A stretch of 64,000 bases of DNA from Sulfuriroseicoccus oceanibius (GCF_010681825.2 NZ_CP066776.1:3224001-3288000), one strand, 5' to 3'; positions 1 through 64,000 are shown, counted from the first letter of the stretch. A program made the numbers and translations. Notes: generated from the letters alone by a model not told the origin.

Positions 1-1153
1 CGGAAAGCATCGCGTAAAAGCCCCGTCCGATCGCCACCGGACCGCCCATGTCTTTCACCCCCACATCCGAGGTCGGCGACAACAGCGCCCCGAACATCTT
101 GAAGATCGCCGTGGCACTACGCGAAATCTGCGAGCCAACCGACGGATGCTCGATCGTCCTTTCACCAGCGCCCCAGCCCAAGCCAAGCATGTAGCGCTCG
201 GTCAGCACCTCAGGCGACAATGGCTGCTGCGGCGTCACCTTCAAAGTCTGCAACACCACGCCCTCGTTCTGTGGCAATTTGCGGCTCACCGTAATGGTCA
301 GCTCTTTGCCTTCGCTCTCGTCGACGAATGGAGTCACTTGGTACGAGTACTCAATCGGCTGGTCATTCACCGCCACCACCCGGTCGCCCGCAAGCATTCC
401 CGCGCGCTCGGCCGGTCCACCCTTGGTCACACCGGCCACCACGGCTTCCACCGCGCCGTCGATCTCCAATCGACGCACCATCCCGCGGTCGAACCATCCG
501 CTCTTTTCCTTCTCCGCCACTGGCACGGTTCGCACCACCGGCTCGGTCTGGCCGACTGGAATCACGGTCACATCGACAGTAGGTCCTTCACTGAAGGCCA
601 CCTCGCTCATCACACCACCGGCGGAGGCATACCACCCGTCCACCGGCGTGTCGTTGATCTTCAAAATCTTGTCGCCACGCTGCATTCCGGCCTCTTCTGC
701 CCCTGAATCCTCAGCCACCCAGCCGACCGTCGTGGTCTTTTCCGCGGTGTACATCGGCGTTCCCACCAGGTTCACAATCACCGCCAGCACCACAGCCAAC
801 AGCAAACTGAACAAAGGCCCGGCAAACGCCACGATAATCTTGTCCAGCGGCGAAATCTTCGGCAACGCATCGCGCTGAGAGGCATCCCCACCCTCGATGG
901 TCTCCATTGGCGCCATCTGCGGCAACGCCACAAAGCCACCCGCCGGAATCCAACCAAGCCCCCACTTCACACCGTTCACTTCCTTGTGCCACAGCGGCTT
1001 GCCGAACCAAATCTGGAACCGGTCCACCTTCAACCCACGCCACTTCGCCGCCCAATAATGACCCAGCTCGTGAACCACGATCATTAGGTTGAACAACAAA
1101 ACCACTTCAAAAATCGTCAGCGCAACCTTTCCAATTGAGATCAATGCATCCAT
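1..1153 (-). CDS. rseP: RIP metalloprotease RseP / site-2 protease (M50), C-terminus cut by window edge
   Basis: Read on the minus strand from an ATG at 1153, this frame stays open to the window edge, so the C-terminal end is missing. Residues 28-32 are HELGH, the zinc-binding HExxH of M50 intramembrane proteases, inside the first membrane segment (residues 11-27 hydrophobic). A second hydrophobic segment (about 105-125) follows, then two PDZ domains in tandem (around residues 140-215 and 235-310), each with the GD(K/R)hhxhN-type core. The last visible residues GGPVAIGR are typical of the family and precede the second metal-ligand region. RseP cleaves membrane-anchored anti-sigma factors and remnant signal peptides in the inner membrane; the family is sure, the particular substrate here is unknown. 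An anti-sigma/ECF pair lies at the right end of the window, but no link is shown. Confidence 0.93.
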   Translation of the reverse strand, partial: MDALISIGKVALTIFEVVLLFNLMIVVHELGHYWAAKWRGLKVDRFQIWFGKPLWHKEVNGVKWGLGWIPAGGFVALPQMAPMETIEGGDASQRDALPKISPLDKIIVAFAGPLFSLLLAVVLAVIVNLVGTPMYTAEKTTTVGWVAEDSGAEEAGMQRGDKILKINDTPVDGWYASAGGVMSEVAFSEGPTVDVTVIPVGQTEPVVRTVPVAEKEKSGWFDRGMVRRLEIDGAVEAVVAGVTKGGPAERAGMLAGDRVVAVNDQPIEYSYQVTPFVDESEGKELTITVSRKLPQNEGVVLQTLKVTPQQPLSPEVLTERYMLGLGWGAGERTIEHPSVGSQISRSATAIFKMFGALLSPTSDVGVKDMGGPVAIGRGFYAMLS

Positions 1154-1383
1154 ACGGCTTGGAACTTCGCCTATCGTCCCCAGCGATGAAAGGAGAAAAG
1201 TGCCGCATCGCCGATGTCTCGTGAGGTATTTTCCCCACCGATTCCGCGATCAGCTGGTTTTCAACACCACCGCTCCCAATCCCCCGACCGCGCATTCTCC
1301 TCGTCTGCGGAGAATAGCCCCTCGGGCAGATGCCGCCGATCCGGTAATCTTTGCAAAAACACGCCCGCTCCCCGTGCGGAGAC

Positions 1384-1800
1384 TCACTTCTTCCGCGTCC
1401 AACGCACTTTCACGGTGCCTGCATCTTCTACCGATTTCCCCTCGTTGTCCTCCAATGCGAAATCGACTCCGTTGTCGACCCGCTTGATCCGGATCGTCCC
1501 GCCGCCCAAGGCAACCTCTTCGAGTTTGTGCCAATCGGTGTCAGCATCCAACCCCAACAACGGCCCCATATCCTGGCTTCGCTCATCCCCTTCGGATTTA
1601 ATGGTGATCTCAGTCCCCTTGACTAGGAATGTCGCCTCCTCGTCGCCCGGTCCCATTTTCGCAAGCCAGCCCCCATCGTCTTGCTTGGTGAAATGCATCG
1701 GCTGACCGGCCTCTGGAGCCTGAACCGTGAACGACGACACATCCGCCGGCACAATGTTGAGAATAATCACGAGAATCAGCGAAAACAGAGAAGTAGCCAT
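1384..1800 (-). CDS. hypothetical protein with N-terminal membrane segment or signal peptide
   Basis: A 138-residue protein whose first 18 or so residues (MATSLFSLILVIILNIVPA) form a hydrophobic segment that could be a signal peptide or an anchor. The rest is acidic, beta-rich by appearance and ends in basic residues (WTRKK). I recognise no domain. It sits 230 bp upstream of rseP on the same strand, so cotranscription is possible but not required; the gap (1154-1383) holds nothing I can name. Probably an exported small protein; function unknown. Confidence 0.65.
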   Translation of the reverse strand: MATSLFSLILVIILNIVPADVSSFTVQAPEAGQPMHFTKQDDGGWLAKMGPGDEEATFLVKGTEITIKSEGDERSQDMGPLLGLDADTDWHKLEEVALGGGTIRIKRVDNGVDFALEDNEGKSVEDAGTVKVRWTRKK

Positions 1801-2360
1801 AGCGCGGCACGTTTACACAGACTCGCTAGATCCATCCATCAAAAAACCAGCATAATCCCAACCCATCCTTAGCTAGGGCACACTGGGATCACACGGCGTC
1901 GCACCGACGGCAGGAAGGCTCACGCAAAGCCCCAAAGATCCCAAAGGAAAGCCTGCTCCGGCGACGAGGGTGGGAACGGCGGTCACCGGTGGTCGCTTTT
2001 TTTTCCGCAGATTACAGGATTGAGGGGATTTGAAGTGGATTGGGGTAAGTCACTCAGTATGACTTGAACCGCTCTCTATCCCGCGGCCGCGGGATAGCTC
2101 CATCGCATCCCGTCCGTCCACCATTCCACGATGGACCAACGACACTCCTGTCGTTGCTAGCAAAGCCCCGTCATCAGCTCGCGCCCCGGGACCGCCGTGA
2201 ATCAAGCGCAGTGAATTCGATCAGGATTTGGATTGGGATAAAGATACAGCCCCTCGAACTATGCACGCGCAGCGCTGATAGGGGTAGGGACGGCTCATTG
2301 GCTTGCGCCGCCTCTCCCTCCGAACAGTGGGGCGGACCTCCCGCGCGCGCACGCTAATCC
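1801..2360. other. gene-poor intergenic stretch with dispersed repeats
   Basis: No convincing gene. It contains a palindrome CCCGCGGCCGCGGG near 2081-2094, a hairpin of the ACGACACTCCTGTCGT type near 2140-2156 that recurs at 35.4, 45.3 and 46.9 kb, and a 28-bp stretch starting CTCACGCAAAGCC at 1919-1946 that recurs exactly at 48960-48987. Confidence 0.6.
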
Positions 2361-3203
2361 TCACAGCCCCAACTTACCACGCACGTCCTCCGCGCTCATC
2401 CCCGCCTCGCGCAGCGACCGGATCGACCGTGCGTCATCGCGCTTCGCAAGCCGTTTACCGGACTCGTCACAGATCAACCGATGGTGCTCCCACTCGGGAA
2501 CCGGCAGCCCCAACAACTGCTGCAACAAGCGGTGGATGTGCGTCGACTCAAACAAATCCTCACCGCGCGTCACCAGGGTCACCCCTTGCGCCGCATCGTC
2601 CACCACCACCGACAAGTGATAGCTCGTGCCCGCATCCTTGCGCGCCAATATCACATCGCCAAACATCTCAGGCCGCGCCACTTGCTCGCCACGCGCCCGG
2701 TCCACCCAGCGCAACTCACCAGCCAGATCCACCGCCTTGGCCATGTCCAGCCGCCACGACACCAGGTCCTCAGCAGTGACCGCCATCCGCGCCGCCCTAT
2801 CATCCGCACTCAACTGCCGACAAGTCCCAGGATAATGCGCGCCATCCGGCCCGTGCGGAGCCGACGGCATGGCCGCAATTTCCTCGCGGATCTCACGCCG
2901 CGTGCAAAAACACGGGTAGAGCACGCCCAACGCATCGAGCTGCGCCAACGCATCGCGGTACGCATCCATCCGCTGCAACTGCGGCGTCACTTCCTCGTCC
3001 CAGTCCAGCCCTAGCCACCGCAAATCCTCGTAGACCGCGTCATAATATTCAGGCCGCACGCGACTGGCATCAATGTCCTCCATCCGCAAAAAGAACCGCC
3101 CGCCCACACGCCGCGCCCGCTCATGCGCGAAAATCGCCGCATACGCGTGCCCCAGGTGCAACCACCCGGTCGGACTCGGTGCAAATCGTGTGACTTCACT
3201 CAT
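2361..3203 (-). CDS. gluQ: glutamyl-Q tRNA(Asp) synthetase GluQRS
   Basis: A 280-residue truncated GluRS paralogue that activates glutamate and transfers it to queuosine at position 34 of tRNA(Asp). The N-terminus FAPSPTGWLHLGHA carries the class I HIGH-type signature (HLGH), and KRLAKRD near residue 255 is the KMSKS equivalent. The anticodon-binding domain of true GluRS is absent, as expected for a length near 280-300. A zinc-type CFC followed by YPGTC (about residues 97-130) matches the CxC...YxxxC site of this family. It lies downstream of recQ on the same strand, separated by a 350-bp inverted-repeat element. Alternative: a divergent GluRS, unlikely given the size. Confidence 0.92.
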   Translation of the reverse strand: MSEVTRFAPSPTGWLHLGHAYAAIFAHERARRVGGRFFLRMEDIDASRVRPEYYDAVYEDLRWLGLDWDEEVTPQLQRMDAYRDALAQLDALGVLYPCFCTRREIREEIAAMPSAPHGPDGAHYPGTCRQLSADDRAARMAVTAEDLVSWRLDMAKAVDLAGELRWVDRARGEQVARPEMFGDVILARKDAGTSYHLSVVVDDAAQGVTLVTRGEDLFESTHIHRLLQQLLGLPVPEWEHHRLICDESGKRLAKRDDARSIRSLREAGMSAEDVRGKLGL

Positions 3204-3218
3204 GTAGCGGAGGGTTCC

Positions 3219-3568
3219 GTTTTCTTCTTAGACAGGATTCACATGATGCACATGATTGATCGCTGTCGCGATGATTTCCCTACCTCCCCAAACGAGGAAA
3301 TGCAACTCAACCGCCAAGGCAACGGTTCAATCGGCTTAATCGTGTTGTGTGGCATGGTCTACTCCTTCCCCGAAGGGGAAATGCAAACCAGCCCAGGGTG
3401 ACGGGAGCCTCCGGCGACCTCACCCTGGGATTCCCCGCAACCCAATTCACCCGGCCGAGCCTACGACTCCGCAAAAACACATCACTCACCCGACGGCCGC
3501 TCAACACGCACCGTCACGCCCCCACCCCAAATCATGTGCATCATGTGAATCCTGTCTAAGAAGAAAAC
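3219..3568. repeat. 350-bp element with perfect 39-bp terminal inverted repeats (MITE-like)
   Basis: Positions 3219-3257 are the exact reverse complement of 3530-3568 (39 of 39 bases). The repeat begins GTTTTCTTCTTAGACAGG and contains the tandem words CACATGATG/CACATGATT. The right end stops on the last base of the recQ stop codon and the left end lies 16 bp upstream of the gluQ ATG. The 272 bp between them encode nothing convincing and contain a further hairpin (CCCAGGGTGA ... TCACCCTGGG, about 3390-3432). No target duplication is evident. It looks like a non-autonomous mobile element, or a very large transcript hairpin. Confidence 0.8.
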
Positions 3569-5712
3569 TACCCCTCCGACGCCTCATGCGCGGCGACGAT
3601 TTCCAACACATCACCGCCAAACTTCTGCGCCTTCGCCGGCCCCACCCCGGAAATTTCCAGCAACTCGTCATCGCTCTCCGGCTTTGCCGCCGCAATCAGC
3701 TGCAAGGTTCGGTTCCCGAAAACCACATAACTCGGCACGTTGTCGAACTTGGCGCGCACATTCCGCCACTGCTTGAGCTTCTCCAGCAACACACGGTCAC
3801 AATCAACCGGCGGCTCGCTGTCGCCGCCACGCCCGCCGCTGGCAAACCCAGTCACCTTCGGCCACACCATGGAGAACTCACTCCCATTCGTCATCACGTC
3901 CGCCCCCTCGGGCGTCAGTGTGATCAGCGGATAATCCCCCATCTCCGTCCTGAGCAGGCCCGCGCGTTCCATGCTCGTCAGCAACCGCCGCACGTAATCC
4001 GCTCCATATTCCTTGAGAATGCCATAGGTCGACAGCTCATCGAGCCCGGCACTGAGGATGTCCTTCGCCCTGCTGCCGACCAACATATTCACCACCTTGC
4101 CGCGGCCAAAACGCGCCACCCACCCGCCGTCACGCTTCCAGCTCATCCGCGCCACGCCGGCCAATGCCTTGCGCGCACGTTCCATCTCCGCCCCCGTCGG
4201 CTCACGACGGTCCACCATGGTGAACCCACCACCCGCGCCGTGACCATTGCCGCCACAGTTGTCACAACTGCCACACGGACGCGCCGACGGATCGCCAAAA
4301 TAACGCAAGATCGCCTCCTGACGACAGCCGTGCTCGTAGCACAAATCCACCATCGACTTCAGCTTCGCCCGGTCCCGCCTTTCTTTCTCCTCCAACCCCG
4401 CATCGTCCAAAACCACGTCGCGCGCCAGCACGTCAGGCTTGAGCAAACGAGTCCCCCGCCGCCGCGATCCCGGAATATCAAAGCGCTCGATATACCCCGC
4501 CCGGGCCAAAGTCGCGATCGCGCTGCTGATCGCCATCGTGTTCTTCACCTCCACCTGGTCGGCCAACTCCTCACCGGTCAGCTGCACTTCGTGGTTGGCA
4601 TCTTGGAAATTGAGCAGCCGCTGGTAGACGTTGCGGATCAGTTTTGCTCCCGGATTCGAGCCATCGATGAAAAACTCCTGCGTCCTCGTGTCCGCGTAGT
4701 TGAACATCAACTCACAGTACGAACGCTCGCCGTCACGACCGGCACGCCCCGCTTCCTGATAGTAAGCTTCCACACTCCCCGGGATCTCGAAGTGGACGAC
4801 AAACCGCACGTCCGAGCGGTCAATCCCCATCCCAAACGCATTCGTCGCCACCGCCACATCCACCTCCCCGGACACAAACTGCTCCTGCGCCGCACTGCGC
4901 GACGCATCATCCATCCCACCGTGGTACGCCACCAGCCGCACCCCGTGCGCCTGCAGCTCATTCGACACCTTCTCCACCGACTTGCGCGTCGCGCAGTACA
5001 CAATTCCCGTCTTCCATTGGCCGACAATCCGCACGATCCGCTCGTACTTCGTCTTCACCTTGGCGCATTCGTGGATATTCAAACTCAGGTTCTCGCGCTC
5101 GAACCCACTGACCTCCTCCAGCGCCGATTGCAAACCGAGCTGGTCGCGGATGTCGTTGCGGACAATCGGAGTCGCCGTTGCGGTGAAGGCAGCCACCGTC
5201 GGGCGCCCCGCCGCTTCCACCGCCTTGCCCAGCCGCATGTAGTCCGGACGGAAATCATGCCCCCACTGCGACAAACAGTGCGCCTCATCCACAGCAAACA
5301 ACGACACCTTGATGTCGCGCAATGAGTTCAAAAACATCTGCGAGCGGAAACGCTCAGGTGCCACATAGACCAACTTGTAACGACCCTCCGCCATCCCAGC
5401 CAAGCGCTCGCGCTGCTCCGCCAGCCCGATCGAGCTATTGATCATCGTCGCGCTGATCCCCTTGTCGTTCAGCGCATCGACCTGGTCCTTCATCAACGCG
5501 ATCAGCGGCGAAATCACCAAAGTCACCCCGTCCATCACCACCGCCGGCAACTGGTAACACAACGACTTACCGCCACCCGTCGGCATCACCACCAGCGCGT
5601 CCTGCCCCGACACAATCGCCTCCACCACCTTGCGCTGCCCACCCCGGAACTCACGGTGCCCGAAATATTGTTCCAGCGCGTCCTCGAGCGATTCACTTCC
5701 TGCAGTCGTCAT
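3568..5712 (-). CDS. recQ: ATP-dependent DNA helicase RecQ
   Basis: A 3'-5' superfamily 2 helicase for recombination and repair. From the chosen ATG ([11 protein letters not shown]) the protein is 714 residues. It shows the RecQ order: motif 0 FRGGQ, Walker A MPTGGGKS (about 43-50), DEAH box followed by [13 protein letters not shown] (about 145-160), helicase C domain with the GRAGRDG arginine-finger motif, a RecQ zinc site (CYEHGC ... CGSCDNC, around 420-455), a winged-helix RQC region and a C-terminal HRDC domain (about 620-705). The frame extends 20 codons further upstream to 5772, but those residues (MLWRCCSLW...) do not resemble RecQ, so I prefer 5712. It ends exactly at the inverted-repeat element that separates it from gluQ. 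Confidence 0.95.
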
Positions 5713-5952
5713 CGCCGCGACGATGGCATTGATTGGCTCCAGATTCCAGAGGGAACAACAACGCCACAGCAAACGGTTCCGCGATCAAAGCCGGAGCCCG
5801 CCCCCGGGGCGGCGCTACCTCAACAAACTCCGCAGCAATCACATCGATGGACCAACCTCACTCCTGAGGTTGCCCCAACCCCACCGAGCGCAGCGAGCTG
5901 ACTCTCCGTTCCTGGAGGAAACCCGGAACAAAGCCCAAACCAGTCCGACCTC

Positions 5953-7227
5953 TCAATCCCGCAACGGCACAGCCACCACCACATCAGGCATATTTTCAGC
6001 GGCAAATGTCTTCACCACAGACCTCTTGGCGACATCCCATCGCAAATCAAACATCCCCCCAAACTCAGCAACGACCTCATCAATGACCGCCTGTGGATCA
6101 GTTGGTAGTTCACCACCTTTGCACAACATCAAAGCAGCCACCCTAGCCTGGCGCTCACATTCACTGCGGCTCGCGGCACTCCACCATTCATAAGAATCAT
6201 CGACGCTCCACAAATAGGCATCCAACAACTCCTGTTCATCATCCTTCACCTGAGCATATCCAGCGGCCCTCGCTTTTCTATCAACGGAGTCCCGCTCCTT
6301 CTCAGAACCCAAATTACCACCATCCGCCCTGAGCCAACGAATCACTACTTGCTGATTCGCCATCATTCCTTGCCACATTCGCTCCATCACAGAGCGATCC
6401 CCAAATCCCAGATCCTCCGAAGCGCCGTGGGGATAGACACACAGCTTCCCCACAATTGCCTCACCACGCAAGATTTCGGCATACCTGCACCTGTCCATGA
6501 TATCCGCCGACCTCAACCACGCCATCATCCTCCCACGGATCGCCTCATCAAATCCGAACAATTTGAGATCCTCCGTCAAGGCCTCGTACGCGACCACACG
6601 CATCATAATCGCCAGGGTCTCCGTGAGCAGATAGGGCTCCGACACTTTGCTCAGGTGCTGAGCAATCCCAAATACCGATCCAATGGCTCGGCGATAACGT
6701 TCTTGATCCCCACGGATCGCTGCCACTCTGGCCTCCAGCAACAAGAGATCCGCCCCTCGCTTGATCCTCGACACCTTCGAGAAATCAAACTCAGCCCATC
6801 GATCATACTCCCTCTGCCAATCGCGAACCCTCAAATCCAGCCCCCCGATCGCATGAAGTTCTTTCAGCACCGCGTGGTTCTCCACCAGTAACTTCTCGGC
6901 TTCATCAACCTGCCACTTAGACGGATCGGATGATCTCGTGTCTGTCGAAACCTCATTCTCTTCCGTACCTTCTCCCCACAACACCTCATCCTCCGTCAGC
7001 GCAAACAGCCTCTCGTAACCATTCTCCTCCAGCTGAGGCTGGGGCACGACCTTCAACTCGAACTCCGTGAACTTCTCAGCTGCTCGATCATAAAGTGCCC
7101 GTGATTCACTGTATGCCATCGGCAGGGAAGCTGCATTCCTCTCTGGCTTCCCACTTCCCCAGACCGAAGTAGCCCACAACCCGCCCAGCGCCACAACAGC
7201 CAGTGATCTCATGATTCCCGCATTCAT
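5953..7227 (-). CDS. hypothetical secreted protein
   Basis: From the ATG at 7227 (MNAGIMRSLAVVALGGLW) the protein has a cleavable-looking signal peptide ending near SVWGSG, then about 395 mostly helical, charged residues without a domain I can name. The longer frame starts at 7344 but its first 39 residues overlap palindromic-repeat DNA, so the internal start is more likely. The region is rich in Trp/Tyr/Arg and reads like an alpha-solenoid, but I see no clear repeat unit. Neighbouring genes give no functional clue. Probably periplasmic. Confidence 0.7.
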   Translation of the reverse strand: MNAGIMRSLAVVALGGLWATSVWGSGKPERNAASLPMAYSESRALYDRAAEKFTEFELKVVPQPQLEENGYERLFALTEDEVLWGEGTEENEVSTDTRSSDPSKWQVDEAEKLLVENHAVLKELHAIGGLDLRVRDWQREYDRWAEFDFSKVSRIKRGADLLLLEARVAAIRGDQERYRRAIGSVFGIAQHLSKVSEPYLLTETLAIMMRVVAYEALTEDLKLFGFDEAIRGRMMAWLRSADIMDRCRYAEILRGEAIVGKLCVYPHGASEDLGFGDRSVMERMWQGMMANQQVVIRWLRADGGNLGSEKERDSVDRKARAAGYAQVKDDEQELLDAYLWSVDDSYEWWSAASRSECERQARVAALMLCKGGELPTDPQAVIDEVVAEFGGMFDLRWDVAKRSVVKTFAAENMPDVVVAVPLRD

Positions 7228-7312
7228 CGGCGACTGGTGTAACAAACCACCCCAAACAGCGCAACAGGATCGGCGGTACAAGATCAGCGGCAGATTGTAC
7301 CGCCCCAAATCA

Positions 7313-7502
7313 AGCTGGCTTTCAGCCAGCACACGATATCCCACCGGACCCTAGGGACTCCGTCCCTAGGCTATTATCAAATGTCGCTTGCAGCGACGCT
7401 ACACGCCACACGCCCTGCTCGCCGAAGGCGAGATCTCATAAAAGCCTAGGGACGCAGTCCCTAGGTAATCGCACACCCCGCCCGGCTGGCTGAAAGCCAG
7501 CC
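7313..7502. repeat. palindromic mosaic (REP/BIME family C), copy 1
   Basis: A chain of hairpins in symmetric order: GCTGGCTTTCAGCCAGC (7314-7330), CCTAGGGAC/GTCCCTAGG around TCC (7350-7370), GTCGCTTGCAGCGAC (7383-7397), CTCGCCGAAGGCGAG (7418-7432), a second CCTAGGGAC/GTCCCTAGG hairpin around GCA (7445-7465), and GGCTGGCTGAAAGCCAGCC (7484-7502). It lies immediately downstream of the RAYT gene at 7517-7969 and is repeated with the same order on the gene's other side (8036-8410). Confidence 0.85.
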
Positions 7503-7516
7503 TGATCTCTCACCGC

Positions 7517-7969
7517 TCAATCCCACACATAGCGCTCGTCATACGCTACCTTGTACCGTTCAAATAATACCCGCATCTCCTCTTGGAAACTCATCGTCCG
7601 ATGGTGCACCTCCTGTGTGTCGATATACCGCAGGAGCGCATCCAAATGCGACGCACTAATCGAGAACGCTCCGAACCCACGCTGCCAATGAAAATCGTGG
7701 GTTCTCTCCCCTTGCCGTTGCAACCAGACCGTTGAGGTACGTTTCAAATGCCCGACCATCGTGCTGAGATCATCCGTGCGCGGTTGCATCATCGCCAGAT
7801 GCACGTGATCGGCGACACCACCGACCCGATAACATTCCCACCCTTTGTCCCGCGCCGTCGTCGCGAGGTACCCGTGCAGATCGGCTCGCATCTGGCCGAC
7901 GAGAATTGGCTCGCGCCCTTTGGTGCTGAATACCACATGAACCAAGAGCCGGGACAATGATTGAGCCAT
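7517..7969 (-). CDS. REP-associated tyrosine transposase (RAYT, IS200/Y1_Tnp family), small type
   Basis: A 150-residue single-domain HUH transposase. The start MAQSLSRLLVHVVFSTKGREP at 7969 is the typical beginning of the family; 12 codons upstream (8005) is a weaker alternative. The HUH metal motif is HVHL (VADHVHLAMM, about residues 68-72), and the nucleophile candidate is the Tyr in LRYIDTQEVHH near residue 122. RAYTs nick and join single-stranded DNA at REP hairpins and are usually domesticated single-copy genes. This copy sits between two direct copies of the same palindromic mosaic (7313-7502 and 8036-8410), the arrangement expected of a RAYT with its cognate repeats. Confidence 0.85.
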   Translation of the reverse strand: MAQSLSRLLVHVVFSTKGREPILVGQMRADLHGYLATTARDKGWECYRVGGVADHVHLAMMQPRTDDLSTMVGHLKRTSTVWLQRQGERTHDFHWQRGFGAFSISASHLDALLRYIDTQEVHHRTMSFQEEMRVLFERYKVAYDERYVWD

Positions 7970-8035
7970 ACCCTGAATACGCCCAATATAACGATACGGC
8001 GCCATTTTTTTTTACATCTAATCGCCCGCGATAAA

Positions 8036-8410
8036 GCTGGCTTTCAGCCAGCTCATCCCTCCCCCCCTCGCGACCCTAGGGACTCCGTCCCTAGGCTATT
8101 ATCACATGCCGCTTTCAGCGACACATCCCACATCCCACATCCCACATCCCACATCCCACATCCCACATCCCACATCCCACATCCCACATCCCACATCCCA
8201 CATCCCACATCCCACATCCCACATCCCACATCCCACATCCCACATCCCACATCCCACATCCCACATCCCACATCCCACATCCCACATCCCACATCCCACA
8301 TCCCACATCCCACATCCCACGCTACTCGCCGAAGGTGAGCTCTCATAAAAGCCTAGGGACGCAGTCCCTAGGTAACCGTACGCCCCCACCCAGCTGGCTG
8401 AAAGCCGGCC
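8036..8410. repeat. palindromic mosaic (REP/BIME family C), copy 2, expanded by a 7-bp array
   Basis: Same hairpin order as copy 1: GCTGGCTTTCAGCCAGC (8036-8052), CCTAGGGAC/GTCCCTAGG (8076-8096), GCCGCTTTCAGCGAC (8108-8122), CTCGCCGAAGGTGAG (8325-8339), the second CCTAGGGAC hairpin (8353-8373) and a GCTGGCTGAAAGCCGGC hairpin (8391-8408). Between the third and fourth hairpins the short spacer of copy 1 is replaced by a 198-bp heptanucleotide array. Confidence 0.85.
8123..8320. repeat. heptanucleotide tandem array, unit ACATCCC, about 28 copies
   Basis: 198 bp of essentially perfect 7-bp units. It interrupts the palindromic mosaic copy 2 at its centre. Because 7 is not a multiple of 3, all three frames on each strand stay open and cycle through the same peptides (HPTSHIP on plus, MWDVGCG on minus); I do not regard any of these as genes. 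Confidence 0.97.
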
Positions 8411-8553
8411 TCATCTTCTCTCCCGCCGGCCACCCCTCACATTCCGTCGCCCTCCGCCAAACGCGCAGCTTCCCTTGCACTGGGCGGATTGCCGCTTACT
8501 TTGCGCAACCGGTGCACCATTAGCTCCGGCAACCTATTGTTTATCTTACACCC

Positions 8554-9561
8554 ATGTCCACCATCGCCATCGTAGGAGCAACCGGAGCCGTAGGCCAGGA
8601 GATGCTCGAATGCCTTGATCAACGCAACGTCCCGTTCGACGAGCTCGTTCTGCTCGCATCCGCACGATCGGCTGGTAAACGGATCCCATTCCGAGGACAA
8701 GAGCTCGTCGTGCGCGAGCTCACCCACGATGCGTTCGAAGGCATCGACATCGCACTCTTCAGCGCCGGCGGCGGAATTTCCAAAGAGTTCGGCCCATCCG
8801 CAGCCAAGGCTGGCGCGGTGGTCATCGACAACTCGTCCGCTTTCCGCATGGATGCCGACGTGCCACTCGTGGTGCCTGAAATCAACGGCGATGCCGCATT
8901 CAACCACCCGCGCAACATCATCGCCAACCCGAACTGCACGACCATCGTCAGCTTGATGGCGCTTGCTCCATTGCACCGTGCCTTCGGCTTGAAGTCGGTC
9001 ATCGGCTCGTCTTACCAGGCGGTTTCCGGATCGGGCGCGCAAGGCATCGCCGAGCTCGACACCCAGGCCAAAGCCTACGCCGCGGATGAAGAGATCACGC
9101 CATCGGTTTACCCGGTGCAGATCTTCTCCAACGCGATCCCACTCATCGGCAGCATGACCGAAACCGGCTACACCGATGAGGAAATGAAGCTCACCAAGGA
9201 AGGTGCCAAGATCCTCGATCTGGCAGGCCTCAAAGCGTCGATCACCTGTGTGCGCGTGCCGGTCATGCGCTCCCATTCGGTGGCAATCACTGCTCAGTTC
9301 GACCGTCCGGTCAGCGTCGACGCAGCCCGCGAGGCCATCGATGCCTTCGACGGCGTCCAGGTCATCGACGACCCGGCCAACGGTAAGTTCCCGACCCCAC
9401 TCGACTGCACCAACCGCGACGACTGCCTCGTCGGCCGCATCCGTCCGAGCCTCGTGCTCGACAACGCACTCGACCTGTGGGTCGTCGGCGACCAGGTCCG
9501 CAAGGGCGCCGCTCTCAACGCGGTGCAGATTGCCGAGCTGCTCATTGCCCGCGGCAACTAA
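8554..9561 (+). CDS. asd: aspartate-semialdehyde dehydrogenase
   Basis: NADP-dependent reduction of aspartyl-4-phosphate to aspartate semialdehyde, the branch point to lysine/diaminopimelate, threonine and methionine. The 335-residue protein starts MSTIAIVGATGAVGQEML with the Rossmann GxTGxVG motif, has SAGGGISKEF, and the active-site cysteine is Cys128 in NPNCTT. Length and motifs match the family throughout, ending with a dimerisation-domain RKGAALNAVQIAELL. It is a monocistronic unit followed by a good intrinsic terminator at 9584-9621. Confidence 0.97.
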   Translation: MSTIAIVGATGAVGQEMLECLDQRNVPFDELVLLASARSAGKRIPFRGQELVVRELTHDAFEGIDIALFSAGGGISKEFGPSAAKAGAVVIDNSSAFRMDADVPLVVPEINGDAAFNHPRNIIANPNCTTIVSLMALAPLHRAFGLKSVIGSSYQAVSGSGAQGIAELDTQAKAYAADEEITPSVYPVQIFSNAIPLIGSMTETGYTDEEMKLTKEGAKILDLAGLKASITCVRVPVMRSHSVAITAQFDRPVSVDAAREAIDAFDGVQVIDDPANGKFPTPLDCTNRDDCLVGRIRPSLVLDNALDLWVVGDQVRKGAALNAVQIAELLIARGN

Positions 9562-9583
9562 GCGATTCCTCTCCCAAGCACAC

Positions 9584-9621
9584 AAAAAGGCTCACGTGTC
9601 GTACGGCGCGTGGGCCTTTTT
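9584..9621 (+). terminator. intrinsic terminator after asd
   Basis: Hairpin AAAAAGGCTCACG / CGTGGGCCTTTTT with a short loop, ending in a T run; 22 bp past the asd stop codon. The A-run on the other side makes it potentially bidirectional. Confidence 0.85.
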
Positions 9622-9690
9622 GCGTCGTATCAGATAGGAACGCCCGGAACCAAAGCTCGCGAGGCGTGTCTCTTCAGCCTATCGATCATC

Positions 9691-9966
9691 ATGAAAACCA
9701 CCGCCATCCTACTTACCTCCTCACTGTTAGCCGCAGCCCCACTGGTTGCTGCCGACTCCGAACCAGCCACCACACAGAGCGCCGAGTCCGCGACCTCATG
9801 GGAATACAAACTGGTCCGCATCGCCTACCGTGGCGGCAACGAACGCGAGATCGCCGCCCTCAACAAAGAGCTCAACGAATCCGGTGCCGAAGGCTGGGAG
9901 TTGGTCAACACCGTGAAATCCGAGACCAATGACCAACTGCTATTAATCTTCAAACGCTCCAAGTGA
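9691..9966 (+). CDS. DUF4177-like small exported protein
   Basis: A 91-residue protein starting at the ATG at 9691 (MKTTAILLTSSLLAAAPLVAA), which begins a clean signal peptide; the upstream in-frame codons to 9610 overlap the asd terminator region. The mature part contains WEYKLVRI ... LNELNESGAEGWELV-type sequence (LNKELNESGAEGWELVN) and LLIFKR, the pattern of DUF4177, a small beta-alpha-beta domain of unknown function. Probably periplasmic. No operon partner. Confidence 0.8.
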   Translation: MKTTAILLTSSLLAAAPLVAADSEPATTQSAESATSWEYKLVRIAYRGGNEREIAALNKELNESGAEGWELVNTVKSETNDQLLLIFKRSK

Positions 9967-10008
9967 TCCCCAGGGGAACGTCGGCAAAACCACCTGCACC
10001 CGACGCCC

Positions 10009-10881
10009 CTACTTCCCTGCAAGCCGCTTGCGCGCAGCAGCAACCGCGGCCTCAATCACGCCCTCCTCTCCCTGAAGTTGGCTCAGCACTTCGGCGTCCG
10101 CAGGGCCACCGAGGCGACCGATCGCATAAACCGCAGCTTTGCGCAGAACAAGCGGCGTCTCATTCTCCGTCGCCAGCGCGCGCACCAAAGGCAGCACCCG
10201 AACGTCCCCGCTATCGACCGCCACATGGATCGCGGTCACCCTTGCCGCGGTGGAGGCCCGCTCCGACTCCGCCAACCGCAGTGCGCTATCGTCCGTCGGC
10301 CCGTCATTCTCACACCCCATCATCAACGCCGCCCCCGCCACCGGATCGAAGGGCTCCGCAGCCAGCCGGCTCATCATCGCATCGACCCGAGCTGCCAGCG
10401 AGCTATCGCCAACCCGATGGCGAACCATTCCCAAATGCTGCAGCGCGTAGACCCGCAGCACCTCGTCGTCGCTCGTTTCCACTATCCGCAGCAGCACGTC
10501 CACCATTGGTGCCACATCCGCCGTGGGATCCGCGCGCAACCAGTTGAGCCAATCGTTGACCCGCTCGTGCCACTCGCCCCGACTCAAGCCATCCGGCATC
10601 CCATTCCCGAGCAACTGGATCACCGCCGCTCGGTCATCGGCTGATAAGACCTCCCCGCCCCGCAGTGCGCGCACCACAAGCCCCCCCGCGAATGAGTGCG
10701 CCTCCCCACCTCCAGCATGGGTGACCTCATCCACCACAACGGCTGACGCCAACGCCCGCGGCTTACTCCGTTCCCCAGGCTCTACGACCAGTTCCGGTCC
10801 ATCCACGCACCGAGCCCCGTCATTTCCGCACCCCACCAGCCCCGCAAGCAACATCAACACGACACAACAACGAACACACAT
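10009..10881 (-). CDS. putative lipoprotein with HEAT-like repeats
   Basis: 290 residues starting MCVRCCVVLMLLAGLVGCGND; LVGC at residues 15-18 is a good lipobox, so a membrane-anchored lipoprotein is expected. The body is made of helical repeats; the C-terminal part reads as HEAT repeats (VLPLVRALATENETPLVLRKAAVYAIGRLGG, about 225-258), which usually mediate protein contacts. No catalytic motif seen. It converges with the DUF4177 gene, 42 bp away. Function unknown. Confidence 0.75.
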   Translation of the reverse strand: MCVRCCVVLMLLAGLVGCGNDGARCVDGPELVVEPGERSKPRALASAVVVDEVTHAGGGEAHSFAGGLVVRALRGGEVLSADDRAAVIQLLGNGMPDGLSRGEWHERVNDWLNWLRADPTADVAPMVDVLLRIVETSDDEVLRVYALQHLGMVRHRVGDSSLAARVDAMMSRLAAEPFDPVAGAALMMGCENDGPTDDSALRLAESERASTAARVTAIHVAVDSGDVRVLPLVRALATENETPLVLRKAAVYAIGRLGGPADAEVLSQLQGEEGVIEAAVAAARKRLAGK

Positions 10882-10934
10882 AACAACACAACGAAACCAA
10901 CACTCATTGCATTAGATCCTGGCTTTCCGCCACA

Positions 10935-11150
10935 CCCATCGCCCCGGACGGTGGGGACACCGTCACTCCACCGCGCCAGCGCACCAATGGAGGTTCGACG
11001 TCCCCGTCGACAGATAAGCTCACCGAGCGCAGCGAGCACACTCCACCTAACACACACGCCCTCTCCACTCGGACGGTGAGGACACCGTCACTCCACCGCG
11101 CCAGCGCACCATGGAGGCTCGACGTCCCCGTCGACTATCAACCGCTCGCG
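10935..11150. repeat. hairpin repeat family B (GACGGTG-AGGA-CACCGTC), two units
   Basis: Two units, starting near 10945 and 11076, each with GGACGGTGRGGACACCGTCACTCCACCGCGCCAG-type sequence (shown here in parts: GACGGTG, a 4-nt loop, CACCGTC) followed by a second hairpin GACGTCCCCGTC. The units lie just downstream of RAYT 2 and recur upstream of it (11890-12425) and as single hairpins at 24.47 and 26.71 kb. Confidence 0.8.
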
Positions 11151-11192
11151 CGCAGCGCGCATTTCTCATCTAGGGTTACACTCCCCCCCCCG

Positions 11193-11798
11193 CTAGCCCA
11201 CACTTAGCGCCAAAGGTCCCTCCCATAACGAATACTGCGACAATTCCAAACCCCGTGGATTTCGCCTGATATATCTTACAACCCGCTGAAAATGGGCTCT
11301 GTCGCGAATCATCCGATCAAAGTAATTCTTCTGCCAAATCGCACCTCGACCAATCCGATGGGACGAAGCCCCTTTCCACGCTTTGATCACCGTACCGATT
11401 TGCTCATGAGGAGAGAACACAAGATGCACGTGATTTGGCATGATCACCCAAGCGTGAAGTGCAGCGACAACGCCGTGTCCACGCATGAACACATCCTCAA
11501 GGATCGCGCGGACTTTTGGGTCTCTCAAACAACATTCGCCCAACCCTTGGTCCAACACACCATCCAACTTTTGATGGAAGAGCTCAAAATACTCTGAGGA
11601 CTCTGCCTGTGACCACGGCTGTGGATGATGTGCGACCCACTCGTCTCGCTCTCTCTTAATCGAACGTAGCAAGCTCTGTGGAATCGAATCGGCAAGCCGA
11701 AACGTTACAAACTGCATCACATCATCTTGCTGCCAGTGCGGAAGCTTCCCGGCCTCCGCCTTGTGGATCTCTTCATAAGGATTGAGATAGCGAGACAT
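11193..11798 (-). CDS. REP-associated tyrosine transposase (RAYT), long type
   Basis: 201 residues from the ATG at 11798 (MSRYLNPYEEIHKAEAG), a start typical of long RAYT proteins whose N-terminus reads LPHWQQDDVMQFVTFRLADS. The HUH motif is HVHL in IMPNHVHLVFSP (about 116-123) and the nucleophile is the Tyr of WQKNYFDRMIRD (about 158). The frame remains open upstream to 11876, but those residues lack family character. It is unlike RAYT 1 in sequence and length and is surrounded by another hairpin family (family B), so the two form separate RAYT-repeat pairs. Confidence 0.87.
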   Translation of the reverse strand: MSRYLNPYEEIHKAEAGKLPHWQQDDVMQFVTFRLADSIPQSLLRSIKRERDEWVAHHPQPWSQAESSEYFELFHQKLDGVLDQGLGECCLRDPKVRAILEDVFMRGHGVVAALHAWVIMPNHVHLVFSPHEQIGTVIKAWKGASSHRIGRGAIWQKNYFDRMIRDRAHFQRVVRYIRRNPRGLELSQYSLWEGPLALSVG

Positions 11799-11889
11799 GA
11801 GAAAGAAGCTAACCAACTCGAAGCATCCTAACAAGGAATCGCACATCCCGCGAGACGATGAGCCGCCAATCCCCACTCACCTCCTCCCC

Positions 11890-12425
11890 CGATACGGTGA
11901 GGAGTCTCCCATGCCCGAAATCGCCTCCGACGAGCGCAGCGAGCACACGCACTTCGCCGACATCCCCCGACGGTGAGGACACCGTCACTCCATTTTATCG
12001 ATCCACAAAACGGAAGTTCGACCCAACATCGGCGGGACTGGCGTCGGCACTAACGAACGCAGCCCCCCCGACACTGAAGACACCGTCACGCCCGTCAATG
12101 GAGGTTCGACGTCCCCGTCGACATCGCCCCGAACGAGCGCAGCGAGCACACGCACTTCGCAGCCATCCCCCCGACGGTGAGGACACCGTCACTTCATTGT
12201 ATCGCCCCACTAAACAAAAGCTCGCCTCAGCAGCGGCGGGATTGACGTCGGCACTAACGAGCGCAGCCGGCACACACATTCTTCAACTCCCCCCCGACAC
12301 TGGAGACACCGTCACGCCCGTCAATGGAGGTTCGACGTCCCCGTCGACATCAACTCGAACGAGCGCAGCGAGCACACGCACTTCGCAGCCATCCCCCGAC
12401 GGTGGGGACACCGTCACTCCATTAC
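11890..12425. repeat. tandem block of hairpin family B units (about 200-226 bp period)
   Basis: The marker GAGCACACGCACTTCG occurs at 11941, 12144 and 12370 (spacing 203 and 226 bp), each time followed by a GACGGTG/CACCGTC hairpin; alternate hairpins carry GACACTGRAGACACCGTCACG and the GACGTCCCCGTC hairpin. The block fills the gap between RAYT 2 and the gspD terminator. I see no gene in it; long open frames are a by-product of the repeated GC-rich sequence. Confidence 0.8.
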
Positions 12426-12435
12426 ACCTCCCCTA

Positions 12436-12471
12436 CAAACAGAAACAGGGAGAGCCGAAGCACTCCCTGTT
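12436..12471 (-). terminator. intrinsic terminator after gspD
   Basis: Minus-strand hairpin AACAGGGAG ... CTCCCTGTT with a 10-nt loop (12444-12471), followed by TCTGTTTG. Located 25 bp after the gspD stop, at the end of the whole gsp operon. Confidence 0.7.
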
Positions 12472-12495
12472 CTAAAACGTTCGCTGTGTCTCTGC

Positions 12496-14865
12496 TTAGT
12501 CGAAGAGCACTTTGTTGATCTTCTCCTTCACTGGGATTGCACGGCGCACTTCCGGATCGGGATCGTCATTCACTTGTCCCTCCCAGATCGGCAGCGGCTC
12601 CTCCTTGGTTTGAGCGCGTGGATCAACGAATCTCAGGATCTCCTCCTTGCCCGGGCCGCGATCAGTTTCCGCCAGGTTAGCGGCGTCGAGGTCTTCCTGG
12701 CTGTCGATAATCCGCGGCTGAATGAAGAACATCAGCTCCTCGCGGCGCACGTCGGTACGCGTGGTGGAGAACAAATACTTCACCAGCGGGATGCTCTTGA
12801 GCACCGGCACGCCCGAACGGGTCTTCTGTTCCGATTCGGTGATCAAGCCCCCGAGCAACACAGACTGACCGTCTTCGACCGTCACCGTGGTGACCAGCTC
12901 CTGGGTGGCAATGGTCGGGATATCGTTACCGCCCACGTTCGTGCTTCCGGAGATGTTATCGTTCACCTGGTAGATCTGCAGACGCACCTGGTTGTCCGAG
13001 TTGATCAACGGTACGACCTCCAAGCGCAGCACCACATCGCGGTACTGGATGTTCGAGGTCACCGCGCCATCGTTCACGCCGCTGTTGATCGACGTCAGAG
13101 TCGAGGTCGGAACCGCAATACGCTGACCGGACTGGATCACCGCGGTCTGGTTGTTGGCGGTGTAGACCACCGGGCGCGAGAGCACCTTGAACTTCCCGGT
13201 GTTCTCAAGGAAGCGCACGTAGGTGCTGAGACTTCCGGCAAACCGTCCGTAGAGCGACAACCCCGCGGCATCAGGGAAATTCGCAATGTCCGTCAACGTG
13301 TCTGTATCCACGATCCCGGCGCCCGAGTTCGTGCGCATCTGCCCGGCCACATTGATCTCCGGGTTCCCGTTCACATTCTCCAACGTACGCAGTGCATCCA
13401 CTCCGTACTCCAATTGGTTGCCCAGCGTCATCTGTCCGACAATCGTTGCCAGATAGATCTGACGTGGACGGATGTCCAACTGATCCATCAACCGCTCGGC
13501 AAGTTCGATCGTCTCCGGCGGGCCCGAGACAATCAACGCATTGCGCTCGTTGTCCGAGATCAGCAAAGTCTTGCCAACCACAATCGAAGTCGCACCGACA
13601 GGCACCGGCACATCATTCGAGCCGAGGCTGATCGACCCACGGTTGCCACCGGTTCCACCGGAACCAAGACCACTGCCGCCACCAATTCCTCCTGTCTGGC
13701 TGCGCCCGCCGGCATTACTCCCCATGCCTGCACCGCGGCTACCAGAGCTTTGAGACCCGGCAGATCCCTGCTCGGCGGTTTCACCGGTCTCTCGGGAAAT
13801 CGCGTCGGCAATCAACGGCAACACATTGGAGGCGCTGATGTGGTTCAACTGTCGCTGCAAGAACGTGCGAGCTTTGTTTGGTGCGTCAAACTCCGCCACC
13901 AACGACTCGACATACGCCACATCCACCGGGCGGGCCATCACCAGGATGCGGTTGGTGCGCGCATCCGGAATCACCTTGATCGGAGGTGCCACACCCACCG
14001 GGTTGGTCACAATATTCGACTGCGGCTGCTGGGGACGCCCGCGCCGCCCACGACGATCCCTTGGGTCGGGCTGTTGTTGGTTCATCTGCCGCCCCGAAAC
14101 AGACGCCGCTTTGGTCACCGAGTTCTGCTCACCCAGTACCTCCTGCAACAACTCCGCCACCCGCTCGGCATCCGCGCGCTCCAACTGAATGAACTTGCGG
14201 TCAATCTGTGCCGACGGCTTGTCAATGTTCTCACGGATCACCTGAAAGCGCCGGATCAACGACACATTCTCCGTTATCACCAACGCCCCGGAGTTTGGCA
14301 CCACCGCCATCGTTCCGTACGAGTGCAACTGCCCACTCGCCTGAAACACCTGCATCGCCTCTTCCGCGGTGATGTGGTTGAAGTTCATGATGTAGGTGAT
14401 CACCTCATCGGTCTTCGGCAAAGGCATCTGGTCATTATAAACCGCAGCCCCCTCACCTGCGGGGTTCTTCCCCCCTACGGCGATCAGCTTGAGTGTCCCC
14501 TGGCGGCTGGTCGGGATGAACGCGTAGCCGTTCATCAGCAACGTCTCTTCGATAAACGCGACGGCCTCCGACTTCTTCACCGGACCGGCCAACACGATGC
14601 GCACATTGTTATCCGCAATGTCCGTATCCAGGATCACCCGGTTGCCGGTGTACTTCTGATAGATGGGAAGCACCACACGGATGATACTTGCGTTCGGGAA
14701 CATAATCCCGTCCTGCAGAACTTCTTCCTCCTCCACCTGCCCCGCGGCCGGAGCCACTTGCGCATGCACCTCGTTCAGGCCGGAGGATGCCAGCATCCCA
14801 AGCGCCAAACAGGCAACGGTCACTCTCGTCAGGCGGGACGGGTTGAATCGGTTCAATATCATCAT
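12496..14865 (-). CDS. gspD: type II secretion system secretin GspD
   Basis: Outer-membrane secretin, the channel through which folded exoproteins leave. From the ATG at 14865 (MMILNRFNPSRLTRV) the protein is 789 residues with a signal peptide ending near residue 35. N0/N1-type domains follow (MNFHITAEEAMQVF near 160-175, then IIPDARTNRILVMA near 285), a Gly/Ser-rich linker (about 370-425), N3 (ISDNERNALIVSG), and the secretin core ending with SGVPVLKSIPLVKYLF and ELMFFIQPRII, the conserved secretin signature. The frame extends upstream to 14976 but the extra residues are not signal-like. Last gene of the operon; a terminator follows. Confidence 0.95.
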   Translation of the reverse strand: MMILNRFNPSRLTRVTVACLALGMLASSGLNEVHAQVAPAAGQVEEEEVLQDGIMFPNASIIRVVLPIYQKYTGNRVILDTDIADNNVRIVLAGPVKKSEAVAFIEETLLMNGYAFIPTSRQGTLKLIAVGGKNPAGEGAAVYNDQMPLPKTDEVITYIMNFNHITAEEAMQVFQASGQLHSYGTMAVVPNSGALVITENVSLIRRFQVIRENIDKPSAQIDRKFIQLERADAERVAELLQEVLGEQNSVTKAASVSGRQMNQQQPDPRDRRGRRGRPQQPQSNIVTNPVGVAPPIKVIPDARTNRILVMARPVDVAYVESLVAEFDAPNKARTFLQRQLNHISASNVLPLIADAISRETGETAEQGSAGSQSSGSRGAGMGSNAGGRSQTGGIGGGSGLGSGGTGGNRGSISLGSNDVPVPVGATSIVVGKTLLISDNERNALIVSGPPETIELAERLMDQLDIRPRQIYLATIVGQMTLGNQLEYGVDALRTLENVNGNPEINVAGQMRTNSGAGIVDTDTLTDIANFPDAAGLSLYGRFAGSLSTYVRFLENTGKFKVLSRPVVYTANNQTAVIQSGQRIAVPTSTLTSINSGVNDGAVTSNIQYRDVVLRLEVVPLINSDNQVRLQIYQVNDNISGSTNVGGNDIPTIATQELVTTVTVEDGQSVLLGGLITESEQKTRSGVPVLKSIPLVKYLFSTTRTDVRREELMFFIQPRIIDSQEDLDAANLAETDRGPGKEEILRFVDPRAQTKEEPLPIWEGQVNDDPDPEVRRAIPVKEKINKVLFD

Positions 14866-14988
14866 GATGGTCAATGGGTTGAGCGCCGCAGCAATCTGCC
14901 ACGCGTCATAGCGTAAATCGGTGGTCGGGTCGAGCCAGCAATCGCCAGCGGAATCTCCCGCCGGCAATCTAGTCACGCCCCGTAAAGG

Positions 14989-15561
14989 TTAATCGTTTGG
15001 TTGGTCTTCCTCGACCTCGGGAACGTCAGCGACCTCCGCCTCCAACGGTTTGTAGTAAAGCCGCATCTCCACATCCGCGACGATCTGGCTTTGTTCTTTC
15101 TTATCGGGCTGCACGCGCAACGCACGTACGACCTGCAGACGCTCAGGGTCATGAAACGCCATCAGGCTCTGGTAAATGTTTTCTTCGGTATCGGTAATGG
15201 TTGCAGTCATCCGCGCCTGCTCGAACCCACTTTCCGAAATCACGTCGAGAAACTTCACATCATCCAACCGCACCCCGCCGCGGCTCGCCGCTTCCTGCGC
15301 TCGGTTGAGCAGCATCGAGGACGCATTGGCCAGTGTCATCGACGGAACGTTGCGCTCCTTGAGCCATTCGCGCACGGCCACCACCTCGGCCCGCCACACT
15401 TTGAGATACTGCTCATCACGGTCCTTCCGCATCCCAGCCTCCTCGATGCGCTGCTTCGCTTTCGCCTTTTCCTCATCCGCCCACGACCACACCAACCACG
15501 TCGCAATCCCCATCCCTATCAGGATAGTCAGTATCAACAGTCGGCTCTCTCGTGCGGTCAT
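14989..15561 (-). CDS. gspM: GspM/PilO-like type II secretion assembly protein
   Basis: 190 residues with one N-terminal membrane helix (LLILTILIGMGIATWLVWSW, about 7-26), a coiled-coil-like charged stretch (27-60) and a ferredoxin-like C-terminal domain. This is the bitopic layout of GspM/PilO, which pairs with GspL and supports the inner-membrane platform. Sequence similarity alone is weak; the call rests on topology, size and position between gspL and gspD. Confidence 0.7.
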   Translation of the reverse strand: MTARESRLLILTILIGMGIATWLVWSWADEEKAKAKQRIEEAGMRKDRDEQYLKVWRAEVVAVREWLKERNVPSMTLANASSMLLNRAQEAASRGGVRLDDVKFLDVISESGFEQARMTATITDTEENIYQSLMAFHDPERLQVVRALRVQPDKKEQSQIVADVEMRLYYKPLEAEVADVPEVEEDQPND

Positions 15562-15600
15562 GAAGGGTATCAGGCTGGAAAATAAATTGGTCGCGCAGAA

Positions 15601-16902
15601 TCAGATCTGCGGAGCAGGTTCGGCGTCGGTCACCGGGATCGTGTAGGTTCCTTTGAAACTAAAGGTCGCCGTGTTGTCGCGCGTGTTCGTCGGGTTCGGC
15701 GTCTCCCATTCGTAATCGACGAACTGACGCGATGCCCGCAGGTTCTCGCCGAAGCGGATCGCCTCATCAGGGCGCGCCGCGGTGCCTTTGATCGACAGGT
15801 TGCGCGCGGCATCCAAACGAAAGTCAGTAAAACGCACCGTGGCCGCCGGCTTCAGCGCATCTACCTGCAGCAGCACATAGGGCGGGAACGCCTGCTCGCT
15901 CAACACAAAGTCCACGCCCCGGATCTTGCTCTCGGCTTCTTTCAACGCCTGAACCTCCGGTGCATTCACTGCGGCAGCCTCCTCGGCAGCATCGGCATCA
16001 GCCCGCAGCGCGTAGACCGAGAAAACCGTGAACCCCAACACACCAAGCCAGGCAACCGCCGCCACTGCGCCGATCCCCGCCAAGCGCTTACGCATGAGGC
16101 GGCTCTGCGCCTCCGCCGCCATTCCAGGCGTCGCCAATGCCGGCAGGCCAGCCACCGAAAACGATGCCTCCAGTGAGCGCTCGTCGGTCAATTTACAAGC
16201 CAAGCCCAAGGCTTCGGCAATCGGCGCCATCACCGACTCATATTCCTCACGCTCGTCAGCGCCCACCTCGATCACCAACGACTTCAAAAACCTCACACCA
16301 TCCACCCCGGCCATCCGCAATGACATCAACACACCGGACAATTCCCGCGCTCCGTTCACCGCGGCAAACTCACCACTGCCACATCGCTGGTAGTAAACAG
16401 GAGCCGCCCCGACGGTCACGACCATCACCCAGCTCCCCAACTCACGCCGCAGCGTGATCGCGTCTGGTTGGTAGATCAACGCCTCGGTAGGCGACACCAC
16501 GCACGACGGCGTTACCGCCAGGCTATCCACCCAATCCACTCCATCGCGGGTCAGCGCACTGATCACCGCCACCTCGCTCTTCGGCATGGGATTGACGGAA
16601 AACAATTCTACCCCGTCGGCTTCGGCATCCTCGATAATGCCGTCCCCTTCCAGGCGCAGCGCCGCCATTTCTCTCAACGACTCGTCGTCACCCGCACCTC
16701 CCGGCACCTGCATTGGCACCGTCACCCAGCTGGCGACCGACGGCATCACCGCCGCACCACCGCCAGCCGACCATCCGCGAGCTTCCGCCGCGGAAAGTTC
16801 ACGGGTTCGCTGCGCCCCCCGATCACTAACACGCCACAACTCCCAGGACTGAGATCCTGGGAAAAGCAACCAGCGGCAGGTGTCAGGGGATTTCATCATC
16901 AT
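15601..16902 (-). CDS. gspL: GspL-like type II secretion protein (actin-like/PilM-PilN organisation)
   Basis: 433 residues. The first 260 or so residues are a degenerate actin-like cytoplasmic domain (VISALTRDGVDWVDSL, SWVMVVTVGAAPVYYQR), followed by a basic stretch and one membrane helix (LAGIGAVAAVAWLGVLGFTVF, about 281-302), a short coiled coil and a periplasmic ferredoxin-like domain. That is the GspL layout; it recruits the GspE ATPase and contacts GspM. Position between gspK and gspM supports it. The frame begins MMMKSPD and the first of these codons is taken. Confidence 0.75.
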   Translation of the reverse strand: MMMKSPDTCRWLLFPGSQSWELWRVSDRGAQRTRELSAAEARGWSAGGGAAVMPSVASWVTVPMQVPGGAGDDESLREMAALRLEGDGIIEDAEADGVELFSVNPMPKSEVAVISALTRDGVDWVDSLAVTPSCVVSPTEALIYQPDAITLRRELGSWVMVVTVGAAPVYYQRCGSGEFAAVNGARELSGVLMSLRMAGVDGVRFLKSLVIEVGADEREEYESVMAPIAEALGLACKLTDERSLEASFSVAGLPALATPGMAAEAQSRLMRKRLAGIGAVAAVAWLGVLGFTVFSVYALRADADAAEEAAAVNAPEVQALKEAESKIRGVDFVLSEQAFPPYVLLQVDALKPAATVRFTDFRLDAARNLSIKGTAARPDEAIRFGENLRASRQFVDYEWETPNPTNTRDNTATFSFKGTYTIPVTDAEPAPQI

Positions 16903-16957
16903 TTGGATCGCACCGTAGAGAATATCAGGGGTCTGGGCAACCCCGGCAAACCATCGA

Positions 16958-17869
16958 TTAGTCGGAAAGTTCCGCTAAAACCGTCGTCCGGCCAGGATCT
17001 TGTCTAGCCACCACTGTAATTGTGCGCTGCACATTGCCGGAGGCCCCCGTGCTGGTCACCCTCAGCACACTGCCGCGCAGCGAAAAACGCCGCACCACCA
17101 TCTCGAGCGGCAACTCGGACGCACCAACCGTCGCCACCGCCGCGGGCACGGTCCCAAATTGCAAATCATCCTCGGTCCCTGCAATCCCGTCCTCGCCATT
17201 GCGCTCGCTGACAAAGGTCGTCGCATCCTTCATGTTGAACCCACCCACCGCGGCAATCATCTCGGGTGGAGCCTCTGCTATGTTCACCAGCTCGCCTGCA
17301 TAGACGCTGAACCAATTGCGCCAGTCCGGCCGCACCGCCGCCACCGCGTCCATCCCCATCACCGCCGCCATTTCGTTCAAGTCGGCAAACGGTCGGTTCA
17401 ATGGCTGCCCTACTCTACCAATAGCCTCGTATTGTTCGGCCTCGGCTCCACTGAGCCCGGGCAAATCATCACCGTCGATCCAGTCACGCATCGCATCCAC
17501 CACCGACTGCGCCGCATCCTCCTCAAGCCCCCACGCCATGAACAAATCCATCAGCAACGTGTCGTCCCCACGCTGCAGCACGGCATTCGGATTGATCCGC
17601 ACATCCTCGGACTCCATGACCACATTCCATTCCTCCGTGCGCAAAATACTTTCCTCGCGGCGCATCTCCGGATGCAGCGCCAGCGCCACGCCCTTCCACG
17701 CATTCGCCGTCGCGGTCACCTGACCGACCCGCACCACCATCCCGCGCTGTGACACGCTGAGCATCTTGGCGGCGGTCACCACAATCACCGCCAAAACCAT
17801 CATCAACCAGAAAACCGCCATCAACGCACTGCCGCGCTGACGTGCATGAAGCATCCCATTCGCTCTCAT
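16958..17869 (-). CDS. gspK: type II secretion minor pseudopilin GspK
   Basis: 303 residues. The prepilin-like N-terminus is RQRGSALMAVFWLMMVLAVIV; as is usual for GspK, the +5 position lacks the glutamate found in other pseudopilins. The large alpha-domain insertion contains DWIDGDD and SGAEAEQYEAIG (about 135-160) and helix-hairpin-helix-like NPxDxNEMAAVMGM and VNIAEAPPEMIAAV, all standard GspK signatures. It forms the tip of the pseudopilus with GspI and GspJ. The start overlaps the gspJ stop by 4 bp, implying translational coupling. Confidence 0.93.
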   Translation of the reverse strand: MRANGMLHARQRGSALMAVFWLMMVLAVIVVTAAKMLSVSQRGMVVRVGQVTATANAWKGVALALHPEMRREESILRTEEWNVVMESEDVRINPNAVLQRGDDTLLMDLFMAWGLEEDAAQSVVDAMRDWIDGDDLPGLSGAEAEQYEAIGRVGQPLNRPFADLNEMAAVMGMDAVAAVRPDWRNWFSVYAGELVNIAEAPPEMIAAVGGFNMKDATTFVSERNGEDGIAGTEDDLQFGTVPAAVATVGASELPLEMVVRRFSLRGSVLRVTSTGASGNVQRTITVVARQDPGRTTVLAELSD

Positions 17870-18723
17870 CGCCCCCCTCCTCTCATTCCACCCACAGCCG
17901 ACCCACGCCGACGCTGGTCCACCGCACCCTGCCCCGGAGGCCGTGCATCCACTTCGATTGGCCGCCCACCGCCACCAGAGCCACCGCCTTGATTGTTCCC
18001 TCCAGCAGGACCTCCGCCTGAATTATTGCCACCTCCCTGGCCACCGCCATTGCTTCCTCCACCGGTCGGGATCCCGCCCTGTTCGTCGGCCTGCCACATC
18101 GGATGCCTGAACGTCCAGCTGGTGGCGTGGCCATCCGCGGCAATCATGTCCAACCGCAGCGCCGCCGGCTGAACCCGCGCATCGTTCAGCTCCAACGGCA
18201 CCCATTCCTCTTCCTCGCGCATCAAAATCCACCACTGGGCCGAACTGAGCCCGCCCACCAAATCGATCGCCGCCACCGCATCGCCCGCATCAGGCAATGC
18301 CGGATCCTCCAGCCACGAGAGATCCTCGTCGGTCTTGTAATAGTATTCCAACCGCAACGTCACCGCACCATCCACCACCACCGGCCTGAACAGATAACGG
18401 TTCACAGACATGCCGTAGCCGCCCAGCGGAAACAACCCGAACGCATCCTCAATCCCGAGCAAATAACCACCATCAGCACCCGACTCAATCGACACATAAC
18501 TCGCCGCCTGCGGCATACCCTCCAAGTTGTCCCGCAAAACCTGCTCCAACACCGTGGAGCGCATCTCCTCGATCTCCGCTTCCCCAATCGCCGACGACAA
18601 CCGCATCGTCGCCAACGAAACCCCGACCACGCCGACAATCACCAGAATCGCCACCGCCATGCCGAGCAACACCTCAAGCAAAGTAAAGCCCGCACGCCCA
18701 CGTTGAGCCGCAGCAGCTTTCAT
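17866..18723 (-). CDS. gspJ: type II secretion minor pseudopilin GspJ with Gly-rich tail
   Basis: 285 residues from the ATG at 18723 (MKAAAAQRGRAGFTLLEVLL), with the prepilin cleavage motif G/FTLLE. The body has the GspJ-like pattern WxLMREEEEWVPLELNDAR and WTFRHPMW. Unusually, about 40 residues near the C-terminus (about 215-260) are almost only Gly, Asn, Ser and Pro. Overlaps gspI (18720-18723) and gspK (17866-17869) by 4 bp each. The open frame reaches 18792 upstream, inside gspI, and is not used. Confidence 0.88.
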   Translation of the reverse strand: MKAAAAQRGRAGFTLLEVLLGMAVAILVIVGVVGVSLATMRLSSAIGEAEIEEMRSTVLEQVLRDNLEGMPQAASYVSIESGADGGYLLGIEDAFGLFPLGGYGMSVNRYLFRPVVVDGAVTLRLEYYYKTDEDLSWLEDPALPDAGDAVAAIDLVGGLSSAQWWILMREEEEWVPLELNDARVQPAALRLDMIAADGHATSWTFRHPMWQADEQGGIPTGGGSNGGGQGGGNNSGGGPAGGNNQGGGSGGGGRPIEVDARPPGQGAVDQRRRGSAVGGMRGGGR

Positions 18724-19166
18724 CGGCCACCTCCCCCGCTGGTCACGGCCGACGCCAGTTCCGGAATGTAACGCAAACTCTCGACAGACCACCGCTCGCC
18801 GGTCTCGATTTCCACCACCTCCACACGCACGCCAAAGAACCCGGTGAGCACATTGCCTTCGTCGTTGCTCACCTCGGTCGGAAGAATGGCTGTGTTCACG
18901 GTGAATCGGCCGTCGAACTCACGCTGGGCTTCCCATCCGTCCTCGGTCATCCAGTCCGACGGCAGCGCCAGCGCCTCGGCCATCGCGGAATCCATCAACT
19001 GCGCCACCTCCACCTCACCGGCCCCGTCTTGGAAGTTCCGGGCCATGCCATTGAGCGCCTTGACCATCGACGTCACGGCGATGACGAAGATCGCCAGCGC
19101 AAACATCGCCTCAAGCAGCATATAGCCACGCCGCCTCTCAACGGCTCTGGATTCCGGATTTCGCAA
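18720..19166 (-). CDS. gspI: type II secretion minor pseudopilin GspI
   Basis: 148 residues; prepilin N-terminus RRRGYMLLEAMFALAIFVIAV with cleavage after Gly and Glu at +5. The short soluble domain and position before gspJ fit GspI, the pseudopilin that nucleates the tip complex. Start at 19166 lies 48 bp after gspH. Confidence 0.85.
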   Translation of the reverse strand: MRNPESRAVERRRGYMLLEAMFALAIFVIAVTSMVKALNGMARNFQDGAGEVEVAQLMDSAMAEALALPSDWMTEDGWEAQREFDGRFTVNTAILPTEVSNDEGNVLTGFFGVRVEVVEIETGERWSVESLRYIPELASAVTSGGGGR

Positions 19167-19213
19167 AATTCTAACTCATTATGATCCATCGCCGGCTGAT
19201 CCGGCCAAGCATC

Positions 19214-19750
19214 CTACAATTCCGACGCCACCTCGATCAGCGCACCCGACACCGGGTCCAACTCGCCAACCATCCAACGGTCGCCATCGCGCAAGCGCAC
19301 CTGCAATGCCGGAAAAAACGCCCGGTGGTCGACCGTCATCACCACCGGATCACTCAGCCCGCGGAACTCAGACGTCCCCGTCTGCCGCACCTCCAGGGTC
19401 ACGTCCTCGGGAAGTGCCAGCGACTTGCCGCCAAACTTCGCTCCCTCGCGCGCACCACTGGACGCCACGTTGATCCCCCGTGGGTTGATCGTGATCACCC
19501 ACGGCTTGCGCGCCTCCATCATCCCGCCACGGGCATGACGGAACGTGGCATCGACATCCGCATACGCTTTCTCAAGCGACTGGCTCTCGCGGCGCACATG
19601 CCAGCCCGCACCAAGACCGACGATCACCGCAATGATCGCCAGCGCAATCAACGTCTCGAGCAACGTGAAACCACCGCCGCGCATCCGGCGGGCGGTGGTC
19701 GTTTGGCTCGCTCGTTGATTAAAGCGAGTCCTGGCTGCTGATGTCGTCAT
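19214..19750 (-). CDS. gspH: type II secretion pseudopilin GspH
   Basis: 178 residues from the ATG at 19750 (MTTSAARTRFNQRASQT), chosen because AAGGAGG lies two bases upstream of it; it overlaps the gspG 3' end by 32 bp. An ATG at 19684 would give a short leader but has no ribosome site. The prepilin motif is GGGFTLLETLIALAIIAV (cleavage G/F, Glu +5). The C-terminal domain ends with MVGELDPVSGAL, similar to GspH-like pseudopilins. Confidence 0.85.
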   Translation of the reverse strand: MTTSAARTRFNQRASQTTTARRMRGGGFTLLETLIALAIIAVIVGLGAGWHVRRESQSLEKAYADVDATFRHARGGMMEARKPWVITINPRGINVASSGAREGAKFGGKSLALPEDVTLEVRQTGTSEFRGLSDPVVMTVDHRAFFPALQVRLRDGDRWMVGELDPVSGALIEVASEL

Positions 19751-20165
19751 CGCCTCCTTCTTTTGCATCAGGCCCCCACGAGAAGATCTCATAGGTGGAT
19801 GAGTCCGAGCGCCCCTGACGACGGTACTGGTATGGGTTCTTCCATGGGTCGAGCGGCACCTCTTTGAGCACCTGCTTCCAGCGCTTCACACCCGATGGCT
19901 TGGTCACCAATGCGTCCAACCCTTGCTCGGTCGATGGCAAATACCCACCAGTGTTGATTTCGTAGGTCAGTAGGTCCGCGTTCAGTTTATTGATCGCCAT
20001 GCGGGCGGCCTCCACCTTGGCGGTGTCCTTGGCTCCACCCATTTTGTAGATACCCGCGCCGATCAGGATGCCGATAATCGCCACCACGAGCAGGATTTCC
20101 ATCAAGGTGAAGCCCCGCATGCTGCGCAAGCGGCGACGGTTCATTGGTTGTGTAGGTTTCATCAT
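19719..20165 (-). CDS. gspG: type II secretion major pseudopilin GspG
   Basis: 148 residues; MRGFTLMEILLVVAIIGILIG is a canonical class III prepilin signal with Glu +5. The soluble part has GGYLPSTEQGLDALVTKP, WKQVLKEVPLDPWKNPYQYR and SWGPDAKEGGDDD, all diagnostic of GspG including the calcium-binding C-terminal loop. Forms the pseudopilus shaft. Cleavage and N-methylation need a prepilin peptidase (GspO), not found in this window. Confidence 0.96.
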   Translation of the reverse strand: MMKPTQPMNRRRLRSMRGFTLMEILLVVAIIGILIGAGIYKMGGAKDTAKVEAARMAINKLNADLLTYEINTGGYLPSTEQGLDALVTKPSGVKRWKQVLKEVPLDPWKNPYQYRRQGRSDSSTYEIFSWGPDAKEGGDDDISSQDSL

Positions 20166-20183
20166 CTTATACTTGGTTATGGA

Positions 20184-21485
20184 TTAGCCGGTGGTCACCG
20201 CGGTAACCACATCGAAAATTGCCGTGATCATCATGTAGACCACGCTGCCGACCAAAAGCGCCATTGCGGTGATGATCACCGGCTGGATCAGCGAGGTGAT
20301 ACGCTCGAGCAACACTTCCAGATCACGACGCAATCGCCGCGCCGCGTTGCGCAATGCCTTCTCCAACGAGCCGGTGCGCTCGCCCACCGCCGCCACGTCG
20401 ATCAGCGCCGGCGAGAACCCACCCACCGCACGCATCGCCGAGGAAAGCGCCGCGCCATCCGCCAGATACTCAATCACTTCATCGAGCTGGCCGCGGAAGT
20501 ACACGTTGGTCGTCGCGTTGCGCGTCAGCTCGGTCGCCCGCAACAAGGGCAAGCCATTGCCGATCAGGTTGGCGATTGTTTCGGTAAAGAGCAGGTTGAA
20601 CTCAGCCCACAGCAATTTGCTGATCAGCGGCGTCTTCAGATACACCTCGTCGCGCTGGTCCTTGAGCCCCGGCGCACGGAAAAAATACACCACTGCGGCG
20701 ATCACCAAGGCGCCCGCTCCTGCCATCCACATCCAGTTCTGCACACAGAAATCCGAGAACCCCATCAGCATCCGCGTCGCGAATGGTGGCGGTTTCTCCG
20801 AATCCTCGATCAACGAGGAAATCTCCGGCAGCAGATAGAAAATCATCAACCCCGCGACCAGAATCCCCGCAAAAACCAGAAACGCCGGGTAGATCAACGC
20901 CGACGTCACTTTGCGCTTCATGTCACGCATCGTCGTCAGGTACTCGGCCTGGCGCGTCAAGATCGGCGCCAACGCACCACTCGCCTCACCCGCCGTCGCC
21001 AGACTGCAGTACAATTCATCGAAACTCGGCGACGCCAGCGTCAGCGCATGGCCGAAACTCGTCCCCTCGGTGATCGCCTCGCGGATGATCTTACAAACCC
21101 CGCCCAACGAGGTGGACGCGTGCTGCTTCTCCATCGACGATAGCGCCTGCTCCAAAGTAAGCCCCGCCACCAGGAAGTCCGCCAGATCTTCTGTGAAGAC
21201 AATCAGTTGGTCGATCTTGAGTTCCAGCGGCCCGTCAGCGGTGACGGCCACAGGTTCCGCGGCGGCGCTTGGTTTGGCTGCGCTGTTGCCTCGTGCCGGC
21301 TTGGCTTTCTTCGCAGGTTTCGCAGCCTTGGCGGGTTTTGCGCCGCCTGCCGTTTCCTTCACCCGCTTGGCGGTCAGCCCTTGCTGGGTGAGTTGGCGCA
21401 CCGCGGCCGCGCGCGACGGAGCGTCGAGCGTTCCACGACTGGCCGCACCACTGCGAGCGACCGCTTCATAGGTAAATGTCGGCAT
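20184..21485 (-). CDS. gspF: type II secretion inner-membrane platform protein GspF
   Basis: 433 residues with the two repeated T2SSF domains (about 95-215 and 300-420) and three membrane helices (LVFAGILVAGLMIFYLL, MAGAGALVIAAVVYFF, IITAMALLVGSVVYMMI). N-terminus MPTFTYEAVARSGAASRG is typical. Between the N-terminal domain and the first T2SSF repeat is an Ala/Lys/Pro-rich linker (about 46-80) longer than usual. Six bp after gspE. Confidence 0.95.
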   Translation of the reverse strand: MPTFTYEAVARSGAASRGTLDAPSRAAAVRQLTQQGLTAKRVKETAGGAKPAKAAKPAKKAKPARGNSAAKPSAAAEPVAVTADGPLELKIDQLIVFTEDLADFLVAGLTLEQALSSMEKQHASTSLGGVCKIIREAITEGTSFGHALTLASPSFDELYCSLATAGEASGALAPILTRQAEYLTTMRDMKRKVTSALIYPAFLVFAGILVAGLMIFYLLPEISSLIEDSEKPPPFATRMLMGFSDFCVQNWMWMAGAGALVIAAVVYFFRAPGLKDQRDEVYLKTPLISKLLWAEFNLLFTETIANLIGNGLPLLRATELTRNATTNVYFRGQLDEVIEYLADGAALSSAMRAVGGFSPALIDVAAVGERTGSLEKALRNAARRLRRDLEVLLERITSLIQPVIITAMALLVGSVVYMMITAIFDVVTAVTTG

Positions 21486-21490
21486 CGCGT

Positions 21491-23203
21491 TTAACTCATG
21501 TCTGTGGTGGTCGCGCTCATCACTTCCTCGATGGTCGTTTCCCCGTCAATCACCTTCTGCCAGCCGTACTCACGCATCGGCACAAACCCCTCGGCCCGCG
21601 CCTGCGCATCAATCTCGGCATACCCTTTGCCCTGAATGAGCAAATCCTGGATCGCCTGACTGAGCACGACCACTTCGAAAATCGCCAGTCGCCCGTAATA
21701 CCCGGTTCCCCGGCAGTGCTCGCATCCCACCGCCACGTGCGCACCGTCGATCACCGCACGCGGAATCCCTTTGGCCCGAGGAAGCTCGTGGCTGCTCTGC
21801 GTGTGGTGTGCTTTGCACTTCGGACACAACCGCCGCACCAAGCGCTGGGCCAAAAACGCCCGCACCGAGGCCGACAACAAGAAAGGCTCGACCCCCATGT
21901 CGACCAATCGCGACACCCCGCCGATCGCATCGTTGGTGTGCAGCGTGGAGAAAACCAAGTGACCGGTGAGCGACGCACGGATCGCGATTTCCGCCGTTTC
22001 CAAGTCACGGATCTCGCCCACCATCACAATGTTCGGGTCGGCGCGGAGAATACTGCGCAGACCCGTGGCGAAGGTGAAATTGATCTCCGGCTTCACCGCC
22101 ATCTGCATCACACCCTCGAGTTTGTTCTCCACCGGATCCTCGATCGTCACGATGCGTCGGTCGGTGTTGTTGAGCTCGCTGAGGAAACTGTAAAGCGTAG
22201 TCGATTTACCAGAGCCGGTCGGCCCGGTCACCAGCACGATCCCGTTGGAATAGGTCAACAACCCGCGCATTGTTTTCTCCAACTCGGGAGCCATCTGCAG
22301 CTTGGTCAGACTGAAGCGCTCGGTATTGAGCAATCGCAGGCTGACGCTTTCACCTTCCACGGTGGGAATCGTCGCCACACGCACGTCAATGCTGTTGCCG
22401 GCCAGCTCCAGGTGGATACGTCCGTCCTGCGGCAGTCGGCGTTCCGCGATGTCCAGACGCGCCATGATCTTCAAACGCGCGATCACCGCCGACTGCAACG
22501 ACTTGATCTGCTCGGGCACCGCCACCTCGATCAACCGGCCGTCGATGCGGTAGCGGATGCGCAGGTTGGAACGCAAAGGCTCGACGTGAATATCCGTCGC
22601 CCGTTGCTCCAGCGCCTCACGGATGATCTGGTTCACGAACTTGATGATCGATGCCTGTTCGTCTTCCTCGGCGTCAATGCGGCTCGCGTCGTCGCGCATC
22701 TCCAAATCCATGGAGCTGACGTCGCGCCCCTCCAAAATCTGCTCGAACGTGTCCGCGCCCACGCCGTAAAGCTCACGCAGCGCCGGGTGCAAGCGTTTCG
22801 CCGGGCACACCACCCAGTGAATCCCGCCGGACCATTGAGCCGACACCGCCTGCCGCGCGACCAGGTCCTGCGGATTGGCGGTCGCCAATGTAAGCACCTG
22901 CGAACGGTTTTCCTCTCCCTCGCCTCCATCGTCGACCACGCCCAGCGGCAGCACTTGGAAGCGCAATGCCACTTTTGCGGGGAACAATCGCCTTACTCGC
23001 TCGGGTTCGCTGACCACCGGGTTCGCCTCAAAAGGCACCCCCAGCGAAGAGGCCAGATCGACAAGCGCTTGGTCATCCACTTCGCCGGAATCCACGTCCG
23101 CCATTGCGGGCCGCGTGCCGACATGTTCGTCACGCCACGATTGCAGCGATGCAGCACCTGCAGGCGCAACGGATTCGGGAGTGAGCGGTTGATCTGGGAC
23201 CAT
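21491..23203 (-). CDS. gspE: type II secretion ATPase GspE
   Basis: 570-residue cytoplasmic ATPase driving pseudopilus assembly. Seen: N1E-like N-terminal domain, Walker A GPTGSGKST (about 325-333), Asp box TIEDPVE, Walker B IVMVGEIRDLETAEIA, His box TGHLVFSTLHTNDA, and the zinc module CPKCKAHH ... CEHCRGTGYYGR (about 465-510) characteristic of GspE/PilB. First gene of the gsp operon; a 220-bp divergent promoter region separates it from the plus-strand gene at 23427. Confidence 0.96.
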   Translation of the reverse strand: MVPDQPLTPESVAPAGAASLQSWRDEHVGTRPAMADVDSGEVDDQALVDLASSLGVPFEANPVVSEPERVRRLFPAKVALRFQVLPLGVVDDGGEGEENRSQVLTLATANPQDLVARQAVSAQWSGGIHWVVCPAKRLHPALRELYGVGADTFEQILEGRDVSSMDLEMRDDASRIDAEEDEQASIIKFVNQIIREALEQRATDIHVEPLRSNLRIRYRIDGRLIEVAVPEQIKSLQSAVIARLKIMARLDIAERRLPQDGRIHLELAGNSIDVRVATIPTVEGESVSLRLLNTERFSLTKLQMAPELEKTMRGLLTYSNGIVLVTGPTGSGKSTTLYSFLSELNNTDRRIVTIEDPVENKLEGVMQMAVKPEINFTFATGLRSILRADPNIVMVGEIRDLETAEIAIRASLTGHLVFSTLHTNDAIGGVSRLVDMGVEPFLLSASVRAFLAQRLVRRLCPKCKAHHTQSSHELPRAKGIPRAVIDGAHVAVGCEHCRGTGYYGRLAIFEVVVLSQAIQDLLIQGKGYAEIDAQARAEGFVPMREYGWQKVIDGETTIEEVMSATTTDMS

Positions 23204-23426
23204 GAAATCAGTAAGAAGTGAACAAAGCTGAGACGATGCCCAATGGTATCGTCACCGACAAGAGCGAACTGCCCTCTAATTTTTCAAAACATAAACATAG
23301 GCACCCGCGGCGCTAATCCTGCATGCAATGACATCCATTCCCCTTAAAATCGGGGGGTGACAGGCTCGGATCAACCGTCCAAGCTGCCCATCGTTGCTCA
23401 TTGCCGCGCACATTTCCCAATTTTCC

Positions 23427-24065
23427 ATGGTTCTCTCACGTCTTCCAGCCGCTCTCGCATTGGCATCCCTGCTCTGCGCCGCCGCATCGGCCGCCGACCA
23501 GCGCGACCCGGTTTTCTCTCCACCGAAAAAACCGACCCCAGCCAATTACTCCCGCCTCTGGACCAATTCTCCATTCACTACAAAGGTGGAGACCGTCCAG
23601 GAACAGGGCCCCGGCTTTGCGGATAAACTCCGCCTTGAAGGCGTCATGACGCTCGACGGCAAGGACGTCGCCTGCCTCACCAACACGGAAACCGAGGATG
23701 TGCTCTATCTGAGCCAGGATCAGCCCGCCAATGGCATCAGCCTGGTTTCGATCCAAAACCGCAACCAACTCGACCAAATGCGCGTCGTGCTCGCCTCCGG
23801 CGGACAACGCGCCACCGTCAGCTTCGACGACGCCCAAATCGTCGTCGCACCGGCCGCCGGCTCGAAAAAGCCACAGCCGCCACAAAACGGAGACCAATCG
23901 CCCCCTCCTCAACAACGCGCCCAGCAAGGCGATGAGCAAACCAAGCTCACCCAACAGGAAATGATGGAACGCCGCCGCAAGTTCTGGGAAAACATGCGCA
24001 ACCGCAGACGCCGCGGTGCCTCCCCATCCGACGGCAGCGGCGGCCAAGACGGCCCACGCCGCTGA
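23427..24065 (+). CDS. exported protein divergent to gspE; possible GspC/PilP-like subunit
   Basis: 212 residues from the ATG at 23427 (MVLSRLPAALALASLLCAAA), giving a signal peptide or anchor. Residues 45-135 form a beta-rich stretch (KLRLEGVMTLDGKDVACL ... NGISLVSIQN ... RVVLASGGQRATVSFDD) whose alternating pattern resembles the HR/PilP domain that binds the N0 domain of secretins. The C-terminal third is low-complexity: Pro/Gln-rich then Arg-rich (RRRKFWENMRNRRRR). The T2SS operon has no gspC, and this gene shares its promoter region, so a GspC-type role is plausible but inferred. It may equally be an unrelated exported protein. Confidence 0.6.
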   Translation: MVLSRLPAALALASLLCAAASAADQRDPVFSPPKKPTPANYSRLWTNSPFTTKVETVQEQGPGFADKLRLEGVMTLDGKDVACLTNTETEDVLYLSQDQPANGISLVSIQNRNQLDQMRVVLASGGQRATVSFDDAQIVVAPAAGSKKPQPPQNGDQSPPPQQRAQQGDEQTKLTQQEMMERRRKFWENMRNRRRRGASPSDGSGGQDGPRR

Positions 24066-24549
24066 TCAATTGTCAGGTGGCGCCGAGCCAGATCGCAGGA
24101 TCAAGGCCACAGATGGGCAGGATGGGCACAGATCCCCTCCCCAGACGGCGAGGACACAACAACCGCAATGGAGGCTCGATCCCGCGCCCGCGGGATCGAC
24201 TACCGACCTTCCGCGCGCAGCGCGCACTTTGTCCGTCCCAGGCTCTACAGGAAGATTAGGACACCCTCGAATGCCACTAACTTAAGCCTCAGCGTCGTCA
24301 ATTCCGCGCTGAAAGCGCGTCTCATAACAGCCTAGGGTCAGCGAGCCTCAGGCGAGCGCCACCCTAGGTAAATACGCCCACCAATCCCCGGCCGAGCGTG
24401 CGATACCGCCAAGGCGCAGCACCCACCCGCAGGCCGCTCCCGATACGACCAGACGCCCTAAGTTAGTGCCATTCAGACACCGTCACTCCGACCGTCCTCT
24501 CTGTGTGCTCTGCGTCCTCTGTGGTTAAAAAAAACAACGCCCTGCCCCG
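24066..24549. other. gene-free repeat-rich interval
   Basis: No gene seen. It holds a CACAGATGGGCAGGATGGGC-type repeat (24110-24130; related sequence at 47135-47160), a CCCGCGCCCGCGGG hairpin (24182-24195), the 204-bp inverted-repeat element described separately, a single family B CACCGTCACTCC half-unit (24477-24488), and the CTCTGCGTCCTCTGTGGTT stretch near 24508-24526. Confidence 0.6.
24270..24473. repeat. 204-bp segment with 15-bp imperfect terminal inverted repeats
   Basis: AATGCCACTAACTTA at 24270-24284 is matched 14/15 by the reverse complement of 24459-24473. Inside lies a family C palindromic unit (CCTAGGGT ... ACCCTAGG, 24331-24367). The outside flanks, GGACACCCTCG and CAGACACCGTCACTCC, look like the two parts of a family B repeat, as if the segment had inserted into it. 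No clear target duplication. Confidence 0.55.
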
Positions 24550-25830
24550 TCACACCAAATCCACGATACTCCCGAATGTCGGGTCGTGGAGACGGCGGTA
24601 CGTCCGTGCCGCTGCCGAGTCGGTCATACTTGCCAGGAAATCGCAGATCACCCGCACCTTCGCAGGCTTCGTTTCCTGCACTGACACCAATGCCGCGATC
24701 TCCGGCGGCAACAGTTGGAACGACGGCTTCTCCTCTTCCACATACTCGCCCACAAAGGCCTCAAACAAGGACACCAACATACGGTCACCTTTGAACTCGA
24801 GTTGCTTGAGCTGGTGCGATGTGAAGACCAACTCGTAAGCCAGCTTTTTGTACAAGGCCGACTCCGCAACCACCGCAGGATCGATCACCAAGCGATAACG
24901 ATAACGGTTGGTCTCGCCGCTCATGAAGTTCACATCCTCCTCCAGCCTGGTCGCCTGAACGAACTGCCCGATCTTCCGTCCCATCGCACCTTCCACTTTG
25001 CCATCACTGATGGCTTTGAGCAGCCCGTCGACGTGAGCGCTCTGCGCCTCGTCGAGCGCGGACGCCTCGGCCCACGCACGGATGCGGTCGCCATTGAGGA
25101 ACCCAGCCTGGATGCTGTCCACGATATCGTTGAGCGAATACGCCGTGTCATCCGCCCAGTCCATGATCTGACATTCAATCGACTTGAAGCCATTGCGCAT
25201 CTTGCCCGGCGTCAGCTCCACCGGAAAATCGCGACCACCGAACACAAAATCGAGTTTGTCGCACTGATGGTCGTAGAGGAAGTGGTTCTTCGGCGGCTTA
25301 CCGCCATTGAGCGAGCGCATCTCCGTGTAGAGCGACTTGTATTTGAGCACCCCATCCATGAACGCGCGGGTCGGCTGCATCCCGCGCTTGTGCCCATAGA
25401 TCGTATCGGTCATCAGGCGCAGCGTCTGGGCATTGCCCTCGAACCCACCGTAGTCCGACATCACACGGTTGAGTGTGTTTTCCCCCGCATGACCGAATGG
25501 CGGATGGCCCAGGTCATGGGAAAGGCACACCGCTTCCACCAAATCGCCATCGATGAAATAGTCCGCGGACAAATGCGCGTCGTGACGCTGAAGATACTTG
25601 GCGATCGCCCGTCCGATCTGCGCCACTTCCAGCGAATGCGTCAGCCGCGTGCGGTAGAAATCATACTCGCCCGAGAGAAAGACCTGAGTCTTGCTCTGCA
25701 ACCGCCGGAACGCACTCGTATGCAAGATCCGGTCGCGGTCGACTTCAAACGGACTACGAAAATCGTCAGGACGCTTGCCGTTGCCCGCATCGGTTTCGTA
25801 ATCAAAAGGCGAATAGAATCGGTTGTTCAT
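24550..25830 (-). CDS. dgt: dGTPase-like HD-domain triphosphohydrolase
   Basis: 426 residues from the ATG at 25830 (MNNRFYSPFDYETDAG), preceded by GGAAGAG; the frame runs on to 25866. HD-domain signature: RRLQSKTQV, TRLTHSLEVAQIGRAIA (H ligand) and CLSHDLGHPPFGHAGE (HD pair, about 108-123), then MDWADDTAYSLNDI carrying the distal metal Asp. These are the conserved blocks of deoxyguanosinetriphosphate triphosphohydrolase-like proteins, which hydrolyse dNTPs to nucleoside and triphosphate. Substrate preference is not predictable from sequence. Confidence 0.92.
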   Translation of the reverse strand: MNNRFYSPFDYETDAGNGKRPDDFRSPFEVDRDRILHTSAFRRLQSKTQVFLSGEYDFYRTRLTHSLEVAQIGRAIAKYLQRHDAHLSADYFIDGDLVEAVCLSHDLGHPPFGHAGENTLNRVMSDYGGFEGNAQTLRLMTDTIYGHKRGMQPTRAFMDGVLKYKSLYTEMRSLNGGKPPKNHFLYDHQCDKLDFVFGGRDFPVELTPGKMRNGFKSIECQIMDWADDTAYSLNDIVDSIQAGFLNGDRIRAWAEASALDEAQSAHVDGLLKAISDGKVEGAMGRKIGQFVQATRLEEDVNFMSGETNRYRYRLVIDPAVVAESALYKKLAYELVFTSHQLKQLEFKGDRMLVSLFEAFVGEYVEEEKPSFQLLPPEIAALVSVQETKPAKVRVICDFLASMTDSAAARTYRRLHDPTFGSIVDLV

Positions 25831-25868
25831 CGGCTCTTCCATCGGGAATCCACACCCCATTGTCAATC

Positions 25869-26708
25869 ATGCCTTTCCGTCCACTTCTCACCGCCGCCCT
25901 GCTCGCCGCCCTACCGCTTGCCATTTCCTCGTGCTCGACCAGCCAGGCCGCATCGAACCAGGCAACCGCGAACGCTGCCAGCATCACCCTCAGCGCCGAG
26001 CAGAAAGCCAAGGTAGGCCGCAAGATCTGGCAAAACGAAAGTGGCGGGAAAGTCGATGGCCTCACCCATTGGAACCATGGCGAAGATTTCGCCTCGCTCG
26101 GCATCGGCCACGCCCTCTGGTTCCCCGCCGGCGCCGATGAAAAGTTCATCGAAACCTTCCCCATGCTGATGGCCTACATGCGTGATCGCGGGGTGAAATA
26201 CCCGGCATGGATGGGCCCGGAAATGGACTGTCCATGGCCAAACCGCGCCGCCTTCATGCGCGATTTCCGATCGCCGAAAATGAACGAACTACGCCAGTTC
26301 CTCAAGCGCACCATCCCCCACCAAACCGACTTCATCATCCTGCGCCAACAGGCCGCCAAAACTAAGATCCTGCGCGCCGCCCCCGCCAGTGAGCGCGACA
26401 CCATCAACGCCCGCTGGAACGCACTCACCGCCACACCCGAGGGGATGTTCGCTTTGATCGACTACTCCAACTTCAAAGGCGAAGGCACCAACCCGGCCGA
26501 GCGCTACCAGGGCCAAGGCTGGGGAATCCTCCAAGTGTTGCAGGAAATGCGTGGCACCCCGACCGGCCGCGCAGCCGCCTCCGAGTTCGCCGATGCCGCA
26601 GTCCGCGTCCTCGCCCGCAGAGTCCAACTCGCACCGCCCGCCCGCAAAGAATCCCGCTGGACCGCCGGCTGGAACAATCGCGTCCAACGCTACAAACAAC
26701 CACTGTAG
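25869..26708 (+). CDS. putative lipoprotein of a conserved family, function unknown
   Basis: 279 residues from the ATG at 25869 (MPFRPLLTAALLAALPLAISSCSTS); LAISSC is a lipobox with Cys about residue 22. A TTG three codons upstream is possible. The mature part contains KIWQNESGGKVDGLTHWNHGEDFASLGIGHALWFPAG, with a Glu near the start and a GIGH motif, reminiscent of soluble lysozyme-like folds, but I cannot assign one. It diverges from dgt, the two starts being only 38 bp apart, so the promoters overlap. Confidence 0.75.
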   Translation: MPFRPLLTAALLAALPLAISSCSTSQAASNQATANAASITLSAEQKAKVGRKIWQNESGGKVDGLTHWNHGEDFASLGIGHALWFPAGADEKFIETFPMLMAYMRDRGVKYPAWMGPEMDCPWPNRAAFMRDFRSPKMNELRQFLKRTIPHQTDFIILRQQAAKTKILRAAPASERDTINARWNALTATPEGMFALIDYSNFKGEGTNPAERYQGQGWGILQVLQEMRGTPTGRAAASEFADAAVRVLARRVQLAPPARKESRWTAGWNNRVQRYKQPL

Positions 26709-27579
26709 CCTCCCAATGACGGTGAGAACACCGTCGCTCCATCTCGCACGACGAAGCGCACTCACTATTGATTATCCTGACCTCCTTGCAGGAGCGCCCC
26801 CATTCGCTTCGCTCCGATTAGGATAACGAAAAGGATAAAGATAAGGACTGGCAACAACACATCCCCCATCCTTCGTGAACTTGGTGCCCTTAAAGGTTTC
26901 TCTCCCACTCAGCCCTCCCCCGCCGCCACCACGACGCGAAGCGCTGGTGGGACGGCACTCCTGCCGTCGGCGGGGCGCCGTGCCATCAAGATCCACATCC
27001 CCATCGCGAAGCGATGACTTACCGGCTAGCCCGCGGTTTCAACCGCGGGTATCGTTTCAAAACCAGCCTCCGCGCCGAAGGTGCGGTTTACCCCGAACCA
27101 CCCTCACGCCCAGACCATCGATTGGGATCGCGATATCGATATCGATGAGGACTGTGCACCGTTGCCTTCGTGAACTTCGCGCCCTTCGTGGTTTCACTCC
27201 CACACAGCCCCTCCTCCACCGTCCCCACGACGCGACGCGCTGGAGGGACGGCATTCCTACCGTCGGTGCGGTGCAGTCACACCATAAGCCCCCCCATCGC
27301 GAAGCGATTGCTTACCGGCTAGCCCGCGGTTTCAACCGCGGGTATTCGTTCAAAACCATCCCCCCCGCGCCGAAGGTGCGGTTTGCCGCGAACCACCTCA
27401 CGCCCAAGCCATCGTTTAGGATCGCGACACCAATATCGATGAGGACTTTGCATCGTTGCCTTCGTGAACTTCGCGCCCTTCGCGGTTTCACTCCCACACA
27501 GCCCCTCCAAAAATCCGGTAATACCTCGATCAAATCCCGCATATAGTGTAGCCACGAACTCGCCATCGGCAGCTCTCCC
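26709..27579. other. 871-bp gene-free interval before the sigma factor gene
   Basis: Opens with a family B hairpin (ATGACGGTGAGAACACCGTCGCTCC, in parts, near 26716-26740), then a GGATAACGAAAAGGATAAAG stretch (26819-26840) also seen near 35530 and 47050, then the 295-bp tandem repeat described separately. The last 70 bp (27511-27579) must carry the promoter of the sigma factor gene; I see no clear -35/-10 pair. Confidence 0.55.
26871..27510. repeat. tandem repeat with about 295-bp period, 2.2 copies
   Basis: The marker CTTCGTGAACTT occurs at 26871, 27166 and 27460 (periods 295 and 294). Each unit carries, in order, a GACGGCAYTCCTRCCGTC hairpin, CGAAGCGAT, a CCCGCGGTTTCAACCGCGGG hairpin, CGCCGAAGGTGCGGTTT and GATATCGATGAGGAC. 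Copies differ by scattered substitutions, indicating an old duplication. Confidence 0.85.
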
Positions 27580-28110
27580 ATGAGTAAAAACCTCGACCAC
27601 CAGTACCTCCAGCTCGTCACCCGTTACCAGGGTGCGATCTACGGCTACGTCAACAGCCTGGCTCCAGGCCTCGACGTCGAGGACGTGGTGCAGCAGGTCA
27701 ACATCGTCCTTTGGAAGAAGGCCGATACGTTCCAGCCCCACACGAACTTCAAGGCATTCGCCTTCCGCATCGCCTACCTCAAAACGATGGAGGCATTGCG
27801 CAAAGCGAAGCAGCAGAACTGGCTCCAGTTCGACTCCGACGTACTCGAACTCATCAACGAACAGACCAGCACGATCACCAATCCGGAGGAAAACCGCCAG
27901 CAAGCACTGCGCGACTGCCTCGAAAAACTCGATCCGGAAGACAGGGAACGCATCAACGCACGCTACACCCGCGGCGAAACCGTTCGCTCCATCGCCAACC
28001 AGGAGTCCCGCTCGGAAGGCTCACTCCAGCAACACTTCTTTCGCTTGCGCAAAAATCTCAAACTTTGCATCCAAAAACATCTGCTCAACCAGGAGGAGGA
28101 CTTCGCATGA
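27580..28110 (+). CDS. ECF sigma factor, Rhodopirellula/Verrucomicrobium type
   Basis: 176 residues with region 2 (YQGAIYGYVNSLAPGLDVEDVVQQVNIVLWKKADTF; DVVQQV is the -10 binding helix) and region 4 (LDPEDRERINARYTRGETVRSIANQESRSEGSLQQHFFRLRKNL). The sequence LW.KADTFQPHTNFKAFAFRIAY is typical of the subfamily found in planctomycetes and verrucomicrobia. Its TGA overlaps the ATG of the next gene, with AGGAGGAGGA between the two as a shared ribosome site, so the FecR-LamG membrane protein is almost certainly its translationally coupled partner. Confidence 0.93.
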   Translation: MSKNLDHQYLQLVTRYQGAIYGYVNSLAPGLDVEDVVQQVNIVLWKKADTFQPHTNFKAFAFRIAYLKTMEALRKAKQQNWLQFDSDVLELINEQTSTITNPEENRQQALRDCLEKLDPEDRERINARYTRGETVRSIANQESRSEGSLQQHFFRLRKNLKLCIQKHLLNQEEDFA

Positions 28111-29741
28111 ACAGGGAAACCATGGAACAAATCGATGCCCTGCTCGAAGGCAGCATCACTCCTGATGAGTTCAAAAAACTCCAGGCAACCCTGCGCTCCA
28201 ATGAAAAAGCCCGCTGGTACTACGCAGAACAAGCCGACCTCCACGGCCGACTCCAATGCGAGCTAGCCCCGCCAAAAGAGTCACTCACTCAGCCCGCTAC
28301 ACAAAGCCCCTTTCCCATTCGAAAGCGCAAGCCCGGACGCATTGTCCTGGCAGCCGCAGCAGCGCTGGCTTTGTTCGCAGGCGTCGCCCAATGGATGGGC
28401 AACACAGCCCAACCGGCTCCGACGCAAATCGCGGAGCGCCCGGCACCACCTACCCAAGAATCCACCGTCTACCAAACCAACCCCGACCAGTCCGCGGCCC
28501 GGGTCACCAATGCCACCAACGCTGAATGGTCGGGTGGCACACTTGAACTCGGTCAGTTGATCAAGCCCGGCACGTTCGAGCTGCTCGCCGGCACCGCCGA
28601 AATCACCTTCGACTCCGGTGCCCGCATCGTCCTCAAGAGCCCGGCCACCCTGCGCGTGGTTTCCGCCTACCACGCCAAACTCGAATACGGCCAATGCACT
28701 GCCGAAATCCCGGACTACTCGGACCGCTTCACATTAGCCACGCCGTGCACCAAAATCGTCGAGAACAACTGCCGCTTTGCCATCAAAGTGGCACGTGACG
28801 GATCCACCGAGATCCACGTTCTGTCCGGACTCATCGAGGCCACCCCGACCGCCAACCCGACAATCGCACGCATCCTCAACTCACAACAGGCCGCCCGCCT
28901 GACCCGCGAAAACATTTCGAGCGAAGGCGACATGGACTTCGACCGCTCGAAGTTCCTCGAGGACTTGAACATTCCGGAGGGCACCAACCAGGTCGAGTAC
29001 GTCTATTGGTCATTCGACAAGATGAGCCCGTTTGGAGGCTTCCCGGATGAAGGCGAGCACATCGGTCCGAAACTCATGGCCAAACCACTGGCCACCCCCG
29101 GATCCGATCCGAATGCCAAGGTCACCAGCGTCAATGGCATCTACGGCCGCGCAATCCGCCTCGATGGCGACGGCGCTTTCCTCTCGTCCGCCTTTCAAGG
29201 CATCCCGGGCACCGGTCCACGCACCATCTCGATGTGGGTAAAACTGGATCCCGACACCACCCTGGAACACGCCTACTCCATGATCGCATGGGGTCTCCCA
29301 TTCGACATGAAGGGACAAAAGTGGCAGTTGTGCTGGAACCCAGACTCACTGGACGGACAGCCCGGCGCCATCCGCACCGAGTTCGGCGGCGGCTACGTCG
29401 TAGGCTCCACCGACCTGCGCGACGGCCGCTGGCACCACATCGTCTCTGTCTTCCTCGGCAGCAATGACGACAACATCGCCAACTCCATCCGCCACTACGT
29501 CGACGGCAAGCTGGAAGCCGTCACATCGTCAGCCCACCAGCCGATCAACACGGACCTCGACAGCCCAGAGTCACGCCCGACCTACATCGGCCGACGTCTC
29601 GAAGACGACGGTCTCTATTCCACCTTCAAAGGCGACCTGGACGAGATCCGCATCTTCCCCGCCGCCCTCACACCAAAACAAGTCGAGCGACTCTACCGCT
29701 CGAACCTGCCGCCATCCTATTTTGTCCCTGCAACGGAATAA
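28107..29741 (+). CDS. FecR-LamG membrane protein, probable anti-sigma/sensor partner
   Basis: 544 residues. Residues 1-70 are cytoplasmic (MNRETMEQIDALLEGSITPDEFKKL, an anti-sigma-like helical start), then one membrane helix (about 79-97). Outside follows a FecR domain (about 150-270: GTFELLAGTAEITFDSGARIVLKSPATLRVVS) and a LamG/concanavalin-like domain (about 340-525: GDGAFLSSAFQGIP ... ISMWVKL ... WHHIVSVFLG ... YVDGKLEA). FecR-type proteins control their cognate ECF factor across the membrane; here the LamG domain is a natural candidate for sensing a glycan, which is inferred. Start fixed by the 4-bp overlap with the sigma gene; terminator at 29762. Confidence 0.9.
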   Translation: MNRETMEQIDALLEGSITPDEFKKLQATLRSNEKARWYYAEQADLHGRLQCELAPPKESLTQPATQSPFPIRKRKPGRIVLAAAAALALFAGVAQWMGNTAQPAPTQIAERPAPPTQESTVYQTNPDQSAARVTNATNAEWSGGTLELGQLIKPGTFELLAGTAEITFDSGARIVLKSPATLRVVSAYHAKLEYGQCTAEIPDYSDRFTLATPCTKIVENNCRFAIKVARDGSTEIHVLSGLIEATPTANPTIARILNSQQAARLTRENISSEGDMDFDRSKFLEDLNIPEGTNQVEYVYWSFDKMSPFGGFPDEGEHIGPKLMAKPLATPGSDPNAKVTSVNGIYGRAIRLDGDGAFLSSAFQGIPGTGPRTISMWVKLDPDTTLEHAYSMIAWGLPFDMKGQKWQLCWNPDSLDGQPGAIRTEFGGGYVVGSTDLRDGRWHHIVSVFLGSNDDNIANSIRHYVDGKLEAVTSSAHQPINTDLDSPESRPTYIGRRLEDDGLYSTFKGDLDEIRIFPAALTPKQVERLYRSNLPPSYFVPATE

Positions 29742-29761
29742 CAGAATCAATCACATCCAGA

Positions 29762-29799
29762 CGCCCGCCGGCCCACCCATGGTCGGCGGGCGTTTTTTT
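29762..29799 (+). terminator. intrinsic terminator after the sigma/FecR-LamG operon
   Basis: Hairpin CGCCCGCCG ... CGGCGGGCG followed by TTTTTTT, 21 bp past the stop codon. Confidence 0.92.
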
Positions 29800-29844
29800 A
29801 TTCCGCCTCCACCGCAAACCACCCCTTCAAAAAAAAGATCATCC

Positions 29845-29880
29845 ACAAAGTAATACTTTGTTCAAATTCCGCATTCTGGT
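29845..29880 (+). promoter_or_regulatory. conserved upstream element of PEP-CTERM gene 1
   Basis: AGTAATACTTTGTTCA followed by RATTCCGCATTC (29849-29876) is conserved 27/28 in front of the twin gene at 30935, at the identical distance of 68 bp before the start codon. In this copy it includes a perfect inverted repeat ACAAAG-TAATA-CTTTGT (29845-29861). Candidate operator or ECF promoter; no ordinary -35/-10 seen. Confidence 0.55.
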
Positions 29881-29944
29881 CTGTCATCGCCATCACATGC
29901 ACCTCCGCATCGATGCGCTGACACTTCACTAAACGAACAAAAAA

Positions 29945-30724
29945 ATGACCAAGATGAAACACATCGGCAGCGCACTCGCAATTGCAGCGGCAGCGCTCAC
30001 CACAAGTCAGGCAGCCCTCACCGCCCACTGGGACTTCAACACCGACGGCGTCGTCGTCGACAACGTCAGCACCACAGCAGGCACCCTGCTTGACGGAGCA
30101 ACCGTGAGCGGCGGCAATGCCAACTTCGTCGGCGGAACCTCGCGTATCGACACCGGGATCAACGGTGGCCTCGGAGGAACCGGATCGTTCACCGTTCTCG
30201 CATTCTTCCAAACGTCATCGGCGACCAACCAGACCATCTTTGATTTCTCGCCAACGACGGGTGGCGTGAGCGGCGCCGATTTGCGACTCTTCGCACAAGG
30301 CAATGGCAACGTCCGCATCGAAATGTCTGCAGGATCCGGCTTCGAAGCAAATCTCGGCGGAACCAGTGTAGTGGATGGCAACACCCACATGATTGCCGCG
30401 GTTTTCAATAGCAGCACCGGCGACAGCTTCCAAGACGTCGACCTTTACGTCGACGGCGTTCTTTACGACGTAACCGGCGGTAACGATGGCCTCGTCAACC
30501 TTGGCGACGCCGGGAAAACAGTCTTCCTCGGCTCGATCGGCCACCTTACCTCTGAGCGTCCATTCGTGGGCAGCATGGGTGAAGTCGCCATCTACGACAC
30601 CGCACTTACCTTGACTGAACTCGATGACGTCCGCGTCAACGGCGTTGCAGCCGTTCCAGAACCATCGTCCGCAGCCCTGCTCGGCCTCGGCGGCTTGGCG
30701 ATGATCCTGCGTCGTCGTAAGTAA
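29945..30724 (+). CDS. PEP-CTERM-sorted LamG-domain protein 1
   Basis: 259 residues: signal peptide (MTKMKHIGSALAIAAAALTTSQAA), a single LamG/concanavalin-like beta-sandwich (about 25-230; ALTAHWDFNTDG, GGTSRIDTGINGG, DVDLYVDGVLYD, VGSMGEVAIYDTAL) and a C-terminal PEP-CTERM tripartite signal (VPEPSSAALLGLGGLAMIL, then RRRK). Such proteins are exported, then processed by an exosortase and passed to the surface or matrix. A second ATG at codon 4 is possible. Twin of the following gene, with conserved upstream DNA. No exosortase in the window. Confidence 0.92.
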   Translation: MTKMKHIGSALAIAAAALTTSQAALTAHWDFNTDGVVVDNVSTTAGTLLDGATVSGGNANFVGGTSRIDTGINGGLGGTGSFTVLAFFQTSSATNQTIFDFSPTTGGVSGADLRLFAQGNGNVRIEMSAGSGFEANLGGTSVVDGNTHMIAAVFNSSTGDSFQDVDLYVDGVLYDVTGGNDGLVNLGDAGKTVFLGSIGHLTSERPFVGSMGEVAIYDTALTLTELDDVRVNGVAAVPEPSSAALLGLGGLAMILRRRK

Positions 30725-30763
30725 GCTTACACTGCAGCCTAACAGCTCAGCACTATTGTTTCA

Positions 30764-30800
30764 CGCCCGTCGATCACCCTGATCGGCGGGCGTTTTGTTT
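30764..30800 (+). terminator. intrinsic terminator after PEP-CTERM gene 1
   Basis: Hairpin CGCCCGTCGATCA ... TGATCGGCGGGCG with T-rich tail TTTTGTTTT, about 40 bp past the stop. Confidence 0.85.
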
Positions 30801-30838
30801 TCCCTCCACCTTCGCACTCAAAAAAAAACAACCCAATC

Positions 30839-30866
30839 AGTAATACTTTGTTCAGATTCCGCATTC
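30839..30866 (+). promoter_or_regulatory. conserved upstream element of PEP-CTERM gene 2
   Basis: Second copy of the AGTAATACTTTGTTCA + RATTCCGCATTC element, 27/28 identical to that at 29849-29876 and at the same spacing to the ATG. The left half of the ACAAAG inverted repeat is not conserved here, which argues that the common core rather than the palindrome is the functional part. Confidence 0.55.
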
Positions 30867-30934
30867 CGCTCTAACTCCACCATCACATAAACCTCAGTAT
30901 CAACGCGCTGATACATCACCAACCAAACAATACA

Positions 30935-31753
30935 ATGACTAGGATGAAACACCTCTGCAGCGCACTCGCCCTCTCAGCGACCGCGCTCACCACAAGCCAC
31001 GCAGCCCTCGCTGCCTACTGGAACTTCGAAGAAGGCTCAGGTACCACCACAACCGATTCAGTCAGCAACACAGCATCCGACCCATTTGAGCCCGGCGTCG
31101 CGTTCTCCGCCAACACCGCAGCTCCTACATCAACATCATCGACAAGCTTCGATGGCACTGGACGCTTTGGGGTCAATTTGAATGCCGATGCAGTAGGCAT
31201 CAGCGGCACCGGCGCAAAAACCATCGTCGCCTGGATCAATACCACCGAGTCGGACAAACGCTACTTCTGGGGATGGTCTCCAACAAACGGCCTGCAGCCA
31301 GGTCAAGACTTGCGATTCGGTATCGAACTCGACGGCAAGCTGCGCTTTGAGATCTCAAGCGGATTCGTACGTTATGACGACCTCTCACTCAACGATGGCA
31401 ACTGGCACATGGTAGCTGCCATCATCAACGCTGGCGACACCGCAGGCGATATCGACTTCTACATCGACGGAGACATCGTCACACCAACCGGAGGCAACAC
31501 CACGCTGGTCAATACAGCTGGAACAGGCACAGGCGACTCCGCCACACCTAACGAGATGTTCTTCGGATCGTCCGGCAACACAAACACCCAGTATTGGAAC
31601 GGAGGCATCGACGACTTCGCAATCTACGACACCGCACTCACTGACGCACAGCTCGACGACATCCGACTCAACGGGATTACTGTTCCAGAGCCATCATCCG
31701 CAGCGCTGCTCGGTCTCGGTGGCATATCGCTGATCCTGCGCCGCCGCAAGTAA
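30935..31753 (+). CDS. PEP-CTERM-sorted LamG-domain protein 2
   Basis: 272 residues with the same architecture as the preceding gene: signal peptide (MTRMKHLCSALALSATALTTSHAA), LamG domain (AAYWNFEEGSGTT ... FDGTGRFGVNLNAD ... KTIVAWINTTES ... DGNWHMVAAIINA ... IDFYIDGDIV) and PEP-CTERM signal (VPEPSSAALLGLGGISLIL + RRRK). Signal peptide, upstream element and C-terminus are nearly identical to protein 1 while the LamG cores have diverged, so the pair arose by duplication. Probable surface or extracellular-matrix protein. Confidence 0.92.
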   Translation: MTRMKHLCSALALSATALTTSHAALAAYWNFEEGSGTTTTDSVSNTASDPFEPGVAFSANTAAPTSTSSTSFDGTGRFGVNLNADAVGISGTGAKTIVAWINTTESDKRYFWGWSPTNGLQPGQDLRFGIELDGKLRFEISSGFVRYDDLSLNDGNWHMVAAIINAGDTAGDIDFYIDGDIVTPTGGNTTLVNTAGTGTGDSATPNEMFFGSSGNTNTQYWNGGIDDFAIYDTALTDAQLDDIRLNGITVPEPSSAALLGLGGISLILRRRK

Positions 31754-31791
31754 CACAGGGCAACGCGCCATCGTGTCATACACCTCAACAC

Positions 31792-31826
31792 AATGCCCGC
31801 CGGTCCCTGTGATCGGTGGGCATTTT
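31792..31826 (+). terminator. intrinsic terminator after PEP-CTERM gene 2
   Basis: Hairpin AATGCCCGCCGGT ... ATCGGTGGGCATT followed by TTT; about 40 bp past the stop and 39 bp before the sulfatase start. Confidence 0.8.
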
Positions 31827-31864
31827 TGCGTAATACATTCGGGTCCGGCCTCATTAAGGGGCGC

Positions 31865-34800
31865 ATGAAACGATTGTTCACGGCCCTTTCCCTTGCCGCA
31901 GGCCTCTTGGCGGCAGCACTTCCCGCATCCGCATCCGCAGCCACCCAGCCCAACGTCATCGTCATCCTGACCGATGACCTCGGCTACGGCGACGTCTACA
32001 ACCTCCACCAACACGTGCGCGACAATGGCGCGGGCGGAGGCATTGCAGGCGACGGCATCATCAATGGCAGCGAGGAGCCCTTCATTTACACGCCCGAGAT
32101 CGACCGCATGGCCGCGGAAGGCGCCAAATTGACCCGCCACTACACGTCGGCACCAGTCTGTGCGCCAGCTCGTGGCTCACTGCTCCAAGGCCGCGACCAG
32201 GGCCACGCCAACATCCGCAACAACTCGTTCGACAAAGTCATCTCCGACAACCACACGCTCGGCACCGTCATGCAGCAGGCCGGCTATTACACTGCTGTCG
32301 TTGGCAAATGGGGCGTCGGAGGAACCACCAACCTCGGTGCAGGCCGCCCGAATGAACGCGGATTCGACTATTTCTACGGCTACATGGAACACCTCGACGG
32401 CCACGAGCACTACCCGGGCAATAGTGGCAAGGTGATTGAAAACACCACCCGCATCACCAGCGGTCTGGCCAACGCGTACACCACAGATTTGTTCACCGCC
32501 AAAGCCAAGTCGCTGATCATCGACCGTGCGACCAACCACAGCACCACCCCATTCTTCATCTACCTGGCCTACGACGCCCCGCACGCGCAGCTGCAGGTTC
32601 CCACCCAGGCCTACCCGAGCGGCAAGGGCACCAGCGGTGGTCTCAGCTGGCCATTGAACACCAACTCGGGTACCAACGATTCGTGGATCCATCCGGATTA
32701 CCGCAGTTTGGGCACGTCCGCAGCACGCCACGCCACCATGGTGCGCCGCCTCGACACCTGTTTAGGCGATCTTTTGCAAACCCTTCGCGACCTTGGAATC
32801 GACGACAACACCTTGGTCGTCTTCACCTCGGACAACGGCACCCATGACGAGCCCGGCGCCGGCCCTCTGGGCGTCGCCCACAACCCACGAAACTTCGACT
32901 CATACGGCGAGCTCGAAGGCATCAAACGCGACCACTGGGAGGGCGGCATCCGCATGCCAACCTTCGCCTGGTGGCCAGGCAAGATCGGCGACAACAACGC
33001 CGCCACCCCTGGTCTGAATTCCACCCGCCCGTCCGCATTCTGGGACTGGATGCCGACTCTGTGCGACGCCGCAGGCGCTGTCCCTCCCGCCTGGACCAGC
33101 GGTGTCTCGTTGCTCCCCGAGCTCACCGGCAACGGCTCGCAACTCGACAAAGGCTACCTCTACTTCGAATACCAAAACGGTGGCCGCACCCCAAGCTACA
33201 GCGACTTCCCCAACCACGGTGGCAGCTACCGCGGGGAAATGCAGTCGATCTTCCTCACCGACCCCACCGACGGCAAACGCTACAAGGGCGTGCGCTACAA
33301 TGTCACCAGCCACACCCAGGACTTCCTGATCTACGACGTGGACACCGACCCCGGCGAAGGCACCAACCTCGCCACATCGAAGACGTCCCTGCAGCAGGCG
33401 ATGAAGGACAAAGTCCTGCAAGTGCGCATCGATGGCGACTACACCCGCAACTACCTCAGTGGAGTCAACACACCACCAGCCCCACCAGCCAGTGCTGTGA
33501 GCGGGCTCGACTACAAGGCATTCACCGGCACCTGGGACTGGGTTCCGGAAACCGCCTACCTCACCCCTGTCGCTTCCGGCACCGCCTCGGGCCTCGACTT
33601 GACCAAGCGCACGCAGGACGACAACTGCCTGCTCGAGTTCACCGGGTTCATTCAAATCCCGACCGACGGCACGTACACATTCACCATGACCACCGACAGC
33701 AGCGTCTCGACAAATGCATCCGGTGGCATGCTGTGGATCCACGACGCCCACATCATCGACGATGACTTCAACCACAACGGCTCGGCCAAAAGTGGTAGCA
33801 TGCGCTTGAAGGCGGGACTCCACCCAGTCCGCATCCTTTACAAGCACACCAGCGGCAGCCACGACATCAACCTCCAGTACTCCGGCCCGGGTATCACCAC
33901 CCAGACCATTCCGGAGTCGTCGTTCTTCCGCGCCGGCACCCCGGACCCGGTACCTTCCGCATTGCCGGACGCCGCGGAGAGCCGCAATGGAGCAGCGGTT
34001 GAAATCGACGTGCTTGCCAATGATTTCGACGACAACGCACCATCGCCGCTGAGCATCGCATCGGTCGGCACACCGGCCTTCGGCACTGCCGTGATCAGCA
34101 ACGGCAAAATCGAATACACGCCGTTCACCAACCACTTCGGCACCGATAAGTTCACCTACAGCATTACCGACGGCGAATACACCGTCGAGGGAGAGGTCAC
34201 AGTGAACGTCACCCACTTGGCGGGCGACTTGTGGATCCCACTCAACGAAACCAGCGGATCGTCCGTTGCGGAGGTCGGTGGCGTCACCGTTGGATCGCTC
34301 AGTGGCTTTGCCAACACGGAAACATCTCACATTCCGGGCAAAGTCGGCTATGCGCTCGCGTTCGATGGAACAGACGACCAAATCCCACTCACCGGTATCA
34401 CATTGCCTACGGGCGATGCCCCCCGCACCGTCAGTGCCTGGGTGCGAGTGACCACCACGTCCGCTCCTGAGTACCAGGTTATCTTCAACTACGGCCAAAA
34501 CAACAACGGCGAACGCTTCTCGTTCCGCCTCGACACCGCATCGCAAGCCAACCAAAGACTGCGCCTCGAGGTGCAAGGCGGGTTCATTGTCGGATCGACC
34601 CGCATCAACGACGGCGAATGGCACCACGTCGCCGCAGTCGTCGATGATTTCGATTCCAATGGCACCACGTCGGTGTCCGAAACAAAACTCTACGTCGACG
34701 GCAAGCTGGAAACCATCAGCAGCTCGGGTAGCCGCGCGATCAACACCAGCGGCGTCGGCACGCCACTCATCGGCGCCGCCTCCCACGCCCCGAACTACAA

Positions 34801-35275
34801 CTTCCAAGGAGACATCGATGAAGTGCGTGTCATCAACCGCGCACTGGATATCACGGAAGTCGCCTCACTGGCCAACCCAACCAACCAGCTCCGCGATGCC
34901 TGGCGCGAGAGACACTTCGGCACCACCACACCCGATTGGACCACCGACGCCGACAACGACAGCTCCGAACTGATTGAAGAATACGGCTTCGGCTCGAACC
35001 CACACATCCCCGACACGTCCAACCACGCGCCATCCGTCCAACTCAACCCAACCTCCGGTAAACTCGAGATCACCTTCAACCGCCGCAAACCCGGCACCCA
35101 CGATCTCACCTACTCGGTCGAAGTCTCGGACAACCTGGCCAGCTGGACGCTGCCGACCACCGAAGTCTCGGTCACCGACCACCCGACGCTTGAGGGCTTC
35201 GACCAGGTCACCGTCGCATCAGACGCCGACCTCGCCACCAGCGCCCGGCTCTTTATCCGGATGAACGTGAATTAA
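31865..35275 (+). CDS. secreted sulfatase with PA14, Ig-like and LamG modules
   Basis: 1136 residues from the ATG at 31865 (MKRLFTALSLAAGLLAAALPA, signal peptide); the frame upstream lies in a terminator. The sulfatase domain (about 25-520) has LTDDLGYGD metal ligands and the formylglycine motif C-A-P-A-R with Cys99, so activation by a formylglycine-generating enzyme or anSME is expected (none in the window). Then PA14 (about 545-690), an Ig/cadherin-like domain (about 696-783; TDKFTYSITDGEYTVEG), LamG (about 786-1000) and a C-terminal Asp-rich linker plus beta module (1005-1136) also seen in the protease at 35924. Likely desulfates an extracellular polysaccharide. Close paralogue at 42626. 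Confidence 0.93.
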   Translation: MKRLFTALSLAAGLLAAALPASASAATQPNVIVILTDDLGYGDVYNLHQHVRDNGAGGGIAGDGIINGSEEPFIYTPEIDRMAAEGAKLTRHYTSAPVCAPARGSLLQGRDQGHANIRNNSFDKVISDNHTLGTVMQQAGYYTAVVGKWGVGGTTNLGAGRPNERGFDYFYGYMEHLDGHEHYPGNSGKVIENTTRITSGLANAYTTDLFTAKAKSLIIDRATNHSTTPFFIYLAYDAPHAQLQVPTQAYPSGKGTSGGLSWPLNTNSGTNDSWIHPDYRSLGTSAARHATMVRRLDTCLGDLLQTLRDLGIDDNTLVVFTSDNGTHDEPGAGPLGVAHNPRNFDSYGELEGIKRDHWEGGIRMPTFAWWPGKIGDNNAATPGLNSTRPSAFWDWMPTLCDAAGAVPPAWTSGVSLLPELTGNGSQLDKGYLYFEYQNGGRTPSYSDFPNHGGSYRGEMQSIFLTDPTDGKRYKGVRYNVTSHTQDFLIYDVDTDPGEGTNLATSKTSLQQAMKDKVLQVRIDGDYTRNYLSGVNTPPAPPASAVSGLDYKAFTGTWDWVPETAYLTPVASGTASGLDLTKRTQDDNCLLEFTGFIQIPTDGTYTFTMTTDSSVSTNASGGMLWIHDAHIIDDDFNHNGSAKSGSMRLKAGLHPVRILYKHTSGSHDINLQYSGPGITTQTIPESSFFRAGTPDPVPSALPDAAESRNGAAVEIDVLANDFDDNAPSPLSIASVGTPAFGTAVISNGKIEYTPFTNHFGTDKFTYSITDGEYTVEGEVTVNVTHLAGDLWIPLNETSGSSVAEVGGVTVGSLSGFANTETSHIPGKVGYALAFDGTDDQIPLTGITLPTGDAPRTVSAWVRVTTTSAPEYQVIFNYGQNNNGERFSFRLDTASQANQRLRLEVQGGFIVGSTRINDGEWHHVAAVVDDFDSNGTTSVSETKLYVDGKLETISSSGSRAINTSGVGTPLIGAASHAPNYNFQGDIDEVRVINRALDITEVASLANPTNQLRDAWRERHFGTTTPDWTTDADNDSSELIEEYGFGSNPHIPDTSNHAPSVQLNPTSGKLEITFNRRKPGTHDLTYSVEVSDNLASWTLPTTEVSVTDHPTLEGFDQVTVASDADLATSARLFIRMNVN

Positions 35276-35300
35276 CCCCACTCACCCGCGCCCCAATCCA

Positions 35301-35335
35301 ATGCCCGTCCTCCCCGCGAGGTCGGGCATTTTTTC
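35301..35335 (+). terminator. intrinsic terminator after the large sulfatase
   Basis: Hairpin ATGCCCG ... CGGGCAT around TCCTCCCCGCGAGGT, itself partly paired, followed by TTTTTTC. Confidence 0.85.
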
Positions 35336-35923
35336 GTTTCAGCCACGTCAGCCAGGGACAAGAGTGTCCCTGCTCCACCGATCCCCGTCGCCCTACCATT
35401 CCCCGCTGGACCGACGACACTCATGTCGTCGACCCGACTCCGTCAGCAGCCTCAACGAACGGCCAACACTCAGCCTCCCCCCGATAGCAACCGATCAGGC
35501 CATAGCGATGCCCCAATCGCTTCGCTCCGATAAGGATAACGAAGAGGATAAGGATAACGAGCGACAGCTGGACATCTCCCCTGCTTCCTGAACTTCGTGG
35601 TTTCACTTCAGACTGCCCTCCACCGGCGACACCAGGATGCTAAGCGCTGGTGGGACGGCATTCCTGCCGTCGGCGCGGCACCGTCATACCAACTCTAGCC
35701 CCACCGAAAAGCCTGCATCCCTCCCCCTCAAGCGGATACGCGACGTCCTCCCATTCCACGGCTCCACGTGTTTTAGTCCGGTACTTTTCGTGCAGCTTTC
35801 CTATCGGGAACGATCTAAGCGAAAAGCCAAGCGGGAAGCGTTCGCGACGCCGTCAAAAGCACAGATACTCCCCGCGCGTCCGCCTCCCCCAGCGGTGCCG
35901 ACAACAACCCCAAAAAAACCAAG
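35336..35923. other. repeat-rich interval upstream of the metalloprotease gene
   Basis: No gene seen. Contains a GACGACACTCATGTCGTC hairpin (35414-35431), a GATAAGGATAACGAAGAGG stretch (35539-35557; like 26819 and 47050), a CTTCGTGGTTTCACTTC stretch, and a GACGGCATTCCTGCCGTC hairpin (35655-35672) of family A. The promoter of the next gene must lie in the last 150 bp; no clear motif. Confidence 0.55.
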
Positions 35924-38900
35924 ATGCCACGCACCCTTGCGCCGAGCGCGCTTCTGGCCCTGTTCCTCACCCTCGTGACCTGGGCGGTCGCCGCACCTCA
36001 AACCTTCACCCAGGAGGTTACCCACGAAGGCAAAACCTACACCATGCAGCTGCAGCGCGTGGACCTGAGGAGCGAAAACTTCGAACTCCTCTCCCAGAAT
36101 GCGAGCGGCGGTTACGACACCATTTCCGTCGTCGAGGAGCGTTCGTATCTTGGTTCCGTCGACGGCTACCCCGGCGCGGTTTCGTGCGGCATCCTCAAAG
36201 ACAACGGCACCTTCGCCGGCGCGATCTACTTCGACCGTGGGGTCACATTCTTCACCGACGACAACAAGGTCCGCTACGTCCGCGCTGGAGACTACGGGAC
36301 GTTCACTAACTTCAAGTTTTCCACCACACCAACCGTCAGCGCCGGCCAGGCAGGCACCACGACCTACGGCTACGAACTCGCCATCGACGTCGACTACAAC
36401 TACTTCCTCGAGGCAGGCAGCAACCACGCCTCTGCGTTCGAGACCATCGAACTCTCAGTCGGCCTGATGCGCGCCATTTACATGCGCGACGCCCTGTTGC
36501 GCCCGTACCTTGGTCGCGTCGTCATCCGCGCATCCCTCGACCACGACCCCTACACCGGGCTCAACCAAGCCGTCTACCTCAACAAGGTTCGTGACGAATG
36601 GCAGGCCAACCACCTCAGCACCACCAACCCGGACCTCGTCGCCGGCATCTCCCCGACCAAGATCGGCGGCGGCCTCGCCATGGTCGGAAATGTCGGCCAA
36701 ACCAACCGCTACTCGGTGAACCAAAGCGGCTCCGGTATCTTTGACGTCGTCCTGCGCCACGAAATCGGCCACAACTGGGGCTCCCTCCACAGTGTCGGCG
36801 GTAACCCGGAAGGCACCGGACTCATGGGAGGCAACCAGCCAGGGCGCTTCAGCGGTCCTGAACTCTTCATCGTTCTCAACCACCGCGACTCCCGCATCGC
36901 ACTCGGCGGCATCCTCGACGACGAAGGCACGTTCTCCGACGTCGAGCTCCCACCATACGCCAGCCTTGACACACTGACGTTCGACCAACCACGCGACATC
37001 TCGCTCGACATCGACGTGCTCGCCAACGACCACGATGCCAACGGCCAAGCCATCACGCTCACCTCATTCCATTCCAAATCCAACCGGGGCGGCACCATCA
37101 CCCGCAACGGCGACCGCCTCACCTACACCGCGCCGAATGGCTACGCCACTGGCTCCGACTGGTTCCTCTACACCATCGAAGACTCCACCGGCAGAACCGC
37201 TACCGGCGCAGTAGTGGTCAAACTGGCCGCTCCGGAATCCTCGCTCAAGCTCCACTTCCCTCTGGACGAAACCTCCGGCGACACCGCCGCAGACGCATCC
37301 CCATTCGGCAATTCCGGCCTGACCATGAACACCAACTTCACCAATGCATCCGCACCTGGTAAGTACGGCAACGCCATTAATCTTAGCGGAAGCTTCCAGC
37401 GTATCCGCACCAACGACCTCGACATCAATAGCAACACCGTCACCCTCACCGCGTGGATCAAATCCGCCCCAAACCAAAACGCGAGGGCAGGTATCATCAT
37501 CGACACGAATTCCGGCTCCGGCCTCCACTTGGGCCCCGACCGCGAACTCCGCTACTCCTGGAACAACGACAAGTCCAACTGGAACTCCGGACTCACGCCA
37601 CCCCTCGGCGTCTGGACATTCGTCGCACTCGTCTTGGAACCCAATCAAGCCACCATCCACATGGACAGCGGCTCCGGGCTTCAGTCGGCCAGCCACACGA
37701 CCACCCACGATCCGGCGGACTTCGGCCACCTCGAAATCGGCATCGACGGACGCGATGCCAACACCCGTATGTTCCTCGGCAGCATCGATGACGTGCGCAT
37801 CTACGAGGACACTCTGGATGCCGCCCAGCTTGCGACAATCGCCTCCGGTGGCGGTGCCTCGAACCCATCTCCATTCCATCAGGCGTGGGGCGTTCCTCCG
37901 ACCGATCTGAGCTGGTCCGCGCCTGCGGGAGCCATCCGTTACCACGTCTACCTCGGCACCGACCGCGACGCCGTGGCCAACGCCACATCCACCTCACCGG
38001 AGTACCTCGGCAGCGTCACAACCCCAACGTTCAGCAACCCGCCCACCAACGCCAAAACCACGTACTTCTGGCGGGTAGACACAGAAAATGCCACCGCCAC
38101 CGTCACTGGCGAGGTTTGGCAGTTCACCCGCAACGGCGAATCACTCCTCTCAATCGCAAACCACAGCTTTGAAGAAGGCCCTCAGGGGCTTGTCACTCCG
38201 ATCGGCTGGGCGGCTGCTGCCGGATCGTTGGTGGATGTGGTTCCAGGCGGCACGCACGGCACTCAGTTCGTCTCGCTCGCCCGTGGCACAACTCTGTCAC
38301 AAGACACCAACCACACCCTCACCGGCGGCGAAACCCTCACCTTCCACGTCGACACCAACCTGGACAACGCTCGCAAAATCCAACTGCTGGCGAAAAACGG
38401 CGCAACCTACACCGTGCTCAGCGAAACCGATGGATCAGGTGGCGACCCGATCGGCTCCGGCAAATGGCCGACCATCACCATGCAACACACCGTCGCTCCA
38501 TCGGTCAACGGCCAAAAACTCGCACTGCGCATCCTCAGCCCAAGTGGCTGGACACAGTACGACAACGTCCGCATCCGCACCTCAAGCCCGGTCGGCACCG
38601 CCCCAACCTGGACAACGTCCGCCATCCAGTTCAGCGACACCGAGGAAAACTCGGCCGTCTCCGGCTCTCTCGCATCGTTGGCATCGGACGCCGACAACGA
38701 CACCCTCACCTTCACCAAAGTCAGCGGACCGGAGTGGCTGACCGTCGCCAATGACGGCACCCTCAGCGGCACGCCACGTATCGCCGACATCGGCACCAAC
38801 ACGTGGCAAGTCGCCGTCACCGACAGGCTCACCACCCCGGTGGTCGCCACGTTGACCATCGATGTCACCGACCAACCGGAAGCCCCGGTTTGGCTCAGCA

Positions 38901-40012
38901 ACCCGGTAGTAGCGCGCCAGGCCACCGCCCGCGCCCCCTACTCGGCAACCATCGCAGCCAACGCAACCGACCCGGATCACGACGACAGCTTGACCTTCTC
39001 CAAGGTCGATGGCCCAGCTTGGCTTACCATCGCCGCGGACGGGGCAATCGAAGGAATGCCGGGCATTGATGACGCCGGCACCAACACATTCACCGTGCGC
39101 GCAACCGACAGCACCGGCCTCAGCGCCTCCGCCACACTGAACATCGAAGTCAGCTCAAGTCTGCACATGCTCTTCAGCGACGATTTCGAGCGCGCCACCG
39201 GCACCGCCATCAACAACGGATGGACCAAGTCAGTGAATGACTCGCGCATCTACGCGACCGGCAACGGCGCTACCAAAACGGTCATTTCAACGGCATCAGG
39301 CGCCCCATTCACCATCACCAACGAAACCGCTGGCACCTTCGCAGCCCACCAGACCTATGAGCTGAAGTGGAACGCAGCCCGCGCAGCCAGTGCCAATGGA
39401 TCGCTGATCTATGAAGTACAAATCGGCACACTGAGCGGATCCACCTTCACTCCGCTCGCCTCCCGAACTGGCACGATCAATGGATTGAACATCACTTCAA
39501 AATCCGCCGGCCCATCCGTGGTCTACACCGCCAATGCCGCCGACGCCGGAAAACGTATCGCCATCCGTTTCTCAACACTCGCCAACAGCGCGTCCTGGGT
39601 CGGGTTCGACGATATCTCTCTCGTTCACAACGCGGAGTACGACGGCGACAACGACGGCATCACCGACGCATGGGAAGCCGCCAACGGCCTCGACCCATCG
39701 ATCAACGACGCCAATGCGGATACCGATGGCGACGGCGTGACCAACCTTGATGAGTTCGCCAACGACACCCGGCCGAACGACGCCAACTCCGCCCCACGCT
39801 TCCGCCTCGACCTCAGCTCGGGCACGCCGCAGTTGGAGTTCGGCTCATCCGCCAACCGCCGCTACACCGTCTTCTTCAGCGACACTCTGGCCACCGACAG
39901 CTGGCAGCCACTGCACACACCCGCCAGAGGCAATGGCAGCACCATGCGCGTCAGCGACCCGTCCGCCACCACGACCCATCGTTTCTACCGTCTCGAGACG
40001 GACTTGCCATAA
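35924..40012 (+). CDS. very large secreted metzincin protease with Ig-like, LamG and C-terminal calcium-type repeats
   Basis: 1362 residues with a signal peptide (about 1-24). The catalytic domain shows HEIGHNWGSLH at 279-289, an exact metzincin HExxHxxGxxH zinc motif; an N-terminal propeptide-like region precedes it. Then an Ig/cadherin-like domain (about 350-435), LamG (about 440-645), an FN3-like stretch (650-735), a galactose-binding-like stretch (740-880), two cadherin-like domains (LTFTKVSGPEWLTVANDGTLSGTP, about 890-1080), another beta domain and thrombospondin type 3-like Asp repeats (NADTDGDGVTNLDEF, about 1243-1285) before a C-terminal beta module ending RFYRLETDLP. Substrate unknown. 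Followed by a terminator. Confidence 0.88.
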   Translation: MPRTLAPSALLALFLTLVTWAVAAPQTFTQEVTHEGKTYTMQLQRVDLRSENFELLSQNASGGYDTISVVEERSYLGSVDGYPGAVSCGILKDNGTFAGAIYFDRGVTFFTDDNKVRYVRAGDYGTFTNFKFSTTPTVSAGQAGTTTYGYELAIDVDYNYFLEAGSNHASAFETIELSVGLMRAIYMRDALLRPYLGRVVIRASLDHDPYTGLNQAVYLNKVRDEWQANHLSTTNPDLVAGISPTKIGGGLAMVGNVGQTNRYSVNQSGSGIFDVVLRHEIGHNWGSLHSVGGNPEGTGLMGGNQPGRFSGPELFIVLNHRDSRIALGGILDDEGTFSDVELPPYASLDTLTFDQPRDISLDIDVLANDHDANGQAITLTSFHSKSNRGGTITRNGDRLTYTAPNGYATGSDWFLYTIEDSTGRTATGAVVVKLAAPESSLKLHFPLDETSGDTAADASPFGNSGLTMNTNFTNASAPGKYGNAINLSGSFQRIRTNDLDINSNTVTLTAWIKSAPNQNARAGIIIDTNSGSGLHLGPDRELRYSWNNDKSNWNSGLTPPLGVWTFVALVLEPNQATIHMDSGSGLQSASHTTTHDPADFGHLEIGIDGRDANTRMFLGSIDDVRIYEDTLDAAQLATIASGGGASNPSPFHQAWGVPPTDLSWSAPAGAIRYHVYLGTDRDAVANATSTSPEYLGSVTTPTFSNPPTNAKTTYFWRVDTENATATVTGEVWQFTRNGESLLSIANHSFEEGPQGLVTPIGWAAAAGSLVDVVPGGTHGTQFVSLARGTTLSQDTNHTLTGGETLTFHVDTNLDNARKIQLLAKNGATYTVLSETDGSGGDPIGSGKWPTITMQHTVAPSVNGQKLALRILSPSGWTQYDNVRIRTSSPVGTAPTWTTSAIQFSDTEENSAVSGSLASLASDADNDTLTFTKVSGPEWLTVANDGTLSGTPRIADIGTNTWQVAVTDRLTTPVVATLTIDVTDQPEAPVWLSNPVVARQATARAPYSATIAANATDPDHDDSLTFSKVDGPAWLTIAADGAIEGMPGIDDAGTNTFTVRATDSTGLSASATLNIEVSSSLHMLFSDDFERATGTAINNGWTKSVNDSRIYATGNGATKTVISTASGAPFTITNETAGTFAAHQTYELKWNAARAASANGSLIYEVQIGTLSGSTFTPLASRTGTINGLNITSKSAGPSVVYTANAADAGKRIAIRFSTLANSASWVGFDDISLVHNAEYDGDNDGITDAWEAANGLDPSINDANADTDGDGVTNLDEFANDTRPNDANSAPRFRLDLSSGTPQLEFGSSANRRYTVFFSDTLATDSWQPLHTPARGNGSTMRVSDPSATTTHRFYRLETDLP

Positions 40013-40026
40013 ACGAATCCCCGCCG

Positions 40027-40068
40027 ATACGCCCGTCTCCCCCCCGGAGGCGGGCGTATTTTTTTTCG
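40027..40068 (+). terminator. intrinsic terminator after the metalloprotease
   Basis: Hairpin ATACGCCCG ... CGGGCGTAT followed by TTTTTTTT, 14 bp past the stop. Confidence 0.92.
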
Positions 40069-40195
40069 GTGCAACGCACACCTTAGAAAACACCTGTAAT
40101 TTGGTGATAGATCCGCACTCAGCCAAACGTCAAGCTGCGCGCATCACATCCCTCCACCGAGGGCCGCAACAATTCTCAACCGATCGCCTCTGAAA

Positions 40196-42511
40196 ATGAA
40201 CCCACTCACCTACGTAGCTATCGCCGCCAGTTCGGTTCTATCTGCATTCGCTGGCTCCCAATTCAACGAATATTGGGAGTTCCAAAAAGGAGACGAAGCG
40301 ACTCAATGGCAGCACGTGACTCTCCCACACACAGCCCACCTGGAACCTTACATTTCCAATGACATGTGGATGGGTGAATGCCGCTACCGCAAGAGCTTTG
40401 AGTTCAAGCCAGAGTGGCAGGGCAAGCGAGTTGCACTCCAATTCGAAGGTGCCATGGGGATTGCCACCGTCTCGCTCAATGGCAAGGAGCTAGACAAACA
40501 CATCGGCGGGTACATCGGCTTCGAAGTAGAACTTACCGACCACCTCCAACCAGGCAAAAACCTGCTCGAAGTCACGCTCGACAACCGGGAAAACCCAGAC
40601 TACCCGCCGGGCAAATCCTACCGCACGCTCGACTTTGCCTGGTTCAGCGGAATCTACCGCAATGTCCACCTCGTTGTCACAGACAAGCTGCACATCAGCA
40701 ATGCCATCGCCGCCAATCAGCCCGCAGGCGGCGGCATCTTCGTCACCTACCCCGAGGTTAGCACCGAATCCGCTACCATTCAGATCAAGACGCACGTGGT
40801 CAATGATCACGCCGAAAACCGCACGCTGCAGGTCGACCAAAGCCTGTGGCTCGACGGCCAACGTCTCACAGGCAGCCGTAGCGATGCTCTCACTCTGGCC
40901 CCTGAGTCCGACCAACACGTCACCCAACAGCTCCAGCTCGAAAACCCGCTGCTCTGGTCACCGCAAGCCCCCAACCTCTACACCCTGAAAACCCAGCTCC
41001 TCGCCGACGACCAATCCGTCGTCCACGAGGAGACCCAAAAGATCGGCGTCCGCACGATCTCCTACTCTGCCGATGGCTTTGTCCTTAATGGCAAAAACTT
41101 CTTCCAACGCGGAACCAACCGCCACCAGGAGTTTCCCTACATCGGATACGCAGCCTCTGACGAGGCCCAGTACCGCGACGCGGTGAAGATCAAAGAAGCC
41201 GGCTTCGATATCGTACGCATCTCCCACTACCCTCAGTCTCCTGCCTTCATGCGCGCCTGCGACGAACTCGGACTGATGACCATCAACTGCATCACAGGGT
41301 GGCAATTCTTCAAGGATGGTGAATTCGCCAAACACTCGCTGCAGGAAGGACGCGACCTCATCCGCCGCGACCGCAACCACCCAAGCGTCGTACTTTGGGA
41401 AATCAGCCTCAACGAAACCCACGTACCAAGCGAATTCCTCGCCCAACAACACGCGATCGTCGACGAAGAATACCCAGGTGACCAGAGCTTCAGCGGATCG
41501 TGGAAGGACGGCCCGCATGACGTCTTCCTCCCGGCACGCCAACACGGCAAAGGCCCGAAGTTCTGGGACGATTGGGAGAACAACGGGAAACCTGCATTCA
41601 CCGCGGAGTACGGCGATTGGGAGTACTACGCCCAAGCCGCTGCCAACTTCAACCAGCACGGGTCGAAGGAACTCAAAAAGGAGGAGTCCACCAGCCGCCA
41701 ACTGCGCAAACACGGCGAAAAACGTCTGCTCCAACAAGCCCTGAACTATCAGGAGTCACACAACCAGAACCTGCGTGGCAAGTCGATCATCGGCGATGCC
41801 AATTGGTTGATGTTCGACTACAACCGAGGCTACGCCAACGACCACTGCTCGTCCGGTGTGATGGATCTGATGCGCCTGCCCAAGTTTGCCTACTACTTCT
41901 ACCGCAGCCAGCGCCCGGCGCATGAAGCAAGCGATCGCTTCTCATCCGGCCCGATGGTCTTCGCCGCGACCTACTGGCAAACGGATTCCAGCCCGCATGT
42001 GCGCGTTTTCTCCAACTGTGAATCGGTGACTGCCTACCTCAATGGCAAAAAAGTCGCCACCCAAACGCCGGATGACGATCAGTTCAGCACCCACCTCAAC
42101 CACCCGCCGTTTACCTTCGACTTTGGTCAGTTCACGCCAGGCGAGCTGCGCTTCGTCGGACACATCGACGGCAAACCCGTTGCCGAACATCGCGTCAACA
42201 CTCCGGGTGAGCCTGCCTCACTAGCACTTCAAGTCGACGAAAGCGGTAAACCTCTGGTCGCCGATGGCAATGACTTTGTCTTCGTCTACGCCTCGGTCGT
42301 CGACGCGAAGGGAACCGTAGTCCCAACCGCCAACCACACCATCCGCTTTGACGTCCAGGGCGGGCAGGTCGTTGGACCATCCACAGTCACAGCAGAGGCC
42401 GGAACCCAGGGCGTGCTGGTCCGAGCCAACCCTCACGCAGGTTCGGTTCGTGTCACCGCCAGTGCCGAAGGCATCGTGGAAACCGCTACCGAAATCCAGA
42501 CTGCCAAGTAG
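40196..42511 (+). CDS. secreted GH2-family glycoside hydrolase (beta-galactosidase-like)
   Basis: 771 residues with a signal peptide (about 1-19). GH2 order: sugar-binding jelly roll (about 25-180; ECRYRKSFEF, VSLNGKELDKHIGGYIGF, FSGIYRNVHLV), Ig-like domain (185-290), TIM barrel (FFQRGTNRHQEFPYIG onward). Acid/base Glu407 in WEISLNETH, nucleophile Glu471 in FTAEYGDWE. A C-terminal Ig-like domain (about 660-770) follows. The specificity is open; GH2 includes beta-galactosidases, glucuronidases and mannosidases. Standing between two sulfatases, it probably takes part in degrading a sulfated galactan-type glycan (inferred). The words ACCTGTAAT occur upstream here (40092) and before the next gene (42574). 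Confidence 0.9.
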   Translation: MNPLTYVAIAASSVLSAFAGSQFNEYWEFQKGDEATQWQHVTLPHTAHLEPYISNDMWMGECRYRKSFEFKPEWQGKRVALQFEGAMGIATVSLNGKELDKHIGGYIGFEVELTDHLQPGKNLLEVTLDNRENPDYPPGKSYRTLDFAWFSGIYRNVHLVVTDKLHISNAIAANQPAGGGIFVTYPEVSTESATIQIKTHVVNDHAENRTLQVDQSLWLDGQRLTGSRSDALTLAPESDQHVTQQLQLENPLLWSPQAPNLYTLKTQLLADDQSVVHEETQKIGVRTISYSADGFVLNGKNFFQRGTNRHQEFPYIGYAASDEAQYRDAVKIKEAGFDIVRISHYPQSPAFMRACDELGLMTINCITGWQFFKDGEFAKHSLQEGRDLIRRDRNHPSVVLWEISLNETHVPSEFLAQQHAIVDEEYPGDQSFSGSWKDGPHDVFLPARQHGKGPKFWDDWENNGKPAFTAEYGDWEYYAQAAANFNQHGSKELKKEESTSRQLRKHGEKRLLQQALNYQESHNQNLRGKSIIGDANWLMFDYNRGYANDHCSSGVMDLMRLPKFAYYFYRSQRPAHEASDRFSSGPMVFAATYWQTDSSPHVRVFSNCESVTAYLNGKKVATQTPDDDQFSTHLNHPPFTFDFGQFTPGELRFVGHIDGKPVAEHRVNTPGEPASLALQVDESGKPLVADGNDFVFVYASVVDAKGTVVPTANHTIRFDVQGGQVVGPSTVTAEAGTQGVLVRANPHAGSVRVTASAEGIVETATEIQTAK

Positions 42512-42625
42512 TCACTTAGCGCGAGTGCCCCACCAATCTGCACAAGCCACAGCCTGGCCTTCCCATTTACATAACCTGTAATACCATGGGGGCCAAAGCT
42601 CATCTGGTAGCAAGCCCTTTCCGTC

Positions 42626-44626
42626 ATGCTCAAACGTCTCGTTCTCTTCCTCGCCACCGCCGCCTGCCTCCACGCAGCCGAAAAGCCCAACATCATCCTC
42701 GTCCTGGTAGACGACCTCGGCTACGGAGACCTCTACTCGCTCCACCAGCACAAACGGGACACCAACGGCAACCGAGTCATCGATGAAGGCGAGCAACCAT
42801 TCATCAACACACCACACCTCGACCAAATGGCGGAACAAGGGGCGTTGATGACCCGCCATTACACCAGCGCTCCCGTCTGCGCCCCCGCCCGTGGGTCACT
42901 CATCCAAGGCCGCGACCAAGGCCACGCCAACATCCGCAACAACGACTTCGATAAACCCATCGCGGACAACCACACGCTGGCAACCGTTCTGAAACAAGCA
43001 GGTTACACCACCGCAGTCATCGGCAAATGGGGTGTCGGCGGCCGCAAGCCTCCTTACACCGCCCACCCGAATGACCGTGGGTTCGACTACTTCTACGGCT
43101 ACATGGAGCACCTCCATGGTCACCAGCACTACCCGCTCAATGGCGGCACCGTGATGGAGCAGAAAAAGCCCGTCACCCGTGGGCTCGACCACGCCTACAC
43201 CACCGATTTGTTCACCGCGCGGGCCAAGAAGTTCATCATCGACCAACGCAAGGCCGGCACCGATCCCTTCTTCCTCTACCTCGCGCTCGACACCCCTCAC
43301 GCCCAGCTCCAGGTACCGACCCAGCCATTCCCCGAGGGCCTCGGACTCAAGGGCGGACTGAAATGGCCGCTCAACACAAACTCCGGCACCAACGATTCTT
43401 TCATCCACCCGGACTACACCGCGCTCACCAACCCGGCCGCCAAACGCCACGCCACCATGGTCCGCCGCATCGACCAGTGCATGGGCGATTTGCTCGCCAC
43501 CCTGCGTGACCTCAATATCGCCGACAACACACTCGTCGTCTTCACATCGGACAACGGCACACACGACGAAGCCGGAGCAGGCAACCTCGGCGTCGCCTAC
43601 CGCCCGCAACTCTTTGAATCGTTCGGCGAACTCGACGGCATCAAGCGCGACCACTGGGAAGGCGGCATCCGCGTCCCAACCATCGCCTGGTGGCCACAGC
43701 ACATCCCGGCCAACCAACCATCCACCCGCCCGTCCGCATTCTGGGACTGGCTACCTACCTTCGCCGATGCCGCAGGCCTCACCCCGCCCGCCTGGACCAA
43801 TGGTGTCTCGCTGGTTCCCGAGCTCACTGGCAAAGGCGAACAACAGGACAAAGGCTACCTCTACTTCGAATACGCGGTCGGCGGTGCAACCCCTGGCTAT
43901 GAGCAGTTCCACCCATCCCACCGCGGCGCACAGCGCGGCCAGATGCAGTCGATCATGCTCACCCACACCGACGGCAAGAATTACAAAGGCGTGCGCTACA
44001 ATGTGCAAAACCACAGCCAGCCATTCCGCATCTACAACGTCGATACCGACCCAGGCGAAACCACCGACCTCGCCGCTGAAATGCCGCAACTCCAGCAGCG
44101 CATGAAGGACAAAGTGATGCAGGTCCGCATCAATGGCGACTACCCACGCCCGTACCTGCAGGGACTCATCCCTGCCGTCGAGGTTGGGAGCACAAAGCCT
44201 GGCGTTCACTTCGCTGCCTTCCGCGGCGAGTGGCCATGGGTGCCGCAGTTTTCCACCCTCGAGCCCGTCAAGACCGGCATCGCTCCCGCCCCATCGCTGG
44301 ACCAGGTGAAATGGACACGCGACTTCGGCTTCGAGTTCTCCGGATTGATCGAAATCCCGCAGGACGGTGAGTACACATTCTCACTCAAGTCCTCCGGCCC
44401 GAGCATGCTCTGGATCCACGACTTCCACGCCGTCGACAACGACTTCCACCACGAGCCCGGCAAGGCCGTCACATCACAATCCCTGCGCCTCGCCAAAGGA
44501 CTCCACCCGGTGCGCATCGCCACCACCCACAATGGCGGTAATGCCTCACTTGAGATCACCTGCAACGGCCCGGGAATGGATGGGAAATCCATCCCACTCA
44601 GCGCCTGGAAACACGAAGCTGAGTGA
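42626..44626 (+). CDS. secreted sulfatase with C-terminal PA14 domain
   Basis: 666 residues: signal peptide (MLKRLVLFLATAACLHAAE), sulfatase domain with LVDDLGYGD and the formylglycine motif CAPAR at Cys85, then a C-terminal PA14-like domain (about 530-660). It is a close paralogue of the 31865 sulfatase (TSAPVCAPARGSL, QGRDQGHANIRNN, FDYFYGYMEHL, NTNSGTND shared) but lacks the Ig, LamG and tail modules. Between the metal site and Cys85 is a DTNGNRVIDEGE loop that fits an EF-hand calcium loop. 114 bp after the GH2 gene with no terminator between, so likely cotranscribed. Confidence 0.93.
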   Translation: MLKRLVLFLATAACLHAAEKPNIILVLVDDLGYGDLYSLHQHKRDTNGNRVIDEGEQPFINTPHLDQMAEQGALMTRHYTSAPVCAPARGSLIQGRDQGHANIRNNDFDKPIADNHTLATVLKQAGYTTAVIGKWGVGGRKPPYTAHPNDRGFDYFYGYMEHLHGHQHYPLNGGTVMEQKKPVTRGLDHAYTTDLFTARAKKFIIDQRKAGTDPFFLYLALDTPHAQLQVPTQPFPEGLGLKGGLKWPLNTNSGTNDSFIHPDYTALTNPAAKRHATMVRRIDQCMGDLLATLRDLNIADNTLVVFTSDNGTHDEAGAGNLGVAYRPQLFESFGELDGIKRDHWEGGIRVPTIAWWPQHIPANQPSTRPSAFWDWLPTFADAAGLTPPAWTNGVSLVPELTGKGEQQDKGYLYFEYAVGGATPGYEQFHPSHRGAQRGQMQSIMLTHTDGKNYKGVRYNVQNHSQPFRIYNVDTDPGETTDLAAEMPQLQQRMKDKVMQVRINGDYPRPYLQGLIPAVEVGSTKPGVHFAAFRGEWPWVPQFSTLEPVKTGIAPAPSLDQVKWTRDFGFEFSGLIEIPQDGEYTFSLKSSGPSMLWIHDFHAVDNDFHHEPGKAVTSQSLRLAKGLHPVRIATTHNGGNASLEITCNGPGMDGKSIPLSAWKHEAE

Positions 44627-44712
44627 TAGGTGTCGCCCCGCAAAGCAATTCCCCCAAGATTTTTCGAATAGCTCTTGCGCGCCACTTCTTCCCGACTACC
44701 AGTCAAGACGTT

Positions 44713-45138
44713 ATGGCAAAAGAAACCACACTTATCCTTTTCAAACCTGACGCCGTTGAGAAGAACCTCGTCGGCAAGGTACTCCAGCGCTACGAAGACG
44801 CAGGCTTCACCGTCCGCGGCATCAAAATGATGACCCTCAGCGACGAAATCCTCGCCGAGCACTACGCCCACGTCGCCGACAAGCCATTCTTCCCTGAGAT
44901 CGTTGCCTTCATGCAGCAGACTCCAGTGATCGCTCTCGCCCTCGAAGGCGAAGACGTCATCGCCAAGGTCCGCGACCTGCTTGGACCAACCGACTCGACC
45001 AAAGCTCCTGCCGGCACCATCCGCGGCGACTTCGGCACCGACATGATGACCAATGTCTGCCACGCATCGGACTCTCCTGAGACCGCTGCCGCTGAGCTCA
45101 AGCGCTTCTTCGGCGAAGGCGAAATCTTCGCCCGCTAA
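44713..45138 (+). CDS. ndk: nucleoside diphosphate kinase
   Basis: 141 residues from the ATG at 44713 (MAKETTLILFKPDAVEKNLVG); the longer frame to 44623 overlaps the sulfatase gene. Conserved P-loop-free NDK features: KPDAVE, GPTDSTKAPAGTIRGDFG, and the phospho-histidine His117 in NVCHASDS. Transfers gamma-phosphate among NTPs and NDPs in the cytoplasm. Monocistronic with a strong terminator. Confidence 0.97.
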   Translation: MAKETTLILFKPDAVEKNLVGKVLQRYEDAGFTVRGIKMMTLSDEILAEHYAHVADKPFFPEIVAFMQQTPVIALALEGEDVIAKVRDLLGPTDSTKAPAGTIRGDFGTDMMTNVCHASDSPETAAAELKRFFGEGEIFAR

Positions 45139-45165
45139 TCCAGCGCCACAGATTTTACCAGTTTC

Positions 45166-45208
45166 GATCGGCCGGACGCCCCACCAGGCGCCCGGCCGAT
45201 TTTTTTTG
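45166..45208 (+). terminator. intrinsic terminator after ndk
   Basis: Hairpin ATCGGCCGGACGCC ... GGCGCCCGGCCGAT followed by TTTTTTT. Confidence 0.93.
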
Positions 45209-45309
45209 TGCCTACTCCCCGTGAGTCACGGATCCGCACATCGTCATCGACCACAAAGGCCACCAAGGTTACGTAGACCACAAGAGTGAGGTCGCTCCAT
45301 CGCAACCCG

Positions 45310-45355
45310 CTCGTCCACCATTCCCCGCTGGACCTACGGCACTCCTGCCGTAGCC
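45310..45355. repeat. dispersed hairpin repeat, family A (CTACGGCACTCCTGCCGTAG)
   Basis: CACCATTCCCCGCTGGAC followed by a CTACGGCA-CTCC-TGCCGTAG hairpin. Near-identical copies at 46915-46955; divergent copies with compensated stems at 2118-2158 (ACGACA/TGTCGT) and 35395-35432 (GACGACA/TGTCGTC). Confidence 0.8.
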
Positions 45356-45433
45356 CCACCCACCGGCGCAGCCGCACTTCCTCCCCCACCACAGCCCGAC
45401 AGTCTGGAACGCTGAGAGGTTATGTACGTCAAG

Positions 45434-46739
45434 TTCTGCAAAAAGGGCTTTGAAGGATGATGATCAGGCTGCGGACGTTTGATTTGAAGTAAGGCTGAGC
45501 TTTTGGGCTTCTTTGAGGTGATCCATGTTCAGGTAGCGGTGTTGATCGATCCACTGCTCATGGACTTGATGCGTGACAGCCCGGATTAAACGTTGGGCTG
45601 CAGCCTTGTTGGGGAAGGTTCGGATAATGTGCGTACGACGCTTAATCTCCTCATTGAGTCGCTCGAGCATATTCGTACTTTTGAGATGCTTGTGATGCTC
45701 TCTGGGAAGTCGATAAAAGGTAAGCGTTTCTTCGATCTCACTTTCGACCCAGTCACAGAGCTTGTGGTATTTGCCTCCCCACTTCGCCAACCATGCCCGC
45801 AGATCCTGACGCGCTTCATTGATGTCTCGACGGTCATAGATCCAGCGCAGCTCAGTGCAGCAGTCGTCGTCATGCTTGCGAGGTAGATGATCAAGAGCGT
45901 TGCGAAGGAAGTGGACGTAGCAGCGTTGCCATAGCGCCTCGGGAAGCACTTCGCTGATAGCTCGTCGCAGGCCGGCATGGTTATCAGTCACGCAGAACTC
46001 AACACCCGTCAGTCCGCGTTGCTTGAGTTGAAGTAGGAAGTTCTTCCAGCTGCTTCCGCTTTCCCTTTGATCGAGCTCGGTCGCAAGGACCTCCCGTCGC
46101 CCATCCCAAGTGATGCCAATGGCGATCAACACAGCCTGGCTGCGCACCACGCCGTTCTCCCGAACCTTTTCGTACCGGGCATCCAGGATGAGATAGGGAT
46201 AGGCATGGCTGAGCTTGCGTCGGGCGAAGTTCTCAAGCTCTTCATCCAACGTTTTGTTCAGCCTGCTTACCACACTGGCGCTAACTCGGTGACCACAGAG
46301 CTCCTCGGTGATCTGCGCGACTTTACGTGTCGAGACGCCCTGCACGTACATTTCGATCAGGGTGCTTACCAAAGCCTTCTCGCTGCGTTGATAGCGATCG
46401 AAGATCTCGGTGCTGAAGAGTCCGTCGCGATCTTGAGGAACGCGCAGCTCGATCCTTCCTACCCGTGTCAGGAGACTGCGTTGATAACTGCCGCTGCGAT
46501 AACCTCGGCGTCTGTCGCTGCGTTCTGATTTTACCGCCTGGAGTGTCTCGTTCATTTCTTCTTCGAGCATCTCCTGCATCAATTTCTGAACCAAGGGCCT
46601 CAGAAAATCTTCCTGCTCGGCAAGAATACTTTTCAACTGCGGCGTTGTGGTCTTATCTGGTCGTGGGGTCATGGTGTGACGATTAGGGGTTCTTGTTTTG
46701 TTAAAAACCTAATCAATCATCATGACCCTTTTTGCAGAA
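45434..46739. mobile_element. IS256-family insertion sequence, complete
   Basis: A 1306-bp element. The ends are the inverted repeats TTCTGCAAAAAGGG (45434-45447) and CCCTTTTTGCAGAA (46726-46739), perfect over 14 bp, enclosing one intact transposase gene. Length is normal for IS256 relatives. I cannot see the expected 8-9 bp target duplication: the outside octamers are ACGTCAAG and GCTTTGGC. It lies in repeat-rich DNA between ndk and mnmM and interrupts no recognisable gene. Confidence 0.9.
45464..46672 (-). CDS. IS256-family (Mutator-type) transposase
   Basis: 402 residues, full length. DDE catalysis is marked by DARYEKVRENG (first Asp), CVTDNHAGLRRAI (second Asp) and the NMLERLNEEIKRRTHIIRTFPN block (about 325-346) holding the Glu; the C/D-H insertion WQRCYVHFLRNALDHLP is also typical. 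No frameshift or internal stop, so the copy could be active. Confidence 0.95.
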   Translation of the reverse strand: MTPRPDKTTTPQLKSILAEQEDFLRPLVQKLMQEMLEEEMNETLQAVKSERSDRRRGYRSGSYQRSLLTRVGRIELRVPQDRDGLFSTEIFDRYQRSEKALVSTLIEMYVQGVSTRKVAQITEELCGHRVSASVVSRLNKTLDEELENFARRKLSHAYPYLILDARYEKVRENGVVRSQAVLIAIGITWDGRREVLATELDQRESGSSWKNFLLQLKQRGLTGVEFCVTDNHAGLRRAISEVLPEALWQRCYVHFLRNALDHLPRKHDDDCCTELRWIYDRRDINEARQDLRAWLAKWGGKYHKLCDWVESEIEETLTFYRLPREHHKHLKSTNMLERLNEEIKRRTHIIRTFPNKAAAQRLIRAVTHQVHEQWIDQHRYLNMDHLKEAQKLSLTSNQTSAA

Positions 46740-47142
46740 GCTTTGGCACACTACCCGCTGAGATCCAGCTCGGCAGCAATACCATCGGCCCAGCCGCACT
46801 TTCACCACAGTGCACAGCCCCAGCCGGACTGCATTCCTACCGTCGGTGCGACTCCGTCAAACACCGCCGCCCCCTCGACCACAAAAGTGTGGTCGCTCCA
46901 TCGCCCCCCGTAGCTCCACCATTCCCCGCTGGACCTACGGCACTCCTGCAGTAGCCCCACCCACCGGCGCAGCCGCACTTCCCCACACGGCCGGACGGCA
47001 TTCCTGCCGCCTGTACGACTCAGCAAAACCCCACGCCCCCCAACATCGCCAGGCGCCGATAAAGATAACGAAGAGGATAAAGACAAGGAGCAATCAATCC
47101 CCCACTCCCCATCCTTCCGGATCCTCATCCCACCATCTGTGC
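46740..47142. other. repeat-rich interval between IS256 and mnmM
   Basis: No gene seen. Contains family A hairpins (GCATTCCTACCGTCGGTGC at 46831-46849; CTACGGCACTCCTGCAGTAG at 46934-46953, with one stem mismatch; GGCATTCCTGCCGCC near 46998), a GATAAAGATAACGAAGAGGA stretch (47055-47074), and the ATCTGTGCTCATCCGC / CATCTGTGG repeat running to the mnmM stop region. Confidence 0.6.
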
Positions 47143-47760
47143 TCATCCGCGCCCATCTGTGGCCCGTTTTTCCACCGCCACCACAAACGGCGGACGCTTG
47201 CGCTGGTTCATCATCCGATAACTCACCGCCAAATACATCCGTTCATCCAGCTCCGCGGCCCATCGCTCGACCACCTCAGCTTCCTGCCTACCACCATCGT
47301 GCCCGGGATAACAAACAACTACCAACACACCACCCACCTTCAATGCCGCCAGCGCCGCCTCAAGCGCGACCATTGTAGAATCACTGTGAGTAATCACCTC
47401 CTTATCCCCACCCGGCAAATAGCCCAGGTTGAAAACCACCGCCGACACCTCACGACCGTCGAGAATCTCCGCCAACCCATCGTGCGAGCCACAGTGCAAC
47501 TCAACCCGACCGTCCACGCCGTGCTCCGCGCAGCGCATCCGCGTCGCATCCACCGCCGCTTGCTGGATATCAATTGCCACCACGCGCCCGCTGTCGCCCA
47601 CCAGCTTCGCCAGAGCCAACGTGTCGTGACCATTTCCCGCCGTCGCATCCACCACCACATCCCCCTCGGCTATCCTCGACGCCAAAACCTCGTGGCACAC
47701 TTTCACTGCGCGCGGAAACCGACCGCCTCCAAAAGAACTGCTCTGATTCGTCTCACTCAT
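47143..47760 (-). CDS. mnmM: MnmM/YtqB-like tRNA nm5U methyltransferase
   Basis: 205-residue class I SAM methyltransferase. The SAM-binding motif is VVDATAGNGHDTLALA (about 36-51), followed by AIDIQ, and the family signatures VVFNLGYLPGGDK and VVCYPGHDGG and a C-terminal NQRKRPPFVVAVEK. These match the PF06962 family whose B. subtilis member (YtqB/MnmM) methylates 5-aminomethyl-2-thiouridine at tRNA position 34. Its ATG overlaps the stop of the upstream oxidase gene by 4 bp, so the two are coupled. The 3' end lies in a repeat, which may have shaped the last residues (KRATDGRG). Confidence 0.87.
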   Translation of the reverse strand: MSETNQSSSFGGGRFPRAVKVCHEVLASRIAEGDVVVDATAGNGHDTLALAKLVGDSGRVVAIDIQQAAVDATRMRCAEHGVDGRVELHCGSHDGLAEILDGREVSAVVFNLGYLPGGDKEVITHSDSTMVALEAALAALKVGGVLVVVCYPGHDGGRQEAEVVERWAAELDERMYLAVSYRMMNQRKRPPFVVAVEKRATDGRG

Positions 47761-48893
47761 GATGGTTGCGCTTCATCGGACCAAACTCCCGCCAGGTCAA
47801 GCTCGTCCGGCAACGCCCCACCTCGTACCACCGACTCTGCCATCAGCCCCGCCGCCCAAGGCCCCACCGAACATCCCTTGCTTCCCAATCCATTGAAAAA
47901 CCCTACCCGACGCCCATACCCCGGATGGAACCCGGCTACCGGCTGGCTCTGACGGATCACCGGTCGCACCCCGGCAGACGCACCAATGACCTGCGGAACC
48001 GACTCCAAAAACTGCTCCAACTTCGAAACAATCGCCGCCCGTCCCCCGGAGGTCGGCTCGTGGTCAAAACACTCGAAATCATAGGTCGATCCAGACCTCG
48101 CCGACCCATCCCCCCGCGGACAAATCCACGTCCCTTGTCGGTTCACCACCGACCCTAGGTTCTCGAGCGTGGTCTCCTTCAACCCGAGCGTCAAAAACTC
48201 ACCCTTCGCCGGACGAAACGCCACGTGCCCCGCAAACAACGCGTTGTTCCTTCCCTCAGCCCCTTGGCAGAAAACCACCGCATCGTATCGACGCGCATTC
48301 CAAACCACCCCGTCCTCCCTCACTTCCAGCTCGCGCTCATCAAGCACACCGCACACAAACCGCCCACGCGCATCGAGCTCTGCCCGCGTCACATCGAGTA
48401 ATGCCGCGGTATCCACCCAGCCCCCGCCCTTCATCACAAACCCACCGAACGGCGCAGCTACGGCAGCCCCCTGCATCGCAGCCGGCACCTCGCCCGCAGA
48501 AAACACAGAGTCTACGAAATCCAAATACTCCCCACCGCCCTCCATCCTCCGCTGAAACTTCCGCGCCTCTGCCTCACTCACAAACACCCGCACCGTCGGG
48601 CACCCGTGGAAAACCTGCCGTCCCGTAGCCTCCCTCAAGCGCTGGTAAAACGCCTCCCCCTCCGACCACAGCTCGCCAAACCGCCACGACAACGCCATTC
48701 CCTTCCCGGTGATCGGCGTAATCAGCCCAGCCGCCGCCCGCGATGTCGTCCGCTCCGCCGCCGGATCCACCACCCAAACATCCGCCCCACGCCACATCAA
48801 CTGCCACGCCAGCGTCGATCCCGCCACCCCAAGTCCCACCACCAACACGCGCGGCGCACCCTCATTCATCAGCTCGGAGCAATCATCAGACAT
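47757..48893 (-). CDS. FAD-dependent oxidoreductase, MnmC2-like (DAO family)
   Basis: 378 residues from the ATG at 48893 (MSDDCSELMNEGAPRVLVVG). Dinucleotide-binding motif VLVVGLGVAGSTLAW (GxGxxG), then SRAAAGLITPITGKGM, a His/Ser-rich FAD region, and the DAO-family C-terminus with GVRPVIRQSQPVAGFHP and NGLGSKGCSVGPWAAGLMA. The N-terminal AGLITPITGK and GSKG motifs resemble the MnmC C-terminal oxidase domain, which converts cmnm5U to nm5U in tRNA. Coupling with a MnmM methyltransferase, the next step in the pathway, makes this role attractive; a generic amino-acid oxidase cannot be excluded. Confidence 0.8.
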   Translation of the reverse strand: MSDDCSELMNEGAPRVLVVGLGVAGSTLAWQLMWRGADVWVVDPAAERTTSRAAAGLITPITGKGMALSWRFGELWSEGEAFYQRLREATGRQVFHGCPTVRVFVSEAEARKFQRRMEGGGEYLDFVDSVFSAGEVPAAMQGAAVAAPFGGFVMKGGGWVDTAALLDVTRAELDARGRFVCGVLDERELEVREDGVVWNARRYDAVVFCQGAEGRNNALFAGHVAFRPAKGEFLTLGLKETTLENLGSVVNRQGTWICPRGDGSARSGSTYDFECFDHEPTSGGRAAIVSKLEQFLESVPQVIGASAGVRPVIRQSQPVAGFHPGYGRRVGFFNGLGSKGCSVGPWAAGLMAESVVRGGALPDELDLAGVWSDEAQPS

Positions 48894-49100
48894 AGACCAC
48901 ACCCTGCACCATCACTCCCCCCAACGCCAAAAACCAAATCCCCCCGTAAGACGAATCTCCTCACGCAAAGCCCCAAAGATCCCAAAGCAGCTCTCCGCCA
49001 AGCCCTCCATGATTCCAACATCCACACCTCTCGCACTGTCTCTAATTACATCCGCAGATTACGTACATTTCGCCAATTCAAACCCCGCGCCCGCCATTCC

Positions 49101-49838
49101 TCAACTCTGACCACGTCGCAATCTCATAAAGAAAACGAACACACCGACTAAAGCCACCCCACCGACACAAAACCACCGAATACTTCCGCCTGAATCCGAG
49201 TTCATAGATTGTGAACTTCGAGCCGCAATCTGCTCTTGCTCGAATTTCTCCTTGGGTTCAGACGCAGGTTCCAACTCGGGGGTCTTAAGAACCTCCTGCT
49301 CATTTGCGGCACTCTGTTTAGGAGCTCTCAAACGAGCCGACATCACCTTTTTGGCTGTAATGACGCGGGACTGCACTTGCCCAGCCCGGTGATTAGAAAA
49401 ACTATCAATGAGTCCATAATCGCTCTCATCTCCGAACCTCCCGAGAAACGACAACCCACTACAAGCAAATCCGCTTGTAGAACGATCATCCTGCATTTCA
49501 AGCACCACAGGCAACTCGGAGCGAAGAAACGCAAGCACCTCACTCTGATCACCAGGAAGAAAAGCCAACCGCCACACGGCACTCGCCATTTTTATATAGT
49601 CCCCATAGTACTCTCCCTTCAACAAGTACATCACCACGGAACGCGCGGCATCGGGATGTTCTGCATAAAAAACAGCCTCCTCCCAGTAAGGGTGCCCTTC
49701 AGGATAGGGAACATCGGATCCCGACATTCCATATTCCTCGAAGAAAGCAAGCACCCTCTTCTCATCTTCATCCATCGCCAAGGACACGGGAACGAACGGA
49801 ACAAGAAACAGAAGCATCAATAACGACCAGACCTTCAT
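49101..49838 (-). CDS. hypothetical protein with signal peptide and C-terminal membrane helix
   Basis: 245 residues from the ATG at 49838 (MKVWSLLMLLFLVPFVPVSL, signal peptide); the frame to 49988 adds 50 residues without signal character. The central part is helical (EEAVFYAEHPDAARSVVMYLLKGEY), possibly HEAT-like; a charged linker (about 175-215) leads to a single membrane helix (RWFCVGGVALVGVFVFFM) and a basic tail. Probably an inner-membrane protein with its main domain in the periplasm. Function unknown; no close operon partner. The 260 bp before it (48903-49100 on its 3' side) carry only the CACGCAAAGCCCC repeat. Confidence 0.7.
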   Translation of the reverse strand: MKVWSLLMLLFLVPFVPVSLAMDEDEKRVLAFFEEYGMSGSDVPYPEGHPYWEEAVFYAEHPDAARSVVMYLLKGEYYGDYIKMASAVWRLAFLPGDQSEVLAFLRSELPVVLEMQDDRSTSGFACSGLSFLGRFGDESDYGLIDSFSNHRAGQVQSRVITAKKVMSARLRAPKQSAANEQEVLKTPELEPASEPKEKFEQEQIAARSSQSMNSDSGGSIRWFCVGGVALVGVFVFFMRLRRGQS

Positions 49839-50141
49839 AACATCAGCGCAACACCCTGCACCCCTGACCTCGCAGCGACAAGCCCCATCCCACCACCAAA
49901 CAGATTTCCCAGCGTTTTGTGCCATTACGTCGCACATTCCAATCAATTGCCCCGCAATATCCCACCATCGAAAGTAAGGGTTTAGCACGAACCATCACAG
50001 CAACCAGAACACGACATCCCGAGTTAGCGATCCTCAGTCGTCCTCCACGTTTCGTGGCTCCATGCGCCTTCCGTGGCCAGCTTCAACCCTCACCCGCACC
50101 CCAAACCGTCCGCCCCTGTCCGACAACTTGAGACCACGAGC

Positions 50142-50182
50142 AAAAAAAAAACACCTGCAGGCGACAGAGCGCTTGCTGGTGC
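50142..50182 (-). terminator. terminator-like hairpin after the tRNA-Ser remnant
   Basis: Minus-strand hairpin CACCAGCA ... TGCAGGTG followed by a run of ten T. A diverged duplicate of the terminator at 50296-50333. Confidence 0.75.
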
Positions 50183-50195
50183 TTAGGAAAATTCA

Positions 50196-50285
50196 TGGCG
50201 GATGGAGAGGGATTGTTGCCTCGTCCCTCGGCTACTGACTCCGCTTCGCTCCGGCTCGAACCTTTCTTTCCAGACCGAGGGTTCG
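50196..50285 (-). pseudogene. decayed duplicate of tRNA-Ser (3' part)
   Basis: Read on the minus strand, this stretch ends in AATCCCTCTCCATCCGCCATG, of which the acceptor 3' strand TCCATCC, discriminator G, CCA and T-arm 3' strand CCCTC are identical to the true tRNA-Ser 150 bp away. CCGAGGG upstream could be the T-arm 5' strand, but the T loop is broken and the 5' half (no GGATGGA) is missing, though CTGGAAAG resembles the anticodon loop. Together with its own terminator copy it is a partial tandem duplication of tRNA plus terminator, now non-functional. Confidence 0.55.
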
Positions 50286-50295
50286 AATCCTGGGC

Positions 50296-50333
50296 AAAAA
50301 AGCACCTGCAGGCGGCGGAGCGCATGCAGGTGT
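50296..50333 (-). terminator. intrinsic terminator after tRNA-Ser
   Basis: Minus-strand hairpin CACCTGCA ... TGCAGGTG enclosing TGCGCTCCGCCGCC, followed by CTTTTTT. Starts 14 bp after the tRNA CCA end. Confidence 0.88.
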
Positions 50334-50346
50334 TTCAGGAAATTCA

Positions 50347-50436
50347 TGGCGGATGGAGAGGGATTCGAACCCTCGGTACGATTGCTCGCACACACGCTTT
50401 CCAGGCGTGCCCATTCGACCGCTCTGGCATCCATCC
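50347..50436 (-). tRNA. tRNA-Ser (anticodon GGA)
   Basis: Class II tRNA of 87 nt plus encoded CCA. Acceptor GGATGGA (5' end at 50436) pairs with TCCATCC, discriminator G; D arm GCCAGAGCGGTCGAATGGGC; anticodon arm GCACGCCTGGAAAGCGTGT with anticodon GGA; long variable arm GTGCGAGCAATCGTAC; T arm CGAGGGTTCGAATCCCTC. Reads serine codons UCC/UCU. The encoded CCA occupies 50347-50349. Confidence 0.97.
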
Positions 50437-50733
50437 ATTTGATGAGCTCGAACCGATGCGGGAATGCTCATGTCGCGGTCTGACAGTGGCTGAGCGGCTC
50501 CGGTTGCGAGACGGCTACCGTAGCCGGAGAAGCTGACAACGCAACCGATAATCGCAGTGATTTTTCGCCTAACTCGGAGGCAATTTCGCGCCAGCTCGCT
50601 AAGAATCAGGCAAATTCGTTGAAGTTTAGCTTGCGTTAACCAACGCGAATTCGTTATGCACAAAGCTTAGAGACGCTTCGATTGGTAATCAGTTGGGCCG
50701 ATCTACCATTAATCCTACACAATAAAAAATAAT

Positions 50734-51282
50734 ATGAAGGCTATCACAGCTCTCGCAATCGTCGGCATGGGAATCGGATCCGCAGTGGCTGGTTCCATGG
50801 GCACCCCAGTTTCAGCAAAAGGTGGCAAAGTCGTGCCAATCGAGCCACTCGCTCCAACAGGCTGCGCATGCTTCGACGCAAGCTGCCAGGTTGAGTTCGG
50901 TGCATTCTACACCCACACATGGGCTGATTCGGACCACCTCGACAACCAAGACGGTGGCGGTATCTCGTTCGGATACTTCTACAATGAGTACATCGGCTCC
51001 CGCGTCGCCGGCAGCTGGATCGGCAGCCAGCCAATCCACGACGTGACCCTCAGCGTGGTTGCTCGCTACCCAGTCAAGAGCCTCTGCATCGCTCCATACG
51101 CATTCGGCGGTCTTGGCGGCAAGTTCAACAGCACCAACGAGTTCACCGGTCACGCAGGTGGCGGTCTCGAGTGGCGCTCGGAAGCACTTAACTGCACCGG
51201 CATCTTCTGCGAAGGTAAGTACACCTGGGATGACGCAGACGGATTCACCTCGCTCAACGCAGGTCTCCGTTTCAACTTCTAA
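50734..51282 (+). CDS. outer-membrane beta-barrel protein
   Basis: 182 residues: signal peptide (MKAITALAIVGMGIGSAVAG), then amphipathic beta strands with aromatic ends (VEFGAFYTHTWAD, GISFGYFYNEYIGSRVAGSW, GAGGGLEWRS-like) and a terminal FNF, the C-terminal Phe signal for BAM insertion. Four or more cysteines (CACFDASC, CIAPY, NCTGIFC) are unusual for such a barrel and suggest disulfides. Codon use is less GC-rich than its neighbours, which may mean high expression. Monocistronic; terminator at 51340. Function unknown. Confidence 0.8.
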   Translation: MKAITALAIVGMGIGSAVAGSMGTPVSAKGGKVVPIEPLAPTGCACFDASCQVEFGAFYTHTWADSDHLDNQDGGGISFGYFYNEYIGSRVAGSWIGSQPIHDVTLSVVARYPVKSLCIAPYAFGGLGGKFNSTNEFTGHAGGGLEWRSEALNCTGIFCEGKYTWDDADGFTSLNAGLRFNF

Positions 51283-51339
51283 TCAGTTGAATCATTCTTT
51301 GTGAGGCAGCGGGCTTTAGTCCGCTGTCATCCTCAACAC

Positions 51340-51380
51340 AATATCCGCCTCTGGCTTCGGTTAGAGGTGGATATTTTTTT
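51340..51380 (+). terminator. intrinsic terminator after the barrel protein
   Basis: Hairpin AATATCCGCCTCT ... AGAGGTGGATATT with loop GGCTTCGGTT and a following T run. Confidence 0.93.
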
Positions 51381-51414
51381 GTGCCTGGACCTAGCCCCCG
51401 AAGAGCCTGCGATG

Positions 51415-51969
51415 TCAGCTCTCAAGCTGGACCTGCAGCTTGGCTGCCAGATCGGCCTTACCTGTGGCTTGAGCCAGGGCGATGCGGGATTCCAATCCGC
51501 GGTCCGAGTTCACCGCGTGCTCAGGCATCGCCGCGATTTCAGCAGCCGCCTCATCAAACGCGCCCATCTCGATCAGTCCGTCGATTTCCGCCCAGCGGGT
51601 TTGATCGGCGTCCACATCTTCGGGTGGGGCGGCAAAGACCGCATCGTGCAAACCGGCCGGCTGACCACTGTCCTCGCCGCTGTGGTCTTCTTCGAGATAA
51701 ACCCACTCCGAACCGTCGCGTCGTCGGCGCCACCAGTTGAGCAGGACCACCGACGACAGGAAAATGATGAACAACAAAAACTCGAGCAGGAACGGCGACA
51801 TGAACGCGGCGAACACACGCAGCAAGCCTAGCTTCAGCGCCTCGGGCTCGAAGTAGGCCATCGCCCCCATGACGACCAACAACGCGGCGATCACAAAGCC
51901 ACCGACCATCCAGCCGAAGGTGCTGACCGGAAGACCTTCCTTTTGATTGGGTGAGGAATGCGAGGACAT
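51415..51969 (-). CDS. hypothetical two-helix membrane protein
   Basis: 184 residues. Two membrane helices (FGWMVGGFVIAALLVVMGAMAYF, about 18-40; FMSPFLLEFLLFIIFLSSVVLLNWW, about 56-80) precede an acidic soluble C-terminal half with a helical-repeat look (WAEIDGLIEMGAFDEAAAEIAAMPEHA ... LAQATGKADLAAKLQVQL), perhaps one TPR-like unit. Its start lies 57 bp from the left attachment repeat of the integrated element; GGGCTATAATG inside that repeat could be its -10 box. The gene and the large secreted protein at 58622 were adjacent before the integration. Confidence 0.75.
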   Translation of the reverse strand: MSSHSSPNQKEGLPVSTFGWMVGGFVIAALLVVMGAMAYFEPEALKLGLLRVFAAFMSPFLLEFLLFIIFLSSVVLLNWWRRRRDGSEWVYLEEDHSGEDSGQPAGLHDAVFAAPPEDVDADQTRWAEIDGLIEMGAFDEAAAEIAAMPEHAVNSDRGLESRIALAQATGKADLAAKLQVQLES

Positions 51970-52025
51970 GGGAGAATCGTGAATCTTGGGTAGCCCGACG
52001 GACGCAATCCGCTCGCCGGCCGCGC

Positions 52026-52040
52026 ATTATAGCCCAGAAT
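52026..52040. other. left attachment repeat (attL candidate)
   Basis: ATTATAGCCCAGAAT, 14/15 identical to 58561-58575. On the minus strand it reads ATTCTGGGCTATAAT, with TATAAT positioned as a possible -10 box for the gene at 51415-51969. Confidence 0.8.
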
Positions 52041-52325
52041 AACACAAGACAGCACAACCGATTCAATTATAGCGACTTACGCAATTTTGAATTTGGCTGT
52101 ACCCCTCAATGTAGCCACTTTTCGGGAAAAATCGCTCAAAGCGGCACATCTGAGCACATCGCGCGGGCGGCAATGTAACCGTCGCGGAAGGATCCGCACC
52201 CGATTTTTTTTCACGCCCCTGGGGGCAAGGAATCTCTTGCGCCTGCGCATGTCCTCAGGTCGCGCCCCCTCTCGGTAAAAAAATGCGAGTTGGAAAATTG
52301 AAACTGCGCCCATTCCAGCGGCGTG

Positions 52326-52847
52326 TCATTCCTCCACGCTCGCGCGGACTACTGCCCTTATGCCCTCCACGTAATCCCGCAAGACTTCGGCCTGTTCATC
52401 GTCAAGCGCCCCGATAGCGTGCTCAGTGCGTTGGTGGATTTGAGTAGGGGCATACGCTCCGTCGATCCGGTTAAGCTCCGCCATGGCTCGCAATGGATCC
52501 ACCTTCTTTACGCGGCAGCGCTGCGTCTCCCCGTTCGTCGTCTCGGTGGTCATCTCCGTTACCAGGTCGCTGTCGTCGCCTAACTCCGCCAAGGGCGTGA
52601 GAATCGCGCGTGTGAGCCATTTCTTGCGCTCGTGCAGCGTCATCACGGCGTCTGAGTCGGCTTGAGCGTTCAACGCTTCCAGATGGCTTAGAACGTGGGG
52701 AATCCTACGCATCCGCGCGGCGTTGCGAGTCGCTGCCACCTTACTAGCACCATAGGCGATTTCATAAGCGGCAATGTCAGAATGACCGGCGGCGACTAGT
52801 CTGCACCAATGGGATTGCTTGGCGTTTGGGCGTGGTGGCTGTGGCAT
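52326..52847 (-). CDS. phage terminase small subunit-like protein (TerS-like)
   Basis: 173 residues from the ATG at 52847 (MPQPPRPNAKQSHWCRLVAAG); the frame upstream to 52976 is not supported. The N-terminal half has the small-terminase HTH pattern (HWCRLVAAGHSDIAAYEIAYGASKVAATRNAARMRRIPHV in register with QxxFxxxYxxxxNAxxAAxxAGYS...A...A..L...P.V), then a charged helix (LHERKKWLTRAI) and KVDPLRAMAELNRIDGAYAP, close to the DPLKAIxELNKMxG ending seen in phage TerS. TerS selects DNA for packaging; a lone TerS without TerL is a hallmark of satellites that redirect a helper's packaging motor. Last gene of the element. Confidence 0.7.
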   Translation of the reverse strand: MPQPPRPNAKQSHWCRLVAAGHSDIAAYEIAYGASKVAATRNAARMRRIPHVLSHLEALNAQADSDAVMTLHERKKWLTRAILTPLAELGDDSDLVTEMTTETTNGETQRCRVKKVDPLRAMAELNRIDGAYAPTQIHQRTEHAIGALDDEQAEVLRDYVEGIRAVVRASVEE

Positions 52848-52997
52848 GATCGGGAGGGGATAGAGAAAACCCCTCACCCCCAAGAAATGAGAGCGAGGGG
52901 TGGCGGCTAACGTCGCGAGGGACAAACCTGATCCCCAGCAACACAACGAGAATAGCAAGCCTGGGGAGCAGGTCACTGCCTGCCCTTGGGCCAGTTG

Positions 52998-53327
52998 TTA
53001 GCCCCAGTTGTAGGTCACAATCGCGGTGTGCTTCTCCTCGCGCCACACCGTGATCCAGCGGCATTTTGCGAGCGGGAGAATCTCGACAATATGATTATTC
53101 ACATCCATATGCACGCCTACCTCAGCGAGCGCTGTCCCCACTGCTTCGGCGGTGGCCTTCATTACTCCAAAAGGCGACTTCATCAGGTAGCCGTCTGCGT
53201 CGTGTGCAATCGTTACCGATTTGGCGGAGGGTGAAAGCATCTCCACGAATTTGACCTTCTCCATGCCCTCGATCTGAAACGACGGGAAATAAGCCTCAAT
53301 GCCCATGTATGGTTGTTGGTTGTTCAT
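52998..53327 (-). CDS. hypothetical protein of the integrated element
   Basis: 109 residues starting MNNQQPYMGIEAYFPSFQI. No recognised domain; a mixed alpha/beta look with WITVWREEKHTAIVTYNWG at the end. It lies 150 bp upstream of the terS-like gene; the gap contains a hairpin ACCCCTC ... GAGGGGT (about 52871-52902), a possible weak terminator or attenuator. Function unknown. Confidence 0.6.
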   Translation of the reverse strand: MNNQQPYMGIEAYFPSFQIEGMEKVKFVEMLSPSAKSVTIAHDADGYLMKSPFGVMKATAEAVGTALAEVGVHMDVNNHIVEILPLAKCRWITVWREEKHTAIVTYNWG

Positions 53328-53376
53328 CCGGCGAAGTTATCCGCCCGCGTAATTCTATGCCAGCGCTTGGCGTGGG

Positions 53377-53547
53377 TCATGGATCCGGGCGACTCTTCTT
53401 CAATATCACCACATCTACGGATGCCAGCGACTCCAGCTCATAGTCCGCATCACGTCCACTCACACCGATAGCAAGCAACCGCTTTTTGGCTGTGCGGCGG
53501 CTTATTCTGCCGGTGGTATATCTCTCTATGATTTCGTCTCGTGTCAT
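53377..53547 (-). CDS. small hypothetical protein (56 aa) of the integrated element
   Basis: A short frame not longer than 56 codons, starting MTRDEIIERYTTGRISRRTAK at 53547, 26 bp after the primase stop. The sequence is basic with a helix-turn-helix-like first half (RDEIIERYTTGRISRRTAKKRLLAIG) resembling a small DNA-binding or SHOCT-like module, but I cannot assign it. Support is codon pattern and tight spacing in a compact same-strand module. Confidence 0.5.
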   Translation of the reverse strand: MTRDEIIERYTTGRISRRTAKKRLLAIGVSGRDADYELESLASVDVVILKKSRPDP

Positions 53548-53572
53548 GTCCCGCGCCTGTCTCGCCGTCGCA

Positions 53573-54559
53573 TCATAACGCTACGTCGGCGGCATAGTCG
53601 AGCCAGAGCAACTGTGATCGGTTGCCGGTCTTCTCGTGCCGATGTCCTGGTAGTCTGCACGGGTGCTCAGGATGACCGACTAGCCCGGCGTCGATGCCTA
53701 GCTGCGGAGCGATTGAGCGAAGATCGGCAACGGCTTGCGGCGGCGGAGCATGAAACCACGCGTGCAAGCTCTTCGATCCGGTAAAGACAATCGCGGCCAG
53801 TCTCCAATGAAGGTCTTCGCGCATCCATCGGATGATTGCGGCGGAGTCTGCTAGATGTGCTCGAAGTTCGTCGGGGTTGGTTGGCGCGGTTCCGTCAAAT
53901 CCGTCGAAGTCGAGCACGATATAGGGCGAAGCTTCTACGTTGTCCCGCGTGCGGCTTGTTGTGCCTTCCTTCCACGTTGCCGGGGTGGTCATGGATCCGC
54001 AACGATGCGCGGTTGAATGGTGGCCGGTGGTCTTCTGCCATCGGGCGGCGTGCGCGGTTCCTGATTCGTGAACTTCTCCAGTCCACAGCAACGCATCCGG
54101 CGGGAATAACGCGGAAAGCATTGCGCGGTCGGGGAACTTCTTCAGCATTGGCCGGTCGAGCCTCACGGGGCTATCTGCCAGGATTTCCTCGCTTGTCCAT
54201 CGGTGGCGATCAATGAGCGGCCTGCGGTATTCCTGCGCGGCCTTGGCGCGTGCTTTCTGCTCGGCCTCCTGTCGTTGTCGCTGCTCTTGTTCCCTCTGCC
54301 AGCGGCGTTTCTCGTCAGGGTCGGGCTTCCAGTCCGATTCCCTACCGGCTAGAGCGTAGATGGTCTTGGTATCGCAAGACGCTCTGCAATGGTAGATGCC
54401 GCTTTCGAAGATCACTAGATTATCCTGCGCGGTGTCGCGGCCTTCAGCGTGGCACGCGGGGCATTGCGCTTCGTGCTGTCCAGCTACGGGGCGAAGCGCC
54501 ACAAGTCGAGCGGGATCAAGGGCGCATGTCTCGGGGAAGATATGGGGGGCTGTTTCCAT
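53573..54559 (-). CDS. primase of the archaeo-eukaryotic (AEP/prim-pol) type with zinc-binding N-terminus
   Basis: About 328 residues from the ATG at 54559 (METAPHIFPETCALD). Near the start is a zinc site CPACHAEG ... YHCRASC. A charged, Gln/Arg-rich linker follows, then the AEP core: VLDFDGFDG (metal Asp pair), SKSLHAWFH (the sxH motif) and HPCRLPGHRHEKTG (RLPG). Together these identify a satellite- or plasmid-type primase. The frame is open to 54787, across the repeat cluster and the repA 3' end, so an upstream non-ATG start cannot be excluded. Next to a RepA-like helicase, it forms a replication module. Confidence 0.82.
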   Translation of the reverse strand: METAPHIFPETCALDPARLVALRPVAGQHEAQCPACHAEGRDTAQDNLVIFESGIYHCRASCDTKTIYALAGRESDWKPDPDEKRRWQREQEQRQRQEAEQKARAKAAQEYRRPLIDRHRWTSEEILADSPVRLDRPMLKKFPDRAMLSALFPPDALLWTGEVHESGTAHAARWQKTTGHHSTAHRCGSMTTPATWKEGTTSRTRDNVEASPYIVLDFDGFDGTAPTNPDELRAHLADSAAIIRWMREDLHWRLAAIVFTGSKSLHAWFHAPPPQAVADLRSIAPQLGIDAGLVGHPEHPCRLPGHRHEKTGNRSQLLWLDYAADVAL

Positions 54560-54699
54560 GATTTCAATGGGTGGTTTCCGTGTCCGTTTCTTGGAAACGT
54601 CCGGTTTTACAAGGGGCGCGGGGTGTCTGTTTCCAGTGGTTTCCAATTTCGTTTCCACTCGTTTCCCGTTTCCCCGCCTTAGGGGAGGAAACTGGAAAC
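54552..54699. repeat. iteron-like cluster of GTTTCC (ten copies), candidate replication origin
   Basis: GTTTCC occurs on the plus strand at 54552, 54574, 54629, 54639, 54651, 54661 and 54668, and as GGAAAC at 54593, 54687 and 54694: ten copies in 148 bp, five of them spaced 7-12 bp apart. The cluster fills the gap between the helicase stop (54709) and the primase start (54559), a natural place for an origin. Confidence 0.6.
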
Positions 54700-54708
54700 G
54701 GATGGGGG

Positions 54709-55776
54709 TTAAGCGGGGAGATAGCGCCCGTTGTCGATTCTGATCTTCTTGTCCGCCTGCGCCTTTTTCGCCCATTTGGAGATGCACCCTTTGGTCTTTC
54801 CTAGGTCGGTTGCGATTTCGGATGCCGATGTGTAACCACCCAAAACCAAGTCGATAAACTGATCGTAGAAGTCGATTGTGGCAGTGGTGGATTCGATGCC
54901 GTCGGGCGTTTCAATCAGAGTCCAGAGAAGCGGCGGAACCTCTGAAGGCGAAACGTTCCTGCACTTGGTGAACCTCGTCTTGAATTGAAGGGCGGCGCTG
55001 TCGTCCTCGTTGGCTTCCTCTAGCGAGATGATCCAATGTGCAGCGTCTTCCCGTTTGCTTGTGCCGCGAATGTTCCCATTGCGCCCGGCATGGCATACCA
55101 GAATCACGGCAATCCCCCGGCGTCGCATGTCGAGAATCCACGGACTAACCTGCTCCCATGAATCCGCCTTGTCTTCCTGGAGTCCGTGAAATGCGGTGGA
55201 GAGGTTGTCGAGAATCAGGGTGCTAATTCCCTGCTCTCGGCAATAGGCGGCAATGGCTGCTTGATAGGCATCATCGGCTAGGTTCAGGGTCAACTCGTCG
55301 CCCGATTCACTGAAAAGCCGTTCATGGCTCAACAAGCTGAAGTAGTCGCTGTCTATGCGGAGCGAGTCGCATCGGGTCTTCACTAGGTCGTGAATGTTCA
55401 TCTCACTGTCGAGATAGAGAACCTTGTGCCGTTGCTGCGCCTGCCAATGGCTACCGATCATAGTGCCTTCAGAAAGCGCCTTGCCGATCAATAGCGACAG
55501 CCAGCTCTTACCGGCTCCCCTTGGCGCGTAGATGATCCCGTAGTCGCCTCTCTTGTAGAACGGGGAAAGCATTACCGGGCGTTCCGGGATTGCTAGGCCT
55601 CTAAAGGTATCGGCTGAAACGACAGCGCGATCGAGTGAGCGGAGCACTCGGTCGAATAGCTCCGGCGACTTAGTTCTCTCCCGTTCCGGGTGATTCCCAG
55701 CACCCTCTGCGAGTGCGGCGACGGTTGGGCTTTTCGGCTCTAGCTGCGCGACGGTTTGATAGTCGTACTTCTTCAT
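54709..55776 (-). CDS. RepA-like AAA ATPase / replicative helicase
   Basis: 355 residues from the ATG at 55776 (MKKYDYQTVAQLEP); the frame continues to 55839. RecA-fold ATPase: Walker A YAPRGAGKSWLS (about 83-94), KVLYLDSEM, Walker B STLILDNLS (about 180), and VILVCHAGRNGNIRGTSKRED, the sensor region typical of the RepA/AAA_25 helicases of plasmids and satellites. The C-terminal 60 residues form a winged-helix-like domain (GGYTSASEIATDLGKTKGCISKWAKKAQ). Probably unwinds the origin for the adjacent primase. Confidence 0.85.
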   Translation of the reverse strand: MKKYDYQTVAQLEPKSPTVAALAEGAGNHPERERTKSPELFDRVLRSLDRAVVSADTFRGLAIPERPVMLSPFYKRGDYGIIYAPRGAGKSWLSLLIGKALSEGTMIGSHWQAQQRHKVLYLDSEMNIHDLVKTRCDSLRIDSDYFSLLSHERLFSESGDELTLNLADDAYQAAIAAYCREQGISTLILDNLSTAFHGLQEDKADSWEQVSPWILDMRRRGIAVILVCHAGRNGNIRGTSKREDAAHWIISLEEANEDDSAALQFKTRFTKCRNVSPSEVPPLLWTLIETPDGIESTTATIDFYDQFIDLVLGGYTSASEIATDLGKTKGCISKWAKKAQADKKIRIDNGRYLPA

Positions 55777-55852
55777 AGAAGGCAATGTTTTTTGCCCTTG
55801 TCTCTCGGGTCGCATCTGCCTAGAGTCGAAGCGTCTCAAAACTTCTTTCTAG

Positions 55853-55899
55853 GCTCGTTGCCCTTGCGAACGCAACCCCGGGGGCAGCGGGCTTTTTTT
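55853..55899 (+). terminator. plus-strand intrinsic terminator inside the minus-strand module
   Basis: GCTCGTTGCCC (55853-55863) pairs with GGGCAGCGGGC (55882-55892) through 11 pairs including two G-T, then seven T. No plus-strand gene precedes it, so if real it ends an antisense or regulatory transcript crossing the repA 5' region. Confidence 0.65.
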
Positions 55900-55934
55900 G
55901 TGCTTGGGTGGTTTTCCGTTGGTGCGGGCGGCTG

Positions 55935-56162
55935 CTACTTCCCTCCCTCTGCCGGTACGCGGGCAGCGTCCAGCCATGCGTCTAGCGATTCGACTAGAAC
56001 AAGGATCTTGCCAACCTGCTTGTCCCCCGCTGCGGCAATCTTCGTGATCTCAACTTTACCGGCGGCAACCGCTGCTTTGATCGTGGATCGGCTCAGCCCC
56101 GAATAAGCGGCGGCGGTAGTCAGGTCGAACCATTTCGGCTTGATGTGTGTTGGTTTACTCAT
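55935..56162 (-). CDS. AlpA/excisionase-like helix-turn-helix protein
   Basis: 75 residues with the MerR-like HTH_17 pattern: WFDLTTAAAYSGLSRSTIKAAVAAGKVEITKI followed by LVLVESLDAWLDA. Such proteins act as excisionases or transcriptional activators; in Gram-negative phage satellites AlpA activates the island. It sits between the unknown gene at 56363 and the repA-like gene, with a repeat-rich 200-bp region upstream. Confidence 0.8.
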   Translation of the reverse strand: MSKPTHIKPKWFDLTTAAAYSGLSRSTIKAAVAAGKVEITKIAAAGDKQVGKILVLVESLDAWLDAARVPAEGGK

Positions 56163-56231
56163 GCTTCCAGATAAACGGCGAAATGATTAAACCGTCAAGG
56201 CGTAAGCGACACAACACCAACGAGTTACAAC

Positions 56232-56320
56232 GGGCAATAGTGGGTAGTTTTGGGCAATAAAGGGCGAAATAGGGGAACCTTTCGGGCAAAAAAACGCCCA
56301 AGCGGAACCTTTCGGAACCA
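56232..56320. repeat. direct repeats upstream of the AlpA-like gene
   Basis: GGGCAATA at 56232-56239 and 56252-56259 (20-bp phase), with a GGGCGAAAT variant at 56262, then GGAACCTTTCGG at 56274-56285 and 56304-56315. They lie within the 200 bp between the AlpA-like start (56162) and the stop of the gene at 56363. Possible binding sites for a regulator or an origin element. Confidence 0.6.
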
Positions 56321-56362
56321 CAAGGGCGACTTTCGGCAGCTTTTCGCGCTGAAAGGGGCGAC

Positions 56363-57052
56363 TTAATTTTTCTCCGATATTTCTTCCAGATCGGGCTTGC
56401 CCGTGGCCTCGATTCGCCACAATCGCGCCTTTGGCAGCATGACGTCCGCGTCATCTAACCTCAGACCATCTTGCCGCATTGATTCATAGCGCTGCGTCAC
56501 TTCCTCCAAGGTTACAGGGCGTAGATCCAGTGCCCCCGTCCATCTGAAACATTCCTCTGTATAGTGCCACAACCACCCCTTCACCCAAGGCTCACGCGCA
56601 TCCAGGTCTGCCAGTCCGAACGCGGCCTTCGTGAAGGCGTCAAACGTGACATAAGGCACACCATCAACTTCGTGCACGTCTTTAGAATCCCATCCCTCAA
56701 ACGAGGGTAAGTTTGCAGGCCTACCATTCCCCGACGACACCCTGCACGCATCCATTACTCTCTTGTTGCGCTCACGCTCTTCGCGAAGCTCGGCCTCATT
56801 GCTTTGTATCGCGTCACGCATCCGTTCCAAGGTGCTGCCTGCATCCCGCCAGATTTTCAACGCTATAGTCGTCCGTAGAAAATCTTCCTTAAACTTGCCG
56901 TATAGACTGGCTTCGAGTTGCGCCAGTTGGAACTGATCGGGGAGTTGATCGACACTGTGAAAGCCAAGCACCCCGTGGCTGGGATGCCCTTCGAGGTAAG
57001 GCCGTTTCTCGCTTTCAATTTCTGAGGGGATGCCTGATTGCCGCTTATCCAT
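56363..57052 (-). CDS. hypothetical protein of the integrated element
   Basis: 229 residues (MDKRQSGIPSEIESEKRPYLEG). A coiled-coil-prone stretch (ERMRDAIQSNEAELREERERNKRVMDA, written here only in part: ELREERERNKRV) around residues 75-105 is followed by a globular part with several Trp (EPWVKGWLWHYTEECFRW). No domain recognised. Lies 22 bp after the 67-residue gene and is part of the int-proximal cluster. Confidence 0.65.
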   Translation of the reverse strand: MDKRQSGIPSEIESEKRPYLEGHPSHGVLGFHSVDQLPDQFQLAQLEASLYGKFKEDFLRTTIALKIWRDAGSTLERMRDAIQSNEAELREERERNKRVMDACRVSSGNGRPANLPSFEGWDSKDVHEVDGVPYVTFDAFTKAAFGLADLDAREPWVKGWLWHYTEECFRWTGALDLRPVTLEEVTQRYESMRQDGLRLDDADVMLPKARLWRIEATGKPDLEEISEKN

Positions 57053-57074
57053 AAAGCCAAGAATTGATTCACGT

Positions 57075-57278
57075 TTACTTGCCAGCGATGGCGGCGGCGT
57101 GTTCCAGCGCTTCGGCCTTCAGTTGCTCGCCAGCTGCGCGTCCGGCGGCTTTCGCGCGTGCGGCCAGGTTGGCGGCTGTGTCGTTGTCGATCTCGGTTGT
57201 GATCCGGCGGAGTGTGTCGGCCTCGACTCCGGTATACTTGGCGACTCGGGCAATCTGGTCTTCGGTTGGTTGGTTCAT
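57075..57278 (-). CDS. small hypothetical protein (67 aa) of the integrated element
   Basis: 67 residues, MNQPTEDQIARVAKYTGVEAD ... ALEHAAAIAGK; helical and Ala-rich, acidic at the start. Lies 39 bp downstream of int and 22 bp upstream of the 229-residue gene, same strand. No recognised domain; perhaps a small regulator. Confidence 0.55.
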   Translation of the reverse strand: MNQPTEDQIARVAKYTGVEADTLRRITTEIDNDTAANLAARAKAAGRAAGEQLKAEALEHAAAIAGK

Positions 57279-57317
57279 ATCTCGTTGGTGGTTTGGTTGG
57301 TAGGGTTTGGGAAAGGA

Positions 57318-58472
57318 TTAGATTTCGAGGGTGGCGATGGCTTGTTTGAGCTGTTCAAGTTCGGTGCGGTTATAAAGTTGGTGAATCGCTTCCGATGAAT
57401 GACCGGCAAGCTGCATCCGGCCTTCTGCGGCAACTCCACCAGCGGCGAGCCATGAAACAAACGTAACCCTCAAGCTGTGGAATGTCCGCTTTGCCGTGGC
57501 GCGGTTGGGCAGTGTGATCTCTCTGGGAACGCCCGCTTGTTTCATCAGGCTATTGAAGTTGCGTGATGTCTGCTCGGGCTTTTTGGATCCCGCTTCGGGG
57601 AATAACTCCCCTGCCTTATCGGCAACCCACGCTTTGACCGGCGCGGCCAATGGAATCGCTACCGTCTTACCAAACCGGCGCGTCTTCTTCGGCGTCACGA
57701 TTAGAACGCCTTCGCCGTCGATCATGTCAGAATGAAGTGCGATCACATCCGCCAAGCGTAGTCCGGTGTACGTCGCGAAAAGCACAATCCCGCGCATCTC
57801 GTCATCAGCCAGCGCAAGAATCCGCTCGATCTCGTCACGGGTGAACGCCCCCTTGATCGACTTGTCGGTCATTGGCAACGATTTAACCAGCTTGGCAGGG
57901 TTGCGGCTACAGATGCCGCGTGCGTGCGCGTCCGTCATCACGCGGCGGAGCTCCGACAAACTTTGATTGATTGATCCTCGCTTTTTGCCGTCATCCAGCA
58001 TCTTGTCCAGCGCTGCGGAAATATGCGCCTCGGTAAGTTTGCCGATATGCGCATCTGCCACCTTGTCGCCAAGTGCGGCCAGCATCCGGAAACGGTTGCC
58101 GTTACTCGCTGAAATCGTGCCTCCATTCCATCGCTTCGCTTGTGCGTCGTGCCATGCCTCCCAGTGTTCGCGCAATGTGACCTGGTTGTCGTCAGGGTTG
58201 GCGACGGCATAGGCCTCTGCCAGCAACGACTCCAGAACGGGCAGCGTTAGCTTGCCAGCGTCCGCTGCGAATAGCCCCCGCTTCAGGATCCCAACGAAAG
58301 CCCGCTTCATCCCGTCGCCATCTGTCGCCTTCCGGTCTAAGGCTTCGAGTTCGATTGCCTTCTTCCGCGCTTCCGTCTTGGAAGACTCGCCAGTGGTGCG
58401 GGTGATCCGCTTACCATCCGCACCCGTCCAACGTGCGTACCAAATGTTTCCTCGCTTTTTCAATCCGGCCAT
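57318..58472 (-). CDS. int: tyrosine recombinase / integrase
   Basis: 384 residues. N-terminal arm-type domain (KKRGNIWYARWTGADGKRITRT), SAM-like core-binding domain (about 95-195), catalytic domain with Arg239 (ATYTGLRLADV), His332 and Arg335 (FHSLRVTF), His358 (LAGHSS) and the nucleophile Tyr367 (IHQLYNRT). A full set of catalytic residues, so probably active. First gene of the element, its start 89 bp from the right attachment repeat, the usual position for a satellite or island integrase. Confidence 0.96.
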   Translation of the reverse strand: MAGLKKRGNIWYARWTGADGKRITRTTGESSKTEARKKAIELEALDRKATDGDGMKRAFVGILKRGLFAADAGKLTLPVLESLLAEAYAVANPDDNQVTLREHWEAWHDAQAKRWNGGTISASNGNRFRMLAALGDKVADAHIGKLTEAHISAALDKMLDDGKKRGSINQSLSELRRVMTDAHARGICSRNPAKLVKSLPMTDKSIKGAFTRDEIERILALADDEMRGIVLFATYTGLRLADVIALHSDMIDGEGVLIVTPKKTRRFGKTVAIPLAAPVKAWVADKAGELFPEAGSKKPEQTSRNFNSLMKQAGVPREITLPNRATAKRTFHSLRVTFVSWLAAGGVAAEGRMQLAGHSSEAIHQLYNRTELEQLKQAIATLEI

Positions 58473-58484
58473 GTCCCCGAATCT

Positions 58485-58524
58485 GTACCCACTTTAACGG
58501 GATAAAACAAGATTTTCTGGGTAC
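58485..58524. promoter_or_regulatory. inverted repeat in the int promoter region
   Basis: GTACCCA (58485-58491) and TGGGTAC (58518-58524) form a perfect inverted repeat with a 26-nt spacer, directly upstream of int and 37 bp from the attachment repeat. Candidate operator or integrase arm site. Confidence 0.5.
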
Positions 58525-58560
58525 AGTGACCGCTGAGGCCTTATTTTATAAGGGTCTGAG

Positions 58561-58575
58561 ATTATAGCCCAAAAT
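58561..58575. other. right attachment repeat (attR candidate)
   Basis: ATTATAGCCCAAAAT, one mismatch to 52026-52040. It lies 46 bp past the stop of the large secreted protein gene at 58622, so integration disturbed an intergenic region, not a coding sequence. Confidence 0.8.
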
Positions 58576-58621
58576 CCCACCGCCCGCCGAAAATTCCGCA
58601 GGCCAATTCACGCCCCTATTG

Positions 58622-61600
58622 TCACTCCTTTTCTCCGGGCTCGAACTTGGTGAGTTCTCTTCCCCAACGATAGTCGCTGCCAGCTCCGCCCTCTGTCTTC
58701 ACCAATCCAACTCCGGGAAAATACCACAAGGTCGTGACACTCTTGGCATAGAGACTGCCCGCCTGCTCGTCGCCGACCCAATGGGAAGCACGCACCTTCA
58801 GACAGTAGCGGTAGGTTCCCGCAGGAACCTCTACGTGCTCGAGTCCGAGTACTTCGAACTCTTGATAATGAAGTGAGTCCTCTTCAGCACCATCCGCCCG
58901 ATACTTTTCGATCACCCGCATCCCTTCCCTGAGTTCAGCGGGCATCATCAAAGCGTTTGGACTATAGTTCCACCCCGAGGATCCATCGACGTTGCGCCAT
59001 CCTAAACTGCGGGCATCGCCATCCAGCTTCCACCGGACTTCGGATACCCCTTCCCTTTCCCCTTCTCGGGTGATGCGAGTCAGCAACTCCCCCGGCGCAT
59101 CAGATCTCACATTTTCCTGCACGACAGAGGTCTGGTTGCGAGTCCCTCCCCAGAAGGGAGCAGTCTCCTGATACTCCCAGCGGGCTCCGACCGTGGTGAC
59201 CAGCATATCCTGCGCCGTTGCCAACAGCTCACCACCGGGCTCAATCACACCAACGACTTGTGGCCGCGGTTGAACCGAGAGCTTCGCAACCGCACGCAAC
59301 CCGCCGTCATCGAAGCTGAGGCCGGCTGAAATATGATCGAAGCGTTCGAGCACCTCAACAGGGACCGCCTCCGACCGAGGCTTGGCGGGAAATCCATATG
59401 CCACCGACTCCATGGTCATCTCCTCGGCATTCCAACGGAACCCCTTGCCACCGGGACAATGCAGAGGTTCGCCAAACAAACGCGCGTGCACTGCCACCGG
59501 GTCCTCCTCCGGAAAGCGCTGGTGCCACTCGTTCAGAATCGGCAATGCACTCCAACTGACACGGCGCCGCACTCCCTCGTCAACCAGTGACGTCTTGCGC
59601 CCGGTTGGCAATCCGAGAATCGTCTCAAGATCTCCATCGAGGAAGATGCTCTCCGCCTTGTCCGTGACCTCGTCACCAGCAGCGACGGCGCTCCCATTAT
59701 CCGCGACCGAGGTCTCACGCACCATCGCCCGTTGCAGCAGCTCCTCATTGAATGAAACCAGCAACGCCGACTTGGTGACGGCATAGAAAACCTCGAATTG
59801 AGCACCGTCATCCACGGATACAACGACGTATTTACGGCCATCCTCGGCCTCTCGGGTTTCCCATTGAATCGCGTCGGGCGCGGAGGACTCGACAAATGCC
59901 CGCAGCGAGGTCAGCACCATCGCCAATTTCATGCTGCTTTTGTTCTCAATCCGCACACCCAACGGGAGCCCCTGCACCAGATCATCCACTCCGTTACCAT
60001 TACCGTTAGGATGATAGCCAGCCCGCACCAGCTCCCAGAACGGCGATTTGTCTGCGAATACGGTCACCGAATCACCGACCCAGGATAGTGGGTTCACCTT
60101 AAGGCTAGGCAACACATCAATCAGAGTCTGATCAAACTCGCGGAACCTCCCGCCCTCCGTGTTGACCGCCATCGAAGCGAACATGACCGCATCCGCGTGA
60201 GGAGAACGCGCGCGCTGAGACAGCCGCGCCCCCCGCGTAATTTCCACAAAGTCGTCGTACTTGCTTTGGGCGATCAATGGCAGGACGGACAAATCCACAA
60301 CCCGCGAATCGTCCGCCAAATCGAAGCTCACCGCGATCGGGTCGAAAACATTTCGCCACCCGCGCTCATAGCCGCTTTTCCAATCCGCATAGGCATCCGC
60401 TTCCACCCCCGTCACGGTGTCCATTTCCATCTCAGAGATTGGGCGCACAAACCCCAACGACCCGAAATTCCCGCTGACCACCCGCCCATCATTCCATGCA
60501 ATCTCGCCAAGCAGGGGCGCATAGTCATCGCTCAATTTTCCATCCGTTAGCTGCTGCGCTGCCAATTGCTTCAGCGCCACAGCAGCCCGGATCCGACGCG
60601 ACGCACCAATCCGCACACGAGGACCACACCAGCGGCGGATACAAGCATCCGACAGAAACGCGTAGCCCGTCTTCATCTCGGCCAATGGGTAGCGGTTGCG
60701 GAATACCTTGTACTCGTCAGAACCCGCCAAGCCCGGCACGTTTCCACGATGCACTTCTAACACGCGCTCGATCTGAACGCGCGAATTCGCCACCACGACC
60801 AGATCCCCCACTCGCATCAAGTGACTGGAAAATGTGCGCAACGGATCGGCATAGCCAGCGTAGTCGCCGCCCTCCTGCCCCAAAGGCTCAAGCTCATCAG
60901 CTCCCGCCAACTTCGCCTGCACCGCAATCGTCCGCTTCAGCAGCTGGAACAACTCACCGGGATCGTTCGACTCAAACAACACCGCAACATCCGAGCCCAA
61001 CGGGAAATACGGATCACCTCCGGTGATTGCCACGCTCTCAACCGGCAACATTTTGGCCAATGCGCCGGGGAAACGCACGCCCATCTGAGCCATGTAACGT
61101 CCGGGCAAATCACGGTAATGCGGGCGCACGGAAGCCGTCTCGACCAGGGCTGCCCCTTCCTTCTCAATCACCCGCATGGTAGTGACCAATTGATCCAACG
61201 ATGGAAACACCACGATGTGCTGGTCCTCCGGCACGTAATGCGCGAGCGGATCGACGGAGACCTCGCCTTCACCCCGCATTCCAGACCAGTCGATGGCCTC
61301 AACCGTGACACCCTCCAACGCGCTCAAAGGGATATCGACACTACCGCGAGAGTTAGCACTTCCCCCCCACGTCCGGCGCCCGAGCAGGAGCTCTCGATCC
61401 AATGCCAGGTTATCCGAGACCGCCTGAACGCCGGTGAAGAAACGGATCGTGTCTCCTTGCCCGAAACGACTGCCTCTGATGGGGGCTCGGTCTTTGTCCG
61501 CGAGATGGAGAAACCACTGCCTTCCAACGGGAGTTTGTTGGGTCACCGTCCAATAGCTGTCGCGTTTCACCTCGGCAAAGCGAACTTCCTCAACCGGGTC

Positions 61601-62014
61601 ATGTTGCGCCGGATCGAAGGTAAACCGACAACTGACAACCGAGGCATCCGATGCTCGCACCAGATCCACCACGCCGGACACAGACTCCCCGTCGTCCGCT
61701 CTGATCGCGACATCATAGTCGCTAAAGGGAATGGAGCTCCAACGCATCCGATCCCGCCGGACGTTACCCGTTGGAGGAACTGGCGCACTTTGGGCGCGCA
61801 CCGCTGCGACCTCACTCAACTCACCACGCCCAAGATACGCTTCCACCTCTTCAGGAACGCGCAGCACCGCCGACTGCCAATCATCCCAGTCCCCCAGCAC
61901 ATCGTTAGCCTTCTCCTGATCCTCTCCGAAATCGAGGTCACGTAACTTCAAACAATAGGTTTCAGCAAAAGCGGGTGCGCTGACGAGCGCCAACAAAGTG
62001 AGAACACGGATCAT
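58622..62014 (-). CDS. large secreted protein, function unknown
   Basis: 1130 residues with a signal peptide (MIRVLTLLALVSAPAFAE). No catalytic motif seen. The sequence holds two stretches reminding of each other and of DUF3352-like surface proteins (HIVVFPSLDQLVTTMRVIEKEG around 260; VFYAVTKSALLVSFNEELLQRAM around 740-765), i.e. the habit of computing values per instance with valve-like beta/alpha folds. The C-terminal 200 residues (LAHYVPED-independent part, GRSLGWRNVDGSSGW to TTLWYFPGVGLVKTEGG) look like a DUF3108-type beta domain. Probably periplasmic or cell-surface. It is followed by the attR repeat. Confidence 0.75.
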   Translation of the reverse strand: MIRVLTLLALVSAPAFAETYCLKLRDLDFGEDQEKANDVLGDWDDWQSAVLRVPEEVEAYLGRGELSEVAAVRAQSAPVPPTGNVRRDRMRWSSIPFSDYDVAIRADDGESVSGVVDLVRASDASVVSCRFTFDPAQHDPVEEVRFAEVKRDSYWTVTQQTPVGRQWFLHLADKDRAPIRGSRFGQGDTIRFFTGVQAVSDNLALDRELLLGRRTWGGSANSRGSVDIPLSALEGVTVEAIDWSGMRGEGEVSVDPLAHYVPEDQHIVVFPSLDQLVTTMRVIEKEGAALVETASVRPHYRDLPGRYMAQMGVRFPGALAKMLPVESVAITGGDPYFPLGSDVAVLFESNDPGELFQLLKRTIAVQAKLAGADELEPLGQEGGDYAGYADPLRTFSSHLMRVGDLVVVANSRVQIERVLEVHRGNVPGLAGSDEYKVFRNRYPLAEMKTGYAFLSDACIRRWCGPRVRIGASRRIRAAVALKQLAAQQLTDGKLSDDYAPLLGEIAWNDGRVVSGNFGSLGFVRPISEMEMDTVTGVEADAYADWKSGYERGWRNVFDPIAVSFDLADDSRVVDLSVLPLIAQSKYDDFVEITRGARLSQRARSPHADAVMFASMAVNTEGGRFREFDQTLIDVLPSLKVNPLSWVGDSVTVFADKSPFWELVRAGYHPNGNGNGVDDLVQGLPLGVRIENKSSMKLAMVLTSLRAFVESSAPDAIQWETREAEDGRKYVVVSVDDGAQFEVFYAVTKSALLVSFNEELLQRAMVRETSVADNGSAVAAGDEVTDKAESIFLDGDLETILGLPTGRKTSLVDEGVRRRVSWSALPILNEWHQRFPEEDPVAVHARLFGEPLHCPGGKGFRWNAEEMTMESVAYGFPAKPRSEAVPVEVLERFDHISAGLSFDDGGLRAVAKLSVQPRPQVVGVIEPGGELLATAQDMLVTTVGARWEYQETAPFWGGTRNQTSVVQENVRSDAPGELLTRITREGEREGVSEVRWKLDGDARSLGWRNVDGSSGWNYSPNALMMPAELREGMRVIEKYRADGAEEDSLHYQEFEVLGLEHVEVPAGTYRYCLKVRASHWVGDEQAGSLYAKSVTTLWYFPGVGLVKTEGGAGSDYRWGRELTKFEPGEKE

Positions 62015-62135
62015 AGGGACGAAAGAACAGGACTAACAGGAAGACGAGCCATCCAGCATCCACATCACCTGCCCTCTGTCGATCTTCATCCCCCCGAAAA
62101 TCCGCACAAAAGCGGATCCCTCGACGAACCAACGG

Positions 62136-62525
62136 TTAGTCCTTCAGCAGCGCCCCGCCAGCAGTGGCGCCGGCCCAGACGGAGAGCAAGCACAGAACCA
62201 AGGACACGCCAATGTTAAGCAGCGCGGCGGGCCAGCCGTCCTCCCGGATCAACGCCAATGTCTGCAGGCTGAACGAGGAAAAGGTCGTGAAGCCTCCAAG
62301 CACACCGACGAGGATTCCCTGCCGCACCGGAACTGGGAGCCACCCGTGACGGTCGACAATCAATAAGTGGGCGAGAAACCCAATGAGGAAGCTGCCCAGC
62401 ACATTGCACACCATCGTCCCCCACGGGAACTCGGCTTTGATCCGCTGGTCGACCAACATCGACAGGCCATAACGAGACACACTTCCCAGCGCCCCGCCGA
62501 CGGCAATCCAAAACACAGCTCCCAT
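62136..62525 (-). CDS. crcB: fluoride ion channel CrcB/Fluc
   Basis: 129 residues, four membrane helices. Family motifs: GGALGSVSRYGLS near the start, FPWGTMVCNVLGSFLIGF (the NxxGSF pore Asn), and GVLGGFTTFSSFSLQTL with the Phe box and Na+-site turn. Fluc channels act as antiparallel dimers to expel F-. I looked for a fluoride riboswitch in the 74 bp before it and saw none. 121 bp downstream of it is the start of the large secreted protein. Confidence 0.94.
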   Translation of the reverse strand: MGAVFWIAVGGALGSVSRYGLSMLVDQRIKAEFPWGTMVCNVLGSFLIGFLAHLLIVDRHGWLPVPVRQGILVGVLGGFTTFSSFSLQTLALIREDGWPAALLNIGVSLVLCLLSVWAGATAGGALLKD

Positions 62526-62599
62526 AACAAAGAATTAGAAGCCGCACTAAAACGTCACGCGCCGATCAGGTCAAGCCCGCTCCGGCAATCGTGCCGCTG

Positions 62600-63589
62600 T
62601 CACAGCGCTGCAACTTCGCCAGCCGAGAACGTGCGCAGCATTGCGTCAGCCGACGGCACGTCCGATGAAAGCGCAAACAACATGACGGTACGGCCGCCTG
62701 CGTTCCACGCCACGGTTTGCCAACGGTCATCGCAGCGCACCTGAACCGCTTCACGCTGGCACTTCGGCATCACGACTTTCTGACGGTCGAAAACCGCCAA
62801 GTGCATTAACACACCGTCGATGCGGAAGCAGATCAAAGCGTAGCGCCCGACTTCAGGGGAATCGATTGTCTGGCAAACCACCAACTGGCTCTCCGCCAAT
62901 CGTGACTGCAGCGCTTGGATCGTTTCCTCCGCCGTGGCCTCGCTGCGGTGAATGGAGATCAACTCCTGCTTGAGCAGGTCCGCAGGCTGGAGCCCGGCTG
63001 GAACCGCTTGCGGCCTCACATTGCGGGCGATCATCCCTTCCACTTCGTCGATAGCATCCGATTGCCAGTTCGCAAACACGGCATTCGCTCCACCAGCAAG
63101 CGGCGTCACCACCGGCTGGGACGGATTGTCCGCAACCTGCGGCGGTGCATCGTCATGAAGCATCTCGGTGACCGCGAAGGTACCAGCGACCAGAAGCACA
63201 GCAGCCGCGGCCATTTGCCACCACGAACGACCACTGCGGCTGACCGGAAGCTCAACAACTTCCGCGTCTCCGCCAGACGCCTCGGCACGACGCTGAACAT
63301 CGGCCATGGAAAGAATGCGATCCTTAAGACCGGCGGGTGCGCGCACTTCGGAGAGCGCGGCCGAAACCTGGGCATCGAACTTCTGTTCTTCAATGAACCA
63401 ATCACGCAGCGTTGGATCCTTGTCGAGATGACGCAAGGCTTCACCGATCAGCGGGTCTTCCCGGTCCATCCCGTTCGGACGTGCCGCACCCAAAATCGTC
63501 TTAAGATCCTCGTTGTTCATTTGCTCGCTACTGATTGCTTCGATGAGATCCACGATCCCCTCGGGTTTATTCCCATTTTGATCCGGCAT
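62600..63589 (-). CDS. membrane-anchored anti-sigma factor-like protein
   Basis: 329 residues from the ATG at 63589 (MPDQNGNKPEGIVDLIEAISS), preceded by AGGAGG; it starts 1 bp after the stop of the ECF sigma gene, so the pair is coupled. Residues 1-120 are cytoplasmic and helical (GEALRHLDKDPTLRDWFIEEQKFDAQV), then one membrane helix (WWQMAAAAVLLVAGTFAVTEML, about 140-160) and a periplasmic domain with two or three Cys (VVCQT, LICFRIDG, MPKCQRE). Layout and linkage suggest an anti-sigma factor, though no ZAS zinc motif (HxxxCxxC) is present. Confidence 0.75.
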   Translation of the reverse strand: MPDQNGNKPEGIVDLIEAISSEQMNNEDLKTILGAARPNGMDREDPLIGEALRHLDKDPTLRDWFIEEQKFDAQVSAALSEVRAPAGLKDRILSMADVQRRAEASGGDAEVVELPVSRSGRSWWQMAAAAVLLVAGTFAVTEMLHDDAPPQVADNPSQPVVTPLAGGANAVFANWQSDAIDEVEGMIARNVRPQAVPAGLQPADLLKQELISIHRSEATAEETIQALQSRLAESQLVVCQTIDSPEVGRYALICFRIDGVLMHLAVFDRQKVVMPKCQREAVQVRCDDRWQTVAWNAGGRTVMLFALSSDVPSADAMLRTFSAGEVAAL

Positions 63590-63590
63590 G

Positions 63591-64000
63591 TTAATGTCCT
63601 CCTCCCGAGCGCTTGCGCGGTTTTGGCATTGGCACCACGGCTCCGCCGGATTGTTGTTCGCGCTGGGCTGCCATTTGTTCGCCAAGTTTAGGATTGGCGA
63701 GAGCCTTGCGCAGCGCGGCTTTGGCCCGCGACAAGCGGCTCATCACCGTGCCGATAGGCAACTCCAGAATCTCCGCGATTTCACGATACGCATAGCCCTG
63801 CAAGTAAAATAAAGTCAGCGGAGCGCGGTGCGATTCGTCCAGTGTTGCCAATGCGTCCACCACCATCCGCGAGTCGACATCCTGAGACGGCGTGCGCTCA
63901 CCTCCATCTCCGTCAAAGGGCTCGGACTCCTCGGTAAAAACCAGCCGTTGGTCCTTCCGGCGGCGGCGCAGAAACTCGTGGTACAAGGTGGTAAACAACC
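63591..64000 (-). CDS. ECF RNA polymerase sigma factor, N-terminus cut by window edge
   Basis: The frame is open to the right edge, so region 2 is mostly outside. Visible are FTTLYHEFLRRRRKD (end of region 2) and a complete region 4 (LDESHRAPLTLFYLQGYAYREIAEILELPIGTVMSRLSRAKAALRKAL), then a basic, Pro-rich tail. IEIL-PIGTVMSRL is the -35 recognition helix of ECF factors. Coupled to the anti-sigma-like gene downstream. Confidence 0.93.
   Translation of the reverse strand, partial: LFTTLYHEFLRRRRKDQRLVFTEESEPFDGDGGERTPSQDVDSRMVVDALATLDESHRAPLTLFYLQGYAYREIAEILELPIGTVMSRLSRAKAALRKALANPKLGEQMAAQREQQSGGAVVPMPKPRKRSGGGH

Follow-up and report, generated by a model that had tools for sequence, protein, structure and literature searches.

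The locus considered here raises the question of whether a short block of phage-like genes in the chromosome of Sulfuriroseicoccus oceanibius is a satellite that uses the particles of a helper phage. The genome is a single contig of 3,496,488 bp from a member of the bacterial order that includes Akkermansia. The window, which is the whole 64-kb stretch of DNA that was analysed, corresponds to G000:C1:3224001-3288000. The block at 52026-58575 of the window is about 6.55 kb long and consists of nine genes in the window gene calls, all on the minus strand. Their order from the integrase end is integrase, orfY, orfX, AlpA-like HTH protein, RepA-like helicase, primase, two small genes and the small terminase subunit (TerS). 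This content, order and one-strand orientation had been claimed in the initial annotation, and the gene calls together with the Pfam and PHROG matches agree with it. The features are listed below.

52026-52040, plus strand: att repeat, left copy ATTATAGCCCAGAAT; identical to the right copy at 14/15 positions, genome-unique pattern
52097-52104, plus strand: CTGTACCC, candidate integrase arm-type site at the left end, near the att repeat
52326-52847, minus strand: terS, small terminase subunit, 173 aa (open frame to 52976); PHROG, PDB profile and AlphaFold/fold matches
52998-53327, minus strand: small gene, 109 aa, with no Pfam, PADLOC or PHROG match (E <0.1)
53377-53547, minus strand: small gene, 56 aa; homologue (2e-9) in phage contig L189
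53573-54559, minus strand: AEP/PrimPol-type primase with zinc-binding motif, 328 aa; PrimPol profile match and motifs
54552-54705, no strand assigned: GTTTCC/GGAAAC iteron cluster with palindrome, probable replication origin by copy number and conservation
54709-55776, minus strand: RepA-like helicase, 355 aa (open frame to 55839); AAA_25, 3e-18, and RepA profile match
55935-56162, minus strand: AlpA-like HTH regulator/excisionase, 75 aa; HTH_17, 6e-6, and phrog_66, 4e-5
56363-57052, minus strand: orfX, 229 aa, no family match
57075-57278, minus strand: orfY, 67 aa; homologue in a second island of the genome
57318-58472, minus strand: tyrosine integrase, 384 aa; Phage_integrase, 1e-12, and phrog_1, 2e-54
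58483-58526, no strand assigned: inverted CTGTACCC pair, candidate integrase arm-type sites at the right end, near the att repeat
58561-58575, plus strand: att repeat, right copy ATTATAGCCCAAAAT; 14/15 match to the left copy, genome-unique pattern

We consider it likely that this block is a satellite resembling the phage-inducible chromosomal islands (PICIs), which would excise, replicate itself and use its own TerS to redirect the large terminase (TerL) of a helper. The same inference had been drawn at the outset, and it is supported by the identity of TerS, the att repeats and the recurrence of the gene order in relatives.

Boundaries and integration site

The initial annotation described 15-bp direct repeats. 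A flanking repeat pair is indeed present, but the two copies are not fully identical; they agree at 14 of 15 positions and the exact part is 11 bp. The pattern ATTATAGCCCARAAT with at most one mismatch occurs in the whole 3,496,488-bp genome only at the two att positions, and with at most two mismatches it occurs only there in the 64-kb window (0.04 expected). Because the pattern is unique to these two places, the pair cannot be attributed to chance. The motif CTGTACCC is found three times in the window (0.62 expected), at 52097, 58483 and 58519, and every copy lies within 80 bp of an att repeat, a placement that would suit arm sites of the integrase.

If the island is removed in silico, the two flanking genes lie on one strand with about 117 bp between them, which is an ordinary gap. 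The left neighbour has no Pfam match and the right neighbour is a protein of 1130 aa; neither of them is fis. The motif TATAAT is present in the att core on the minus strand (52026-52040 and 58561-58575), and the integrase may thus be directed to a promoter region that lies between two genes of one strand. There is also a second 11-bp repeat near the ends, at 52210/58607. In the search for an empty site (genus/family), a homologue of the right-hand neighbour was absent from the two relatives examined, and no relative with the island at the same chromosomal site was found.

Among the genes next to the integrase, the AlpA-like protein scores 26.8 bits with HTH_17, just below the cut-off of 27, and its PHROG family is annotated as excisionase and transcriptional regulator. 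A search of 189 further genomes of the order found no relatives of orfX, and a weak partial match is located elsewhere in the same genome.

The small terminase subunit

The assignment of 52326-52847 to TerS had been made by pattern only, and it is now borne out by PHROG, PDB-profile and fold comparison. The protein matches phrog_51 (small terminase) with an E-value of 1e-9 and aligns with 18 other Verrucomicrobiales homologues. A profile of 13 TerS sequences finds the TerS of Pam5 in the PDB with an E-value of 1.5e-8. The AlphaFold model has a mean pLDDT of 84.6. With Foldseek, the top matches of this model among solved structures are the small terminases of SPP1-like phage, and most of the named matches to viral models are terminase small subunits. 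In the comparison by VIA-align the model is closest to SF6 (Z 8.3, DNA-binding domain), followed by PaP3 and SPP1-like (7.5), NV1 (7.4), a Bacillus phage protein (7.2) and E217 (5.8), Z values that are modest for a small helical protein. Named phage small terminases make up six of the first seven rows, and both the DNA-binding and the oligomerisation parts are covered; the rows below the top TerS matches are generic HTH folds and were left out. Both fold searches thus point to a TerS fold and not to another fold. On the sequence profiles and the modelled structure, the last gene of the block is firmly predicted to encode TerS.

In the tree, the window TerS is nearest to the TerS of Akkermansia loci and prophages. 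No TerS relatives were found in phage records, and single-sequence queries found no close relatives of TerS or of the helicase in viral contigs. The scan of the collection for TerS used a smaller and less divergent TerS alignment as query.

Apart from TerS, no gene of the window island has a significant match to a structural or lytic PHROG, and the capsid, portal and TerL genes that characterize capsid-forming PICIs (cfPICIs) are absent from it in the PHROG scan. The initial annotation also envisaged a helper prophage with a matching large terminase elsewhere in the genome. None was found in the genome with profiles of TerL (PHROGs 2 and 9) and portal (PHROG 12); the helper would therefore have to be an external phage or a member of a family missed by these profiles. 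The genome does contain partial, weak TerL matches in a frame of 399 aa (E 3e-5) and in a frame of 1970 aa (E 3e-4), the latter situated among restriction/defence-like genes, and both were read as other ATPases.

Replication module and probable origin

The helicase at 54709-55776 had been described as RepA-like, and this is supported by its AAA_25 match and by a profile of 11 homologues, which matches RepA 1g8y, weakly, with an E-value of 5e-5. A profile of 12 primase homologues matches the PrimPol AEP domain 6zp9 (E 1e-3), and the primase motifs CPACH...C, DFDGFD and S-H are conserved. Compared with its counterpart in the second island of the genome, the window primase shows dN 0.085 and dS 0.52 (dN/dS about 0.16), and from these values it follows that the protein has evolved under purifying selection.

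Immediately 3' of the helicase gene there are ten GTTTCC/GGAAAC motifs in 250 bp, compared with 0.32 expected and a maximum of three in 1000 simulations. At least five copies are found at the same place in 14 of 20 relatives. The array includes a palindrome of the approximate form CGTTTCCAGTTTCC-CCTAAGG-GGGAAACGGGAAACG, which occupies the same place in all seven aligned loci. This conserved iteron palindrome is probably the replication origin.

Related islands

The strongest support for the satellite reading comes from the comparison with related islands. The order int-alpA-rep-terS, for which the initial annotation proposed a search in other genomes, is found again in further Verrucomicrobiales and once more elsewhere in this chromosome. 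The second island (G000:C1:2478358-2489022; L124:6359-17023) is 10.7 kb long, is bounded by 32-bp tRNA-Ser repeats and contains an integrase, AlpA, a homologue of orfY at a similar place (8e-24), a D5/DUF5906 helicase, a primase and a lone TerS. Its primase is 74% identical to the window primase over 400 aa and 86% in the conserved part. The TerS proteins belong to different families, PHROG 57 in the second island and PHROG 51 in the window. Another stretch of this chromosome, at about 1793400-1843000 of G000:C1 (L123, L126-L128), runs from tRNA-Arg to an integrase and has a distant primase relative; its left part consists, by eye, mostly of restriction and DUF262-like defence genes, and a gene resembling the 56-aa gene was seen by eye in L127.

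The two closest helicases are those of L034 (59%) and L035 (52%). In both islands a lone TerS-like gene comes immediately behind the helicase and iterons. Repeats of 29 bp from the tRNA-His end delimit L035, and L034 adjoins tRNA-Lys; a search for the integrase gene of the L034 element did not find it. In the helicase tree the window, L034 and L035 group together as a clade with 100/99 support, and the TerS proteins of the three are not mutual nearest relatives in the tree. This indicates that the replication module has been kept and the packaging gene differs.

Further TerS islands were found in the order. In a complete genome, an island of about 12.4 kb (L159) has 64-bp tRNA-Ser repeats, a PHROG 51 TerS and, as cargo, a type IIG restriction enzyme; L160 has 40-bp tRNA-Met repeats with a PHROG 57 TerS. 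An Akkermansia locus with host genes on either side (L096/L113) contains an integrase, HTH protein, DnaC-like loader and TerS, and its genome has no TerL match; homologues of several genes of this locus occur with different neighbours in L109 (Akkermansia/Akkermansiaceae). An Akkermansiaceae island, L115, has two adjacent TerS genes, of PHROGs 1482 and 51, at L115:1675-2765. Capsid and tail genes in sister copies would have spoken against a satellite; among the scanned proteins of related islands, which lie at other sites than the window island, there is no convincing capsid, portal, tail or TerL protein. A satellite reading was dropped for L086/L110 of A. muciniphila, where TerS stands beside an integrase, since the contig also has a TerL at a distance of about 12 kb, and this locus was treated as a prophage.

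Most of the wider helicase relatives have no recognised TerS. The replication module is therefore not confined to TerS satellites, and the core module serves other elements as well. Many of these relatives contain restriction, toxin-antitoxin or ArdC-like genes, as read by eye. L037, L040, L046 and L049, for example, are elements of the int-HTH-primase-helicase-iteron type without a recognised TerS, and L037 and L040 have tRNA-Lys repeats of 31-37 bp with ArdC-like and toxin-antitoxin genes. In two genomes (G063, G157) several TerS-like genes per genome (L092, L093, L094, L098, L099, L103) stand alone among apparent chromosomal genes, with no integrase or TerL alongside, and are perhaps domesticated or relic.

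Proposed mechanism and alternative explanations

On the satellite reading, infection by or induction of a helper phage would raise the level of AlpA. The integrase, together with AlpA/Xis, would then excise the island at its 15-bp att core. Opening of the GTTTCC iteron origin would fall to the RepA-like helicase and the start of replication to the AEP primase, leading to a circle or concatemer. The TerS of the element would bind the element DNA and join the TerL of the helper, and the element, rather than the helper, would be packed into helper particles and could be transferred in them. The points that we count against this reading are the non-identical att repeats, the empty site, helper phage and L034 integrase that were looked for and not found, the many wider helicase relatives in which no TerS was recognised, and the TerS-like genes that stand alone in some chromosomes.

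The alternative that survives best, although it is improbable, is a prophage remnant, that is, the early arm of a temperate phage (integrase, regulator, replication genes and TerS) that has lost everything from TerL onward and is now immobile. TerS is often the last gene before TerL in phages, and a single deletion would yield the observed layout. The affinity of the window TerS to the Akkermansia loci and prophages is also in its favour, as is the phage contig L189 (IMGVR_UViG_3300037882_002570). This contig has portal and head genes, a primase 44% identical to that of the window and the homologue of the 56-aa gene; it could possibly be a gene-sharing partner of the satellites. However, att repeats are still found at both ends of the block, the recognised domains lie in open frames and the primase is under purifying selection. 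In addition, at least five delimited islands, which differ in TerS family and insertion site, would each have had to undergo the same truncation separately, ending near att. The existence of such att-bounded TerS islands makes repeated prophage deletion hard to accept.

Slightly less probable still is a plasmid-like integrative element with a RepA-type helicase, primase and integrase, which would be transferred by another route and in which TerS would be cargo or a DNA-binding regulator. The helicase does match the regulatory protein RepA (1g8y), and the int-HTH-primase-helicase-iteron core is shared by the many relatives described above in which no TerS was recognised. The TerS-like genes that stand alone in some chromosomes also mean that TerS by itself is no proof of packaging. 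Against this, there is no relaxase family among the Pfam matches of the window-island genes, and unrelated forms of TerS (PHROGs 51 and 57, with the additional PHROG 1482 in L115) recur after the replication module. Such recurrence is hard to explain unless packaging is a trait that has been kept. A chance cluster of unrelated phage-derived genes, to which the base composition of the block, not distinct from its surroundings, might be thought to point, is scarcely credible in view of the unique flanking repeats, the single orientation, the gene order common to relatives and the conserved iteron array.

The PICI-like satellite remains the preferred explanation. With somewhat less confidence, we also favour the view that the Verrucomicrobiales (Akkermansiaceae and other families) have their own widespread lineages of TerS satellites. 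These would be built on the RepA-helicase/AEP-primase/GTTTCC-origin core or on related replication modules, and their TerS would have been swapped repeatedly to match different helpers.

Comparison with known systems

The known families of phage satellites are listed in a 2024 review (PMC11389934). The initial annotation knew of no satellite of this type in Verrucomicrobiota, and in agreement with this, a search of open literature other than the large 2023 satellite survey, which may already have detected them, found no paper that connects Verrucomicrobiota or Akkermansia with phage satellites or PICIs. Both phage resistance and gene transfer are shaped by phage satellites. If the present reading is true, TerS-type satellites extend to the order of the gut bacterium Akkermansia, and the conserved origin motif and gene order become search tools. 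One genome with two islands, related primases and two TerS families would then be a natural test of helper switching.

Plasmid replication of the RSF1010 type uses a RepA helicase, a separate primase and an iteron-type origin. The window island is similar in its RepA-like helicase (a weak match to 1g8y), separate primase and iteron-type putative origin. It differs in being chromosomal and integrase-borne and in having no relaxase match.

Another comparison is provided by the viral contig L176 (IMG/VR), which has an integrase, AlpA-like HTH protein and distant RepA-like helicase (about 32% identity), as in the window island, and behind these the genes for capsid, protease, portal, TerS and TerL. 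It resembles a cfPICI, as read from known cfPICI gene content. The difference lies in the packaging and head genes: L176 has the major capsid protein, protease, portal, TerS and TerL, and the window island has TerS only. L174, L175 and L179 (IMG/VR) are, like L176, viral contigs of about 10-14 kb with an integrase and a distant RepA-like helicase.

The PICMIs of Vibrionaceae adjoin fis, and DUF5906 is among the domains of the PICMI model; the word "terminase" is absent from the main text of that paper (PMC10803314). The window island is similarly very small, with an int-alpA-primase core and no capsid genes, and the second island has a DUF5906 helicase as in the PICMI model. However, the window island is not located beside fis and has its own TerS.

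A further comparison is with the PICIs of Gram-negative bacteria. Their plan consists of an integrase at one end, an AlpA-type regulator, a primase with a replication protein and origin, and TerS in some members; PICIs have no structural or lytic genes and use specific att sites, and a size of about 15 kb is stated for those of Gram-positive bacteria (PMC6092414). In comparison with this Gram-positive size, the window island has 6.55 kb, the second island 10.7 kb and L159 about 12.4 kb. The window island is unlike the Gram-negative PICIs in its separate RepA-like helicase and AEP primase, its GTTTCC iteron palindrome, its host in the Verrucomicrobiales, an att core outside a tRNA gene and the lack of a demonstrated helper. 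The likeness is one of architecture and domain families, not of orthology. It includes the integrase with att repeats, the AlpA-type regulator, the replication module with a putative origin and the TerS gene, in an element that likewise has no structural or lytic genes.
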